NCBI GenBank assembly: GCA_030037525.1
Contig: JASHRC010000201.1
Span: 1 to 59,081, forward strand
DNA length: 59,081 nt
Direction: 5' to 3'
DNA from: Candidatus Acidiferrales bacterium
Lineage (GTDB): Bacteria; Acidobacteriota; Terriglobia; Acidiferrales; UBA7541
Part shown: piece after piece, positions 1-59,081 of the stretch
How positions within the stretch are numbered: position 1 is the stretch's first letter
Layout of the letters: every line of letters begins with the position of its first letter
Notes under the pieces: generated by a model
Told to the model about the DNA's origin: nothing
What the model saw: only the letters and a program-made list of their open reading frames with translations
Database searches by the model: none
Translations under genes and position numbers: made by a program

Positions 1-222
1 CTCGGGCCAACTCCGCAGCCCTAAGGCCACCACCGGCCAGCGCGCTGTTGACTCTTACAGAACAAAACCGCAAGTTTTTGGGCTCGAACCGCAATGGGTC
101 GGGCAGATTCTCTTTGAGCGCTACTACCGCTTGTGGTTTTTTCGCTCACTCGCCGCGGCGGGAAGAACTTCTTCACTGATTGCCTCAACTAAAAAAAACT
201 TTCCCAACTTTCAACATTCTGC

Positions 223-250
223 TTGACAACGACCAGAAGCAGCCTACAAT
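223..250 (+). promoter_or_regulatory. Putative sigma70-type promoter of the dcw cluster (TTGACA-N16-TACAAT)
   Basis: TTGACA at 223-228 and TACAAT at 245-250, 16-bp spacer, upstream of mraZ. Confidence 0.65.
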
Positions 251-258
251 CGGGCCCC

Positions 259-305
259 AAGTGGAATGAAGTGGGCGGAAGTGGTCGACAATGTAAAGCA
301 GTGGG
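259..305 (+). promoter_or_regulatory. Putative MraZ-box direct repeats (AAGTGGNNNN, 10-bp period)
   Basis: AAGTGGAATG AAGTGGGCGG AAGTGGTCGA ... CAGTGGGTGA; GTGG at 261, 271, 281 and 301, exact 10-bp phase, just after the -10 and upstream of mraZ. Confidence 0.7.
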
Positions 306-367
306 TGAGGCGAGCAACCCAGTGATTTCTAGGCCTGGCGCTCTGGCGGGGCTTCTACGCAACCCAA

Positions 368-805
368 ATGCTGCGCGGCAACTACCCGGCGACGGTGGAC
401 GACAAGGGGCGGGTGAAAATTCCCGCCGACTTTCTCTCCGAGCTGCGGCGTTTGGGACGGAAGTTCTACGTGACCAGCGTGGCCGGCGATCACGCCCGAA
501 TCTATCCCATGAAGGCGTGGGAAGAGATCGAGCGAAAGCTCGCCAAGCGGTCATCCTACAACCCAGCCAGGCAAAAGTTCCTGGCGCGAACCAATTATTA
601 CGGTCAAGTGGTCGAGATGGATGGGCAGGGGCGCATTTTAATCCCATCCATTTTGCGCGAGTCGGCCGAGATGAAGGGCGACGTGGACGTGCAGGGGAAC
701 CTGACGTACCTGCAAGTCTGGAATCACGCGCGATTCCTCGATCAGCTGAACAACAATCCTGTCACGGCGGAAGACATTCAGGCGTTTGACGAATTGGGCG
801 CGTAA
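368..805 (+). CDS. mraZ: Transcriptional regulator MraZ
   Basis: MLRGNYPATVDDKGRVKIPADF, second half GQGRILIPSILRE; first gene of dcw cluster. Confidence 0.96.
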   Translation: MLRGNYPATVDDKGRVKIPADFLSELRRLGRKFYVTSVAGDHARIYPMKAWEEIERKLAKRSSYNPARQKFLARTNYYGQVVEMDGQGRILIPSILRESAEMKGDVDVQGNLTYLQVWNHARFLDQLNNNPVTAEDIQAFDELGA

Positions 806-808
806 GTT

Positions 809-1720
809 TTGAGCGTTTTGCATACGCCCGTTCTGGCCGCGGAGGCCATCGAGTGGCTCCGCATACGGCCGGAGGGAGCCTATGTCGACGCGACCACGGG
901 AACGGCCGGGCACGCGGCGGAAATAGCTCGGCGCTTGACGACCGGGCGGCTGCTGGCGATCGATCGCGATCCGCAGGCGCTCCAAATCGCCCGCGAAAGA
1001 TTGAAGCCGTACGACGAGAAGGTGGTTTTGGTGCACGCGGAATTTTCAAGGATCGGGGAACTGCAGCGGGAAATGAACATGCCCCCGTTCGATGGCGTGC
1101 TGGCCGACCTGGGCGTTTCTTCGCTCGAGTTGGACAGCCCGGAACGCGGGTTTTCCTTCCGCTGGGCGGCACCACTCGATATGCGGATGAACCCCGATTT
1201 GCCGCTGACGGCAGACGAGATTGTGAATCGCTGGTCGGAGCGGGAACTGGCCGAACTGCTCTACCGGAAAGCGGAAGAGCGCGATTCACGCAGGATCGCC
1301 AGGGCCATTGTTCGGGCGCGACCGATTCGCGACACCGAACACCTGGCAACGGTTGTGGCAGGGGTCCAAAAAGCAAGGGGAAGGCAGAGACTGCAACCCG
1401 CGACAAAAACGTTTCTGGCGCTGCGGATAGCGGTGAATCGAGAAGAGGAGGAACTCGAGCAGTTTCTTTCACGGACCCCTGCCACTTTATCTTCCCAAGG
1501 ACGATGGGTCATCCTCACCTACCACTCGCTTGAAGACCGCCAGGTCAAGCAGGCCTTCGGGCGCCTGGAGCGTGAAGGCAGCTTCCGCGTGCTGACGCGG
1601 AAAGTGATTCGGCCTAGCCACGATGAAATCAGAGGCAACCCCCGGGCGCGCAGCGCGAAGATGCGCGTTGCGGAGAAAATTTCACCGGCGGATGCCCGCC
1701 CGGTTGGGAGTCCAGCATGA
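809..1720 (+). CDS. rsmH: 16S rRNA (cytosine(1402)-N(4))-methyltransferase RsmH
   Basis: HTPVLAAEAIEWL, DATTGTAGHA, GVLADLGVSSLELD, ILTYHSLEDRQVK; TTG start. Confidence 0.96.
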   Translation: MSVLHTPVLAAEAIEWLRIRPEGAYVDATTGTAGHAAEIARRLTTGRLLAIDRDPQALQIARERLKPYDEKVVLVHAEFSRIGELQREMNMPPFDGVLADLGVSSLELDSPERGFSFRWAAPLDMRMNPDLPLTADEIVNRWSERELAELLYRKAEERDSRRIARAIVRARPIRDTEHLATVVAGVQKARGRQRLQPATKTFLALRIAVNREEEELEQFLSRTPATLSSQGRWVILTYHSLEDRQVKQAFGRLEREGSFRVLTRKVIRPSHDEIRGNPRARSAKMRVAEKISPADARPVGSPA

Positions 1721-2106
1721 CCGAGTATTTCACAGTCAAGCGTATTGATAATTCGCGGCTGTCGCGCCCAGTCGCGGCCAGCGAACTTCAGGATTTTCGT
1801 CGGAGGCTTTTGGTCGGAGCGGCGGTAGCCACCTTGCTGCTGTCCTATGCCTGGCAGCACTTCGAGTGCATCCAGATTCGTTACCAACTCGAGCAGCTCG
1901 CGAGCGCGCGCGCCCAGGCTGCCGAACTCAACCAGCAACTGCACTTGGAAATTGCGACGCTGCGCTCGCCCATGCGCGTGGATGCCATTGCCAGGAATCA
2001 GCTGGGATTGACCGTTCCCGTATCCGGGTTTTCGGCTCCGGCCAACGCGGCCAGCGACGGCGTGCTGGCCGATGCGCGCCCGGTGGGGCCGTCTGATCGC
2101 CCCTGA
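1717..2106 (+). CDS. ftsL: Cell division protein FtsL-like
   Basis: Small single-TM protein with coiled region (QLEQLASARAQAAELNQQLHLEIATLRSP) between rsmH and ftsI; position and topology. Confidence 0.75.
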   Translation: MTEYFTVKRIDNSRLSRPVAASELQDFRRRLLVGAAVATLLLSYAWQHFECIQIRYQLEQLASARAQAAELNQQLHLEIATLRSPMRVDAIARNQLGLTVPVSGFSAPANAASDGVLADARPVGPSDRP

Positions 2107-2252
2107 TATCCGCACAGGAGATCGGCATGAAACAGTCGACCGCTCATCGAGAGTGGTCCCCCCGTGGCGCGTTCAGCCGCTCGGCAGGAGCGGCGTCTTT
2201 GGCGTGAACACCGCCGCCGAGGCATGATTTCCGATCCGGAAGGCCGGAGTCC

Positions 2253-4298
2253 ATGGAGCAGCGCAGTCCGCGTCTTCGCTGGCTCGTCGTTTGGTCGCTC
2301 GCGATCGCCTGGATCGCCGTCATTCTGGCTCGCCTGAGTTATCTGCAGCTTGTCTGCTACAGCGAATACCTCGCCAAGGCCCTGCGTCAACAGCAGCGCA
2401 TTTTCGAAATCAGCCCGATGCGCGGCACGATTTACGACCGCAAGGGCCGCGAATTGGCCGTCAGTTTGCCGATGGATTCCGTCTTTGCTGATCCGGCCGA
2501 GATCACCGACGTGGCCATGGTGGCGCGGCTGCTCTCGCGCGTGCTGGATCTTCCCGCCGAAGATCTGGAAGCCAAAATCGAGCAGGCACACACACCGGTG
2601 CGACTCGCGCGGAAGGTTCCACCCGACGCCGTGCAGCGAGTCCAGGAGATGAATCTGAAGGGCGTGTTTTTCCAAAAGGAAAACCGCCGCGTCTATCCGC
2701 AGAGGGAACTCGCTGCCTCCGTACTCGGCTACGTGGACGTGGACGAGAAGGGCATCGGCGGAATCGAGTATGCGCTCGACAAGCAAATACGCGGGCGGCC
2801 CGGCAAGATGATGGTGATGGCCGACGGGCGGCGTCAGTCCTACGACCGCAGCGAAGCCGCCGCCGCCCCGGGCGCGAGCGTGACGCTGACGATCGACGAA
2901 ACCATCCAGTATATTGCGGAAAAAGAGCTTGCCACGGCAATTGAAACCACGCATGCCAAAGCGGGGATGGTGGTCGTCCAGGATCCCAACTCGGGCGAGC
3001 TGCTGGCCATTGCCAACTGGCCAACCTTCGACGCCAACGATCCGGGGAAATATCCCGATGAGGATCGCATCGACCGTGCCGTTGCCTCGGCCTACGAGCC
3101 GGGTTCGACCTTCAAGGTGATTACGCTCACCGGCGCCCTAGAAAACGGCGTGGTCACTCCGGATGAAATGATTGATTGCCAGATGGGGCAAATCCTGCTG
3201 GGTGGGCGGGTGATTCACGACTGGAAGAAATTCGGCCTGCTGAGCGTGCGCCAGATTCTGGCCCAGTCGAGCGACATCGGCGCGATCAAGTTGGCTCTGC
3301 GTCTGGGAGGACCGAGATTTTACGATACGGCTCGCGCCTTCGGGATCGGACAACTCACGGGAATCGAACTGCCGGGCGAGAATCGCGGGCTGTTGCGGCC
3401 CGTCGAGAACTGGTCGGCAAATTCGATCGGATCACTGGCCATAGGCCAGGAGGTCAGTGTCACCCCCATTCAGATCGTTTCGGCGATTTCGGCGGTCGCC
3501 AATGGAGGGACGCTCTACCCGCCGCACGTCGTGCGTGAAATTCGTGGCGGCGAGCCGAGCGCCCTGCGCCCGCTGCCCGAGTCGCGGCAGGCTACCGACG
3601 CCCGCACCGCAGCCACGATGCGCGATCTGATGGAAGGCGTGATGCTTGACGGCACAGGCAAGCATGCACAGCTGGACGGCTACACCTCGGGAGGCAAGTC
3701 CGGAACTGCGCAAAAAATCGATCCCGCGACGGGTCGGTATTCGCGCACGCAGTACAACTCGTCGTTCGTCGGCTTCGCGCCGGTGAACACCCCCGCGATC
3801 GCGATTCTGGCGGTGCTCGATTCGCCGGTGGGGCCGCACCACGGGGGAGAAGTGGGCGGCCCGGTCGTCAAGCGCGTAGCCGAGCAAGTGCTGGCGTATC
3901 TCGGCGTGCCGCACGACGTGCCCTGGCCCTCCGACCTCGAGACAGCCCAAAATTCCTCTCGCGCGTCGCCGAAGAGATCCCGCGAAACCGCCGGTGCGGG
4001 CCAGGAGCGATTCGCCGATGCGATCTCGCGGGCCAGCCAGGGGCCGTCGGGCTTAGCTCCGACAGCGGCTTTTGGAGATGCCAGCATCCAAGTTCCAAGC
4101 CTCGCGGGACAAACTGTCCGCAGCGTCACGGAATTGTGCTCGAAGCTGGGCCTGGCGCCCTTGCTGATCGGCACAGGAGTTGCAGTAGCGCAGTTTCCCG
4201 AGGCTGGGACAGAGGTCTTGCGCGGCAGCCAGGTGACCATCCGTTTTGGAAGGCCGGCGGAGCTAGAAAGCATTGCGGCGCGAAGGGGCGGGAATTGA
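2253..4298 (+). CDS. ftsI: Division-specific penicillin-binding protein (FtsI/PBP3) with C-terminal PASTA domain
   Basis: EPGSTFKVIT (SxxK), SSD, KSGTAQ motifs; C-terminal PASTA-like VPSLAGQTVRSVTELCSKLGLAP. Confidence 0.93.
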   Translation: MEQRSPRLRWLVVWSLAIAWIAVILARLSYLQLVCYSEYLAKALRQQQRIFEISPMRGTIYDRKGRELAVSLPMDSVFADPAEITDVAMVARLLSRVLDLPAEDLEAKIEQAHTPVRLARKVPPDAVQRVQEMNLKGVFFQKENRRVYPQRELAASVLGYVDVDEKGIGGIEYALDKQIRGRPGKMMVMADGRRQSYDRSEAAAAPGASVTLTIDETIQYIAEKELATAIETTHAKAGMVVVQDPNSGELLAIANWPTFDANDPGKYPDEDRIDRAVASAYEPGSTFKVITLTGALENGVVTPDEMIDCQMGQILLGGRVIHDWKKFGLLSVRQILAQSSDIGAIKLALRLGGPRFYDTARAFGIGQLTGIELPGENRGLLRPVENWSANSIGSLAIGQEVSVTPIQIVSAISAVANGGTLYPPHVVREIRGGEPSALRPLPESRQATDARTAATMRDLMEGVMLDGTGKHAQLDGYTSGGKSGTAQKIDPATGRYSRTQYNSSFVGFAPVNTPAIAILAVLDSPVGPHHGGEVGGPVVKRVAEQVLAYLGVPHDVPWPSDLETAQNSSRASPKRSRETAGAGQERFADAISRASQGPSGLAPTAAFGDASIQVPSLAGQTVRSVTELCSKLGLAPLLIGTGVAVAQFPEAGTEVLRGSQVTIRFGRPAELESIAARRGGN

Positions 4299-4366
4299 AC
4301 GTAAGCCTTACGCCACCGCCCCAGTTGAGAAACAGCCGAAGGCGCGCGAAACTGAGGGTTTCAGGC

Positions 4367-5863
4367 ATGAAACTGGGGGAACTTTTGTCGGGCCTAGAAG
4401 TTGCTCGCTGGACCGGGCCGCGAGATCTCGAGATCGCCTCGGTTGGTTACGACAGCCGCAGCGCGGGGCCGGGAGGCCTGTTTTTCGCACTGCATGGCGA
4501 AAAGCTTGATGGAACGAAATTCGTAGATGACGCGGTCGGCCGCGGCGCGATTGCCGTGGCGAGCGCGGCGGTGCGGCCAGAATCGCTTCCCAACCGTGTG
4601 ACCTGGATCGAACTAGAGGCGGGATCGGAGCGGCGCAGCTTGGCCCGCGTAGCAGCGAATTGGCACGGGCACCCAGCCGAAGCTCTGAAGCTCGTCGGCG
4701 TTACGGGGACAAACGGCAAGACCACTACGACGTTTCTCGTGGATTCGATCCTGCGAACCGCCGGACACATTACCGGCTTAATTGGCACGACCGGCTATCG
4801 CACTCCCAAGGGAAGCCGAGAGGCTCGGAACACTACTCCGGAATCGCTCGATCTGCAGCAGATGTTCGCGGAGGTTCGCGACAGAGGTGGCACGCACGTC
4901 GTCCTGGAAGCGAGTTCTCATGCGCTGGCGATGGAGCGGCTGTGGGGTTGCCATTTCGCGGTGGCAGCGTTCACGAATTTGACCCGCGATCATCTCGATT
5001 ATCACAAGACGCTCGAGGACTACTTCGCGGCGAAGCGGCTGCTGTTTCGCGGCACCGGTGCCGGAGCGCCCGATGTGGGCGTGATCAACGCCGACGACTC
5101 CCATTCGGCCGAGCTTTCCGGCCTGGCCGGCCGCACGCTCACCTTCGGCTTGGACACCGCGGCCGATCTGGTGCCCAGAAACCTTCAGCTCAGTTTCGAG
5201 GGCCTCCGCTTCGCGGCGGACACGCCGGCGGGAACGGTCGAGGTGCGCTCGCCGCTGGTGGGGCGGATCAACGTTTACAACATCCTGGCCGCGATTGGCA
5301 CGGGGATCGGCCTGGGGGTTTCCTGCGCAAACATCTCCGAAGGCATCAGGAAGCTCGATCTGGTGCCCGGGCGGTTCCAGACGATCGACGAGGGGCAGCC
5401 GTTCCTGGTGGTGGTGGATTATGCGCATACCGATGATGCGCTGCGCAATTTGATTCTGACGGCGCGCGAGCTCGGTCGCGACGCGCGAATCATCACGGTG
5501 TTCGGGGCAGGCGGAGAACGCGACCGGACCAAACGTCCGCTCATGGGCGAGGCGGCAGGTTCGCTGAGCGATTTTGTCGTGCTCACCAGCGATAATCCGC
5601 GCGGCGAAGATCCCTTGCGCATTATCAATGACGTGGTCGTGGGCTTGCAGAGGGTCAAGGCGAACTATCGCATCGAGCCCGAGCGCGAGCAGGCGCTGGA
5701 AGCCGCTATCGAAGAGGCGCGCCCGGGAGATATCGTGCTCCTGGCTGGCAAGGGCCATGAGACCTATCAAGTGCTGGCCGCCGGAACGGTGGAGTTTGAT
5801 GATCGCGCGCGAGCGCGGGAGATCCTGCGGCGCAAGGGATATTCCAAAGTCCCGGCGAGGTGA
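4367..5863 (+). CDS. murE: UDP-N-acetylmuramoyl-L-alanyl-D-glutamate--2,6-diaminopimelate ligase MurE
   Basis: GVTGTNGKTTTTFL, DNPRGEDP (meso-DAP motif), VDYAHTDDAL; internal ATG 4367 preferred to track start. Confidence 0.95.
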   Translation: MKLGELLSGLEVARWTGPRDLEIASVGYDSRSAGPGGLFFALHGEKLDGTKFVDDAVGRGAIAVASAAVRPESLPNRVTWIELEAGSERRSLARVAANWHGHPAEALKLVGVTGTNGKTTTTFLVDSILRTAGHITGLIGTTGYRTPKGSREARNTTPESLDLQQMFAEVRDRGGTHVVLEASSHALAMERLWGCHFAVAAFTNLTRDHLDYHKTLEDYFAAKRLLFRGTGAGAPDVGVINADDSHSAELSGLAGRTLTFGLDTAADLVPRNLQLSFEGLRFAADTPAGTVEVRSPLVGRINVYNILAAIGTGIGLGVSCANISEGIRKLDLVPGRFQTIDEGQPFLVVVDYAHTDDALRNLILTARELGRDARIITVFGAGGERDRTKRPLMGEAAGSLSDFVVLTSDNPRGEDPLRIINDVVVGLQRVKANYRIEPEREQALEAAIEEARPGDIVLLAGKGHETYQVLAAGTVEFDDRARAREILRRKGYSKVPAR

Positions 5864-7359
5864 GCCGGAAGGGATGGAACCGGATGCGATGGAGGGTCGC
5901 TCAACTCGGTGAAGCATTGGGTGTGGCGACTCCCGCGCGGCTCGACCCCCTGGCCCCGGTGGCCGGCGTCTCGATCGACTCTCGCACGATTCGCCCAGGG
6001 GAACTGTTCATCGCCATCCGCGGACCGTGTCACGATGGACACAGCTTCGTGGCCGGAGCGCTCGGGCGCGGCGCGACGGCGGGCGTGGTCGAGCGCGGGC
6101 GGCTCGGGGAATATCCAGGGGGAATTCAGGGAAAACTCTTCGCCGTCGACGACACGCTCGTGGCGCTCGGACAGCTGGCGCAGCGCGCGTCGGAGATTTG
6201 GCGGAGGGCGAAGCCGGGTCGGATCGTTGGTGCCGTGGCCGGATCGGTCGGCAAGACGACTACCAAAGAGATTCTGGCGGCGCTGGTGGGCGCACGGTTC
6301 GGAGTGCTGAAGACTGAGGGGAATTTGAATAACGAATACGGCTTACCGCTCACCCTTCTGCGGATTGGCGAGGAGCACGACGCGGCGATTGTTGAGCTGG
6401 GCATGTCCCATCGCGGCGAGCTGCGCGCGCTTGCGAAGCTTGCCTCCCCTGAGGTGGGAGTGGTGACGCGCGTGGCTGTCGAGCATTTGGAATTCTTTTC
6501 TTCCCTGGAGGAGATCGCGCTGGCCGAGCGCGAATTGATCGAGAATCTGGCCTGGCCGGATGCGACCGCCGTGCTGAATGCTGACGATGAGCGGGTTCGC
6601 AAATTCGCGGATGTGGCCCGGGGGCCGGTCATTCGGTTCGGCACCGGAGTCGAGGCCGAGTTTCGAGCCGAGCAGATTCGGGAGCGAGGGCTCGAAGGCG
6701 CGCGATTCGATTTCATCTCGCCAGCGGGCCGAGCGGCGCTCGAACTGCCGCTGATTGGGCGTCACAACGTGATGAACGCGGTCGCGGCGCTCGCCGCGGC
6801 GAGCCTTTGGGGGATCGGGCTAGAGGAGGCACGACGGGTCCTTCCGACGCTCAGGCCTGCCGACAAGCGTGGAGAGGTGGTGCGTTTCGAAGAAGGATTT
6901 TCGGTCATCAACGATTCCTACAATTCCAGTCCCACCGCGCTCGCTGCCCTCACCCAATTGCTCGCGGCGACGCCCGGCTATCGACGGCGGATTCTGGCCG
7001 CCGGCGAGATGCTCGAATTGGGAAAATCCTCGGGCGAACTCCATCAAGAATGCGGCCGGGCGGCGGCGAATCTCGGCAAAATCGATTGGATTTTCGGCGT
7101 CCAGGGCCGGGCCGCCGATCTCATCGGCGGCGCGGTGGGCGCGGGGTTTCCGGCCGACCGCACGCGGCTGTTTGAAAATTCGGCCGAAGCGGCGAAATTT
7201 CTGGAGCGGTTCATTTCGCCTGGGGATCTGCTTCTGCTGAAGGGCTCGCGCGGCACGAAAATGGAAAAAATCCTAGAAGCGATTGACGCTCAGCACAAAC
7301 GCGTTGCCCCGCCCTCCCCCGGGGAGGCTGTGGAGGCCGGAGGGCGAGGGCGCCACTAG
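5860..7359 (+). CDS. murF: UDP-N-acetylmuramoyl-tripeptide--D-alanyl-D-alanine ligase MurF
   Basis: SIDSRTIRPGELFIAIRG, GSVGKTTTKE, NNEYGLPLTLL, NDSYNSSPTAL; overlaps murE. Confidence 0.95.
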   Translation: MSRKGWNRMRWRVAQLGEALGVATPARLDPLAPVAGVSIDSRTIRPGELFIAIRGPCHDGHSFVAGALGRGATAGVVERGRLGEYPGGIQGKLFAVDDTLVALGQLAQRASEIWRRAKPGRIVGAVAGSVGKTTTKEILAALVGARFGVLKTEGNLNNEYGLPLTLLRIGEEHDAAIVELGMSHRGELRALAKLASPEVGVVTRVAVEHLEFFSSLEEIALAERELIENLAWPDATAVLNADDERVRKFADVARGPVIRFGTGVEAEFRAEQIRERGLEGARFDFISPAGRAALELPLIGRHNVMNAVAALAAASLWGIGLEEARRVLPTLRPADKRGEVVRFEEGFSVINDSYNSSPTALAALTQLLAATPGYRRRILAAGEMLELGKSSGELHQECGRAAANLGKIDWIFGVQGRAADLIGGAVGAGFPADRTRLFENSAEAAKFLERFISPGDLLLLKGSRGTKMEKILEAIDAQHKRVAPPSPGEAVEAGGRGRH

Positions 7360-7360
7360 A

Positions 7361-8494
7361 ATGCTCTATTACCTGTTTTTCTTCGGGCTGCGCCGACACT
7401 TCAGTCCGCTGAACGTATTCCGCTACATCACGGTGCGCACGGCCGTGGCAAGCCTGACGGCGCTCGCCCTCTCGCTGCTGCTCGGTCCGTGGATGATCGA
7501 ACGGCTGCAGGCCATGCAGGTCAAGCAATACATTCGCGAGGAAGGTCCCCAGCGCCATCATGCCAAGGCCGGAACGCCGACGATGGGCGGGCTGCTGATC
7601 GTCTCGGCGATCGTGATTCCCACTCTGCTTTGGGCGGATTTGCGCAACACCTACGTGCTGCTGGCGGTGGGCGCGACGCTGGCGTTTGGGGCCATCGGTT
7701 TCGTCGACGATTACAACAAAGTCGTTCGCAAGCACAACCGGGGCCTGACGGCGGCCGGAAAATTCCTGTTGCAGGTTCTGACCTGCGCATTTGTGGGCGC
7801 CGTGCTGGTCGGGCTGCAGGCGCAGCACAAATACTCCACGCAATTGAGCGTGCCGTTCCTGAAGAAGCTGCATCCGGACCTGGTGGTCGAGCCGGCTCGC
7901 AACCTTCCGGTGATTTGGCCGATTGCCTATGTTCCGTTCGTGCTCTTTCTGGTGCTGGTAATCGCCGGGCTTTCTAACGGCGTGAACCTGACAGACGGTC
8001 TTGACGGACTGGCCATTGGCTGCGTTCTGATTACCGCGGTGGCCCTTACGGTCATCACCTATGTTTCCAGCAACGCGCGTTTTTCCGAATATCTCGAGAT
8101 TCAGAAAATTCCCGATGCGGCAGAGCTGACAATCTTCTGCGGCTCGCTGGCGGGCGCCTCGTTGGGATTTCTTTGGTACAACGCCCATCCGGCGGAGATG
8201 TTCATGGGAGATGTCGGCTCGCTCGCCCTGGGCGGAGCGATCGGCACCGTCGCGGTGATCTTGAAGCAGGAAATTCTGATGGTGTCGATCGGAGGAATCT
8301 TTGTGGTCGAATTGCTGTCGGTCATCCTCCAGGTGGGCTCGTTCAAGTTGACCGGAAAGCGCGTGTTTCGAATGGCGCCGCTGCACCATCATTTCGAGCT
8401 GGGCGGTTGGAGCGAATCCAAGATTATCGTGCGATTCTGGATCGTGGCGCTGGTGCTCGCGCTTTTTTCGCTGACGACTTTGAAATTGAGGTAG
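7361..8494 (+). CDS. mraY: Phospho-N-acetylmuramoyl-pentapeptide-transferase MraY
   Basis: GTPTMGG, NLTDGLDGLAIG, FMGDVGSLALGG, APLHHHFELGG; internal ATG 7361. Confidence 0.97.
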   Translation: MLYYLFFFGLRRHFSPLNVFRYITVRTAVASLTALALSLLLGPWMIERLQAMQVKQYIREEGPQRHHAKAGTPTMGGLLIVSAIVIPTLLWADLRNTYVLLAVGATLAFGAIGFVDDYNKVVRKHNRGLTAAGKFLLQVLTCAFVGAVLVGLQAQHKYSTQLSVPFLKKLHPDLVVEPARNLPVIWPIAYVPFVLFLVLVIAGLSNGVNLTDGLDGLAIGCVLITAVALTVITYVSSNARFSEYLEIQKIPDAAELTIFCGSLAGASLGFLWYNAHPAEMFMGDVGSLALGGAIGTVAVILKQEILMVSIGGIFVVELLSVILQVGSFKLTGKRVFRMAPLHHHFELGGWSESKIIVRFWIVALVLALFSLTTLKLR

Positions 8495-8498
8495 GCAG

Positions 8499-9875
8499 GT
8501 GAGACCTGGGTACGATTTCCAAGGCAAGCGCGTCCTAGTCATCGGAGTGGCGCGCACCGGTCGAGTGGTATCGCTGTTCGCTCGAGGTTACGGCGCCACC
8601 GTCACGGCGACGGACACGAAACCGGAGAGCGAACTGCGGGCTGCAGCAGAAGAGCTGCGCGCGGTAGGAGTCCAATTGGAATTGGGCGGGCACCCACCCG
8701 AGCTCATCCGGGGAAAGGACTTGGTCGTCCTGAGTCCCGGCGTGCCGTCCAACCTGCCGCTGGTGGTCGCCGCGCGCCAAGCGAGCATTCCCGTGTGGAG
8801 CGAAGTCGAGCTGGCCTGGCGATTCCTGCGAGGCAAACTTCTGGCCATTACGGGCTCGAACGGAAAAACCACGACCACCGCCCTTACCGGGCATCTCCTG
8901 AAAGTGGCGGGGGTGGAAACGTTTGTGGGCGGCAATATCGGCACACCGCTGCTCTCGTTGGTTGAATCCTCGACCGATTCCAGTGTCACCGTCGCCGAGC
9001 TGAGCAGCTTTCAACTCGAAAACACGGAGGCCCTTCGCCCCGACGTCGGCGTGCTGCTGAATCTGACGCCGGACCACCTGGATCGCTACGCGTCGTTTGA
9101 AGAATACGCCGCGGCGAAAATGCGGCTGTTCTCCCATCAGCTCGACCGCGACTCGGCAGTCCTGAATGCCGATGACCCGGCCGTCACCAAGCGCATGCCC
9201 TCGGGCCAGCAGATCTACTGGTTTAGCCGGCAGAAGCGGGTGGCCGCCGGGGCATTCCTGCGCGACGGTCAAGTGATTTTCCGGCGCGAGGGTGAGGAGG
9301 TTTCGCTCGTGCGGCAGCAAGATATTCCCTTGCGCGGCGAGCACAACGTCGAAAACGTTCTGGCCGCCTGTGCCGCCGCCTGTCTGGCGGGGGCGGACCC
9401 AGCGGCGATTCGAAGCGGCGTCGAGACATTTCGCGGCGTCGAGCATCGTTTGGAATTTGTCGCCGAGATCAACGGCGTCGCATTTTTCAACGATTCCAAA
9501 GCTACCAACGTGAACGCTGCGCTGAAAGCCATGGAAGCGTTTCCCGGGGCGCTGATCGTGATTCTGGGCGGCAAGGACAAGGGGAGCCCGTACACTCCAC
9601 TGGTTCGAGCGCTCGAGCAGCGCGCCCGCACGGCCATTCTGATCGGAGAGGCGGCCGAAAAAATCGCTCGAGATTTCGGTGACTCGGTTCCCTACGTCCA
9701 CGCCGAGACGCTCGAGCGCGCCGTCGAGCTGGCCATGAGCGCGGCCGAGCCGGGAGACACCGTCCTGCTCGCGCCCGCCTGTTCCAGTTTTGATCAATTT
9801 GAAGATTACGAGCACCGAGGTCGCGTGTTCAAACAACTCGTGCGCAGCGCCCAGCAGCGCTCCTTTTCAGGGTAA
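8499..9875 (+). CDS. murD: UDP-N-acetylmuramoyl-L-alanine--D-glutamate ligase MurD
   Basis: AITGSNGKTTTTAL, GGNIGTPL, NDSKATNVNAALKA, ILGGKDKGSPY. Confidence 0.95.
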   Translation: MRPGYDFQGKRVLVIGVARTGRVVSLFARGYGATVTATDTKPESELRAAAEELRAVGVQLELGGHPPELIRGKDLVVLSPGVPSNLPLVVAARQASIPVWSEVELAWRFLRGKLLAITGSNGKTTTTALTGHLLKVAGVETFVGGNIGTPLLSLVESSTDSSVTVAELSSFQLENTEALRPDVGVLLNLTPDHLDRYASFEEYAAAKMRLFSHQLDRDSAVLNADDPAVTKRMPSGQQIYWFSRQKRVAAGAFLRDGQVIFRREGEEVSLVRQQDIPLRGEHNVENVLAACAAACLAGADPAAIRSGVETFRGVEHRLEFVAEINGVAFFNDSKATNVNAALKAMEAFPGALIVILGGKDKGSPYTPLVRALEQRARTAILIGEAAEKIARDFGDSVPYVHAETLERAVELAMSAAEPGDTVLLAPACSSFDQFEDYEHRGRVFKQLVRSAQQRSFSG

Positions 9876-9879
9876 CCCT

Positions 9880-10989
9880 ATGCCTCGCAGCCTGCAGCAT
9901 GATCGGCAGCTGTTGATCGCAACACTGGCGCTGTGCTTTGCCGGTGCCGTGATGGTCTTTAGCGCGTCGGCGGTGACCCTGCGCGAGGAGGGACACAGCG
10001 GCTACACTTACCTGGTGCGCCAGCTTTTGTGGGCGGTGATCGGCATGGCCGGGATGTTCTGGCTGATGCGCACCGATTATCGCAAGCTCCGCCAGCCCCG
10101 GGTGATTTTTACGGCCATTTCGGTCACCCTGGTTCTGCTCGTGGCCGTGTTTTTTCTGGATCGCTCCCATTCGACACATCGCTGGGTCCGCCTGGGTCCG
10201 CTCAGCTTGCAGCCGTCGGAAATTGCCAAGCTCGTGGTCATCGTCTATCTGGCATGGTTTCTGGAAACGCGCTCGGCGCCGCGGGCGCCCGGCGTGAATG
10301 ATCTGCGGCAGACGCTTTTGCCCGCCCTGGGCACGGTCCTCGGGATCGTCGCGCTGGTTTACAAAGAGCCCGACATGGGCACCGCCTGCATGATCTTCTT
10401 CATTGCCGCCGTGATGCTGTTTATTGCGGGCCTCTCCTATCGCTACATCGGCGGAGCGGTTCTGGCGGCCGTGCCTTTGATTTACCTGGCGATTTCAAAC
10501 GTGCCGTACCGGCTCGAGCGCGTGCGCGTGTATTGGTCGCCCGGCGCAGACCCGCAAGGCCGCGGCTTTCAGCTTGCGCAATCGCTGATCGCGGTCGGCT
10601 CGGGCGGCTTCTCCGGCGTGGGTTTAATGGAGAGCCGACAGAAATTGTTCTTTTTGCCAGAGGCGCACACCGACTTCATCTACTCCATCATTTGCGAGGA
10701 GATCGGCTTCCTGGGAGCGGTGATCATCCTGGCGCTGTTTGCCATCTACGGCTGGAGAGGATTTGTGGCGGCGCTTGAGGCGCCCGACAGGTTCGGCCGG
10801 CTGCTGGCCATTGGGATCACGACGATGGTGGTCGGCCAAGCGCTGGTGAACTTAAGCGTCGTGCTCGGCCTGATGCCCACCAAAGGCATTCCGCTGCCGT
10901 TCATCAGCTACGGCGGCTCCAGTCTGATCGGGATGCTGCTGGCAACCGGCGTGCTCCTCAACGTCAGCCGGCACGCGGATCGAACGTGA
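9880..10989 (+). CDS. ftsW: Putative lipid II flippase/SEDS protein FtsW
   Basis: SEDS family: RWVRLGPLSLQPSEIAKL, KEPDMGT, PEAHTDFIYSIICEEIGFLG, PLPFISYGGSSL; start 9880. Confidence 0.95.
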   Translation: MPRSLQHDRQLLIATLALCFAGAVMVFSASAVTLREEGHSGYTYLVRQLLWAVIGMAGMFWLMRTDYRKLRQPRVIFTAISVTLVLLVAVFFLDRSHSTHRWVRLGPLSLQPSEIAKLVVIVYLAWFLETRSAPRAPGVNDLRQTLLPALGTVLGIVALVYKEPDMGTACMIFFIAAVMLFIAGLSYRYIGGAVLAAVPLIYLAISNVPYRLERVRVYWSPGADPQGRGFQLAQSLIAVGSGGFSGVGLMESRQKLFFLPEAHTDFIYSIICEEIGFLGAVIILALFAIYGWRGFVAALEAPDRFGRLLAIGITTMVVGQALVNLSVVLGLMPTKGIPLPFISYGGSSLIGMLLATGVLLNVSRHADRT

Positions 10990-12095
10990 GCGCCGATGCC
11001 CAGCGTGAAGCGAAGACATTACTGATTGCGGGCGGCGGCACCGGCGGCCACGTCTTCCCGGCGCTGGCAATCGCCGAGGAATGGCTCGGGCGCCAGCGCC
11101 AGGATTCGGTAGAAAGGCACGTTGTGTTTGTGGGAACCGAGGACGGAATCGAGGCGCGGCTGGTGCCGCAGGCGGGCTTGCCGCTGGAGACCATCCGCGT
11201 CCGGGGACTGAAAGGTATCGGGGGCGCAAGATTCGTTCGCAACGCCGCGATGCTCCCTGCCAGCTTCTGGGACTCGGAGAAAATTCTGCGCCGCCACCGC
11301 ATGAGCGCGGCCCTGGGGGTCGGCGGATACGCCTCCGGCCCCATGATGCTTCTGGCCGCGATGCATGGCATCCCCTCGGTCGTCTTTGAGCCCAACGTCG
11401 AGCCGGGGTTCACCAACCGCGTCTTGGTTCGTGTGGCGACCCGCATCGCCGTTGCCAGTGAGCAGACGGCCGCCCGTCTCGGGCCCAAAGCGGTGGTCAC
11501 AGGCTGCCCGGTCCGCAAGGAATTCTTCGCCATACCCCGAAAAGAACACCGCGAGCCCTTCCAAATCCTCATTACGGGCGGCAGCCGGGGCGCCCTGCCG
11601 ATCAACCGGGTCGTGGTGGATTCGCTCGACCGGCTGGCCCTGCGGAAAAATCAGCTTTTCATCGTGCATCAGACTGGCCAACGTGACTATAATGCCGTGC
11701 GAGTAGCTTATGCGCGTCGCCAGTTCCCCTCGGAGGTCGTCGCCTTCATCGAAAATATGGCGGAGAGGTTTGCCCAGGCCGACCTGATTGTTTCCAGGTC
11801 GGGAGCGATCACTGTCGCGGAGGTATCCGCCTCTGGACGAGCCGCCATCTTCATCCCTTTCGGCGCGGCAACCGACGCACATCAGACACGCAACGCACAG
11901 GCCATGCAGGATGCTGGCGCGGCCCGGCTCCTGCCGCAAGATCAGCTGACGCCGGAACGACTCACCAGCGAGATTTTTTCCCTCCTGGACCAGCCCCGGA
12001 GAATTCAAGAGATGGAGGATCGCGCTCGTGCGCTCGGGCGTCCGCGCGCCGTGGAAGAGATCGTCGATCTCCTGGAAGGGGTGGCCCGGCTGTGA
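10986..12095 (+). CDS. murG: UDP-N-acetylglucosamine--N-acetylmuramyl-(pentapeptide) pyrophosphoryl-undecaprenol GlcNAc transferase MurG
   Basis: IAGGGTGGHVFPALAIAEE, GVGGYASGPMMLLA, SRSGAITVAEV. Confidence 0.96.
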   Translation: MSADAQREAKTLLIAGGGTGGHVFPALAIAEEWLGRQRQDSVERHVVFVGTEDGIEARLVPQAGLPLETIRVRGLKGIGGARFVRNAAMLPASFWDSEKILRRHRMSAALGVGGYASGPMMLLAAMHGIPSVVFEPNVEPGFTNRVLVRVATRIAVASEQTAARLGPKAVVTGCPVRKEFFAIPRKEHREPFQILITGGSRGALPINRVVVDSLDRLALRKNQLFIVHQTGQRDYNAVRVAYARRQFPSEVVAFIENMAERFAQADLIVSRSGAITVAEVSASGRAAIFIPFGAATDAHQTRNAQAMQDAGAARLLPQDQLTPERLTSEIFSLLDQPRRIQEMEDRARALGRPRAVEEIVDLLEGVARL

Positions 12096-13504
12096 CCGTT
12101 ACCTTTCGTAATTTTCAGCGCATTCATCTGGTCGGCATCGGCGGCAGCGGCATGAGTGGTATCGCCGAAGTGCTGCTTTCGAGCGGCTACGCAGTCTCAG
12201 GCTCCGATTTGAAGCCCTCGCCCGCCACCCAGCGTCTCGAGAAGCTCGGCGCAACGATTTACGACACGCATGCGGCAGAAAACGTCCGTGGGGCGCACGT
12301 CGTGGTGGTCTCCGCCGCCGTAGGGGGCGAAAACGTTGAATTGGTTGAGGCACATCGACAAAAGATTCCCGTGATTCCGCGCGCGGAAATGCTCGCCGAG
12401 TTGATGCGGCTGAAGTTTGGCATTGCCGTAGCGGGCGCGCACGGAAAGACGACGACCACCTCGATGGTCGCATCCGTTCTGGGCGCGGCAGGCCTGGATC
12501 CGACGTTCGTGGTCGGCGGGCGGGTGAACTATGCCGGCTCGAACGCGCGCGTCGGCGAGGGCGAATACATGGTGGTCGAGGCGGACGAAAGCGACGGCTC
12601 GTTCCTGCTGCTGGCGCCGGTCATCGCCGTGATCACCACGATTGACCGCGAGCATCTGGACCACTACCGCTCACTCGAGAATATTCAAGAGGCCTTTCTG
12701 CAATTCGCCAATCGCGTGCCGTTCTACGGCTCGGTCGTCCTGTCGCTTGACGAACCCAATGTGCAGGCGATTTTGCCGGGCGTGAGGCGTCCCGTGATCA
12801 GCTACGGCACGTCCGCCCAGGCCGATCTGGTAATTTCCGATGTGAAGCTCAACGGTCTTTCTAGCGAGTTCCGCCTGAAATATCACGGCGAGGAGTTAGG
12901 CCTTTTCGGCTTGCCGGGGCCGCCGGGAATCCACCAGGTACGCAACGCTTCGGCCGCCGCGGCGGTGGCCCTCGCGCTGAATGTCCCGGCCGATCTGATT
13001 CGCCAGGGCCTGCAAAAATTCTCCGGAGTCGCCCGCAGGTTCGATGTCAAAGGGAAGTTTTCCGGCGTTACGCTGATCGACGATTACGGCCACCATCCTG
13101 TTGAGATTCGCGCCACGCTGGAAGCCGCGCGCTTGTGCGGCTACGCGCGCCTGCTGGTGCTTTTTCAGCCGCACCGCTACACCCGCACCCGGCACCTCTG
13201 GGAGGATTTTCGGCTCTCCTTTAATCTGGCGGACGTGCTGGTGGTCACCGACATTTACCCGGCTGGCGAAACGCCCATCGAAGGTGTCACCGGCGAGCTT
13301 TTGGCCGAAGCCATCAGCGCGGCCGGCCACAAGCGAGTCATTTATTCGAGCACGCTGCAAGGCGGCATCGAATTTATTCTGCGCGAGGCGCGCCCGGGCG
13401 ATGCCGTTCTGACCATTGGCGCCGGGAGCGTCGGTCGGGTGACCGAAGAACTGGCCATGCTGCTGGGCGCAAAGGATTCGATTTCCCATGCGGATAAACG
13501 CTAA
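12092..13504 (+). CDS. murC: UDP-N-acetylmuramate--L-alanine ligase MurC
   Basis: HLVGIGGSGMSGIAEVL, GAHGKTTTTSMV, EADESDGSFL, DDYGHHPVEIRATL, FQPHRYTRT. Confidence 0.96.
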   Translation: MTVTFRNFQRIHLVGIGGSGMSGIAEVLLSSGYAVSGSDLKPSPATQRLEKLGATIYDTHAAENVRGAHVVVVSAAVGGENVELVEAHRQKIPVIPRAEMLAELMRLKFGIAVAGAHGKTTTTSMVASVLGAAGLDPTFVVGGRVNYAGSNARVGEGEYMVVEADESDGSFLLLAPVIAVITTIDREHLDHYRSLENIQEAFLQFANRVPFYGSVVLSLDEPNVQAILPGVRRPVISYGTSAQADLVISDVKLNGLSSEFRLKYHGEELGLFGLPGPPGIHQVRNASAAAAVALALNVPADLIRQGLQKFSGVARRFDVKGKFSGVTLIDDYGHHPVEIRATLEAARLCGYARLLVLFQPHRYTRTRHLWEDFRLSFNLADVLVVTDIYPAGETPIEGVTGELLAEAISAAGHKRVIYSSTLQGGIEFILREARPGDAVLTIGAGSVGRVTEELAMLLGAKDSISHADKR

Positions 13505-14393
13505 AACCGTGGCGCAACTGGCGGAACTCGGTAACGAGGTGCGCCCGGGCGTCTCGCTCGCCGATCATACGTCGCTCGGGATTGGCGGTCGGACCGACCA
13601 AGTCCTGCTCCGTCGCCCCGAAACGATTCCGCAAGTGATGCGCCTGCTTGCGGAGGAAGGAAATCCGCACAAGTTTCTGGGCGGCGGCACGAACGTGCTG
13701 GTAGACGATGGCGAACTCGGTTTCATCGTGCTGCATCTGCCCGCCTCAGGGTCCGCCATGCGCGTAGAAGGCAACGCCGCGTATGTCGACGCCGCAGCGG
13801 ACCTGGGCGGAACGGTCACCTTTTGCGCCAAGCACGATCTGGGCGGCCTGGAAGGACTCGTCGGTGTGCCGGGAAGCGTCGGCGGCGCGCTGCGGATGAA
13901 TGCGGGCGCCTACGGCACGCAGATCGGCCCCCATGTGCGCGAAGTCCAACTCTATCGGGCGGCTTCGGGCCAAATCGAGACGCTCTGTGGCAGCGACATC
14001 CGCTTTGATTACCGGCATACTTCGTTTGGGCCCGAGGATGTGATGCTTCGCGTGAAACTGGAATTGCCGTCCAGGCCGTACCAAGAGATCTTGGCAGCCA
14101 TCAAGGTCTCCAACCAGAAGCGGCGCTCGAGCCAGCCGCTGGACCAAAAGAGTGCGGGCTGCGTTTTCAAGAATCCGCCGGGCGGCTCGGCCGGGCGCCT
14201 GATCGACCAACTGGGCCTGAAAGGCCATCGCCTGGGCGATGCGATGGTCAGCGACCGGCATGCGAATTTCTTCGTCAACCTCGGTCAGGCCAGCTGTGCC
14301 GACATGCTGGGACTGATCGATTCTGTGCGCGAGCGCGTGCGCACCGCCTACGGAATTGAACTCGAAAATGAGGTCATTGTCTGGCGAAATTAA
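13488..14393 (+). CDS. murB: UDP-N-acetylenolpyruvoylglucosamine reductase MurB
   Basis: NTSLGIGG-like HTSLGIGG, FLGGGTNVLV, GVPGSVGGALRMNAGAYG, SAGCVFKNPPG, HANFFVN. Confidence 0.95.
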   Translation: MRINAKTVAQLAELGNEVRPGVSLADHTSLGIGGRTDQVLLRRPETIPQVMRLLAEEGNPHKFLGGGTNVLVDDGELGFIVLHLPASGSAMRVEGNAAYVDAAADLGGTVTFCAKHDLGGLEGLVGVPGSVGGALRMNAGAYGTQIGPHVREVQLYRAASGQIETLCGSDIRFDYRHTSFGPEDVMLRVKLELPSRPYQEILAAIKVSNQKRRSSQPLDQKSAGCVFKNPPGGSAGRLIDQLGLKGHRLGDAMVSDRHANFFVNLGQASCADMLGLIDSVRERVRTAYGIELENEVIVWRN

Positions 14394-14410
14394 AAGCCAT
14401 CGACGCTGAG

Positions 14411-15331
14411 GTGTACCCGCAGGAAGTCCTGGCGGACGAGGAGCCCAGGTACCTTCGTCGCCAGAAGCCGGTCGAGGTCAAGCGGCGGAAATTCGGCCGG
14501 CAGGCCTGGAAGACCTATCTGCGCGTGACGACTTGGACAGCCCTCGGACTTGTGGGCGGGGCCGCAGCGTACCAGTGCGGACGTTTCCTGCTCACGTCGC
14601 GGCAAATGGCTCTGGTCCATCCCGACCAGATCCGCATCGAGGGAAATCATCACGTCCGGCCGGAGAGCGTGCGCCAAATCTTTGTGCCTGATCGAGGGAA
14701 GAGCGTTCTGCGAATCCCCTTGGATCGAAGGCGACGCCAGATCGAAATGCTCTCCTGGGTCGACCACGCTGCGGTGCGGCGGGCGTTGCCCGATCGAATC
14801 GAAGTGGACGTTACCGAACGCATGCCGATCGCGTTCCTGCGCGAGGCAAGCGATCTCGCGCTCATCGATGCACACGGCGTCATCCTGGAACGCCCCATCC
14901 AGGGCGACTTTCACTTTCCGGTGGTGGTGGGACTCGGCCAGCAGATGCCGCTTGAAGATCGCGAGCAGCGCATGCAGCTGTTTTCGAAGTTTATGCAAGA
15001 GATTGCTTCGGTCGAAAGCGATGCAGCCGACCGGGTCAGCGAAGTCGACCTCTCCGACGGGCAGGACCTTCGGGCAGCCTTGACCGGCTTGGAGCAGGAC
15101 TCCGCAGGTCGGCAATCCACGACCCAGACATCTGCCCCCGCGCCCGTGCTGGTGCATTTCGGCAATGAAGATTTCTCCGGCAAGTATCAAACGCTGGTGG
15201 ATGATTTCCCCGGGTGGCAGGCCAAGGCCGGGCGCATCGAATCGGTCGATCTGCGTTTCAGCCGCGAGGCCGTCGTAAATCAGGAACGGACCGTGACGCC
15301 GCCGGACGGGACGCAGGCGCCGGGGCACTAG
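14411..15331 (+). CDS. ftsQ: Cell division protein FtsQ (POTRA)
   Basis: IRIEGNHHVRPESVRQIFV POTRA-like, RALPDRIEVDVTERMPIAFLR; between murB and ftsA; start codon uncertain. Confidence 0.88.
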   Translation: MYPQEVLADEEPRYLRRQKPVEVKRRKFGRQAWKTYLRVTTWTALGLVGGAAAYQCGRFLLTSRQMALVHPDQIRIEGNHHVRPESVRQIFVPDRGKSVLRIPLDRRRRQIEMLSWVDHAAVRRALPDRIEVDVTERMPIAFLREASDLALIDAHGVILERPIQGDFHFPVVVGLGQQMPLEDREQRMQLFSKFMQEIASVESDAADRVSEVDLSDGQDLRAALTGLEQDSAGRQSTTQTSAPAPVLVHFGNEDFSGKYQTLVDDFPGWQAKAGRIESVDLRFSREAVVNQERTVTPPDGTQAPGH

Positions 15332-15369
15332 ACGTTTGGTCGCAGGAGTGCAGGTCAGCTGGAGGGAAT

Positions 15370-16584
15370 TTGACCAAGAAAGAACGGCACGTCGTAGCGC
15401 TCGATATCGGCAGCACGAAAACTTGCGCACTTGTTGGTGAAATGGATGAGGACAGTCGAGTGAAGTTCGCGGCCCTCGGCGCCGCCGAGTCCAAGGGCTG
15501 GCGCAAGGGTCAAATCGTGAATCTGGATCTGGCGGTCAGTTCGATCCGCCGGGCGATCGAAGAGGCGGAAACCGTCGTTGGTGTCCCGGTGGAATCGGCT
15601 GTGATCGGCGTGGCCGGGGGACACGTGCGGGGTGTGAACAGCCGCGGCGGAATCACCATCGGCACTCGGCCCCGCGACATTCAACGCGAGGATGTTCGCC
15701 GCTCGATCGAGGCTGCTCGGGCGGTGACTCTTCCCGAAGACCGTGAAGTGCTCCACGTGCTGCCGCAGGAGTTTTTTCTCGACGGTCAGGACAATATTCG
15801 CGATGCCATCGGAATGGTCGGCCAGCGCCTGGAGGCGAACGTTCACATCGTCACAGCCTCCGGCACCGCTACGCAGAACATCGTCACGGCTGTGAATCGA
15901 GCCGGCGTCCGCGTGGACGATACAGTGCTCGAGCCGTTCGCCTCTGCCGAAGCGTGCCTCACGCAGGACGAACGCGAGCTCGGCGCCTGCCTGCTCGATG
16001 TCGGCGGCGGTACGAGCGAGCTGATTGTGTATACGGGCGGCGTGGTGCGGCACACGGCGGCAGTTCCGATCGGCGGCGACCATTTCACCAACGACCTGGC
16101 GGTTGGCTTGCGCACGCCGATCCCTGAAGCCGAGAAGATCAAGCGCGAGCACGGGCAAGCCTGCCGGGAGTTGCTGGGCGAGGACGTGCCCATCGAGATT
16201 CAGAGCGTGGGCGACCGCCCGCCTCGCACGATTTTCTCGCGTATGGTCGGCGAGATCTTGATCCCACGCGCGCAGGAGCTGCTGTCGCTGGTGCGCGAGG
16301 AGCTGCGGCGCTCTGGACTGGAAAAGCAGATTCCCGCCGGATGGGTATTCACGGGAGGGGGCTCGCATCTGCGGGGCCTTGCGGAGTTGGCCGAACGCGT
16401 TTTTCATCTGCCGGTGCGCATCGCCTCGCCGCGAGGCCTTGCCGAAATGAGCGAGCAAGTTTCCCAGCCCGAGTATTCCACGGCCGTAGGGCTTGTTCTC
16501 TACGCGGCGCGCACGCGCCGCGTTGCGGGAACGCGTCCGACCGGCTTTTTGGGCAAGTTGAAGAGCATGTTTGCGGGGGCGTGA
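15370..16584 (+). CDS. ftsA: Cell division protein FtsA
   Basis: [75 protein letters not shown] start 15370. Confidence 0.95.
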
Positions 16585-16619
16585 GCCGAGAATCTGAAGA
16601 TCGCGACAGGGGAGGCAGC

Positions 16620-17795
16620 ATGGCACCAAAGGAATCGAACCTCCGGGTTTCGTTCAGTGAAGAGACGCAGGACGGCGCCAAGATCAAGGTGATCGGCGTC
16701 GGCGGCGGCGGATCCAACGCCGTCAACCGCATGATTCGCGCCAAAGTGGAGGGCGTCGAATTCATCGCGGCCAACACCGACTTGCAGGCCCTGAAACTTT
16801 CGCAGGCCCCTGTGAAGCTCCAAATGGGCGCGAAGTTGACCAAGGGCCTGGGGGCGGGCGCCAACCCCGAGGTCGGCCGAAAGGCCGCGCTCGAAGACAC
16901 GGAGAAAATTCTGGAGGCGCTCGACGGCGCGGACATGGTGTTCGTCACCTCCGGCCTGGGCGGCGGCACCGGCAGTGGCTCGGCGCCCGTGGTCGCCAAT
17001 CTCGCAAGCGAGCTCGGTGCGCTGACGGTCGCGGTGGTGACCAAGCCGTTCGCTTTTGAAGGCAAGCGCCGCATGCAACAGGCGGAGCAGGCGCTCAACG
17101 AGCTGATCGGCTGCGTCGACACGGTGATCGTGATTCCCAACGAGCGGCTCATGGAATGCGTCGAGCAGGGCACCAGCTTCTTCGAGGCGTTCCGCATTGC
17201 TGATGACATTCTGCGCCAAGCCGTGCAGGGCATCTCCGATATCATCACGATTCCCGGCATCATCAATCGTGACTTCGCTGACGTGCGCACGATCATGTCC
17301 GGACAGGGCTATGCCGTGATGGGCACGGCCGTCGCGTCTGGATCGAATCGCGCCATCGATGCTGCGAACCGGGCCATCAGCAGTCCGCTGCTTGAAGACA
17401 ATTGCATCAACGGCGCGCAAGGCATCCTGATCAACGTCACCGGCTCGTCCACGCTTTCCTTGCACGAAGTCCACGAGGCATCCTCGATCATCCAGAGAGC
17501 GGCGCATGAAAACGCGAACATCATCTTCGGGGCGGTGCAGGACGATGCGATGAAGGAGTCGGTCAAGATCACGGTGATCGCAGCCGGTTTCCGAGAAGTC
17601 GCGAACAAGAAGACGCACGCCAGGCCGTCGTATCTGCCAAGAACTTGGAAGGCGGGACGCGAGGTGCCGGTGGCCCCTGAGCAGACCACTGTCGTGCAGC
17701 AGGCCGCGCACAATTTTGTGGAGGTCGCACGGGAAATCGCCGCAGACGACCTCGACGTGCCGACCTTTCTCCGCCGTCAGGCTCAAAAGGCCTAG
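16620..17795 (+). CDS. ftsZ: Cell division protein FtsZ
   Basis: [34 protein letters not shown]-terminal peptide [11 protein letters not shown]. Confidence 0.98.
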
Positions 17796-17818
17796 CGCCA
17801 TCGAGCGGCGGCCTTTTT
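17785..17818 (+). terminator. Rho-independent-type terminator at the end of ftsZ
   Basis: AAAAGGCC (17785-17792) pairs with GGCCTTTT (17810-17817) followed by T; stem overlaps the ftsZ stop codon. Confidence 0.6.
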
Positions 17819-17954
17819 CGCGTCGTGTTTGGCAGAGAAGGTCGGCTGCTTTGGCCCGAGCCGGCTCTTGCTCGAGCAGACCGCTCCGCAGCCTGCGGTC
17901 ACTTAACGAGGTGGGACAAAAACAAATTTTAGGGAGTGCTCGCCGCGATCCGCG

Positions 17955-17990
17955 GTGACCCTCATCACGTCATAATGTGACGCCCATCAC
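17955..17990 (+). promoter_or_regulatory. Two tandem Crp/Fnr-family-like palindromes (GTGA-N6-TCAC)
   Basis: GTGAccctcaTCAC at 17955-17968 and GTGAcgcccaTCAC at 17977-17990, 22 bp centre to centre, upstream of hsp20. Confidence 0.5.
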
Positions 17991-18188
17991 TGACCCCGGG
18001 GGCGTCCGGTCGTACGAGGGGGTTAGAGAAGGAACGACACGGCCAGGGAATGAGCTACCGAGAAAGAAAAAACGGTTGGCTCACCCTCAAGATGGTAAAA
18101 CGAGGTTGGACCTGGCCGCAGGGCTCTTCTCACGGGAAACAGCGGCGGGGTCTGAAGGAAACGTGAAGCGCCATGTGGCCTCGACGCA

Positions 18189-18276
18189 CCGGCCATCGGG
18201 CCGGAAGATAGCTTCAGCTCCGCCGCTGCCTCCGAAAGTAACCTAGATCGCTCCTGGTGGAGCGAGAGGAGGAGCC
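18189..18276 (+). promoter_or_regulatory. Structured 5' leader of hsp20; candidate RNA thermometer
   Basis: Hairpin CCGGCC-ATCG-GGCCGG (18189-18204); TCGCTCC-TGGT-GGAGCGA (18248-18265); GCTCCT can alternatively pair with AGGAGC overlapping the SD. Confidence 0.4.
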
Positions 18277-18759
18277 ATGAGAACCCTTTATGGAGAGTTG
18301 TTCGGTTTGCGCCATGAGTTCGACGAGCTGTTCAATCGGCTTCTGACGGGAAGGCCGCTGGCAGAATGGCCAGAACTGCCCGTATTTGGCAGAGAGTTTG
18401 GCATTACTCCTGCGGTTGAAACTTATGTCGACAAACAAACCAATAAGTATGTCTGCCGCGTGACCCTGCCGGGCATCGAGCCCAAGGATTTGGAAATCAG
18501 CACGCAGGGACACGTACTCACAATTCGCGGCGAGCGAAAGTTCCAGCACGCCGTCAAGGAAGTTGAGTTCATGGAGCGGGAGGTTACCTACGGCAAGTTC
18601 GAGCGGACGATTACCCTGCCAGAGGGAGTGATGGTGGAGAAGCTCGTCGCCGAGTACGGCAGCGGCGTGCTCGAAATCACAGCTCCGATCGCCACAGCCG
18701 CACTGCCGCGGAAGGTTGAAATCAAGACCCTGCCATCGGTGAAGCAAGTCGCCGCCTGA
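18277..18759 (+). CDS. Small heat shock protein, Hsp20/alpha-crystallin family
   Basis: PAVETYVDKQTNKYVCRVTLPGIEPKDLEISTQGHVLTIRGERKF, YGKFERTITLPEGV, YGSGVLEIT. Confidence 0.95.
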   Translation: MRTLYGELFGLRHEFDELFNRLLTGRPLAEWPELPVFGREFGITPAVETYVDKQTNKYVCRVTLPGIEPKDLEISTQGHVLTIRGERKFQHAVKEVEFMEREVTYGKFERTITLPEGVMVEKLVAEYGSGVLEITAPIATAALPRKVEIKTLPSVKQVAA

Positions 18760-18798
18760 ATCACAGCAGGAAGCGAGCGACCGAATAGGCACCGCGAG

Positions 18799-18829
18799 CG
18801 GCCCGGGATCCTCCCGGGCCGTTCAATTT
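18799..18829 (+). terminator. Hairpin terminator downstream of hsp20
   Basis: 10-bp stem CGGCCCGGGA / TCCCGGGCCG with 3-nt loop, followed by TTCAATTT. Confidence 0.55.
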
Positions 18830-18915
18830 CTAACTCCGTCTGAGCTCGAAGTTCGGCTCGCCAGGCAGCCCCGGTTTCAGGACTCCGCCCTGTTCCCATG
18901 CCAGCGGCGAGGGGG

Positions 18916-19158
18916 TCATTCCACCGCAATCTTCGAGCCGTGCTGTACTTTGGCCGACAACTTCTCGATGCGATGGTCGATTGCGGCGCGAATGCCCTTC
19001 AAGAATTCGACGCGCGAATTCACGAAATGCTGGCGGACCGCCGGAGGGACCTCAAAACAGCTCGCGATCTGATCGATAAACGCGTGCACTTCCTGCGGCG
19101 CACCGCGACCGCTCGCCGGGCTCCCACTGGCAGGATTCGACGTCTCGTCGTTGGTCAT
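18916..19158 (-). CDS. Hypothetical small protein, translationally coupled to the ArsA-like ATPase
   Basis: 80 aa; ATGA overlap (start 19158, upstream stop 19155); charged helical C-half RQHFVNSRVEFLKGIRAAIDHRIEKLSAKV. Confidence 0.6.
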   Translation of the reverse strand: MTNDETSNPASGSPASGRGAPQEVHAFIDQIASCFEVPPAVRQHFVNSRVEFLKGIRAAIDHRIEKLSAKVQHGSKIAVE

Positions 19159-20345
19159 TGGGGTGTCTCCTTCATCTCCACTCTCAGAATCTGATTATCC
19201 AACTTTGCTCGCGAAGGGACCAGCGTCGCCATCGACCGGGGCAAACCAATGTGGCGGCGCAGCGTGCCGATTTCCACAACCAATTCCTCGCCCTTCTTGA
19301 ACAGACCCACTTCGCCCTTCGCGGCGAAGGGCAGGATCAGCCGAATCTCATAGACCCCGTCCCTTTTTCCGAACGTGTACGGTTTCTCGGTTCGGGTCAC
19401 CGCCGCTGGGTCCCGGTCATGATACAGCACCCGCGCCAGTTCCTCGAGACGTTGCTTGCCAAGGACTTCGCGGGCGAACAGCGGGACGCGCTCGACCGGA
19501 ACCGGCGCGAAATACTCCTCAATCTCTTTGAGCACCTTGTCCTGAGACATGTGCCATTCGCTGAACCACGTGTCGACTACTTCTGCTGGCAGCAGCCGGT
19601 TGACGATCACCGAGTCCACGGTCAGGCCATGCAGCGAAAAATAGACAAACGCGCGCTCGGTCTCGCGCAGCACCATCTTTTCCGGGTTGGTGACCAATCG
19701 GACGCTGGTGGTGTACGGATCTTCCATCAAGTCAGCCACGCCTTCGAGTTTCCCGAACAGCTCGCGGATATTCGCAAAATAACTGTCGGTCGGCAATTCG
19801 AACGGCGCCACCCGATTGGCGATCGGCCGCACCGCCTTGAGCAAGTTCCGCTGAAACGGGAAGATGTGCTTCATGTACCAGTCGAGCGTGGTCGGCATGC
19901 TGACGAAGCGCATGGACTCGGCGGTCGGAGCCGCGTCGAGCACGATGACGTCGTAGCGCTGTTCGCGGCGGTACTGGTTGATGTACATCATCGCGCTGAG
20001 TTCTTCCATGCCGGGCAGAATCGCCAGCTCTTCGGCCTCCACCCCGCTGATTCCCGTCGTGCGCAGCACCGAGGTGACGTAGGAGGAAATTTCCTGCCAG
20101 TGGCGCTTGATCTCTTTTTGAATATTCAGTTCGAAGATCGAAAGGCGATCGCTAATGGGCAGCGGGTCGGAGGTTTGGGTGTGGAAAAGGTCGCCCCCGA
20201 GGTCGAAAGAGTCGGCCAGGCTGTGCGCGGGATCGATGCTCATCACCAGCGTGCGTCGACCGAGTTCCGCCAGCCGGATGCCGGTTGCGGCGGCCAGGCT
20301 GGTCTTGCCGACGCCGCCCTTCCCGCTGAACAGTAAAATCCTCAT
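19155..20345 (-). CDS. ArsA/GET3-family ATPase with C-terminal HSP20-like domain
   Basis: Deviant Walker A FSGKGGVGKTSLAA, DPAHSLADSFD, LDAAPTAESMRF; C-terminal ArsA_HSP20-like segment DGVYEIRLILPFAAKGEVGLFKKGEELVVEIGTLRRHIGLP; no Cys. Confidence 0.88.
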   Translation of the reverse strand: MRILLFSGKGGVGKTSLAAATGIRLAELGRRTLVMSIDPAHSLADSFDLGGDLFHTQTSDPLPISDRLSIFELNIQKEIKRHWQEISSYVTSVLRTTGISGVEAEELAILPGMEELSAMMYINQYRREQRYDVIVLDAAPTAESMRFVSMPTTLDWYMKHIFPFQRNLLKAVRPIANRVAPFELPTDSYFANIRELFGKLEGVADLMEDPYTTSVRLVTNPEKMVLRETERAFVYFSLHGLTVDSVIVNRLLPAEVVDTWFSEWHMSQDKVLKEIEEYFAPVPVERVPLFAREVLGKQRLEELARVLYHDRDPAAVTRTEKPYTFGKRDGVYEIRLILPFAAKGEVGLFKKGEELVVEIGTLRRHIGLPRSMATLVPSRAKLDNQILRVEMKETPQ

Positions 20346-20379
20346 AAGCCATTATAACCGCCCAGCGGCAAGCTGAAAA
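20345..20379 (-). promoter_or_regulatory. Putative promoter for a leaderless arsA-like transcript
   Basis: Minus strand TTTTCA-N17-TATAAT-GGCTT-ATG; -10 ends 5 nt before the ATG, leaving no room for a SD. Confidence 0.5.
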
Positions 20380-20410
20380 AACGGGCCAAGCGTGTGTTAT
20401 CGTTGGGATC

Positions 20411-21235
20411 GTGCTTCGGCTGGAGACAGAAACGGGCTGGTGGCTGGTCACCCATCCCGACCACGCGCGACTTGCCGGCGCCTTCGCCGAGCGCTGGGGA
20501 AACGACCGGTTCCGGCCGCCTGAACCGCGCGCTCGCGTCCTTCAGGGAATCTCGCGGCATGACGATGGCTGGGCGGCTCGCGATGCAGCTCCGCTCGTGA
20601 CACATGAAGGCAAGCCCAGCGCATTCTCGTTCGAGCTGGTCGGCAAGTACTCTGCTTTCGAGCAGATCGATCTAGCCGATTATCTCGCCGTGCGCGACCG
20701 CGCGGTCTGCCTGATAGCTGGGGAGGATCCCTATGCTGCAATTCTTATCTCCATGCACACCTATAACTTACTGAGCGAGCATGCAGACCGTTCGACGATC
20801 GCTCCCTCCGATCTGCCTCTGCTCGATCGCTTCCTTGAGCAGCAGAAAGCATTTCAACTGTCGCTTCAGCAGAAGATTGCGGGCGATACGAGCTTGCCTG
20901 CCGAACAGAAAACCGAGTCGGCCATCCTCGACCATTTCCGCTTGCTGCAAGCGACCGATTATCTTTCCTTGCTTACCTGCGTGGACTTCCGTCCTCCCGC
21001 CCACCTGCTACACCCACTGCCTTTGCAAGGGGGAAACTACAGCCGCATCAGCGTGCGCTGGCGCGGATCGCGCGATTTCCTGCTCGACCCGTATCCGTTT
21101 GCGGAGCCTGAGCTGAGCTTCCTATTTCCCGCGCGACACGTCGAGGGAAAGCTCTTTTCTTCCTCTGCGGAGCTGCAGGAACGGTTCAGGGCCGCACCCA
21201 TCCAGACACTCTCGGTCACCGTGAGCCGAGCCTAA
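20411..21235 (+). CDS. DUF3891 family protein
   Basis: WWLVTHPDHARLAGAFAERWG, ISRHDDGW; family resemblance by motif. Confidence 0.75.
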   Translation: MLRLETETGWWLVTHPDHARLAGAFAERWGNDRFRPPEPRARVLQGISRHDDGWAARDAAPLVTHEGKPSAFSFELVGKYSAFEQIDLADYLAVRDRAVCLIAGEDPYAAILISMHTYNLLSEHADRSTIAPSDLPLLDRFLEQQKAFQLSLQQKIAGDTSLPAEQKTESAILDHFRLLQATDYLSLLTCVDFRPPAHLLHPLPLQGGNYSRISVRWRGSRDFLLDPYPFAEPELSFLFPARHVEGKLFSSSAELQERFRAAPIQTLSVTVSRA

Positions 21236-21314
21236 TCCGGATTTCCCAAGATGACCAGGCCAGGTAGAGGGGCGGCGTATTGCGTGGCCCCCTTTTTTCG
21301 ATGCGCGGGCGAGA

Positions 21315-21339
21315 GAGCGCCATTTTGAGAATGGCGCTC
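21315..21339. terminator. Perfect 10-bp hairpin between convergent genes; possible bidirectional terminator
   Basis: GAGCGCCATT-TTGAG-AATGGCGCTC. Confidence 0.4.
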
Positions 21340-21348
21340 CCGGCAAAA

Positions 21349-24300
21349 TCAGAAGAGAACACTCAGCGACATTTGAATCTCTCTTGGGCCGCCAATGGTC
21401 TTGTTCACGTTGCCCAAGCCTGCTGGGCAATTGTAGAAGCCAGTGTTTGTGCTGTTGCAGGCTGTTGGACGCGGCGGCGTGCCGAGCGTCGGAAAGTCGT
21501 TGAAGAACTCGTTCTGGGTCACGTCATCGACGGGAAGGTCGAAGCTCGGCGTGTTGGTCACGTTGAATACGTCGAAGGAGTACTTTGCCGAGACCCTCTC
21601 GGTAATCTTGGTAGTCTTGACGATGGACATGTCCGCGCGCTTTTGCCACGACTGTCGGAAGATGTTGCGCTCGCCACTCGGAATGAAGTTGGTCTCATAG
21701 AGATCGCCCGGTGGGATCGCTCCGTTCAGAGCACCCGGACTGAGAAGCGGCAGCGTGAAGCAGGATGCCTTCAGCGCCGGCCGGGTGCCATTCCCATAAG
21801 CTCCGATGTAGCCGGTTACCGCTGACTTTGCCGTACAGCCAGGCGCTAGCGGAACGATCGGGTTGGTGATGCCGTCGGAGGTACCGTAGAAAATGCTGCC
21901 GACGGCCCCTGAATAGTCGATCACGCTGAAAGGCTGCCCGCTCTGGATGATTGCGGTGCCGGCCAGCGCCCAGCCGTCGATGATCTTGCCCTGCCAGGAG
22001 GACTCGGAGGCAAAATTGTGGAGTCGCAGGAGGTAGCTCATGTTGACGACATGCGTGCGGTCGAAATCGGAATTCCCGTAAGCCGAGCGCAGATTCAGCG
22101 GATTGTTGCCATTATAGAAAAGGCCGAGGGCACTCTGTTCGTCGAGCGAGTGGGAATAGGTGTAGGAGACGCCGATCTGAAGACCGTGGCTCATGCGCTT
22201 CTCGACGTGCGCCTGTAAAGCGTTGTACGCGGAGACCCCGGCCGCTGTGTAAGACTCCGACTCTGAAGAGTAGCCGATGTAGGGAACACGGAGGTCAACG
22301 TTCCCCCCTTCATAGTTTGTCTGGTACAAGGCTCCACCCGGTAACGTGGCAGGGGGCTGCACGCTGTAGCCGTAGGTGTACGACTGTGGATAGAGCGCGC
22401 CAGCCGGGCACATCGGCTGCACGCCCTTGACGATGCCACCGCCGCAAAGCGGGTAGCTGGGCGATGCAATGCCCGCCTGATTGAAGGGGATGGGAATCAC
22501 CTCGTGGCGACCCAGGTTGCCGACATAGCCGACATCGATGGCTAGATCGTTGCGCGGCTGCCATTGGATGTCGAGCGTTTGGTTCATCGTGTAGGGAAGC
22601 TTGTTGGCGCGATTGTACACGGCGAAGGCGAACAGCGACTGGATGTCTTCGATTCCCTGAGCTATGCATGTTCCCGGGGCGCAGCCAGGGGCGTGGGGGA
22701 AATACTGGTCAAGCGTAGCTGGGTTGCCGGTGGGCGGCGGACCGAGAGTTCCTCCCCAGGGATTTTCAAACGAGCCGCCATACGGGATGACCGCACTATA
22801 GGGGTTCGTGGCCGTCGCCGTATTGCAAGTCGGAACGAAGCCCAGATAATCGCTAGAGATGTCGGTGCAAGACTGGGCCAGGACGTAGGGGGGCGACTGA
22901 TTGACGCCGAACGGTCCGGCAGGGACGATCCCCGCAGCGAAGCCTGGAGACAGGAAGGAGAACAGTTCGCCGCGGTCGTAGTACATGCCCCAACCAGCGC
23001 GGACTACGAGCTTGTTGTTGAATATCTTGGGGCTCCAGGCGACACCGATGCGCGGTGCAAAGCCCCATTGCCTGCCGGTCAGAGTAGAGGCGCTGACGCC
23101 TTTGGTCGGGAATTTCGCATTATTGCCAGCAATAATGAAGCCGGTTTCGGGATTGCCGTTTGCGTCCAAGTTGAACGAATCGGTCACCGGATTATAGGAG
23201 TAACGACTGGGATCGAAGTTGTATAGCAGGCCGTTCTTTTCCCTGAGTGCGCCGTCATAATCCCACCGGAGGCCGGCTGTCACGCTCAGATTTGGACGAA
23301 GCTGAAATTTGTCCTGGATGTACTCGCCGGTTTCATTCGCCAGGTAATGGCGCCTGGCATTTCCCTGCAGGAATATGGTGCCGATGAAACCGTCGGTGGT
23401 GTAGGGCGTCGGCAAACCCTCGACAAATTGCGAGAAGTCGGCAAAGCCGATCATGCCCTTGTCGGTACGGTCGTCACGCGCGTTCATCTGCGTATGGGAC
23501 CACGTTCCCCCAAACGTGATGGTGTGCCTGCCACGAATCCAGATGGCGTCAGCAGAAGGCATGAAACGATTCTGGAAGATACCCGTGAAGGCGCCTTGAG
23601 ACGCAGCCGTCTCGCCGAATTGCAGGGCTTCCAAGGCAACGGGGCTGCTGGTGCCCAAAGCGTCGGCGATGGTGATCCCCGGAAACGTGGTGTCGCCCAC
23701 GTTAAAAGCGTTGATTCCCAGATCGGCGGGAGTGAAGCCGGGAGGCTGCGCAACTGTGCTGTAGAGTTTTTCACGGATGAAACCAAAGACTTCGGCGACG
23801 TTGAAAGTCGGGGTTAGAGTTTGCGTGTTGGTAATCGTAGCAACCTGGCTGCCGGCATCCAAGTGCTGGCTGAAGCCCGCGACGCTTGAATAGGCGAACG
23901 GTGCGGTGCTGGGGTCATGCTGGTAATAGTATTTCAGAGCCAGTGTGTCCTTGGGCGTAGCGATGAAATCGACATTCCCGACCGCCTGATTGGCCAGGAA
24001 ATAGGCTGTGCCGGGAACGATGGCAGTCTCGGGGAAGTTAAAACTGGGACTGTCGTAGCTGTCGGCATACGGAACCATATACTGCCCATTGGGCAATTTC
24101 GCTTGGAGCAGTTTGAGCGCGATCGGGTCGATATTGGCGGTGGTGATGGGAATATTGCTGCCGAAGGGAAACTCGTTGTTGACGACGTCCACCACACACT
24201 GCTGAAAGGCGAGCTGGGTCCGGTTGGCCACACAGTTTGGGTCCACAGCGGGAGTGAAGGCAGTCGGCACAACCACCTTCCCGAGGCCAATCTCCTGGTC

Positions 24301-25383
24301 GGTGTCGTGGACGTTTTGGTAGGCGATAAAGCCGAAGAGCTTGTTCTTGATGAGCGGCCCGCCGAGGGTCCCGCCGGGCACTTCGCGATGGAGCTCGGGA
24401 ACCTTTTTGGTAATGTTCGGGTCCTGTTTGAAGAAGAAGGGCGCAGCGTTGAGCCAATCGGTGGCGCGATGCAGGTAGGCTTGGCCGTGGATGTCGTTTG
24501 TGCCCGAGGCTGTGCTCATGTCGATATGCGCACCGCTGGTTGAGCCTTGTTGGGCGTCGTACATCGAGGTATTGACGCGCACTTCCTGAATGGTCTCCGG
24601 AGGCGGGGTCGGAAGCGCCTGGCCAATTGCAAGATACGGAGATGCTGTGCTCTGAATCTCGAACGCGGCCGTGCTGGCGGCACCGCTGACGCCTGTGTTG
24701 TTCACCACCCGAGCCGAAGAAACCTCGCTGGTGCTCTTGCCGTTAAAGAGATTCTTCGCGTCGACGCCGTTGAGTAGGAACGTATTGCTGGTGTCACGCT
24801 GGCCGTTAGCCCAGATCGGCTGATTGCCCAACCCGGCGTTCACCCCATTCCCACTCGCAAGCTCCGCGTTCACGCCGGGAGAAAGAATGGCCAGTCCCGT
24901 GAAGCTGCCGGTTGGCAAAGGGACATTCTCAAGTTGAACTTTGTCGAGCACGTAGCCATTGGTCGTATCTACCGCATTGACCAGGGGAGTTTCCTGAACG
25001 GTGACGGTGGTACTGACAGCCCCGACGCTGAGGGATGCGTTCACGGTGGCGGTGCGATTGGCTTGCACTGTGATGGAAGGAATCCTCTGCGTTTGGAACG
25101 ACTGGTGCGTGAATGTCAGGGTGTAAGGGCCGATTGGCAAGTCCACGAATGTGTAGAGGCCGCTCGAATCGGTCTTGACCGTGCGCGTAAGAGCGGTTTG
25201 ATCGCCCACCACTGTGACGATCGTATCGGGAAGCGCGGCACCGGAGCTGTCTGCCACGGCGCCGGTGATTCCGCCAAGAGTCTGCTGGGCAGGTGTTGGA
25301 ATGGAAAACACGAGAGGAACCAAGAGAAGGGAAATCACAGCGAAGATGGAAAGACCCGTCCGCTCGTTCATCGGCGTAAACAC
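21349..25383 (-). CDS. TonB-dependent receptor, Oar-like, with N-terminal carboxypeptidase-regulatory-like domain
   Basis: Signal peptide; GGITGAVADSSGAALPDTIVTVVG...TDSSGLYTFVDLPIGPYTLTF; plug-like region; C-terminal beta-signal ending in F (MSLSVLF). Confidence 0.9.
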   Translation of the reverse strand: MFTPMNERTGLSIFAVISLLLVPLVFSIPTPAQQTLGGITGAVADSSGAALPDTIVTVVGDQTALTRTVKTDSSGLYTFVDLPIGPYTLTFTHQSFQTQRIPSITVQANRTATVNASLSVGAVSTTVTVQETPLVNAVDTTNGYVLDKVQLENVPLPTGSFTGLAILSPGVNAELASGNGVNAGLGNQPIWANGQRDTSNTFLLNGVDAKNLFNGKSTSEVSSARVVNNTGVSGAASTAAFEIQSTASPYLAIGQALPTPPPETIQEVRVNTSMYDAQQGSTSGAHIDMSTASGTNDIHGQAYLHRATDWLNAAPFFFKQDPNITKKVPELHREVPGGTLGGPLIKNKLFGFIAYQNVHDTDQEIGLGKVVVPTAFTPAVDPNCVANRTQLAFQQCVVDVVNNEFPFGSNIPITTANIDPIALKLLQAKLPNGQYMVPYADSYDSPSFNFPETAIVPGTAYFLANQAVGNVDFIATPKDTLALKYYYQHDPSTAPFAYSSVAGFSQHLDAGSQVATITNTQTLTPTFNVAEVFGFIREKLYSTVAQPPGFTPADLGINAFNVGDTTFPGITIADALGTSSPVALEALQFGETAASQGAFTGIFQNRFMPSADAIWIRGRHTITFGGTWSHTQMNARDDRTDKGMIGFADFSQFVEGLPTPYTTDGFIGTIFLQGNARRHYLANETGEYIQDKFQLRPNLSVTAGLRWDYDGALREKNGLLYNFDPSRYSYNPVTDSFNLDANGNPETGFIIAGNNAKFPTKGVSASTLTGRQWGFAPRIGVAWSPKIFNNKLVVRAGWGMYYDRGELFSFLSPGFAAGIVPAGPFGVNQSPPYVLAQSCTDISSDYLGFVPTCNTATATNPYSAVIPYGGSFENPWGGTLGPPPTGNPATLDQYFPHAPGCAPGTCIAQGIEDIQSLFAFAVYNRANKLPYTMNQTLDIQWQPRNDLAIDVGYVGNLGRHEVIPIPFNQAGIASPSYPLCGGGIVKGVQPMCPAGALYPQSYTYGYSVQPPATLPGGALYQTNYEGGNVDLRVPYIGYSSESESYTAAGVSAYNALQAHVEKRMSHGLQIGVSYTYSHSLDEQSALGLFYNGNNPLNLRSAYGNSDFDRTHVVNMSYLLRLHNFASESSWQGKIIDGWALAGTAIIQSGQPFSVIDYSGAVGSIFYGTSDGITNPIVPLAPGCTAKSAVTGYIGAYGNGTRPALKASCFTLPLLSPGALNGAIPPGDLYETNFIPSGERNIFRQSWQKRADMSIVKTTKITERVSAKYSFDVFNVTNTPSFDLPVDDVTQNEFFNDFPTLGTPPRPTACNSTNTGFYNCPAGLGNVNKTIGGPREIQMSLSVLF

Positions 25384-25453
25384 CCCCTGAAATAGATCAG
25401 AAACACTTCCACGATCAGACCCGTTGAAGCCATAAAAAGGAGCTTCGGTTCCA

Positions 25454-25472
25454 TCGGCGATTCGATCGCCGA
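25454..25472. repeat. Inverted repeat upstream of the TonB-dependent receptor gene
   Basis: TCGGCGAT-TCG-ATCGCCGA, perfect 8-bp arms. Confidence 0.5.
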
Positions 25473-25531
25473 AACCACGTTGCGAAGCTTACGTTGCCGA
25501 TCAAACCCCGTAACTGCTGGATGGGAGGGTA

Positions 25532-25543
25532 TTCGATATCGAA
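25532..25543. promoter_or_regulatory. 12-bp palindrome, possible operator upstream of the TonB-dependent receptor gene
   Basis: TTCGATATCGAA. Confidence 0.35.
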
Positions 25544-25711
25544 CCGAGAGGAAAATCAATTCTTTTTGTCAATCCGATCAGGGATTTGGATGCAAAAGCT
25601 GTGGAAAACTTGTCGAAGCAAGGGCACTACATAAGAGAAACGTAAGAGATGAAGACAGAGCGATTCCTCGAGCTTGCTTGCTCTCCGCGCCGGTGAGCGC
25701 AACGGCAAATT

Positions 25712-26701
25712 TTAGAATAACTTGCGGGAGGGCAGGAGGCGTTTAGGAAGTAGCGCCGAGACGGTGAACATGGGCTCGTTCACGACTTGGCTGAAACGGA
25801 GGTGCAACGCCACGCTGCAAAGGATGTAGGCGTGAACATCCCACAGGGCCCACCGGGCGACCAGCAGGTCGATCATACGCGACGTAGCCGCGCGGGCTGC
25901 ATCGACCGCCTCGGTTGCCGATTCGACGACCAGCCACGCGCCGTCGTCCCAGACCGATTCCCGAGCGACGGGCGATTCGACCAGGGGAGCTCGGAGGGGT
26001 TCGTGTTTGTGAATGTGAAACCGGAGCGTGACGTCGGCTGGGCATTCAATGCCGTTGATACAGACTTCGCCATCGCCTTGCGCGGCATGGGCGTCGCCGG
26101 CGGAGAACAGCGCGCCGCGGTTGAAAACGGGCAAGTACAGCCTCGCCCCGCTAGAGAGATCGCGGACGTCCATATTGCCCCCGAAAATTCCGGGCGGCCG
26201 CGTTCGGAACTCGCCATCTTCGGTGGGCGCGACGCCCATGACTCCGCAAAACGGCCGCAGCGGGACAACCGCAGGCTCAAGCGAACGGCTCAGGTCGCCT
26301 TCTAGCTGCCAGTGAAAAAGATAGGGCTGCGGGAAGCGTTGTTTCAGAAAACCGAGGCCAGGGATTACGCTCGACCAGCCCCAGCCCTTGTGGGCAACCT
26401 CCAGAATGTCGATCTCCAGAACGTCGCCCGGTTCGGCGCCTTCGATCGAAATGGGGCCGGTGAGTGCATGGATCCGGTCGCGGTCGATCAAGAGATATTC
26501 ACCAAGCGTCATGCCGGGCCTGACCTGGGCGCCGCTCGCGTCGTGGCATGCCAGATGAACCGTGTCGCCCGGGGCAATCGTCAGGCGAGGCGAGAGAGCG
26601 CGATTCCAGCGAGAGTGAGTCGGATCGGCCCAGAGCGAGTATTCAGCCATGGAGGCACTCGGAATCAAGATGGTTCGACCAGGCCAAGGCCTCAGAAGCA
26701 A
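25712..26701 (-). CDS. Acetamidase/formamidase family protein
   Basis: GPISIEGAEPGDVLEIDILEV, GNMDVRDLSSGARLYLPVFNRGALFSAGDAHAAQGDGEVCINGIE; start may be internal (MAEYSLWADP). Confidence 0.9.
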   Translation of the reverse strand: MLLRPWPGRTILIPSASMAEYSLWADPTHSRWNRALSPRLTIAPGDTVHLACHDASGAQVRPGMTLGEYLLIDRDRIHALTGPISIEGAEPGDVLEIDILEVAHKGWGWSSVIPGLGFLKQRFPQPYLFHWQLEGDLSRSLEPAVVPLRPFCGVMGVAPTEDGEFRTRPPGIFGGNMDVRDLSSGARLYLPVFNRGALFSAGDAHAAQGDGEVCINGIECPADVTLRFHIHKHEPLRAPLVESPVARESVWDDGAWLVVESATEAVDAARAATSRMIDLLVARWALWDVHAYILCSVALHLRFSQVVNEPMFTVSALLPKRLLPSRKLF

Positions 26702-26719
26702 GTTTCTGCATGGGCGTGC

Positions 26720-27217
26720 CTACTCGAGTTCGACGGTCATTTGCAGTTCGACCAGCGCGTTGCGGGGCAGCGCGGCGACACCGATCGCAGCGCGCACGTG
26801 GCGCCCGGCTTCTCCGAATAGTTCAACCAGAAGGTCGGAGGCGCCGTTGACGACTTTTGGCGAATCCTCGAAGCCGGCGACCGCATTCACGTAACCGTTT
26901 ACCGTGACGATCTGCTTAATCTTGTCGAGCGAGCCGAGATGGCGTTTCAGCACGGCCAATTGGCTGAGCGCGCACGCGCGCGCTGCCGAATAGCCCTCCT
27001 CCACGGTGCGCCCCCTTCCGACCGTGCCCGTCACCACGGCCCCATCGATCACCGAGATCACCCCGGCAAGATAGACCATGCGACCGATGGTCTTGGCCGG
27101 AACGTAATTGGCGCCGGGCTCGGGCGGCTCGGGCAGCACATAGCCCAGTTTGGCAAGTCGCGCGTGAGCTTCCGCGGGCATGTTCCTGGCACCTCCTCGA
27201 CTGAATCGATGGCACAC
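26720..27217 (-). CDS. RidA (YjgF/YER057c/UK114) family protein
   Basis: GYVLPEPPEPGANYVPAKTIGRMVYLAG, HVRAAIGVAALPRNALVELQMTVE; start may be 27181. Confidence 0.9.
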   Translation of the reverse strand: MCHRFSRGGARNMPAEAHARLAKLGYVLPEPPEPGANYVPAKTIGRMVYLAGVISVIDGAVVTGTVGRGRTVEEGYSAARACALSQLAVLKRHLGSLDKIKQIVTVNGYVNAVAGFEDSPKVVNGASDLLVELFGEAGRHVRAAIGVAALPRNALVELQMTVELE

Positions 27218-27285
27218 TTTAGCACGGGTGTGCCGCGATGAGATTGCTGCTTGCGGCGGCGCCCTGGTGCGATAGGATGTGCGCC

Positions 27286-28200
27286 ATGCGAAGAATCGAG
27301 CTGCCCGTGGTTTTAATTGGGGCTCTTCTTGGCGGTGTGTTCGCTGTTGCCCCGGGGACCGGAGGGCAGTCCGCTCTGTACGGCAGCCTGAGGAAGAAAT
27401 GGCTGGCGACGCGGCAGTCTGCCCTGGATCTGGAAGTCGCTGGGGATCTGGAAGGGTTGCCGGCTGGCAGCACGCGATATATCAGGCGAGATGACTTGCT
27501 GGCACTGCCGCAAACCAGCTTTACAGCCGTCGGTGACGACAAATTCACTGGGCCGACGCCGGTGAGCGGCGTGGCGTTTGATGAGCTCATTCGCGCACTC
27601 GGCCGCGAGCCGGGTTCCGATCTGGTGATCGCGGTTGCCAGTGACGGGTATCGTTCGAATTTTCCGGCCGACTACATCGCCGCGCATCATCCCCTGCTGG
27701 TTCTGGAGATCGGCGGCAAAGCTCCGCCGGATTGGCCGAAAGACGCAGGCCATGGCGTGTATATGGGGCCCTACACAGTCTCCTACGACAATTTCGTGCC
27801 GAGCTTCAAAGTCTTTGCACACGCCGACGAAGAGCAAATCCCCTGGGGCGTGATCCGGCTGGAATTTCGGAACCAAAAGGCCGTGTGGGGGGCGATCGAG
27901 CCGCGCGGTCTACATGCGAGCGATGCTGCGGTCCAGGCCGGATACAGAATCGCCGAGCAGAACTGTTTTCGTTGCCACAACGCGGGACGCGAAGGCGGCG
28001 AGAAATCCGGGCGGCCTTGGCTGGTGCTTTCCGCCTGGGCCACGGCATCGCCGGATTTTTTCATCTCCTACGTGCGCGATCCCAAAACGAAGAACCCGGA
28101 CTCTGCGATGCCCGGCAATCCTGGCTACGACGACCCGACGATGGGCGCACTCATCGCATATTTTCGGACCTTCCTCTCCGAGACACCGGAGAAGCCATGA
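27286..28200 (+). CDS. Secreted protein with sulfite-oxidase/molybdopterin-domain-like N-terminus fused to a class I cytochrome c domain
   Basis: Signal peptide; RRDDLLALPQTSFT...VSGVAFDELIRALG...SDGYRSNFPADYIA; NCFRCHN CxxCH and distal AMPG Met. Confidence 0.7.
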   Translation: MRRIELPVVLIGALLGGVFAVAPGTGGQSALYGSLRKKWLATRQSALDLEVAGDLEGLPAGSTRYIRRDDLLALPQTSFTAVGDDKFTGPTPVSGVAFDELIRALGREPGSDLVIAVASDGYRSNFPADYIAAHHPLLVLEIGGKAPPDWPKDAGHGVYMGPYTVSYDNFVPSFKVFAHADEEQIPWGVIRLEFRNQKAVWGAIEPRGLHASDAAVQAGYRIAEQNCFRCHNAGREGGEKSGRPWLVLSAWATASPDFFISYVRDPKTKNPDSAMPGNPGYDDPTMGALIAYFRTFLSETPEKP

Positions 28201-28700
28201 CGCTGCGCGCATCGAAGGCCCTGCTGGTTTTTGGCGTCGCGATTTTCTACACGCTCGTCGTGTTCAACAACCTCACCGATTACGATTCGAATTACCAGTT
28301 TGTGCGGCACGTGCTGACGATGGATTCGACCTTTCCTGGCAACCACGGGATGTGGCGGGCCATCCGTCTGCCGGCGATGCACACTGCGTTTTACCTCGCG
28401 ATCATCGGGTGGGAATCGCTGACCATGCTGCTGTGCTGGCGAGCGGGAGTTCGGCTGGCCGGAATGCTCAGCGCCAGCCCGGGGGATTTCGAGCGCGCCA
28501 AGAGCGTCGCCATCGGGGCGCTGACGCTGGGTCTGCTGATGTGGCTGGTTGCGTTTCTCGGCGTCGGGGGCGAGTGGTTTCTGATGTGGCAATCGAAGAA
28601 TTGGAATGGGCAGGAGGCGGCGTTCCGGGTATTCACGGTTACGGGAATCGTGCTGATCTTTGTGGCGCAGCCGGAGCCTCGCGAAGGATCGCAGCTCTAA
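28197..28700 (+). CDS. DUF2165 family integral membrane protein
   Basis: ALLVFGVAIFYTLVVFNNLTDYDSNYQFVRHVLTMDSTFPGN; four predicted TM; ATGA overlap with upstream gene. Confidence 0.85.
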   Translation: MTLRASKALLVFGVAIFYTLVVFNNLTDYDSNYQFVRHVLTMDSTFPGNHGMWRAIRLPAMHTAFYLAIIGWESLTMLLCWRAGVRLAGMLSASPGDFERAKSVAIGALTLGLLMWLVAFLGVGGEWFLMWQSKNWNGQEAAFRVFTVTGIVLIFVAQPEPREGSQL

Positions 28701-30103
28701 GAGCGCTCGCGCTGCTTGCTCCGCTCGCTTGCCACAAACCACGCCAAGCCAGCCGCGAGATAGACCAGATAGATGTAGGGCAGCTTCCCGTAGGGTCCGG
28801 TCGGAATGGGATACAAGTTTCCGACCAGCGCCAGCAGCATGGCAACAAACGCCACCGAGGAAAGGATTTGTGCGCTCGCATGAAATGCCTGATGCCGGCG
28901 CAAATAGGCCGGAAGCGCCGCGGCCACCAGTGCATAGGTGACAATGAAGCCGTAGGTCGCAAGCGAGCCCATCCAGCCGTAAACGTCTAGTCCGCTCGCG
29001 CCGCGCGCTGCCAGCACCGCGACTGGCACTCCTGCGGCGACTCCCGCGACCACCACGGCAATGTGCGGCGTTTCGTTGCGGTGGTGGGTGTGGCGCAGCT
29101 TGCCGTGGGCGAGTCCGCGGTGCGCCATGAGGAGCAGCACGCGCGCCGCCGCGGTGACGCAGGCAAGCGTGCATGCAAACAGGCTCACCAGCACGCCGAT
29201 ATTGATCAGCGTCCCCAGAATCGGCACGCGCGCCACGCGGGCAAGCGTCTCCATCGGAGCCTGGCTATCGCCCAGGTTCTGCCCGAGCATGTGAAACCCC
29301 AGCACCTCGGTGTAAGCGCACGCGACGAAGATCCCTCCGGCGAGAAGGGAACTCTGAATGACTGCGCGCGGGATGGTCTGGAGCGGATTGCGTGCCTCCG
29401 AGCCGAGCGTTGTCGCGCTTTCAAATCCTACGAAGCTGAACAGCGCCAGGACGAGCCCCAACCGCAGACCGCTGCCGTTCATCCCTGCGAGCGTGGCCTG
29501 GCTTGTGTCCAGATGGTGTCCGCGCCGGGCCAGGACCAAAACCACGACCGCTAGGATCGTCAGCAGCGATGCCGCTTCGATCCAGAGCATCAGGCGCGCA
29601 GAAATTTTCACGTCGCGCCAGGCCACCCACATCGAGACCGCGGTAACGATCGCGGTGAGCAGTACACCTGAAACAGGCGTACTGTGCGAACGCAGAAGAA
29701 CGATTGCGGCGTATTGGTAGAAGCCACCAATGACGCTGGAACCCGTTGCCACGTAGGCGAGCACTAGGCTCCAGGCCACCACGGCCCCGAGCCATCGCGG
29801 CAAGACTGTCTCGGCATAGACATAAAGCGAGCCTGGTGAAGAAGAATGGCGCGCGAAGCTGGCAACACACAGGGCCACCAGCAGCACCGCAACGGTTGCC
29901 AGGAGGTAAGCCAGCCAAGTTCCATTTCCGGCGAGTGCACAGACCAGTGGGATCGTGGCTGCAGGCGTGCTGCTGGGAGCCATGGTGGAAACCGATTGTG
30001 CAAGCGTCTCGATGGGCGAGAGGACTTCGCCCCTGAGACCATAATGAGTCTTCTCGGCGGCGTGTTGTGTCGATAAGGGAGCCGAATCGGCTGGGGTGGC
30101 CAT
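28697..30103 (-). CDS. APC family amino acid permease
   Basis: About 12 TM; LSPIETLAQSVSTMAPSSTPAATIPL, FVGFESATTLGSEARNPLQTIPRAV; start MATPADS at 30103. Confidence 0.92.
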   Translation of the reverse strand: MATPADSAPLSTQHAAEKTHYGLRGEVLSPIETLAQSVSTMAPSSTPAATIPLVCALAGNGTWLAYLLATVAVLLVALCVASFARHSSSPGSLYVYAETVLPRWLGAVVAWSLVLAYVATGSSVIGGFYQYAAIVLLRSHSTPVSGVLLTAIVTAVSMWVAWRDVKISARLMLWIEAASLLTILAVVVLVLARRGHHLDTSQATLAGMNGSGLRLGLVLALFSFVGFESATTLGSEARNPLQTIPRAVIQSSLLAGGIFVACAYTEVLGFHMLGQNLGDSQAPMETLARVARVPILGTLINIGVLVSLFACTLACVTAAARVLLLMAHRGLAHGKLRHTHHRNETPHIAVVVAGVAAGVPVAVLAARGASGLDVYGWMGSLATYGFIVTYALVAAALPAYLRRHQAFHASAQILSSVAFVAMLLALVGNLYPIPTGPYGKLPYIYLVYLAAGLAWFVASERSKQRERS

Positions 30104-30192
30104 GGCGTACCTTACAGTTCCCGTGCCCGGGGCGCAAGAGTGAAACACTTAGCGGGAAATCAGGGCTGCATGGTAGCGACCAGTGGCGGGTC

Positions 30193-31425
30193 CTATTTTG
30201 CGTTCGGGTCTCTCTTTACATCGTGGTCCATGAACTCCAGCCAGAATCCCTGCGGATCTGTCACGAAAAACATGCGCGTCGTCGGAGCGATGAAAACCGG
30301 TGCGTTGGACGGGCTCGTCGTGTGCAAATTGGCTGCCTTGACCCGGCCGATGATCACATCGTCGTCTTTCGCCATAAACAAGAAATGCGCGGCGCCGGGA
30401 TCCTGAAAGTGTGGACGCTCAAAGTGCCTGCTGTGATGGTCGTATTCGACGAGCTCCATGACAACCGGAGAGCCAGGAACCATGGCCTCGGCCAGCCGGA
30501 ACTGGCTGTGCGTGCCGGTCAGATCCTGGTCGTCCAGCGGCGAGGGGCTCAGCCAAAACTGGAAGTCCGGACCCACCAGGCTTTGGTATAGGCGGGCGGT
30601 TTTTTCAAGATCGTCGACAACAATAGTGACCCGCGCCCCGAGAACCTTGCTGCCTGGGGCGGCAGTTGTGGGAGGCGGGGGGTTCAGTTCCATCAATTCG
30701 ACCGGGTATCCATCGGGGTCGCGCACGACGACGGCGCGAATCCTGCCGGTGATGCCGGGCCAGCCGGTGAGCTCGACGGGATTTCCGCCGACAGTGATTA
30801 TGGGAAAGCGCTCATCTTTCAGTAGAGCGAGAGTCTTATCGAGGTCACTGACAATGAGCTTCAGGTAGGAAGCTCCTGGATCGGTCAAAGCGGGATGGAA
30901 GGGGCGAGACTCGATTCCTTTGATTTCGATGGCCTCGATGGTCATCTCCAGACCACCCGGTGCTGCGGCAGTCCCGGGAATTGGAAGCAGCGCCACCCGG
31001 CTCGCTTGATCATAGGGATTGGGCACGCCCTGGGCGAGCTCAGCAACTTCCTGCAAACCGCGATTCTGGCCGAAGGGACGAGGTTGGTCGCGGGTGCCAC
31101 GCAGTTCGAGCCCGATCAGATCGTGATAAAAATGGATGATCGGCTCGACTTCCGCGATTTGGCGTCCCAGATGGCCGGGCCGAAGAGCGTCTCCGGGAGG
31201 AGCGACTCCGGTGGGAGGCGCATCGAGCGTCGCCCACGGTGTTTGCGCCCGGGCAACGGGGACAACAAAAAACAGCATCACGCTGGTCACTACAAGTCCG
31301 CGCCGAGTGTTCGGAAACGAAACTGACACCTGGGCCCCTCTCCCCTGAAACAAATTCCTGACTTCAAGTTCTTCGGTGCGCATCATACGCTGGCTGTGCG
31401 CCCCCTCACAATGAAAACGAGCCAA
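30193..31425 (-). CDS. Secreted VOC (glyoxalase/bleomycin-resistance fold) protein, two VOC-like halves
   Basis: HFYHDLIGLELRGT, LIVSDLDKTLALLKDERFPI, VRDPDGYPVELMELNPP, TIVVDDLEKTARLYQSLVG, VTDPQGFWLEFMDHD; signal-like MLFFVVPVARAQ; true start uncertain. Confidence 0.8.
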   Translation of the reverse strand: MARFHCEGAHSQRMMRTEELEVRNLFQGRGAQVSVSFPNTRRGLVVTSVMLFFVVPVARAQTPWATLDAPPTGVAPPGDALRPGHLGRQIAEVEPIIHFYHDLIGLELRGTRDQPRPFGQNRGLQEVAELAQGVPNPYDQASRVALLPIPGTAAAPGGLEMTIEAIEIKGIESRPFHPALTDPGASYLKLIVSDLDKTLALLKDERFPIITVGGNPVELTGWPGITGRIRAVVVRDPDGYPVELMELNPPPPTTAAPGSKVLGARVTIVVDDLEKTARLYQSLVGPDFQFWLSPSPLDDQDLTGTHSQFRLAEAMVPGSPVVMELVEYDHHSRHFERPHFQDPGAAHFLFMAKDDDVIIGRVKAANLHTTSPSNAPVFIAPTTRMFFVTDPQGFWLEFMDHDVKRDPNAK

Positions 31426-31494
31426 AATCCGCTGAAGCTTCTACCGGGGATATATAATCGCGAACTTGTTCATTGCCGACGTGCCGGGGAGGGA

Positions 31495-32388
31495 ATGATG
31501 CACTCGATGGCAAGGCGAGCGGTCCTGCTGCTGGTTTCTCTGTGGCTTGCGGCCTGTGGTGGTCGGCCGGCGGACCAGACAAGACCCATTATCGTCTTCC
31601 TGACCGATTTCGGCACGGCAAACGACGCGGTGGCGATCTGCAAAGCCGTCATCATCGGAATTGCGCCCGACGCCCGCATTATGGACGTTACTCACCAGGT
31701 GAGGCCTTTCTCTATCGAAGAGGGCGCGCGATTCCTCGCGGGAGTGACCCCGTACTATCCGCCGGGTACCGTGTTTCTGGCCGTGGTGGACCCCGGCGTG
31801 GGCACATCGCGCAAAGCGGTGATCGTCAAGTCGAAGAAGCGGCAATTCTTTGTGTTGCCGGACAACGGCCTGATCACGCCGGTACTCGATCGCGATGGCT
31901 TGGAAGGCGCGCGCGAAATTACCAATCCCGCCTGGATGATCGGCGACAGGATTTCGTCGACGTTCCATGGCCGCGATATTTTTTCTCCTGCTGCAGCTCA
32001 TCTGGCCGCAGGAGAGGACTGGATGCTTGCGGGGCCGGAGGTCAGCGAGTTGGTGCGGCTGAACCCGACTGTGGCCATGGTGGAGGAGGGCGGCATCAGC
32101 GGCCAGGTGATCGACCTCGATGACCCGTTCGGCAGTCTCATTACCAATATTCCAGGGGACGATTTCAAAAAGCTCGGTTACTCGCTCGAAGACAAAGTTA
32201 CGCTGAGGATCGATAAGAAGACGTATACGTTTCCCTATGAGAAAACCTTCATGGGAGTGCCGGTCGGGCAGCCGCTGGTATATATCGATTCACGCGGGCG
32301 CGTCGGCATCGCCATCAACCAGGGTGATTTCTCCAAAAGGTTCAACATCACACCGCCTGTGCCGGTCTTTATCTCGCCGAAGCAATAG
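31495..32388 (+). CDS. SAM hydroxide adenosyltransferase/fluorinase-like (DUF62) protein with predicted lipoprotein signal
   Basis: LTDFGTANDAVAICKAVI, MDVTHQVRPFSIEEGARFL, VVDPGVGTSRKAVIV, LPDNGLITPV, FHGRDIFSPAAAHLA; N-terminal LWLAACGG lipobox. Confidence 0.88.
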   Translation: MMHSMARRAVLLLVSLWLAACGGRPADQTRPIIVFLTDFGTANDAVAICKAVIIGIAPDARIMDVTHQVRPFSIEEGARFLAGVTPYYPPGTVFLAVVDPGVGTSRKAVIVKSKKRQFFVLPDNGLITPVLDRDGLEGAREITNPAWMIGDRISSTFHGRDIFSPAAAHLAAGEDWMLAGPEVSELVRLNPTVAMVEEGGISGQVIDLDDPFGSLITNIPGDDFKKLGYSLEDKVTLRIDKKTYTFPYEKTFMGVPVGQPLVYIDSRGRVGIAINQGDFSKRFNITPPVPVFISPKQ

Positions 32389-32445
32389 CATCGTCGCGAT
32401 CACAGTTGCGGTCGGCCTCTGTCGGTCATCTTCGCGTGTTCTTCC

Positions 32446-33399
32446 TTAGGGCCAGAGGGAATTCAGGAGGGCGGCGAGGCGCGCGCCGCCTTTGGCGAGT
32501 TGCTCGTCGACGACGGGCGCGGCGGCGTTCTGATACGGTTCGGCGAGATTTTCATCCAGGCGCAGCATAGGGCCGGCGACCTCGGCACAAGTGGTCACCC
32601 GACGCGGTCGCTCGATCGGAATCGGATGAGGAAGTTGCCCGTAGGCGACGCGTTCGGCGAGCTCGTGGCTCTCCCAAGCCCAGGCGGCGAAGGCAGCCGG
32701 CTGCGCCTGCCATCTGGAAATTCGAGAGCGAAATTTCGTCTCGAGGTCTTTGGCCACATCCGACGGGGACTGTCCGGGAGACATGCGCTCGAGGATGTCG
32801 GTATCCCAAATGCTGTGCAGGTTGGGATGAAACGAGCCGCGCCTGATCGCCGATTCTTCCGGCCGCTGGCCGAAGAAAGTGACCGGGACGCAGTTGCCAC
32901 CGAGGTCATTGTTGGTGATGGTGTGGAGCGGCTGGTGAATATCGCCGACAAAATGAATGACAAAGCGCAGCGCGTCAGCGCGGGCCGCGGGCGCAGTAGA
33001 CGCGTCGCGGAGGATGCGGAGCTGCTCGGTGAGTGCGCTGAGGATGCAGCCTTCCGGAGGAGGACAGTACTTGGCCAAGTCGGCTTCCGGGGCGCCGCGG
33101 GGAAGATCGATGTAGTGCCAGGCGGCGGTCTCTGGCCGAACTTGGCGCTCGTCGTCGGCCCAAGTGGAAGCGTCAGCGAGCGGATCGCCCGTTGCGTGGC
33201 AGTAACGCGGAAGGTTCCCATTTGCCGGCCAGTCGCCAAGAATGCCAAAAGCGACGGCTTTTGCGTGCGGATCGAGGTGTTGTTCGGCAACGAGCGCAAC
33301 AACCTCGTGGCCTTTGCAGCCCCAGGCGTCGGCCGAAGGGGCGAGCCAAAGCACGGCGATACAAAGCGGGAGGAGGCGGCTAGACCCGAGAAGTCTCAT
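32446..33399 (-). CDS. S1/P1 nuclease family protein
   Basis: Signal peptide then AWGCKGHEVVALVAEQHL, HFVGDIHQPLHTITNNDLGGNCVPVTF, NLHSIWDTDIL. Confidence 0.93.
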   Translation of the reverse strand: MRLLGSSRLLPLCIAVLWLAPSADAWGCKGHEVVALVAEQHLDPHAKAVAFGILGDWPANGNLPRYCHATGDPLADASTWADDERQVRPETAAWHYIDLPRGAPEADLAKYCPPPEGCILSALTEQLRILRDASTAPAARADALRFVIHFVGDIHQPLHTITNNDLGGNCVPVTFFGQRPEESAIRRGSFHPNLHSIWDTDILERMSPGQSPSDVAKDLETKFRSRISRWQAQPAAFAAWAWESHELAERVAYGQLPHPIPIERPRRVTTCAEVAGPMLRLDENLAEPYQNAAAPVVDEQLAKGGARLAALLNSLWP

Positions 33400-33549
33400 G
33401 CAAGCGATCCTTGGTGTGCATAGCTTTCTTTCGTTAGATGGCTCGGATGTCCCCAGCTGCTCGCGTCCTCTGTCGAATTTGTGCTTGAACTGCTAGAGAA
33501 ATTCCCCATGGCCCCTCCCCCCTAGGTCGGTTCCTGGGGCCTGACCGTC

Positions 33550-34368
33550 TCAGAAAGGCAAACGGGCGGAGACGACCGGGACCATCCAGACGGCGTAGCC
33601 GCGCGGGTCGCGAATGTTGGCGATCATCTGGTTGAAATAGGCGACGGCCTCTTCGCGGCGAACTTCGGTGTACTCGCCGATGGCCTCGGCGTATCCGTCG
33701 CGCCAGGCTTCGATGATTGCGGCGAATGTTTCGCGCGGCACTCGAAGCGTATCGACCACGATGTAGTCCACTTGGATCTGCTGGAGCTTCATCGCCGCGA
33801 GGATTCCTAACGCATCGCGGCCCACGAACAGATCGGTTTGGGTAGCGGCTCCGAATTGGGTGGGGACTAGGTGCCAAAAATCGCGCGGATCCAGCTGGCC
33901 CCGCTGGAAATGCAGCATCCCGTAATCCTCGGCAATCAAGTGCAGGTAGCCGCCCGGGCGCGTCACACGCCTGAGCTCGGCGATGACCCGGTCCGCATTG
34001 GGAATCGAGTGAAGCACGTGGCGACAGACGGTCAGATCGAATGAGCGATCCGCACAGCGAAGTTCGTAAACAGATTGGTGCTCAAACGAAAGGCGCGGAG
34101 CAAGGTGGGCGTGGCGTCGACGCGCAAGATCGAGATGGCTATCGAGAATATCGACCCCCAAGATCGTGGCCCGAGCGAACAGCTCGGCGAGGCGTGAGGA
34201 TGCTTCGCCCGTCCCGCAGCCAGCGTCGAGGATCCGCGGCTCGGAAGGAAGCAAGTAGCGGCGGAGCAGGGGAATTTCCTGGGGCCAAATGGCGCGCGCT
34301 TGTGCGTCCAGGTTGCGGACCATCGATTCGTCGGCCATTTGCTTGGCTTGGGGATTCAGATTGGTCAC
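33550..34368 (-). CDS. Class I SAM-dependent methyltransferase
   Basis: RILDAGCGTGEASSRLAELF, DLTVCRHVLHSIPNADRVIAELRRVTRPGGYLHLIAEDYG. Confidence 0.9.
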   Translation of the reverse strand: MTNLNPQAKQMADESMVRNLDAQARAIWPQEIPLLRRYLLPSEPRILDAGCGTGEASSRLAELFARATILGVDILDSHLDLARRRHAHLAPRLSFEHQSVYELRCADRSFDLTVCRHVLHSIPNADRVIAELRRVTRPGGYLHLIAEDYGMLHFQRGQLDPRDFWHLVPTQFGAATQTDLFVGRDALGILAAMKLQQIQVDYIVVDTLRVPRETFAAIIEAWRDGYAEAIGEYTEVRREEAVAYFNQMIANIRDPRGYAVWMVPVVSARLPF

Positions 34369-34494
34369 GGGCCCGGCTCTTTTCTGCGCTCGACCATGGT
34401 AAGCGAGACGCGAGCGGGCGCATGCGGGAGATTTTTGGGTTGCCTGTGTCGGGGAGATCGCCGCCAGGCAGGTGCGTCCGCTAGAATGACCCGT

Positions 34495-34839
34495 TTATTC
34501 GACAGTGAAGCGAATGGGCTGAATGTAGATTGAATTGCCGCGCTGATAGGAGACGTTGTAGCTCCCAGGCTTTACCTGCGGAACCTTCATCACGATCTTG
34601 GTGTCGCTTTGATTGACGATGACGGCCTTGTAGTCAACCTTCTCATCGGAGAGAAAGACAGCGGAGACCGTTGACTTGCCGAGATTGGTGCCGGTGACCG
34701 TAATTTCGTCATTTACTTTGCCGGACAGGGGATCGACGCTCGAAAAGGTCGGCGTGTCCTGTTGTGCGAAGGCGAGCCGCGAGGGCGGCACGACGAGCAT
34801 CCCGATGGCAAGCAGTGCGAGTGCGACATACGACCGCAT
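34495..34839 (-). CDS. Secreted single-domain IPT/TIG protein
   Basis: Signal MRSYVALALLAIGMLVVPPSRLAFAQ; PTFSSVDPLSGKVNDEITVTGTNLGKSTVSAVFLSD. Confidence 0.75.
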   Translation of the reverse strand: MRSYVALALLAIGMLVVPPSRLAFAQQDTPTFSSVDPLSGKVNDEITVTGTNLGKSTVSAVFLSDEKVDYKAVIVNQSDTKIVMKVPQVKPGSYNVSYQRGNSIYIQPIRFTVE

Positions 34840-34944
34840 GCCAGAACACCCCGGGAATGAAAAGCTTGTCATGGCCACCTCCAGGGCGGAGACGCAGCCG
34901 CCAAATTGACTCGGATAGGGCGAAGATATGCCCAGATTCCCTCG

Positions 34945-34973
34945 TTGTCAAACATCTCTGGGAAAGGTATAGG
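34945..34973 (+). promoter_or_regulatory. Putative sigma70 promoter for the NHL gene
   Basis: TTGTCA-N17-TATAGG in the divergent intergenic region. Confidence 0.45.
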
Positions 34974-35020
34974 TTGGGCCCGTCCGGTCTGTGTGGATCG
35001 ATTCGGGAAGGGAGGGCGAA

Positions 35021-36103
35021 ATGAAGGCGTGGCGCGTAGTGGGGGCGTTCGTTTTCGCAGGGATGGCTATGAGCGGTCGAGCACAGCAGTCCGCCGAGGT
35101 GCCGGAGATTCCCTATCGCTCGGTGCCGGATTTCTTGAAGCTGCCGGCCGACTTGTATCTCGGTGAGGTTGCGGGCGTGGCGGTGAATTCCAAGGGGCAC
35201 CTGTTCGTGTTTTCACGCGGCAACACAACAGGTCCCGCCTATGGAGCCGCCGCGGCCGAGCTACTGGAATTTGGCGCCGACGGCCGGTTCCTGCGCGAGA
35301 TCGGGCACAACCTCTACGCCTGGTCGTTCGCGCATTCGGTGAAAGTCGACCGACAGGACAACATCTGGGTCGCCGACAAGGGCTCAGACATGGTCATTAA
35401 ATTCAGCCCAGCGGGGCGGGTGGTGATGGTCTTCGGGCGCAAGCAGGAAGCCTCGGAGGAAGGAACCGGTCCGCTCAAGCATGCGCGGCCGCCCCTGCCG
35501 CCGGTCGACGGATTGTTCCGGCAGGTGACCGATGTGGCCTGGGATGCCGCGGGCAACGCGTACATCAGCGACGGCTACATCAATTCGCGCGTGGCAAAAG
35601 TGGACAAGGACGGGAACTGGGTGAAGTCGTGGGGTTCGCCCGGCGACGGGCCAGGGCAATTCAACGTGCCGCACAGCATCGCGGTCGATCGCGACGGACG
35701 CGTGTATGTGGCGGATCGAGGCAATCGGCGGATTCAAGTCTTCGATGGCGACGGAAATTTTCTGCGGCAGATGACCATTGATGTTCCGGCGCCACCCGAT
35801 GCCCGTCCCGCCATTGGCAACAAGCCGACAGCAACGACGGGCACGATGGCTCCCGGCGCTCCCTGGGCCATATGCATCACCCCGGGCCCTAAGCAGGTGC
35901 TCTACAGCGCAGATGCCTATCCAGGGCGGATCTATAAGCTGACCCTGGATGGGAAGGTGTTGGGAATGCTTGGCGAATCTGGGAAGCAGCTCAAACAATT
36001 CGGATGGATTCACGAGCTGGCCTGCCCCTCTGAAAACGAGTTGTATGTGGCGGAGCTTCTGAACTGGAGGGTGCAAAAGCTGATTCTCGAGCCGACGCCA
36101 TAG
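35021..36103 (+). CDS. Secreted NHL-repeat / peptidyl-alpha-hydroxyglycine alpha-amidating lyase-like protein
   Basis: Repeated NHL motifs: VAVNSKGHLFVFSRG, VKVDRQDNIWVADKGSDMVIKFSPAGRVVMVFG, IAVDRDGRVYVADRGNRRIQVFDGDGNFL. Confidence 0.88.
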   Translation: MKAWRVVGAFVFAGMAMSGRAQQSAEVPEIPYRSVPDFLKLPADLYLGEVAGVAVNSKGHLFVFSRGNTTGPAYGAAAAELLEFGADGRFLREIGHNLYAWSFAHSVKVDRQDNIWVADKGSDMVIKFSPAGRVVMVFGRKQEASEEGTGPLKHARPPLPPVDGLFRQVTDVAWDAAGNAYISDGYINSRVAKVDKDGNWVKSWGSPGDGPGQFNVPHSIAVDRDGRVYVADRGNRRIQVFDGDGNFLRQMTIDVPAPPDARPAIGNKPTATTGTMAPGAPWAICITPGPKQVLYSADAYPGRIYKLTLDGKVLGMLGESGKQLKQFGWIHELACPSENELYVAELLNWRVQKLILEPTP

Positions 36104-36427
36104 CAGGTTTTAGTGCCCATTTCGACATGCTCTCGACACCTTCAGACTCTGCGCCCTGCCGTGAGGCACAAAAACGAGCGGGACCGGGTGCGGGATCGAT
36201 GGTCCTGCGGAACGTGCCGTTTTGACTACTTGCAGAAATGGCCTGCTCGCGCAATTCCGATCGTTCATATGGCTCTGTTTTCCTCCAAACCACCAAACCG
36301 CCCCGATACCCTCTGTAGTTTGGTTTTCTTCAAAGCCAGAAAGGACAAAATCGGAAGCTTCCAGATACGGCCGAGCGAGAAAGGATACGTCGTGTCTTTA
36401 TGCAACGGGTCTGATTCGCACGCGCTG

Positions 36428-37225
36428 TCAGTGGGTCATGCCGTAGATGATGTAATTCACACCGATGCGGTAGGCGACCGACGCTTCATGTTCCGGATAT
36501 TCGGGGCTATCGGCCCATTCCCAGGCATCGCCCACGTCGGAATTATGGCAAATTGCAACCATGATACGCCCTTTGTCGTCGCGAATGGCACGCCATTGGG
36601 GCGTGGCGCTGTCCGGCGTGTAGGGCCAGCGAGAGCCCCAGATGTAGCGCGTGCCGTCAATGCGAACCCGGTCGCTCAGATCGTAGACAACCTGGAAAAT
36701 TTCGTCCTGGTTCGGCAGGTCCTCAATCGTGCGGTCCGGGAAGACCATGCGAATGCCGTCTTCGAAAACTTGCCATTCGTACTCGCCATGAGAATCGTCG
36801 GCCATCAAAAATCCGCCGCGAAGCAGATATTCGCGCAGGCGCGCGGCTTGCTTGGGGGACAGGCGCCAGCCACCTGGATCCTCCACATAGAGCCAGGGCC
36901 AGTCGTAAAGCTCGTCGCTATCCAGATCGACCAGGGTTTCCGTGGAGCGGGCTTCGACGCGCGTCAGACGCCGCACGCCGCGAATGAACTGGCGATCCGC
37001 TTTCGGCCAATCCGCCGCCCACCGCCGAAAGCCAAAGCGGCCGTACTGATAGCCGAGATCGTATTCCAGGCGCGCGAAGGTCCACTCAGCCTTCTCGCGC
37101 GGATCGGGGGGAGAAAAGACTTCGCCATCCATCTCGATGACGCCGCGGGAATCGATGCCTTGCTGCGGAGCGGGTGCGGCAAAAAGAAACAGGGCAGCCA
37201 GCGAGAGCAGCGCGCGGATGGTCAT
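36428..37225 (-). CDS. DUF4159 domain-containing secreted protein
   Basis: EWTFARLEYDLG, LREYLLRGGFLMADDSHGEYEWQVF, GVNYIIYGMTH; signal peptide. Confidence 0.82.
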   Translation of the reverse strand: MTIRALLSLAALFLFAAPAPQQGIDSRGVIEMDGEVFSPPDPREKAEWTFARLEYDLGYQYGRFGFRRWAADWPKADRQFIRGVRRLTRVEARSTETLVDLDSDELYDWPWLYVEDPGGWRLSPKQAARLREYLLRGGFLMADDSHGEYEWQVFEDGIRMVFPDRTIEDLPNQDEIFQVVYDLSDRVRIDGTRYIWGSRWPYTPDSATPQWRAIRDDKGRIMVAICHNSDVGDAWEWADSPEYPEHEASVAYRIGVNYIIYGMTH

Positions 37226-37452
37226 GGTTCGCTCAAATCTGATAAATTGGAGCTTCTATGGTAACCGCTTGACGGGCGTGCGCACAAATGGCGAGCCCAC
37301 CACGCCCATCACGGCGGCGGTGTGGCGCATCTTCCGCTGGAAATAACGGACGGCACGTGTATGATAGAGCGTTTTGGAAGCGTGCGAGAGCGCTGCCGTA
37401 AGGGGCCCTGCCAGTTTTTTGACGCGGGAAGCGAATCCCCGGGGAGAAGGAT

Positions 37453-38625
37453 GTGATCGTCGGAGTGCCCAAGGAGAGTTTTCCGGGAGAGCGGCGGGTC
37501 GCGCTGGTGCCCCCCCTCATCCCCAATCTGAAGAAAGTCGGTTTGGACGTTGTAATCGAGGCTGGGGCGGGAAGCGCGGCGGGATACCCCGATGCTAGCT
37601 ATACGGAGAAAGGCGCAAAGGTTCTGCCCGATCGCGCATCCGTCTTTGGGGCCGCCGACATTATCACCCAGGTGCTTTGCTACGGCTCTAACGACGAGAC
37701 GGGCAAGGCCGATCTGCCCTTGCTGCGGCGCGATCAAGTGCTGATCGGATTTTTGCGGCCGTTGGGGTCGCGCCAGGTGGTCGAGGAGATCGCGGACAAG
37801 GGGGTGACGTCGTTTGCGGTGGAAATGATGCCGCGAACGACGCGGGCGCAGAGCATGGATGCACTCTCGTCGATGGCAACGGCCTGCGGGTATAAAGCTG
37901 TGCTGATTGCGGCAGACAGGTTGCCGAAGTTTTTCCCGATGCTGACGACCGCGGCGGGCACCATTACGCCTTCGCGCGTACTGATCATTGGCGTCGGAGT
38001 GGCCGGGCTGCAGGCCATCGCCACGGCGCGAAGGCTGGGCGCCGTTGTTTCGGCGTACGACGTGCGGCCAGTCGTCAAGGAGCAGGTGCAGAGCCTCGGC
38101 GCACGATTCGTGGAATTGGGCGTCGAAGCGAAGGATGCCCAAGATGCACGGGGATATGCGACCGCTCAGAGCGAGGATTTTTATGCGCGTCAGCGGCAAG
38201 CGATGGCGAAAGTCATTGCGGAAAACGACGTGGTGATCACCACAGCGGTAGTGCCGGGGAAGAAGGCACCGGTGCTGGTGACAGCGGACATGGTACGCGG
38301 CATGGCGCCGGGATCGGTGATCGTCGATCTGGCCGCAGAGCGCGGGGGGAACTGCGAACTGACTCGCTCGGGCGAAACTGTGATCGATTCTGGCGTGACC
38401 ATCATCGGCCAAATCAATCTGGCGAGCACGGTGCCCTACCATGCCAGTTCGCTCTATGCGCGCAACATCACCGCGTTTCTGGTGCACCTGGTGAAGGATG
38501 GCAAATTCAACCTGAAAATTGACGATGAGATCACGCGCGAGACGCTACTCACGCGCGGAGGCGAAATCGTGAACGCGAGGGTCCGGGAATTTTTTTCCTT
38601 GCCGGCTCTGGCGGTTCAGGCCTAG
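37453..38625 (+). CDS. pntAA: NAD(P) transhydrogenase subunit alpha 1 (AlaDH/PNT domain)
   Basis: IVGVPKESFPGERRVALVP, RTTRAQSMDALSSMA, VLIIGVGVAGLQAIATARRLGA, VIVDLAAERGGNCELT; GTG start. Confidence 0.94.
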   Translation: MIVGVPKESFPGERRVALVPPLIPNLKKVGLDVVIEAGAGSAAGYPDASYTEKGAKVLPDRASVFGAADIITQVLCYGSNDETGKADLPLLRRDQVLIGFLRPLGSRQVVEEIADKGVTSFAVEMMPRTTRAQSMDALSSMATACGYKAVLIAADRLPKFFPMLTTAAGTITPSRVLIIGVGVAGLQAIATARRLGAVVSAYDVRPVVKEQVQSLGARFVELGVEAKDAQDARGYATAQSEDFYARQRQAMAKVIAENDVVITTAVVPGKKAPVLVTADMVRGMAPGSVIVDLAAERGGNCELTRSGETVIDSGVTIIGQINLASTVPYHASSLYARNITAFLVHLVKDGKFNLKIDDEITRETLLTRGGEIVNARVREFFSLPALAVQA

Positions 38626-38635
38626 GGAGGGGAAC

Positions 38636-38932
38636 GTGCCTTCGGATTTCTTGTCGAATCTGTATGTCTTCATCCTGGCGGGATTCGTGGGCTTTGAGCT
38701 GATCAAGCGGGTTTCTCCGCTCCTGCACACGCCGCTCATGTCGCTGACGAACGCGCTCGACGCCATTGTGGTGGTGGCGGCCATCATCATCGCGGGCCGG
38801 CAGGAGACGAAGCTGTCGGTGATTCTCGGGTTGATCGCCGTCGCTGCCTCCTTTAGCAACATGGTGGGCGGATTCTTCATCACCGACCGCATGCTGCGCA
38901 TGTTCAAAAGCGGCAAGCCCAAGAAGTCATGA
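38636..38932 (+). CDS. pntAB: NAD(P) transhydrogenase subunit alpha 2
   Basis: VGFELIKRVSPLLHTPLMSLTNALDAIVVVAAI...FSNMVGGFFITDRMLRMF. Confidence 0.93.
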   Translation: MPSDFLSNLYVFILAGFVGFELIKRVSPLLHTPLMSLTNALDAIVVVAAIIIAGRQETKLSVILGLIAVAASFSNMVGGFFITDRMLRMFKSGKPKKS

Positions 38933-40329
38933 GCAGCGCCGCCTCCATGCAGCTGATCCACACGACCTATATCGTATCGGTCGTCCTGTTTATTTTGGCG
39001 ATCAAGTGGCTGAGCTCGCCAACCACCGCAAAGCGTGGCGTGCTATCGGGTGAAATCGCCGCGGCCCTGGCGCTGGCGGCCACGCTGGCCGACCCGGAGG
39101 TGCACGAATACAAATGGATCGTGGTGGCGCTCGTCGTGGGAGCGGGCGTCGGAATTCCTCTCGGCATGGTGAAAATAACGGCCGTGCCGCAGCGGACCGC
39201 GCTCAGCCACGCGTTCGGAGCACTGTCGGCCTCCCTGATTGGAATTGCGGAATATTACGTGGGTATTCCGCGCCTGACGCACTTCGGCATGGGCGAAATC
39301 GGCCTCGAGGTGGTGATCGGCTCGCTGACCTTTACTGGCAGCCTGATTGCCGCCGCCAAGCTACAGGAAATTAAATTCATCCCGCAACGTCCGGTGGTCT
39401 ATAAAGGTCAGAACATCGTCAGCCTTTCGGTTCTGGCGGTCGCCGTTTTGCTGATCATTGCGCTGGTCATCAATCCCGAACAGCCTTACCTGTTCCCCAT
39501 CATGGTTGTCATTTCACTCGTGTTTGGCGTGCTGCTGGTGACGCCCATCGGCGGCGCCGATATGCCCACGGTGATCTCCCTGCTCAATTCCTACGCCGGA
39601 TTCACAGCCGCGCTGCTGGGTTTCGTGCTGAACAGCAAAGTGCTGGTGGTTGCGGGGGCGCTCGATGGCTCATCCGGCTTCATTCTGTCGGTCATCATGT
39701 GCAAGGCCATGAATCGGTCGTTCACCAATGTGATGTTCGGCGCGTTCGGGCAGGTGCAAACCTCCGGTGCAGCGGCCCAGGAGACCCGCACGGTACGAAG
39801 CGCCTCGCCAGAAGAAGCGGCTGAGATTCTCGCGGCGGCGAGCAAGGTGGTGGTGGTGCCTGGGTATGGAATGGCGGTAGCGCAGGCCCAGCACAAGGTG
39901 CGCGAGCTGTTCGATAACCTCACCAAGAAGGGTGTCGAGGTCACCTTTGGGATTCATCCGGTGGCGGGCCGCATGCCGGGGCACATGAACGTGTTGCTCG
40001 CCGAGGCAGACATACCGTACGACCGCCTCAAGGAGATGGACGACGTCAACTCGGAGCTGCCCCAGACTGACGTGGCGCTGGTCATCGGCGCCAACGACGT
40101 GACGAATCCTGCGGCGCGAACCGATCCAGGGAGCCCCATCTACGGCATGCCGATTCTGGATGTGGACAAGGCTCGCACGGTAATGGTCATCAAGCGCAGC
40201 ATGAACCCGGGCTTTGCGGGAATCGATAATCCGCTCTACTACTTCGACAAAACGCTGATGCTTTTCGGTGATGCCAAAGGCTTCGTGGGCGACATTGTTC
40301 GCGAGCTTTCGGGCAACTCTTCGCACTAA
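38929..40329 (+). CDS. pntB: NAD(P) transhydrogenase subunit beta
   Basis: [67 protein letters not shown]. Confidence 0.95.
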
Positions 40330-40360
40330 CAAAAGAGTTCACAGAAAACACGCCCCGCGT

Positions 40361-40843
40361 ATGGATCGAAATCCGCGGGACTGGCAGGTTCTGGCCATGA
40401 CCAAAGCCGATCGCCCAAGCCGCGCGTTTACTCGCAGACTCTCGATCCGAACTTCCAGGCGAGCGGAGCTCAAAGACGTCACCGCCGAAATTGGGGCGGT
40501 GGTTCGGGAATCCGGCTGCGGGGAGGGGATCTGCCACCTGTATGTTCCCCATACGACCGCGGGCGTTGTGATCAATGAGGGCGATGATCCGGCCGTGGCT
40601 CGCGATATTGCGACGACACTTGAGCGCCTGGTTCCGCACCATGCCAGTTATGAGCATGCCGAAGGCAATGCCGATTCGCACATCCAGGCGGCCCTAGCCG
40701 GCTCGTCCGCCATCGTATGGATTGAAAACGGGAAGCTCGCGCTGGGCCGCTGGCAGGCTATCTTCCTAGCGGAGTTCGATGGTCCCCGCACCCGCGAGCT
40801 GCGCGTCAAGATTGTGCCTGATCCGGCCTCCGAGCCCGGCTAA
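40361..40843 (+). CDS. Secondary thiamine-phosphate synthase enzyme / YjbQ family (UPF0047)
   Basis: [63 protein letters not shown]. Confidence 0.92.
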
Positions 40844-40911
40844 CTTCCCGACCCCCTCAGCTTTTTCCTCGATAGGGAACGCCACCGAGTCTCTAGTAAA
40901 ATCGCGTCGGC

Positions 40912-41841
40912 ATGCCATTCCGATCTGGATTCGTCGCCATTGTCGGGCGACCGAATGCGGGAAAATCCACGCTGGTCAACACGCTGGTAGGCCGCAAAGT
41001 GGCTATTGTCTCCCCGCGACCGCAAACCACGCGGAATCGCATCCAGGCGATCCTGAATCGGGACGATGCGCAAATCGTCCTGATCGATACTCCCGGAATT
41101 CACAAAGCAGAGAATGTGTTGGGCCATCAAATGATGGCCGAGGCCGCCCGTGCCCTCCAGGGAATCGACCTTCTTTCGCTGATTGTGGATGCTACCTCCA
41201 AATTCGGCGCGGGCGACCGCTTTTCACTCCAATGGATCAAGCGGTTCACGGGCCCGGTGTTCCTGCTGCTGAACAAAGTCGACCGCGTCAGCAAGCCCCT
41301 GCTGCTGCCGCTGATCGATCGCTATCGGCAACGTTTCGATTTCGCCGAGATCTTCCCGATTTCCGCGCTCCGTGGCGAAGGCTGCTCGGATCTTGTGAAC
41401 GCATGGGTTGCGCGCCTTCCTGAAGCGCCGCCCTACTTTCCGCCCGACCAGTTCACCGACCAGCCGGAGCGCTTTCTGGTTGCTGAATTGGTCCGCGAGC
41501 AGGCCATCCATGCGACCCGACAAGAAGTGCCGCACGCGGTGGCTGTGCTGATCGACCGCTTTGAAGAGAAAACTGATTTGATCAAAATCCGTGCGACGAT
41601 CTACATCGAGCGCCAAGGGCAGAAGGGGATTTTGATCGGCAAGGGCGGCGAAACCATCAAGAAAATCGGAACTCTGGCGCGCAGGGAGATCGAGTCGATC
41701 CTCGGCGCGCACGTCTTTCTCGAGCTTTTCGTAAAGGTACAGCCGAATTGGCGCCAAAACGCCACGCTCGTCCACCAGCTCGACTGGCACCGCCAGCTCG
41801 AGCAACTCGCCAAAATAGAACAGGAAGAGACTGGGGGCTAG
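40912..41841 (+). CDS. era: GTPase Era
   Basis: GFVAIVGRPNAGKSTLVNTLVG, IDTPGIHKAENVLG, LNKVDRV, KH domain GQKGILIGKGGETIKKIGTLARREIE. Confidence 0.97.
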   Translation: MPFRSGFVAIVGRPNAGKSTLVNTLVGRKVAIVSPRPQTTRNRIQAILNRDDAQIVLIDTPGIHKAENVLGHQMMAEAARALQGIDLLSLIVDATSKFGAGDRFSLQWIKRFTGPVFLLLNKVDRVSKPLLLPLIDRYRQRFDFAEIFPISALRGEGCSDLVNAWVARLPEAPPYFPPDQFTDQPERFLVAELVREQAIHATRQEVPHAVAVLIDRFEEKTDLIKIRATIYIERQGQKGILIGKGGETIKKIGTLARREIESILGAHVFLELFVKVQPNWRQNATLVHQLDWHRQLEQLAKIEQEETGG

Positions 41842-41933
41842 GCGCTGATCGGCGCTGGCCTGCCGCACGGCACCGAACCAATACAGCCAAAGGCCTCGGC
41901 CCCTCCTGACTTCCGCTGGCCGGTCGCGACCGA

Positions 41934-43292
41934 TCAGGAGGCTTTCGAGGGGGCAATGCCGAGAGCGCGCATCTTGCGGTAGAGGTGGCTGCGCTCGAGC
42001 CCTAGCGCGGCCGCCGCCTTGGTCATATTCCAGCGATTCTCTTCGAGCTTGCGTAACACGAATTCGCGTTCGTACGCACAGCGCGCTTCCTGCAAGCTGG
42101 CGTATGGCTTTGGGGGACTCTTCGAAGCGCCGCGAAACAGTTCCGGGGGCAGATGGTGTGGCTCGATTCGCGGGGAGGGACACATGATCACGAGCCTCTC
42201 CACCAAATTCCGCAATTCGCGGACATTGCCGGGCCAAGGATAGGCCAGCAGCACTTCCATTGCTTGTGGCGTGAATTCCTTCGGTTTCTTTCCGTAGGCT
42301 TCGCAGAATTCCTTCAGGAAATGGGCCGCAAGGATGGGAATGTCTTCCATGCGTTCTCGGAGCGCCGGAACATAAAACGGAATCACGTTGAGCCGGTAGA
42401 AAAGATCCTCCCGAAAGGCATTGCGCGCAATTTCCTCCTCCAGTTTTTTGTTCGTCGCGGCAATCACGCGAACATCCACCGTCACCGGCTGGTTCGAGCC
42501 CAACGGTTCGACGCGCTGTTCTTCCAGCACGCGCAGCACCTTCGATTGCGTCTTCAGGCTCATATCGCCGATCTCGTCCAGGAACAGCGTTCCGCCATCG
42601 GCCTTTTGGAATTTTCCGATCTTATCTTCGCCGGCGCCGGTGAAGCTGCCTTTGCGGTGACCGAACATTTCCGATTCGATCAGCTCCTCGGGGATGGCCG
42701 CGCAATTGACTTCCACGAAGGGCTGCTGCCGCCGGGAGCTATTGGCGTGCAGCGCGCGCGCAACCAGTTCTTTTCCCGTGCCGCTTTCGCCGTAGATCAG
42801 AACGCGGCCCGTGGTCGGAGCGGTGAGCGCAATCTGCTGGCGAAGCGCTTTCATAGGGACGCTCGAGCCGATAATCTGGTACCGCTCCTCGAGTTCTGCG
42901 CGCAACCGGCGGTTTTCGTCTTCCAAGCGGATGTATTCGAGCGCGTTGCGCACCACCACCACGATCTTTTCAAGCGACAGCGGTTTTTCGATGAAATCGA
43001 AGGCGCCCAGTTTGGTGGCCCGCACCGCGGCTTCGATATTTGCGTGTCCGGAGATCATCACCACCATGGGCGCCGAATCGAGCGTCTCGAGGCGCTCGAG
43101 CACACTGAGACCGTCCAAACCCGGCAGCCATACGTCCAGCAGGATCAGGTCAAATTTTCGCCGTTCGATCTCCTCCAGACACTCTTCGCCCGAAGCGAGT
43201 GTCTCGACTTCGTAGCCTTCGTCGCGCAGCAGCGCGCCCAGTGACTGGCGGATGCCGCTTTCGTCGTCAACGATGAGAAGGCTGGGAGGCAC
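41934..43292 (-). CDS. Sigma-54-dependent response regulator, NtrC/NtrX family
   Basis: REC domain, GESGTGKELVARALH, GAFTGA-like GSFTGAGEDK, Fis-type HTH at the C-terminus. Confidence 0.96.
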   Translation of the reverse strand: MPPSLLIVDDESGIRQSLGALLRDEGYEVETLASGEECLEEIERRKFDLILLDVWLPGLDGLSVLERLETLDSAPMVVMISGHANIEAAVRATKLGAFDFIEKPLSLEKIVVVVRNALEYIRLEDENRRLRAELEERYQIIGSSVPMKALRQQIALTAPTTGRVLIYGESGTGKELVARALHANSSRRQQPFVEVNCAAIPEELIESEMFGHRKGSFTGAGEDKIGKFQKADGGTLFLDEIGDMSLKTQSKVLRVLEEQRVEPLGSNQPVTVDVRVIAATNKKLEEEIARNAFREDLFYRLNVIPFYVPALRERMEDIPILAAHFLKEFCEAYGKKPKEFTPQAMEVLLAYPWPGNVRELRNLVERLVIMCPSPRIEPHHLPPELFRGASKSPPKPYASLQEARCAYEREFVLRKLEENRWNMTKAAAALGLERSHLYRKMRALGIAPSKAS

Positions 43293-43301
43293 GTCGGGTC
43301 C

Positions 43302-45470
43302 TTATCCGATTTGTGTGGACACGGCGACTTCGGCAGCGGGGAAGCGCATCACAAACCGCGCCCCCACAGGAGAGTTGTCCTCGATTCGGATGGTGCCGTT
43401 GTGCTCGGCGACAATGCGGCTGGCAATGGCCAAGCCGAGTCCGGTTCCGCGGCCCTTGGTGGAAAAGTGCGGGAGGAAAAGCCTTTCTTTATCCTCAGGG
43501 GAAACACCGTGGCCGCTGTCGGAGACCTCAATTTCGACGGCGTCGCCATCGGCCACCGCGCGGGTGGCCAGGTGTAGGCGGCGGATGGCGGTTCCTTCCA
43601 TGGCCTCGGCGGCGTTGTCGATCAGATTCGCGAGCACGGTGCCCATGAGTTCCGGATCGGCCTTGATGAGCGGGAGCGAAGCCGCCAGATCGCTCGATAC
43701 CGCGATGCCTTCCAGACGGCCGTCGAAACGGCCGAGCGCGGCCTGGACCATCGAATTCACGTTGGCGGCCACCAGGCGAGCAGCGGGGAATCGCGCAAAC
43801 TGCGAGAACTCATTCACCAGAGAGGAGAGCGTCTGTGCCTCTCGCTCAATCAATCCGGCGCATTCGGCAACAAGTTTCTCGAATTCCGAGTGTGCGAATC
43901 CTGGATAGGCGGAAGAGGCGCGATCCAGGTGACGAAGCAGCCGTTGTGCGGAAAGCTGGATCGGTGTGAGCGGATTTTTGATTTCATGCGCGATCCGCTG
44001 AGCCACTTCCTGCCACGCCGCGGCCTTTTGCGCCTGGAGAAGTTCGGTCAAGTCGTCGATCACCACTACAAATCCGGAATTCGACCGCCTCGGGCCCAGG
44101 GAGCTGACCGTCACGGCAGCCCGTACCAGCCGGCCGCCGGTGGCAATTTCAATTTCGCGAGACGCCGCGCCCATCCGCAGCGACCTGCGCATCAGGTGCA
44201 ACACGGCCCTGGCAGCTTCGTCTCCCAGCAATTCCGCGAGCGTGCGCGCCCCGCGCACCGATTCGCCCAGGATGGCCACCACAGCGCCGTTCACCCGCGC
44301 CACGTTGCCCGATGCATCCAGCGAAACGACACCGGTCGGCACGTTTTCAAGAATCGTTTCCATAAGGTTCCGGCGCCGCTCGCGCTCTTCGATGGCTTGC
44401 TCGAGGCTTTTCGTGAATTCGTTGATTTGCTTGCGGCCCTCGCTGAGCTGTTCGGTCATGCGATTGAACGAACGGACCAGAGTGCCGAGCTCATCGCGGG
44501 CCTGAACGTTAATGCGCTGGTCGAAATTCCCGCGCGAGATTTCGCCGGTGGCTTCGGCAAGCGCCTGGATGGGAACGGTCACCTGTTTGGCGAGGAACAG
44601 GGCGACCCAGGTGGTTGCGAACAGCAGGACCAGAGTAATGAACGCGAGTACCGCCAAAAGGATGCGTTTGTAATTGCGGAGTTGCTGCTTGAGAGCAAGA
44701 TAGGTTGTGGTTTGTGTCTCAATATCAGCGTAGCGGCTCGAGAAATCATCGGGCAAACGCCGCGCCACATAGAGCGTTCCCCCCCTCACGGGCGCAGTAC
44801 CCGCCAGGTACAGCTGCCCGTTCACTTTCCATACCTGGGCGCCGCTCTCGATCGTCTCGACGGGCCCAGGCGAGAGAGACCCGATTTCCGCGTGGGCGTC
44901 GCCGCCCGACGTGGCACGGCTGGCGACGACCTTCCCCGTCGAGTTCGCTACCCACCAAATATCCACCGACTGGCTGCGCGCCAGAAAGGCCGCATCGGGT
45001 GAGCCATCGACGACCGAGACCTGGGCCAACCGCGTCAGCTGCGCAAATTCAGAAGCCTCGAAATGCGAAAGCAGTGTTTGACTTTCCTCGCTGGCGATTT
45101 CCAGCGGGCGCGGGAACCAGAGATTCAGGGTCCGGTTGATCAAGGCATAGCTGAAAAAGAACAGGAACACGACGGGCAGCAGAGACACGCCCATGGCGCC
45201 CAACACCATCTTGACCTTAAACCGTGAGCCGAGTTGCCCGGTGCGCCGTTCCAGTCCCAGCTTGACTAGGTAGCGCACTAAGATCGATGCCAGCGTCAGC
45301 AGCGAGGCGCCGATGATCATCGAAAGCGCGAACAGGATGTAGGTGCTGGTTTGTCCGGTTTCGAGCGGAACTCGGAATGACCCCAGGGTGATTACCGCGG
45401 CGGCCAGCAAGACCACCACGACAAACATGGCGATCGGCCACCACTGCCGCTTGGGCTGAGCGCGCTCCAT
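43302..45470 (-). CDS. NtrY-like sensor histidine kinase (TM, HAMP, PAS, HisKA, HATPase)
   Basis: WQEVAQRIAHEIKNPLTPIQLSAQRLLR, NLIDNAAEAM, GTGLGLAIASRIVAEHNGTI. Confidence 0.95.
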   Translation of the reverse strand: MERAQPKRQWWPIAMFVVVVLLAAAVITLGSFRVPLETGQTSTYILFALSMIIGASLLTLASILVRYLVKLGLERRTGQLGSRFKVKMVLGAMGVSLLPVVFLFFFSYALINRTLNLWFPRPLEIASEESQTLLSHFEASEFAQLTRLAQVSVVDGSPDAAFLARSQSVDIWWVANSTGKVVASRATSGGDAHAEIGSLSPGPVETIESGAQVWKVNGQLYLAGTAPVRGGTLYVARRLPDDFSSRYADIETQTTTYLALKQQLRNYKRILLAVLAFITLVLLFATTWVALFLAKQVTVPIQALAEATGEISRGNFDQRINVQARDELGTLVRSFNRMTEQLSEGRKQINEFTKSLEQAIEERERRRNLMETILENVPTGVVSLDASGNVARVNGAVVAILGESVRGARTLAELLGDEAARAVLHLMRRSLRMGAASREIEIATGGRLVRAAVTVSSLGPRRSNSGFVVVIDDLTELLQAQKAAAWQEVAQRIAHEIKNPLTPIQLSAQRLLRHLDRASSAYPGFAHSEFEKLVAECAGLIEREAQTLSSLVNEFSQFARFPAARLVAANVNSMVQAALGRFDGRLEGIAVSSDLAASLPLIKADPELMGTVLANLIDNAAEAMEGTAIRRLHLATRAVADGDAVEIEVSDSGHGVSPEDKERLFLPHFSTKGRGTGLGLAIASRIVAEHNGTIRIEDNSPVGARFVMRFPAAEVAVSTQIG

Positions 45471-45471
45471 C

Positions 45472-46365
45472 TCAGCGGCCCTCCTCGAGATAGCGGCCGA
45501 GCGGACAGGCTTGGCACAGCGGCTTCTGCTTTCGGCAAAAACTCTTCCCGGTATTTACGATCAGCGCGTGGAACTCGTTGAACCAGCGGCTGTTTCCCGG
45601 CGAATGCCGCTCAAATATCCAGCGGACATCTTCGTAACCAGCCTTTTCGCCGATCCAGCCGTGACGCGCGAGCAAGCGCTTGGTATAGCCATCAGCGACC
45701 ATGACCGGGTGCTCGCCCGCGTAGAGCAGGATCGAATCGGCTGTTTCAGGCCCCACTCCGAAGATACCCAACAGCTTGTCGCGCAGCACGATGGTGGGCG
45801 TCTCGAACATGCGCCGCAACGAACGGCCGTACTCGCGGTCCAGAAACTGGCAGAACGCTTTGAGTTTCCGTGCTTTCTGGCGGAAATAGCCGGAGGAACG
45901 AATGAGCTCCTCTAATCGGGTGGAAGGAACCCGTTCGATTGCCGCTGGGGATAGCAACCCGGCCGTCCGCAGGTTTGTGATGGCACGTTCCACATTGGCC
46001 CACGAGGTGTTTTGCGTCAGAATCGCGCCGACCACGACCTCAAATTTCGTTTTTCCCGGCCACCAGTGCTGCGGTCCGAACCGGGTAAAAAGCGAGTTGT
46101 AATACTCATCGAGCGGCGGTGCGCCGTCGGTCGGCGCCGTTCTCGGGAGGCTTGGCCCGCCGGCGCGCGTTTTCCGGCCGGTTAACGCACTTGGGAGCGC
46201 CCGAGGACTCGGACCAAAGGCGGTTTTTGCGGCGGATCTCACAAGCTCCTCACGATAAATGTCGCCCGATCGCAAAGTCAAGCCACATGTGGCTTTTCGA
46301 CCACACCGTGTGTGATCCCGGATGAGACTGACGGTAACCAGGGGGGACGAGTCGAGTATCAGCAA
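45472..46365 (-). CDS. HhH-GPD / endonuclease III-like DNA glycosylase
   Basis: TKFEVVVGAILTQNTSWANVERAI, LLGIFGVGPETADSILLYAGEHPVMVADGYTKRLLARHG, C-x6-C-x2-C near the end; start uncertain. Confidence 0.85.
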   Translation of the reverse strand: MLILDSSPLVTVSLIRDHTRCGRKATCGLTLRSGDIYREELVRSAAKTAFGPSPRALPSALTGRKTRAGGPSLPRTAPTDGAPPLDEYYNSLFTRFGPQHWWPGKTKFEVVVGAILTQNTSWANVERAITNLRTAGLLSPAAIERVPSTRLEELIRSSGYFRQKARKLKAFCQFLDREYGRSLRRMFETPTIVLRDKLLGIFGVGPETADSILLYAGEHPVMVADGYTKRLLARHGWIGEKAGYEDVRWIFERHSPGNSRWFNEFHALIVNTGKSFCRKQKPLCQACPLGRYLEEGR

Positions 46366-46379
46366 TCAGGAATGCTTCC

Positions 46380-47507
46380 CTAACCGTTCTTGCGTTCGAA
46401 TTCGCGCATGAAACTGACCAGGGCCTCGGCCGCATCGAGTCCCACGGCGTTGTAGAGTGAAATGCGGATTCCGCCTACCGAGCGGTGCCCCTTGACGCCC
46501 ACCAGGCCAGCGGACTCGGCTTCGGTGACGAACTTCGACTCAACCGCGTCGTTGCCTCCCGCGATACGGAAGACCACGTTCATCGACGACCGGGAGTCCC
46601 GCTCCACAGGCGAGCGATAGTATCGACTGGCATCGATTGTCTCATAGAGCAGCTTCGCTTTGGCTTGGTTGCGCTTCTCGAGGGCGGCGACACCGCCTTC
46701 GCCATCGATCCACTCCAGCATCAGTCCGACGACATAGACGGCAAACGTCGGCGGCGTGTGATAGAGCGACTTTTCCTTGATCTGTGTTTTGTACTGAAGG
46801 ATTTTGGCAGTCTGATGGCTGGCGCGCTCGGCCAGGTCGCGACGGATGATCACGATCGTAGTGCCGGAGGGGCCTAGGTTCTTTTGCGCCCCGGCAAAAA
46901 TCAATCCAAACTGCCGCACTTCCATCGACCGGGAAGCGATATCGGACGACATGTCGGCAATAAGCGGAACCGGGCCCGTGTCGGGAATTTCCCTCCACTG
47001 CGTGCCTTCGATGGTGTTGTTCGTGCACATGTGCACGTAAGAAGCGTCGGGCACGAGCGTGATTTCGTCTTTTCGGGGAACCCGCGTGAATTTCTCGGAT
47101 TCGGTTGAGGCAGCCATGCGGCAGCTCGCCAGCCTTTTCAGTTCTTCCATGGCTTTGGCCGTCCAGGAGCCCGTATGCAGCACGTCGACGGGCTTGCCTG
47201 GCAGATAGAGATTCATCGGGACCATCGCGAATTGCCCGCTGCCGCCGCCCTGCAGGAAAACCACCGCATACTCTTCCGGAACGCCAAGAAGGCGCCGGAG
47301 GTCTTTCTCGGTTTTCTCGTTGATGGCCTCGTATTCCGGCGAACGATGACTCATCTCCATCACAGACATGCCGGAGCCATGGTAGTCGAGCAGCTCCGCG
47401 CGGATGCGCTCCAAAACCGGCAGGGGCAAGGCCGCCGGGCCCGGATTGAAGTTGAAGACCCGCTTGACCCCCCGCTCCGACGCTAGGGAAGCTTTCATGA
47501 CGACCAT
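46380..47507 (-). CDS. serC: Phosphoserine aminotransferase
   Basis: FNFNPGPAALPLPVLERI, FLQGGGSGQFAMVPMNL, CTNNTIEGTQW, ADMSSDIASR, GAQKNLGPSG. Confidence 0.96.
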   Translation of the reverse strand: MVVMKASLASERGVKRVFNFNPGPAALPLPVLERIRAELLDYHGSGMSVMEMSHRSPEYEAINEKTEKDLRRLLGVPEEYAVVFLQGGGSGQFAMVPMNLYLPGKPVDVLHTGSWTAKAMEELKRLASCRMAASTESEKFTRVPRKDEITLVPDASYVHMCTNNTIEGTQWREIPDTGPVPLIADMSSDIASRSMEVRQFGLIFAGAQKNLGPSGTTIVIIRRDLAERASHQTAKILQYKTQIKEKSLYHTPPTFAVYVVGLMLEWIDGEGGVAALEKRNQAKAKLLYETIDASRYYRSPVERDSRSSMNVVFRIAGGNDAVESKFVTEAESAGLVGVKGHRSVGGIRISLYNAVGLDAAEALVSFMREFERKNG

Positions 47508-47702
47508 TCCTCGCGCTCGAAATCCGCTGCGGGTTTAGGATAGCAGAAGTCGCCGGGAATTCGCGGACCGATCGACCGGCGTGGAGCGAAAGCCACTGCG
47601 GAGCGCCCGATCCGAGGGATTTCCACCCGGGTACGCGCCTTGAACTTTTAAGGTGCAACCGCTAGACTCGATTGAGTAGTCCTCGATTGCGGAGCCGTCG
47701 AC

Positions 47703-47984
47703 ATGCTTCTCTCGCGGGATTTTGTCGGCTACATGGCCAAGGAAGTGGTCAAGCGCCTGATCGCCGCCAAAATGATTGAAACCAAAGACGCCGAAGCCCT
47801 CACCCAGCAGGTCCGGCAGGTGATGGCCGATGAGGTGAGTGTCGAAGACCGGCTGAGTGAGGAAGCGCGCGAGATTTTGAGCCGGTATTCGGAGGAAATG
47901 CGCCGCACCGGCGTCTCCTACCAGGAGATGTACAAGAAGGTGAAAAGCCAGTTGGCGCGGGACAGGAAGCTCATTCTGCGTTGA
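47703..47984 (+). CDS. DUF507 family protein
   Basis: MLLSRDFVGYMAKEVVKRLIAAKMIE...SVEDRLSEEAREILSRYSEEMRR. Confidence 0.82.
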   Translation: MLLSRDFVGYMAKEVVKRLIAAKMIETKDAEALTQQVRQVMADEVSVEDRLSEEAREILSRYSEEMRRTGVSYQEMYKKVKSQLARDRKLILR

Positions 47985-47985
47985 T

Positions 47986-48279
47986 ATGCGACTGAGCCGC
48001 GAAAAAACGGTCCGGCTTTCCCACCGCATCATTGACTTTCTGGTCGCGAGCCCCGCCGTCGATTTCGTCGAAGACCGCGATACCATCCGCCAGGAGATCG
48101 TCAATATTCTGACCTCGCTGCTGAAACTTGAGGAGCAAATCGACACCGAAGCACGCGCCAAAATCGGCTCTCAGAAAAAGGAGATCCTAGAGGGCAGCGA
48201 AGAATGGGATATCCTCTACCGCAAGTATTACTCGGAAGGACTGAAGCGCCTTGGCGTGGCTGAAACGCACGCCCACTAG
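47986..48279 (+). CDS. DUF507 family protein (paralogue)
   Basis: MRLSREKTVRLSHRIIDFLVASPAVDFVEDRDTIRQEIVNILTSLLKLEEQIDTEARAKIGSQ; 1 nt after previous stop. Confidence 0.82.
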   Translation: MRLSREKTVRLSHRIIDFLVASPAVDFVEDRDTIRQEIVNILTSLLKLEEQIDTEARAKIGSQKKEILEGSEEWDILYRKYYSEGLKRLGVAETHAH

Positions 48280-48320
48280 GCTTGGAAGTCTCGATCCGCA
48301 GGCCACCCGACTTTCAAAGA

Positions 48321-49547
48321 TTACGGTTGTTGGTCCGTGTCATCGGGACGACGCTTGAGAGTCGGCCGGTCGCTGTCGTCGGAGCTTTGATCGGTCGAAG
48401 TCGACGTGCTATCGCCTCCCGAGGTGCTGCCTCCGTCGGTCGTTGTATTCCCGCCCTTGTTTTGTGAGGTGCGCTTCCGCAGGGTCGGCCGGTTGGGATT
48501 GTTGCTCTTCACCTTGACGTTGGCTTCGATTAACTGCAGGCGCGCCTTGACCGAATCGAACTCGGACGTGGAAACGATGTATTCGTCGCGCGCCGGAAGA
48601 ATCGTGGCAATTTCCTTTTGGATCGCCTCGATGCGGTCAGGTGTCGGCGGATGCGTGGCAAATGCTTTGGGAATCGTTCCCGGCTCTTTCCTTTCGTCTG
48701 CCTCAACTTTTTCGAAGAAGGCCACAAAGGAGTTGGGGTCGTAGCCGGCCTTATACATGTACTGGAGTCCCAGGTAATCCGCTTCCCGCTCGTCGTCGCG
48801 CGAGAACTTGAGGAAGGTCAGCGGAATTGCGAAATTCATGCCCTGGTAAATCGCGTATCCCGCCCAGGTGTAGGGAATAAAAATCATTGCCGGGATGGCG
48901 GCAAGGTTTACGAGTTCGCCTTTGGTGGCCTGCTTGGTGCCATGCCGCGCACATACGTGCGCGATTTCGTGAGCCATCACCCCGGCCAGTTCCGATTCCT
49001 CATCGGCGTGCAAAATCAAGCCGCTATTGACGTAGAAGAAGCCTCCTGGCAGCGCGAAGGCATTGACCACGTCGGAATCGATCACTTTGATCGTAAACGG
49101 CACGCGCGCGTCGGAGTTGCGTACCAGGTTCTGTCCTACGCGATTCACGTATTCGGTGACCACGGGGTCGTCAATGAATTTGGCGCTCTTATCGACTTGC
49201 TGCGCGAGCTGTTTCCCCAAAGCGATCTCGCGGTCGAGCGAGTAGAAGTCCAGACCCTTGCCGACATTGCGGTGGCCAATGGCATTGACATCGGCTTCGC
49301 TCCCGGGCTTGACATTGGGATTGTCCTGCTGCGGCACGGGCTGGGATGCAGTCGAACCAGAGGTCGACTGCTGGTCGGTGGTTTGCGGCTGGTTGGGCGA
49401 CGGTGCATCGGATGCCGGACCTTGCGAGGTGGGTTGCTGTGTGTTGGGCGACTGCTGCTGGGCCTGCGGGCGGGCGGCGGCAGGCATGGTAACCAGGGAA
49501 GCTGCCAGCAGGCTTGCCATCCACCGAACTGAAAACGAGTTCGTCAT
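48321..49547 (-). CDS. M48 family metallopeptidase
   Basis: MAHEIAHVCARHG (HExxH), READYLGLQYMYKAGYDP; signal peptide, low-complexity linkers. Confidence 0.92.
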   Translation of the reverse strand: MTNSFSVRWMASLLAASLVTMPAAARPQAQQQSPNTQQPTSQGPASDAPSPNQPQTTDQQSTSGSTASQPVPQQDNPNVKPGSEADVNAIGHRNVGKGLDFYSLDREIALGKQLAQQVDKSAKFIDDPVVTEYVNRVGQNLVRNSDARVPFTIKVIDSDVVNAFALPGGFFYVNSGLILHADEESELAGVMAHEIAHVCARHGTKQATKGELVNLAAIPAMIFIPYTWAGYAIYQGMNFAIPLTFLKFSRDDEREADYLGLQYMYKAGYDPNSFVAFFEKVEADERKEPGTIPKAFATHPPTPDRIEAIQKEIATILPARDEYIVSTSEFDSVKARLQLIEANVKVKSNNPNRPTLRKRTSQNKGGNTTTDGGSTSGGDSTSTSTDQSSDDSDRPTLKRRPDDTDQQP

Positions 49548-49653
49548 GGTACCTCCGGGAGGAAACCTTGTCCGCCATTATACACCCACCTGGCGGTAAC
49601 CCTCGTGAGCTGTGTGATGGCGGGAGGGGCAAAAGAGTTTTCTTCGCTGCTGA

Positions 49654-49818
49654 CTACGAGCCATGAACGGGCGCGCCTTCGCCCTCCTGAAGCTGCTGCT
49701 TGATCCGGTCAATCTCATCGCGCAAGCGGGAAATGCGGCCGGCCACGGAGATCTGATAAACGAAGAAAACAGCCCAAACCGCCATCCATGCGGCGAACAA
49801 GAAATGGAAGTTCCTCAT
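49654..49818 (-). CDS. ccmD: CcmD-like small membrane protein (absent from the supplied ORF track)
   Basis: 54 aa MRNFHFLFAAWMAVWAVFFVYQISVAGRISRLRDEIDRIKQQLQEGEGAPVHGS; one TM plus charged coil, 2 nt after the ccmC stop, AAGGAG SD. Confidence 0.75.
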   Translation of the reverse strand: MRNFHFLFAAWMAVWAVFFVYQISVAGRISRLRDEIDRIKQQLQEGEGAPVHGS

Positions 49819-49820
49819 AC

Positions 49821-50537
49821 TCAACTCCTTGCAACCGGGGCGAGGGTCGACCTTGCGTTTCCTCGCTCGGTGGCCACGCGTAGTTCGTCTAGTTCGTGAC
49901 GCAGTCGCTCGAGCCGGTAGCGGTCTAGCAGGACAATCAACATCAGCACAACCATTGCGGTCATGGAGATCATCAGGGTCCTGAGCATGGTGGAATTAAT
50001 CCCGGAGTTTGGCCCGCCGAAAATCACAGGCGCTGGATGCTGTCCTCGCGGCCACAGACGATTGGAGACATAGACAAGCGGTGCATCCAGGAACGCGAAG
50101 ATGCCGAAAACGGCCGACAGTGTGGCGCGCCTCGCCGGGTCCTCGATCAGCCCTCGCAACAGGAGGTAGGAAATGTAGAGCAGCCACAGGATAAAGCAGG
50201 TAGTCAGGCGCGGATCCCAGGTCCACCAGATGCCCCAAGCAGGCTTTCCCCAAAGAACGCCCGTGATCAGCCCGGCCGTACAGGACGTGACGCCGACTTC
50301 GACGGCCGAAACACCCAGCCAATCCCATCGGGGCCTACTGGTGAGCAGCCATCCGATGTTGGCCACGAAAGCAATCCCCAGTGCGATGAACATGGCGGTC
50401 CAGCATCCCAGGTGGAAGTAAAAAATGCGCTGGATTTCGTGCATCGTCCGCTCATCTGGCGCGATAAACAATGCCGCGTATCCGGCGACGAGCATGAGCC
50501 CGGCGGCAAGGACGGTGACTGGGACGCGAGCCTTCAT
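49821..50537 (-). CDS. ccmC: Heme exporter/heme handling protein CcmC
   Basis: IQRIFYFHLGCWTAMFIAL, WGKPAWGIWWTWDPRLTTCFILWLLYISYLLLR; start 50537. Confidence 0.95.
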   Translation of the reverse strand: MKARVPVTVLAAGLMLVAGYAALFIAPDERTMHEIQRIFYFHLGCWTAMFIALGIAFVANIGWLLTSRPRWDWLGVSAVEVGVTSCTAGLITGVLWGKPAWGIWWTWDPRLTTCFILWLLYISYLLLRGLIEDPARRATLSAVFGIFAFLDAPLVYVSNRLWPRGQHPAPVIFGGPNSGINSTMLRTLMISMTAMVVLMLIVLLDRYRLERLRHELDELRVATERGNARSTLAPVARS

Positions 50538-50547
50538 CGGACCGCGT

Positions 50548-51222
50548 TCACTCCTCCAGGAGAAAGTCGCTGAGCAGCCATGAGGCTGTAAGGAACACGA
50601 TATCAAATCCTGCCAATAATGCGAGCCACCCGCGGTCAAGCCCCGGTTCGGGCGCAAGAAGCGAGGCTGTGGCTTCGACCGCAGCAATGAGCAGCGGCGT
50701 GAGGATCGGCAGCAGCAGCAAGGGCAACAGGAGTTCGCGCAGGCGAGCGTGCGCCGCAATCGCGGAAAACACCGTGCCGGTGACGCACAGTCCGAACGTC
50801 CCCAGCACAATGACCAAGGTGAGCCTGCCCGCCACCCCGGTGAGCCCTACGTTGTACAGTATGGCGAAAACCGGTACGAGCACCACTTCGGCAGCAGATA
50901 GAAACAGAAAATTGGCCAGCATCTTGCCCAGCACGAGAGCGAAGGGAGAAATCGGCGCCATCCGCAGGGCGTCAAGTGTTTGGTTTACCTGCTCGCGTCC
51001 GAACGAGGGATGCAGCATCAGCGAACCGGAAAACAGAAAAGCGATCCACAACAGGCCGGGCCCCAGTCGCCGGGACTCAGCTGAGGTGGGATCGAACGAG
51101 AAGCTGAACAAGACCACAACGACAAGGGCAAAGACGATCGTGGCGTTTAGCAGCTCGCGCGTGCGGAATTCAAGGCGAAGCTCTTTTGCGAGCAAAATCG
51201 CCGCAGCTCGCGCTGTGCTCAC
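50548..51222 (-). CDS. ccmB: Heme exporter protein CcmB
   Basis: [74 protein letters not shown]. Confidence 0.93.
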
Positions 51223-51965
51223 GCCGGTTCCTCCGAACGCAGATCGGCGAGCAAAGGGCGCGGGTCGCCGCGGCTACCGCTATCGCGCTCAACGCGTCCG
51301 CCTGCCAGCGAAATGGCGCGTGTGGCCAAATCGAGCGAGCGGTGGCGCGTGTGCGTGCTGACCATCATGGTGATTCCGGAATGGTGGAGACCAGCCAGCG
51401 TGCTCGTGAGCCAATCCAGGCCTTGGCGGTCGAGGCCAGCAGCGGGCTCATCGAGGAGCAGCAGTCGAGGACCGTGCAACAGCGCCCGGGCGATGGCCAG
51501 CCGTTGGCGCATGCCTCGCGAGAACGTGCGGACCAGATGCTTGGCCCGCGAAAGAAGGCCGCAGGCCTCCAGCGACGCGGTTGCACGGCCCAGCGGTTCG
51601 CTCAAGCCATACAGGCGCGCAAAAAAGAGGAGGTTTTCCACGGCAGTCAGCTCGTCATAAACGAGGGGGCTGTGGCCGACCATGCCGATCAACCCGGTGG
51701 GTTGATGGTCGGGCGCAAGTCCGCCAAAGGACACTTTCCCGCGGGTCGGCTTGGTCAAAAGCGCGGCGATGCGCAGCAAGGTTGTTTTTCCCGCTCCGTT
51801 CGGACCGAGCAGTGCGACAAACTCGCCCGCGGCAATTTCCAGTGAGACCCCGTCGAGGGCGAACAGGGAGCCGAAACGCTTTTCGATGTGATCGAACGAG
51901 ATTCCCAGACCTGCGCTCGGAGGGGTGGAAACCACCGGTGCGGGCGCGGAAAGCGTGCCGGACAA
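51219..51965 (-). CDS. ccmA: ABC transporter ATP-binding protein CcmA
   Basis: [57 protein letters not shown]. Confidence 0.93.
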
Positions 51966-51968
51966 TGC

Positions 51969-53306
51969 CTAACCTTTCACCAGGTCGCGCAAAACCTGTT
52001 GAACGCGGTCGCGTTCGCTCATGTACTCCGCCTCGCTGATGGTGCCGGCCTCGCGACGCAACTCCAGTCTGAACAAAACGTCTCTCAAGTCATCGAGGCT
52101 GCCGCGAACGGCGCGATCGAGGTTCGCGGCGGTTCCTCCCTTGCCGGGAATCGGCCCGGACACTGCGGGGGGCCCTACCGAAGGGGTGGCCGCCGGGGCC
52201 TGTGATGTGGGCGTCCGAGCTTCGTTCGGCTTGCCGGCCAAGGCGACTTGAGGCTGGCGCCAAATGTAGATGAGCCCGAGTGCGAAAAGGGCTGCGAATC
52301 CGCCGAGGATGTACCACCTCACGCTGTCCAGGCGCGTGGGCAGAGTGGTCAAGCTGGCACTAGGTGCTGGGGCGCTCGAGTCGGCACGCGAGTTCACGGA
52401 AGGATTCTGCGTGTCGTCGGCGGCTTGATCGCTAGAACTCGATGGGGGCATCGGTCCTGTGCCGGAGATCGAGATAGCCTCGAGCGCATTGGCAGCAAAC
52501 GATTCCTTCATGAAGACGTTAAAGCCCTGCTGCTGGCCGGCGGTAGCGAACCCGTCTCCGGAGACCTCCATTCCCGGAGGCGCGAACACGGCAACTCGCT
52601 GGATCAAGTAGCGTGAACTGAATTTTAGCGAGGTCTGATTTCGAGGATAGGGGATTTTGTAAGACAGCCGGACGCTGCTGTCGCCCGGACGAAAAGGGGA
52701 ATCGATGGCCTGCCAATTCTTGCCCTTGCTGATTGGCGCCTGTTTCACAGGCATGCCGCTAGCACCGACGACAGCCACGTCGCCGAGCTGCGCATCGGCG
52801 GGAACCGCAAATTCAAATGAGTCGCCCGGCCGGTAGAACGCCACCGGGGGCTGCGTTTTATTGGTAAGCAAGTATTCTTCGTTGACGATCAGGTCAGAGC
52901 CGCTGGGTTCCAGAATGATCGCGCACGCGGTCACCGCTAAAGCGCTGGGCTTCTCGGTTGGCTCAAACACTTCGATATCGACGGTGGTTTTGCCCGGCGT
53001 TGCCGGCTCGTGATAGGTCACGCCGCGATAGATCGCCCGGATGAGCATGGGTTCATTGCCGAGCCCCGGATGATCGAGCTGGTAATGGCCGTTGGCGTCG
53101 GTTTTGGTTTGCGCCACCGGCGCCATGGTGCCCTGGAGCTGAATAAGAATCACGTCGATACCGGCGGCCGGCGTTCCGGTGGTGCCGTTGGTGACCGTGC
53201 CGGTCACAGTTCCCGCGAACGACCGAGAGGCCAGAAGCCCCCAAAGGAGGGCAGTCAAGAATAGCCTTCCCACCCCATCCATCTTTCGGCGTGGCAGGGC
53301 GATCAT
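51969..53306 (-). CDS. Secreted/membrane carboxypeptidase-regulatory-like protein with C-terminal CcmI-like helical hairpin
   Basis: Signal peptide; GTVTGTVTNGTTGTPAAGIDVILIQLQG; TM WYILGGFAALFALGLIYIW; C-terminal LFRLELRREAGTISEAEYMSERDRVQQVLRDLV; overlaps the upstream CDS (ATGA). Confidence 0.7.
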   Translation of the reverse strand: MIALPRRKMDGVGRLFLTALLWGLLASRSFAGTVTGTVTNGTTGTPAAGIDVILIQLQGTMAPVAQTKTDANGHYQLDHPGLGNEPMLIRAIYRGVTYHEPATPGKTTVDIEVFEPTEKPSALAVTACAIILEPSGSDLIVNEEYLLTNKTQPPVAFYRPGDSFEFAVPADAQLGDVAVVGASGMPVKQAPISKGKNWQAIDSPFRPGDSSVRLSYKIPYPRNQTSLKFSSRYLIQRVAVFAPPGMEVSGDGFATAGQQQGFNVFMKESFAANALEAISISGTGPMPPSSSSDQAADDTQNPSVNSRADSSAPAPSASLTTLPTRLDSVRWYILGGFAALFALGLIYIWRQPQVALAGKPNEARTPTSQAPAATPSVGPPAVSGPIPGKGGTAANLDRAVRGSLDDLRDVLFRLELRREAGTISEAEYMSERDRVQQVLRDLVKG

Positions 53307-53635
53307 GCCCGGGGCACCTTGGGAGAAGCGGCTTGGCGCGTAGCCGGCGTGGGAGCGCCGCCGGTCACGGTGTCCATTTCAGCGAGCACGCGGGCTGCCT
53401 CGATTTCCAGCGATTGCTTGATCTCGTCGTAGTCCGTCTCGGAGAATTTTCCGGCGCGATACTCAAACCGCAGATCGCGCAAATTCTCGTAAATGGCATC
53501 GCGTCGGTCGAGAAGCTGATCGAGCTTGGTGCGATGCGGCGCAAAATCGGAGGGTTCGCGACGCACGCCAAAGACGAAAATCATGGCCGCAACCAGGAGC
53601 AGTGCACAGGCGACGCCGATGTCGAACTCACTCAT
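53303..53635 (-). CDS. CcmI-like membrane protein
   Basis: N-terminal TM then LDRRDAIYENLRDLRFEYRAGKFSETDYDEIKQSLEIEAARVLAEMD. Confidence 0.65.
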   Translation of the reverse strand: MSEFDIGVACALLLVAAMIFVFGVRREPSDFAPHRTKLDQLLDRRDAIYENLRDLRFEYRAGKFSETDYDEIKQSLEIEAARVLAEMDTVTGGAPTPATRQAASPKVPRA

Positions 53636-54119
53636 CGGTTTTGCTCTCCGCCTCGCGCCGCGCCCGGTCGAGTAGCTCGGAAGAAAGCGGCGTGCCGGCC
53701 GGGACCAGTCGGGCTCGCTCGCGCCAGCGCCGAACGAGTTCCCCTACAAGGTAGAGTGCAAGCAGGGGTACCAGGATCGGAAGGATCCAGACCAAGCCGG
53801 TAAAACCCTTCTTCGGCGGATCGACCAGCACCGTCGGGCCATACTCCTGGACGAAGGATTGCAAGATGACGTCGTCGGAATCACCTCGCGCCGTTCGTAG
53901 ATCGAGCTCCTTGAGCATCGTATGCGAATAGGTGCAGCCCACGTGATTGCATGCCGTCAGAATTTGATTGCAGCCGCAAACGCACATCAGCTTGGCCCCT
54001 AGACGCTTGGCGCGCTCGGTTTGTTGCCCGAGTGCAGGCGAAGCCGCGAGCGCCAACAGGAGAGCGGACGGGACCAGAAGCGCGCTCGGAAATCGACAGC
54101 GGGAGATTCTGCTAATCAT
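53628..54119 (-). CDS. ccmH: Cytochrome c-type biogenesis protein CcmH
   Basis: Signal peptide, KLMCVCGCNQILTACNHVGC, ILQSFVQEYGPTVLVDPPKKGFTGLVWILPI. Confidence 0.9.
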   Translation of the reverse strand: MISRISRCRFPSALLVPSALLLALAASPALGQQTERAKRLGAKLMCVCGCNQILTACNHVGCTYSHTMLKELDLRTARGDSDDVILQSFVQEYGPTVLVDPPKKGFTGLVWILPILVPLLALYLVGELVRRWRERARLVPAGTPLSSELLDRARREAESKTDE

Positions 54120-56181
54120 GGCCTTTGGTTTGAACCATTCGAACGCCGGCCGGCACCGTCCGCGAGGCGGCGATTTCGCCCCAGGCGCGCTCGCTTGTGG
54201 GGCGCAGCACGAGCGCCGCCCTGCGATTCGGCAACATGGCCAGCCCGGTGCCGAGCACCACCACAATTCCGCCGAACCAGATCCATTTCACCAGCGGGTT
54301 GAGATAGGCGTGAATCACCGGCTTGCCCGTTTCCGGACTCGCACCGGCATAGACGACGTAGAGGTCGCGCAGCGGCGTGCTCTCGACGGCCACAATCGTT
54401 TCGGAAACTTGGCTGGCGAGATAGGTGCGGTGCTCGGGATAGAGCATCATTTCGGACTTGCCGTTGCGCAAGACTTCCAGAGTGGCGCGATCGGATGAGT
54501 AGTTGGCGGTGGAGGGCTGATCGAAGTTCTGGCAGAGAATGGCGTAGGGACCGAGCGCCAGGGTGTCGCCGACACTCATCTCTTTCTGGATGTCCTGATT
54601 GAAGGCCGAGCCGGAAATGCCGATGAAGATCAGCACGATGCCGAAGTGGATTACGTAGCCGCCGTAACGGCGCGTGTTGCGCAGGGAGAGCTCGCCGACG
54701 GCGGAAAGGAGGTTCCGTCGGTCCCGGGAGGCGATCACGCGCGCGCCGCGGTAGAACTCGGCGGCAATGGTCAAGGCGACGAACACCGAAAGAATCAGGC
54801 AGATGAGCGGGTAGAACTGGCGAAATCCAAGCGCGAACGCGACTGCACCGGCGGCGACTCCGCCCGCCAGCGGCCAGGCGAAATTTCGTTTCAGCGCATC
54901 AAAAGAGGTCTTGCGCCAGGCCAGCAGCGGGCCGACGCCCGTCAAAAACAAGAGAGCGAGTGCGATCGGCACGTTCACTTTGTTGAAGAACGGGGGCCCG
55001 ACGCTGATCTTCGCGCCAGTGACGGCTTCGGAAAGAACCGGGAAGAGCGTGCCCCACAGCACGGCAAAGCAGGCCGCCAGCAAAATCAGATTGTTGAAAA
55101 GGAAGCTGGATTCGCGCGAAACGAGCGAGTCCAGTTGATTGTCGCTACGCAGATAATCGCGGTTTTTCCACCACGCCGCGAGACACACCAGAAGGATGAT
55201 TCCGAGAAAGGTGAAGAACCAGCTGCCGATGGAGGACTCGGCAAACGCGTGCACCGAGCTCACCACGCCGGTGCGCGTGAGCGAAGTTCCCAGAATGCAC
55301 AGCATGAAGGTGACGAAGACAAGCCACACGTTCCAGACCTTCATCATGCCGCGCTTTTCCTGCATCATCACGGAGTGCAAAAATGCGGTGCCGGTGATCC
55401 ACGGTAGCAGCGCCGCGTTTTCGACCGGATCCCATGCCCAATATCCGCCCCAGCCGAGCACCGCGTACGCCCAGTGCGCCCCCAGCAAAATACCGACCGT
55501 CTGAAAGCACCAGGCGACCATGGTCCAGCGGCGCGTGATGTGAATCCACTTCTCTCCGGGATAGCGGCCCAGCAGCGCAGCCATGGCGAAGGCGAACGGC
55601 ACAGTGAAGCCCGTGTAGCCGAGGTACAGGATGGGCGGATGGATCACCATCTCGTAGTACTGCAGCAGCGGATTGAGCCCGCTGCCGTCAGAGAGACGCG
55701 CGACGTGCATCGCGCCGGAGGTGTCCATGCCGCCGAGCACGCGAAAAGGGCTGGCTATGAAATTGTTGAGAGTGAGAAAAAAAATCTGGACGCTGGCGAG
55801 TGTCACGCCGACATAGGGCATCAGTTCAGGATGCCGCTTGCGGTTCAGGAACAGCGCCAAGAAGGCATAGATCGAAAGCAGCCAGGTCCAGAAAAGCAAA
55901 GAGCCTTCCTGGCCTGCCCAGAGCGCCGAGAGCTTGTAATAAAGGGGTAGTGCGCGATTGCTATGTGCGGAGACGTAAGAGAGAGAAAAATCGTCGCTCC
56001 AGAAGCCGTACTCGACCGTCCCGACCGCCAGGGTGACGAGGCCGAAAACGGCCATGCCCGCGTTGCGCGCGGTTTTGGTGAGCAGAGGGCGGCGTTCTAG
56101 GATTCCGGCGATCCCGCCCACCGCTGCATACACGGCGGCGGCCAGCGCGAGCAGCAGCGCAAACGAGCCAAAAATGTCCAA
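54112..56181 (-). CDS. ccmF: Cytochrome c-type biogenesis protein CcmF
   Basis: LWAGQEGSLLFWTWLLS, PPILYLGYTGFTVPFAFAMAAL, WGGYWAWDPVENAALLPWITGTAFLHSVMMQEKRGMMK. Confidence 0.97.
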   Translation of the reverse strand: MDIFGSFALLLALAAAVYAAVGGIAGILERRPLLTKTARNAGMAVFGLVTLAVGTVEYGFWSDDFSLSYVSAHSNRALPLYYKLSALWAGQEGSLLFWTWLLSIYAFLALFLNRKRHPELMPYVGVTLASVQIFFLTLNNFIASPFRVLGGMDTSGAMHVARLSDGSGLNPLLQYYEMVIHPPILYLGYTGFTVPFAFAMAALLGRYPGEKWIHITRRWTMVAWCFQTVGILLGAHWAYAVLGWGGYWAWDPVENAALLPWITGTAFLHSVMMQEKRGMMKVWNVWLVFVTFMLCILGTSLTRTGVVSSVHAFAESSIGSWFFTFLGIILLVCLAAWWKNRDYLRSDNQLDSLVSRESSFLFNNLILLAACFAVLWGTLFPVLSEAVTGAKISVGPPFFNKVNVPIALALLFLTGVGPLLAWRKTSFDALKRNFAWPLAGGVAAGAVAFALGFRQFYPLICLILSVFVALTIAAEFYRGARVIASRDRRNLLSAVGELSLRNTRRYGGYVIHFGIVLIFIGISGSAFNQDIQKEMSVGDTLALGPYAILCQNFDQPSTANYSSDRATLEVLRNGKSEMMLYPEHRTYLASQVSETIVAVESTPLRDLYVVYAGASPETGKPVIHAYLNPLVKWIWFGGIVVVLGTGLAMLPNRRAALVLRPTSERAWGEIAASRTVPAGVRMVQTKGHD

Positions 56182-56198
56182 AGATCCCCCTGCTGCCT

Positions 56199-56804
56199 TC
56201 AGCTACTTCCGGTCGGCGAACCCTGCGCGGGACTGATCGACGCTGGACTGGGCGGAGCAGGCCCGCCGGTTGGAGTCGCTTCATATTTCGATGCACATTT
56301 CGCCTGCACTTGCTCGGCCACGAATTCGCCGTCCGGCCGCAGGCGGCCCTCCACCAGGGCCTGCGCGCCGTCTCGGAACGTATCTGGAAGCGGATCGGTC
56401 CCCGCGTAACTTACCTGAAGCGATTTGCCCTGCTCCTCCAGAACAAAATCGACGCGGCCGTCGCGATGCTCGATCGACCCGGTGCGGACATTGCCGGAAA
56501 CCCGCATGCGCTGATGAAGTTGGGGAGCTTGAAGCGTGGAAAGCTCGCTGATCGTGTGGTAGTAGGTCTTGCTTTGCGTGTAGCCGACGTAGGCCAACAC
56601 CAAAAGCGTCAGCACGATAATCGCGGAACCGACCAGAAATTTCCTCTGGGCTTTCAAATCGCGCCCTCGTTTCGCAGGTACGAGAAATTCTAACACAGCT
56701 GCAGATTGCCAATCGATTCTAATCAGGATGGGCCCCGGCAGAGCTTGCCGATCTCGGAAGAGGAGAATCAAGAGCCAAGAGCTGCTGCTTGCTCGAGGGA
56801 CCAA
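56199..56804 (-). CDS. ccmE: Cytochrome c maturation protein CcmE, CxxxY-type
   Basis: QRKFLVGSAIIVLTLLVLAYVGYTQSKTYYHTISEL, RVSGNVRTGSI, QVSYAGTDPLPDTFRDGAQALVEGRLRPDGEFVAEQVQAKCASKY; start probably internal. Confidence 0.9.
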   Translation of the reverse strand: MVPRASSSSWLLILLFRDRQALPGPILIRIDWQSAAVLEFLVPAKRGRDLKAQRKFLVGSAIIVLTLLVLAYVGYTQSKTYYHTISELSTLQAPQLHQRMRVSGNVRTGSIEHRDGRVDFVLEEQGKSLQVSYAGTDPLPDTFRDGAQALVEGRLRPDGEFVAEQVQAKCASKYEATPTGGPAPPSPASISPAQGSPTGSS

Positions 56805-56872
56805 CGGTAGAGCCGGCCGCTATGACGGCCTCAAACTACTTCTATGGGGTCGCGCGCCCCACTCAAGCGGCG

Positions 56873-57799
56873 CTACGCGAGCACGACCGGCTGGATTTCG
56901 GCGCGATTCCGACCAAGGTGTTTCGCCCGATAAAGGGCGGCATCTGCCTGTTTGACTAATTCAGCGAATTCAGGAGATGTCTTCCCGCAGAATCCGGCTG
57001 CACCGAAGCTGGCCGTGACGGTTACCTCGGCGCCGTTCAGCAGGAATTTCTCTGACATCAATTGCTGTCGAATCCGTTCGATGACCAGGCCGACTTCCGC
57101 CTGCTTGGCGTGTGTGAGGATTTGAACGAATTCCTCGCCTCCGGTGCGCCCGCAGATGTCGGACTTTCTTCCATTCGTCTTCAGGATTTCCGCGAACCGC
57201 TTCAGAACCGTGTCTCCGGCTTCATGCCCGAATCTGTCGTTGATGCTCTTAAAGTGGTCGAGATCGATGGCCACGACCCAGAAGGGAAAGCCATGTCGTG
57301 CGGCGCCGCTCAAAAGGCGGGGCGCCCAAGATTCGACCGCCCGGCGATTCGGCAAGCCCGTCAAAGAATCGGTGAGAGCGAGTTCCTCGAGCTCCCGATT
57401 CTTGGCTTCGATCTGGCGCTGCAGATCGATCAGCCTCTCGCCTACTCGTACGCGCGCCAGAAGCTCGTCCCGGTGAAAAGGCTTGGTGAGGTAATCATCG
57501 GCGCCCGCCGAGAGTCCTTTGACCACATTCTCTTTCTCCGCGTTGCTGGTCAGAAGGATGATGTAGGTGTAGGCAGCGTTTCGGTCAGCGCGGATTTTTT
57601 GACATAGCTCGATCCCGGTCAGGTCCGGCATCACCCAATCGGTGATCACGATGGCAGGATGCACCCGCTCGACGATCTCAATGGCCTCGCTGCCGGTGTT
57701 GGCAAAGCAAACCGTCCAGGCGTTTTCCGAAACCGCCTGTTCCACCAGCTTGCGGTAGACAGGTGAGTCGTCCGCGACCAATATCGTGGTACCGCTCAC
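56873..57799 (-). CDS. Response regulator with GGDEF domain (diguanylate cyclase)
   Basis: REC ILVADDSPVYRKLVEQ; DSLTGLPNRRAVE; RKSDICGRTGGEEF. Confidence 0.95.
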   Translation of the reverse strand: MSGTTILVADDSPVYRKLVEQAVSENAWTVCFANTGSEAIEIVERVHPAIVITDWVMPDLTGIELCQKIRADRNAAYTYIILLTSNAEKENVVKGLSAGADDYLTKPFHRDELLARVRVGERLIDLQRQIEAKNRELEELALTDSLTGLPNRRAVESWAPRLLSGAARHGFPFWVVAIDLDHFKSINDRFGHEAGDTVLKRFAEILKTNGRKSDICGRTGGEEFVQILTHAKQAEVGLVIERIRQQLMSEKFLLNGAEVTVTASFGAAGFCGKTSPEFAELVKQADAALYRAKHLGRNRAEIQPVVLA

Positions 57800-57844
57800 T
57801 GGCCGGGTGCCCTCATGGAAAACAGTGCGCCGCCTTCAGAGGCG

Positions 57845-58207
57845 CTACTGAGCGTTTGAGCCGTCCGCGGAATCCTGGGGGACGCTTCCCAGTTTCGCAC
57901 GCAGGCAGCCAACCAATTCAGGGGCGAGGTCCGAGATGGCCATGCCCTCCGAGACGATGAATTTACAGCTGAGGATTGGACGCGATTGGTCTTCGTCGGG
58001 CAACTGGCAGCGTACCCGGCAATACTGACACTCCTGGTTCCAGCAGAAGCGCCCATAGGGGACCGTTTCCGGGCTGATGAACTGAAAAGCGCGCAGAAGA
58101 GAGTTGCGCTCCGGCACCAGAAATGTCTTCCCCAGGACCGTGATCTCCACAAGTTTTTCGTACGGACGGAACACTTCCGACATCAGCGGAGCCTCGCCCT
58201 CTGCCAT
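57845..58207 (-). CDS. Small 2Fe-2S ferredoxin-like protein
   Basis: VEITVLGKTFLVPERNSLLRAFQF; CWNQECQYCRVRCQLPDEDQSRPILSCKFIVSEGM (C-x4-C-x2-C...C pattern). Confidence 0.7.
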   Translation of the reverse strand: MAEGEAPLMSEVFRPYEKLVEITVLGKTFLVPERNSLLRAFQFISPETVPYGRFCWNQECQYCRVRCQLPDEDQSRPILSCKFIVSEGMAISDLAPELVGCLRAKLGSVPQDSADGSNAQ

Positions 58208-58398
58208 GGGATGAATGCCTCTGTGGCTTCAAACTAATGCAGCAGGAGCGTCGGAGCAATCAGAACAGATCCCCTGGTGCCTAATCTTCCACTGGCGAAA
58301 GGCGAAGGCCTACGAGAGAGGTTGCCTAAGCAGGAGCGAGCGGTTCGGCAGGTCGATCGAGTGCCGTCGGGCCAGGCAGGAGCGAGGATCCGGTAGCT

Positions 58399-59081
58399 TC
58401 AGGCGAAGAATTTGCCGATATGGCGAAACTTCTCAAACCGCGCGGCAAGCAGCCGATCGGGCGAAAGCCGCGAGAGCTCCTCGAGGGCGCGCCAGAGGGC
58501 AGGCTCGAGCAGTCGCGCCGCTGCTGCGTGGTCGGTCTGCGCGCCTTCCGGTGGCTCGGGCACGATTTCATCAATCAGCTTCAATTCCAGCAGATCGGGC
58601 GCGGTGATTTTCAGCGCTTCGGCTGCTATTTCCGCCTTGGTAGAGTCGCGCCACATGATCGAAGCGCAGCCCTCGGGCGAGATCACCGAGTAGATCGAGT
58701 TTTCCAGCATCAGCACGCGGTCTCCGACGGCAATGGCCAGAGCGCCCCCCGAGCCGCCCTCGCCGGTGATGACAACGATGATCGGAACGGCGAGCCGCGA
58801 CATCTCGCGAATGTTGTAGGCGATGGCCTCCGCCTGCCCGCGCTCTTCCGCATCGATTCCCGGGTACGCGCCTTGGGTGTCGACGAATACAAGAATCGGA
58901 CGGCCAAACTTGGCCCCCAGCCGCATAGCGCGCAGGGCCTTGCGATAGCCCTCGGGTTTGGCCTGCCCGAAATTGCGAGCCAAGCGCTGTTTGGTGTCGC
59001 GGCCCTTCTGATTGCCGACCACCAGCACAGGCCGGCCGTGAAATCGCGCCATGCCGGTGATCAAGGCGGCGTCATCGGAAA
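58399..59081 (-). CDS. accA: Acetyl-CoA carboxylase carboxyltransferase subunit alpha, truncated by the window end
   Basis: [90 protein letters not shown]-terminus beyond 59081. Confidence 0.95.

Follow-up and report, generated by a model that had tools for sequence, protein, structure and literature searches.

The 80-aa open reading frame that overlaps the gene of a Get3d-like ATPase in an acidobacterial genome is a conserved partner of ATPases combining a Get3 fold with an alpha-crystallin domain (aCD), a point overlooked in the original prediction for this locus. The partner ends in a short tail that resembles the IXI motif of sHSPs, and we consider it moderately probable that proteins tagged in this way bind in trans to a Get3d-type ATPase that handles clients together with a helical co-factor, the tail occupying the groove of its aCD. 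The architecture of the ATPase is already known; the tailed partner system is a new variation on it.

The window, that is, the whole stretch of 59,081 nucleotides analysed here (contig JASHRC010000201.1 of a Candidatus Acidiferrales bacterium, assembly GCA_030037525.1), contains hsp20, the 80-aa ORF and the 396-aa ATPase gene exactly as first described, with hsp20 in convergent orientation; the 80-aa ORF and the ATPase gene overlap by ATGA (Table 1). An ftsQ-ftsA-ftsZ cluster ends at the ATPase locus; its FtsZ was assigned by Pfam, and FtsQ and FtsA by eye. Judged from its pattern, the promoter-like TATAAT so close to the ATPase start codon would produce a leaderless mRNA, and the inverted repeat is a possible shared terminator of the hsp20 and partner/ATPase units. 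A DUF3891 gene (20411-21235) is divergent from the ATPase gene; it was rejected as a part of the module, its neighbour status not being conserved in acidobacterial loci. The minus strand at 21349-25383 encodes a 1344-aa outer-membrane beta-barrel protein (OMP_b-brl_4) with an N-terminal CarboxypepD_reg domain.

Table 1 Features of the hsp20, partner and ATPase region, with positions in the window.
Feature	Position	Strand	Basis
Stand-alone hsp20, 160 aa	18277-18759	+	Pfam HSP20 match
13-bp inverted repeat separating hsp20 from the partner/ATPase unit	18796-18824	no strand	Sequence repeat
80-aa partner ORF	18916-19158	-	Unnamed family; adjacent homologues in relatives
Partner C-terminal tail KIAVE, putative IxV plug motif resembling sHSP IXI	18919-18933	-	Sequence motif
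Get3d-like ATPase gene, 396 aa	19155-20345	-	Pfam, AlphaFold, Foldseek
ATGA stop/start overlap coupling ATPase and partner	19155-19158	-	ORF positions; several relatives share the 4-nt overlap
Alpha-crystallin (ArsA_HSP20) domain, residues ~323-392, seven strands	19170-19379	-	Pfam PF17886, AlphaFold, Foldseek
Deviant Walker A P-loop GKGGVGKT, residues 8-15	20301-20324	-	Conserved in the whole aligned family
Promoter-like TTTTCA-17-TATAAT, 5 nt upstream of the ATPase start codon	20351-20379	-	Pattern match only

Pfam ArsA_ATPase matched residues 1-308 of the ATPase with 300.6 bits, and ArsA_HSP20 (PF17886) matched residues 329-391 with 61.9 bits against a cut-off of 22.5; the score with TIGR00345 was 242 bits (cut-off 135). 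In an AlphaFold model for which 43 sequences from the window and its relatives were the input (mean pLDDT 86), residues 323-392 form a seven-strand sandwich with pLDDT of about 84-93, in line with the HSP20-like fold predicted for this segment. Foldseek aligned the entire chain, including the aCD, to NosGet3d (8egk, 401 columns) and AtGet3d (8elf, 424 columns), and archaeal Get3 aligned to the ATPase part only. The alignment shows an intact Walker A, switch I Asp, switch II and beta7 Asn, together with an intact A-loop-like segment. The sequence, the AlphaFold model and the Foldseek match indicate that the ATPase belongs with Get3d and is not of a novel kind. It is Get3d-like in a broad architectural sense and is not an orthologue of the phototroph proteins in the narrow sense, because it scored 143.7 bits with the NCBIfam NosAFP equivalog NF050088, below the cut-off of 325, and falls outside the subclade of the phototrophs. 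A tree of 104 proteins, built without plant and All4481 rows, placed the aCD-type rows in one clade (support 100) apart from distant Get3/ArsA rows. The phototroph subclade (support 90) contained Cyanobacteria, Chlorobiaceae, one Chloroflexus copy and Chloracidobacterium-like rows, and the window ATPase was grouped outside it with acidobacterial and deltaproteobacterial rows. Three genomes (G096, G123 and G165; loci L079, L082 and L092 with their counterparts), which are probably Chloracidobacterium, carry up to three divergent aCD-Get3 copies each, partly in the phototroph subclade and without tailed partners.

The translation of the ATPase contains no cysteine, as had been claimed, and the argument drawn from this, that both the CXXC and the metalloid-binding cysteines are lacking, stands with one qualification: only 3 of 47 acidobacterial copies, including the window ATPase, are wholly Cys-free. 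The segment in which a CXXC would lie has no Cys in the aligned relatives either, and these keep a switch-II Cys (DCAPT) at the place of DAAPT in the window ATPase. The missing CXXC is thus general to the ATPase family, and the total lack of cysteine is peculiar to the window copy, since the relatives retain the switch-II Cys. Membership in the ArsA_ATPase Pfam family could be taken to mean that the protein is an ArsA-like ATPase handling arsenite or antimonite with an unusual tail domain, and in one close relative (locus L073, genome G203) an island of arsR, acr3, arsC and an arsH-like reductase gene (1900-5700) lies about 4 kb or less from the ATPase. We regard such a function as extremely unlikely, given the single ATPase domain without metalloid cysteines and a host genome with no match to acr3 or arsB anywhere. 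In addition, an ars permease or island near the ATPase was found in only one of 40 genomes with the ATPase, namely G203, where divergently oriented genes separate the two. No ars gene was present at the window locus, in agreement with the original statement that arsB, arsC, arsD and arsR are not nearby, and no conserved linkage to arsenic genes emerged in relatives. Together with the Get3d architecture, these findings support the earlier view that the locus does not serve arsenite resistance.

The original prediction had also counted the stand-alone Hsp20, which matches PF00011 with 66 bits (cut-off 20.8), as a part of the module. Examination of 46 other acidobacterial loci of the ATPase revealed no hsp20, and the closest relative (L198; ATPase 76% identical) likewise has none in the roughly 8 kb around its ATPase. 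Physical proximity in the host genome and the HSP20-like fold on the ATPase would fit a single heat-stress chaperone system of ATPase and Hsp20 with the small ORF as an accessory, but hsp20 converges on the ATPase operon as a unit of its own, the 13-bp inverted repeat lying between the two, and together with the missing hsp20 in relatives this makes such a system very improbable. Because none of the 46 other loci has one, the stand-alone hsp20, one of five sHSP genes in the host genome, is an incidental neighbour and not a conserved part of the module.

A search with the single 80-aa sequence hit only 14 genomes, several of them by chance, so that a profile was needed; matches beside the ATPase were already placed by this search in several genomes, and reading of the acidobacterial loci revealed a small gene directly downstream of the ATPase, usually overlapping it. 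With the partner profile (A1, E<1e-5), 36 of 396 acidobacterial genomes were positive. The partner was present in 34 of the 42 genomes with an aCD-ATPase versus 2 of the 354 without (Fisher 4e-39, uncorrected for relatedness). It adjoins the ATPase in 31 of these 34 genomes (28 downstream and 3 upstream by hand count), mostly with overlap. The core of the partner is a helix of the form HxxxxxxExLKxxRxxIDxRIExL, and most partners are a charged helix with no obvious transmembrane-like segment. Searches against Pfam, NCBIfam, PHROGs and the PDB gave no match, so that assignment to a known family was rejected, and no description of the partner was found in the open-licence PMC text. Between the window and its nearest relative, the partner is 41% identical with dN/dS of about 0.35 and the ATPase 76% identical with dN/dS of 0.11, with synonymous sites near saturation; the partner family is fast-evolving. 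One contig (L084) carries two partner genes (2027-2248 and 7759-7980), with no full ATPase found beside the second, which is either a duplication or an assembly artefact.

An adjacent tailed small gene was also found in Desulfobacterota/Myxococcota, Chloroflexota, Actinomycetota, Planctomycetota and Bacillota, and among archaea in Ferroplasmaceae, Archaeoglobaceae and Methanomassiliicoccales. The partner family stands beside aCD-Get3 ATPases in seven phyla, archaea among them; in the remotest groups (some Actinomycetota, as well as Ferroplasmaceae, Methanomassiliicoccales and Bacillota), the partner was recognised by position and tail with no profile match. Within the phototroph subclade, by which Get3d is defined in the literature, no partner was found beside the ATPase. 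Nor was one detected at other places in the genomes searched for it, seven cyanobacterial and four Chlorobiaceae, and two Chloroflexus genomes gave weak, tail-less similarities. The aCD of phototroph Get3d may be used otherwise, or the partner may have been lost there.

While the helix varies, the C terminus of the partner stays [KR]-[IV]-x-[IVL] followed by a single residue or, rarely, by up to three; the window has KIAVE, and relatives have KVAVD, KIEVE, KVPIK, RIEVQ and KIEIK, among others. Judged by position alone, 36 of 92 aCD-type loci have a strict tail on the downstream ORF; among distant relatives, which mostly lack the aCD, this was the case at 0 of 33 loci, and of 917 long background ORFs 13 were tailed. 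When homologues were collected with a profile from which the tail columns had been removed, and which was therefore blind to the tail, almost every complete homologue from an aCD genome was tailed; some had a longer end or L replacing I/V, and the tails at L050 and L087 were degenerate or buried. None of the three homologues in genomes without an aCD-ATPase (L199, L200 and L204; two in G376 and one in G389) was tailed (Fisher 8e-4 on small, hand-counted numbers). G376 does have Get3/ArsA proteins, of which the single-domain copy stops before an aCD. The tail of the partner family depends on the aCD. The tail-less homologues L199, L200 and L204 point to a wider role of the helix family beyond genomes with an aCD-ATPase. 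At another locus (L069, 1101-2396), the ATPase itself has a C-terminal extension ending MTRIEVQE, a tail in cis, and no partner-family match was found in that genome.

The same tail occurs on a second kind of protein. At the Dethiobacter locus, VVKKIDIE forms the C terminus of a MarR regulator encoded upstream of the ATPase. In a directed search of 200 Bacillota genomes, eight had an aCD-ATPase, and in all eight a MarR-type protein ending I-x-I-E (KKIDIE, KKINIE, NIDIE, KKIKIE, RKIIIE and similar) is encoded directly upstream of it (L210-L216 and L224); the family was assigned by Pfam for one of these proteins, by alignment for three more and by eye for the rest. Most of these genomes also have a small downstream partner, often ending PIE or LIE. 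No MarR-type protein with an I-x-I-E tail was found in six loci of aCD-less ATPases. The occurrence of one tail on two unrelated neighbours, only together with the aCD, is the strongest argument that the aCD would read the tail, and the upstream position of the tailed MarR suggests a tagged autoregulator. The chances are about even that, in bacteria and archaea alike, the aCD of Get3d-type ATPases reads a short C-terminal tag, namely [KR]-[IV]-x-[IVL] followed by Lys or an acidic residue, which serves to recruit unrelated proteins, the helical co-factor and the Bacillota MarR, in trans. The tail might also occur on a MarR protein if it were a delivery signal read by the aCD and the partner a specialised client or structural protein co-produced with its chaperone, as the overlapping genes and close pairing might suggest. 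Such a role seems decidedly unlikely, for most partners do not show an obvious transmembrane-like segment, as expected of Get3-fold cargo, and almost every tailed protein in the examined loci is encoded directly beside the ATPase.

In sHSPs, the C-terminal IXI motif binds the hydrophobic beta4-beta8 cleft of a neighbour's aCD (PMC4823740). By analogy, the partner tail would occupy the groove of the ATPase aCD. At locus L068, only a single stop codon separates the ATPase from the partner, which is in the same frame, and the read-through chain of both was folded by AlphaFold with unpaired rows for each part. In this tethered chain, tail strands 456-458 and 460-462 flank I458-N459-I460 with pLDDT of 85-90, and the N-terminus of the partner (392-413) is below 50. 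Since the chain is artificially tethered, the predicted strand form of the tail is consistent with docking, as a single and indirect result, and is not proof of it. Partner-less Get3d, too, conserves the hydrophobic positions of the aCD, and a search for aCD residues that track the presence of the partner gave no clear signal.

A tail in the groove could also act as a blocker or decoy, by which the partner would keep the ATPase from co-assembling with stand-alone sHSPs, or would compete with sHSP tails to regulate them, with no hand-over of clients. The stand-alone Hsp20 of the window ends RKVEIKTLPSVKQVAA, with an RKVEIK tail of the same motif class, and the number of sHSPs in the host genome is compatible with this. 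We nevertheless hold it unlikely, because the conserved helix and the same tail on MarR would be left unexplained and the operon shows no linkage to sHSPs in other genomes.

We therefore return to docking of tagged partners as the preferred reading. The Get3d-type ATPase would capture hydrophobic, probably tail-anchored (TA), membrane-protein segments in the Get3 client site and would work together with the small helical co-factor, the 80-aa partner. Client capture by the window ATPase is suggested by the literature, because TA proteins are bound by Get3d, and contact between its aCD and the Get3 part is much like that made by Get4 (PMC10248533). The aCD would serve to dock adaptors and would not act as a holdase, and the tail would be a transferable tag, which the Bacillota MarR carries too. 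As for the helix of the partner, one may guess at hand-over of the client or capping of the client groove. It is likewise a guess that the tailed MarR of Bacillota couples the occupancy of the ATPase to the control of its own operon. The chaperone/client-targeting module of the original prediction gains support from the Get3d architecture and from the TA binding known for the Nostoc and Arabidopsis proteins (PMC10248533).

The family was tied to photosynthesis in the structural paper on Get3d (PMC10248533). The aCD-Get3 architecture is now found in many lineages beyond the phototroph clade, including archaea, mostly together with a gene for a tailed protein. The partner tail gives the Get3d-type aCD a first testable role in the form of a concrete hypothesis, and candidate partners can be named for a bacterial and archaeal Get-like pathway; for Bacillota, transcription is predicted to respond to the client load. 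If the aCD does read the tag, the prokaryotic Get-like pathway would use an adaptor code of its own, with transcriptional feedback built in.

Among known systems, Get3d is the closest. Its crystal structures from Nostoc and Arabidopsis (NosGet3d/All4481, PDB 3igf and 8egk; AtGet3d, PDB 8elf; PMC10248533) share the Get3 fold and the C-terminal aCD with the window ATPase over the full length, as well as the deviant Walker A GKGGhGK[ST] and the lack of CXXC. NosGet3d and AtGet3d are degenerate, whereas the window ATPase keeps switch I, switch II, the beta7 Asn and the A-loop, and in these intact motifs it resembles the less degenerate green-bacterial and Sll0086-type copies (PMC10248533). TA protein binding was demonstrated for Nostoc and Arabidopsis Get3d only, and neither the aCD nor any partner was needed for it; the role of the aCD was left unclear (PMC10248533). 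A tailed partner gene adjoins the window ATPase, whereas none was found beside phototroph Get3d. Get3/TRC40 with the pre-targeting factors Get4/5 likewise pairs a Get3-fold ATPase with an accessory protein, and the Get3-aCD interface of Get3d resembles the Get3-Get4 interface (PMC10248533). However, the window partner has no sequence relation to PDB or Pfam families, and the CXXC of the zinc-bridged dimer of canonical Get3/TRC40 is absent from the window ATPase. ArsA has a homologous ATPase domain, but in two tandem halves with metalloid-binding cysteines, in contrast to the single half of the window ATPase, and its ars linkage is not conserved here. With the sHSPs (Hsp20), the system shares the aCD fold, here on the ATPase, and the putative [IV]-x-[IVL] plug, here at the C terminus of the partner. 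In contrast to sHSPs, motif and groove are split over two proteins: the partner carries the tail without an aCD, and the aCD is a fused domain of the ATPase.
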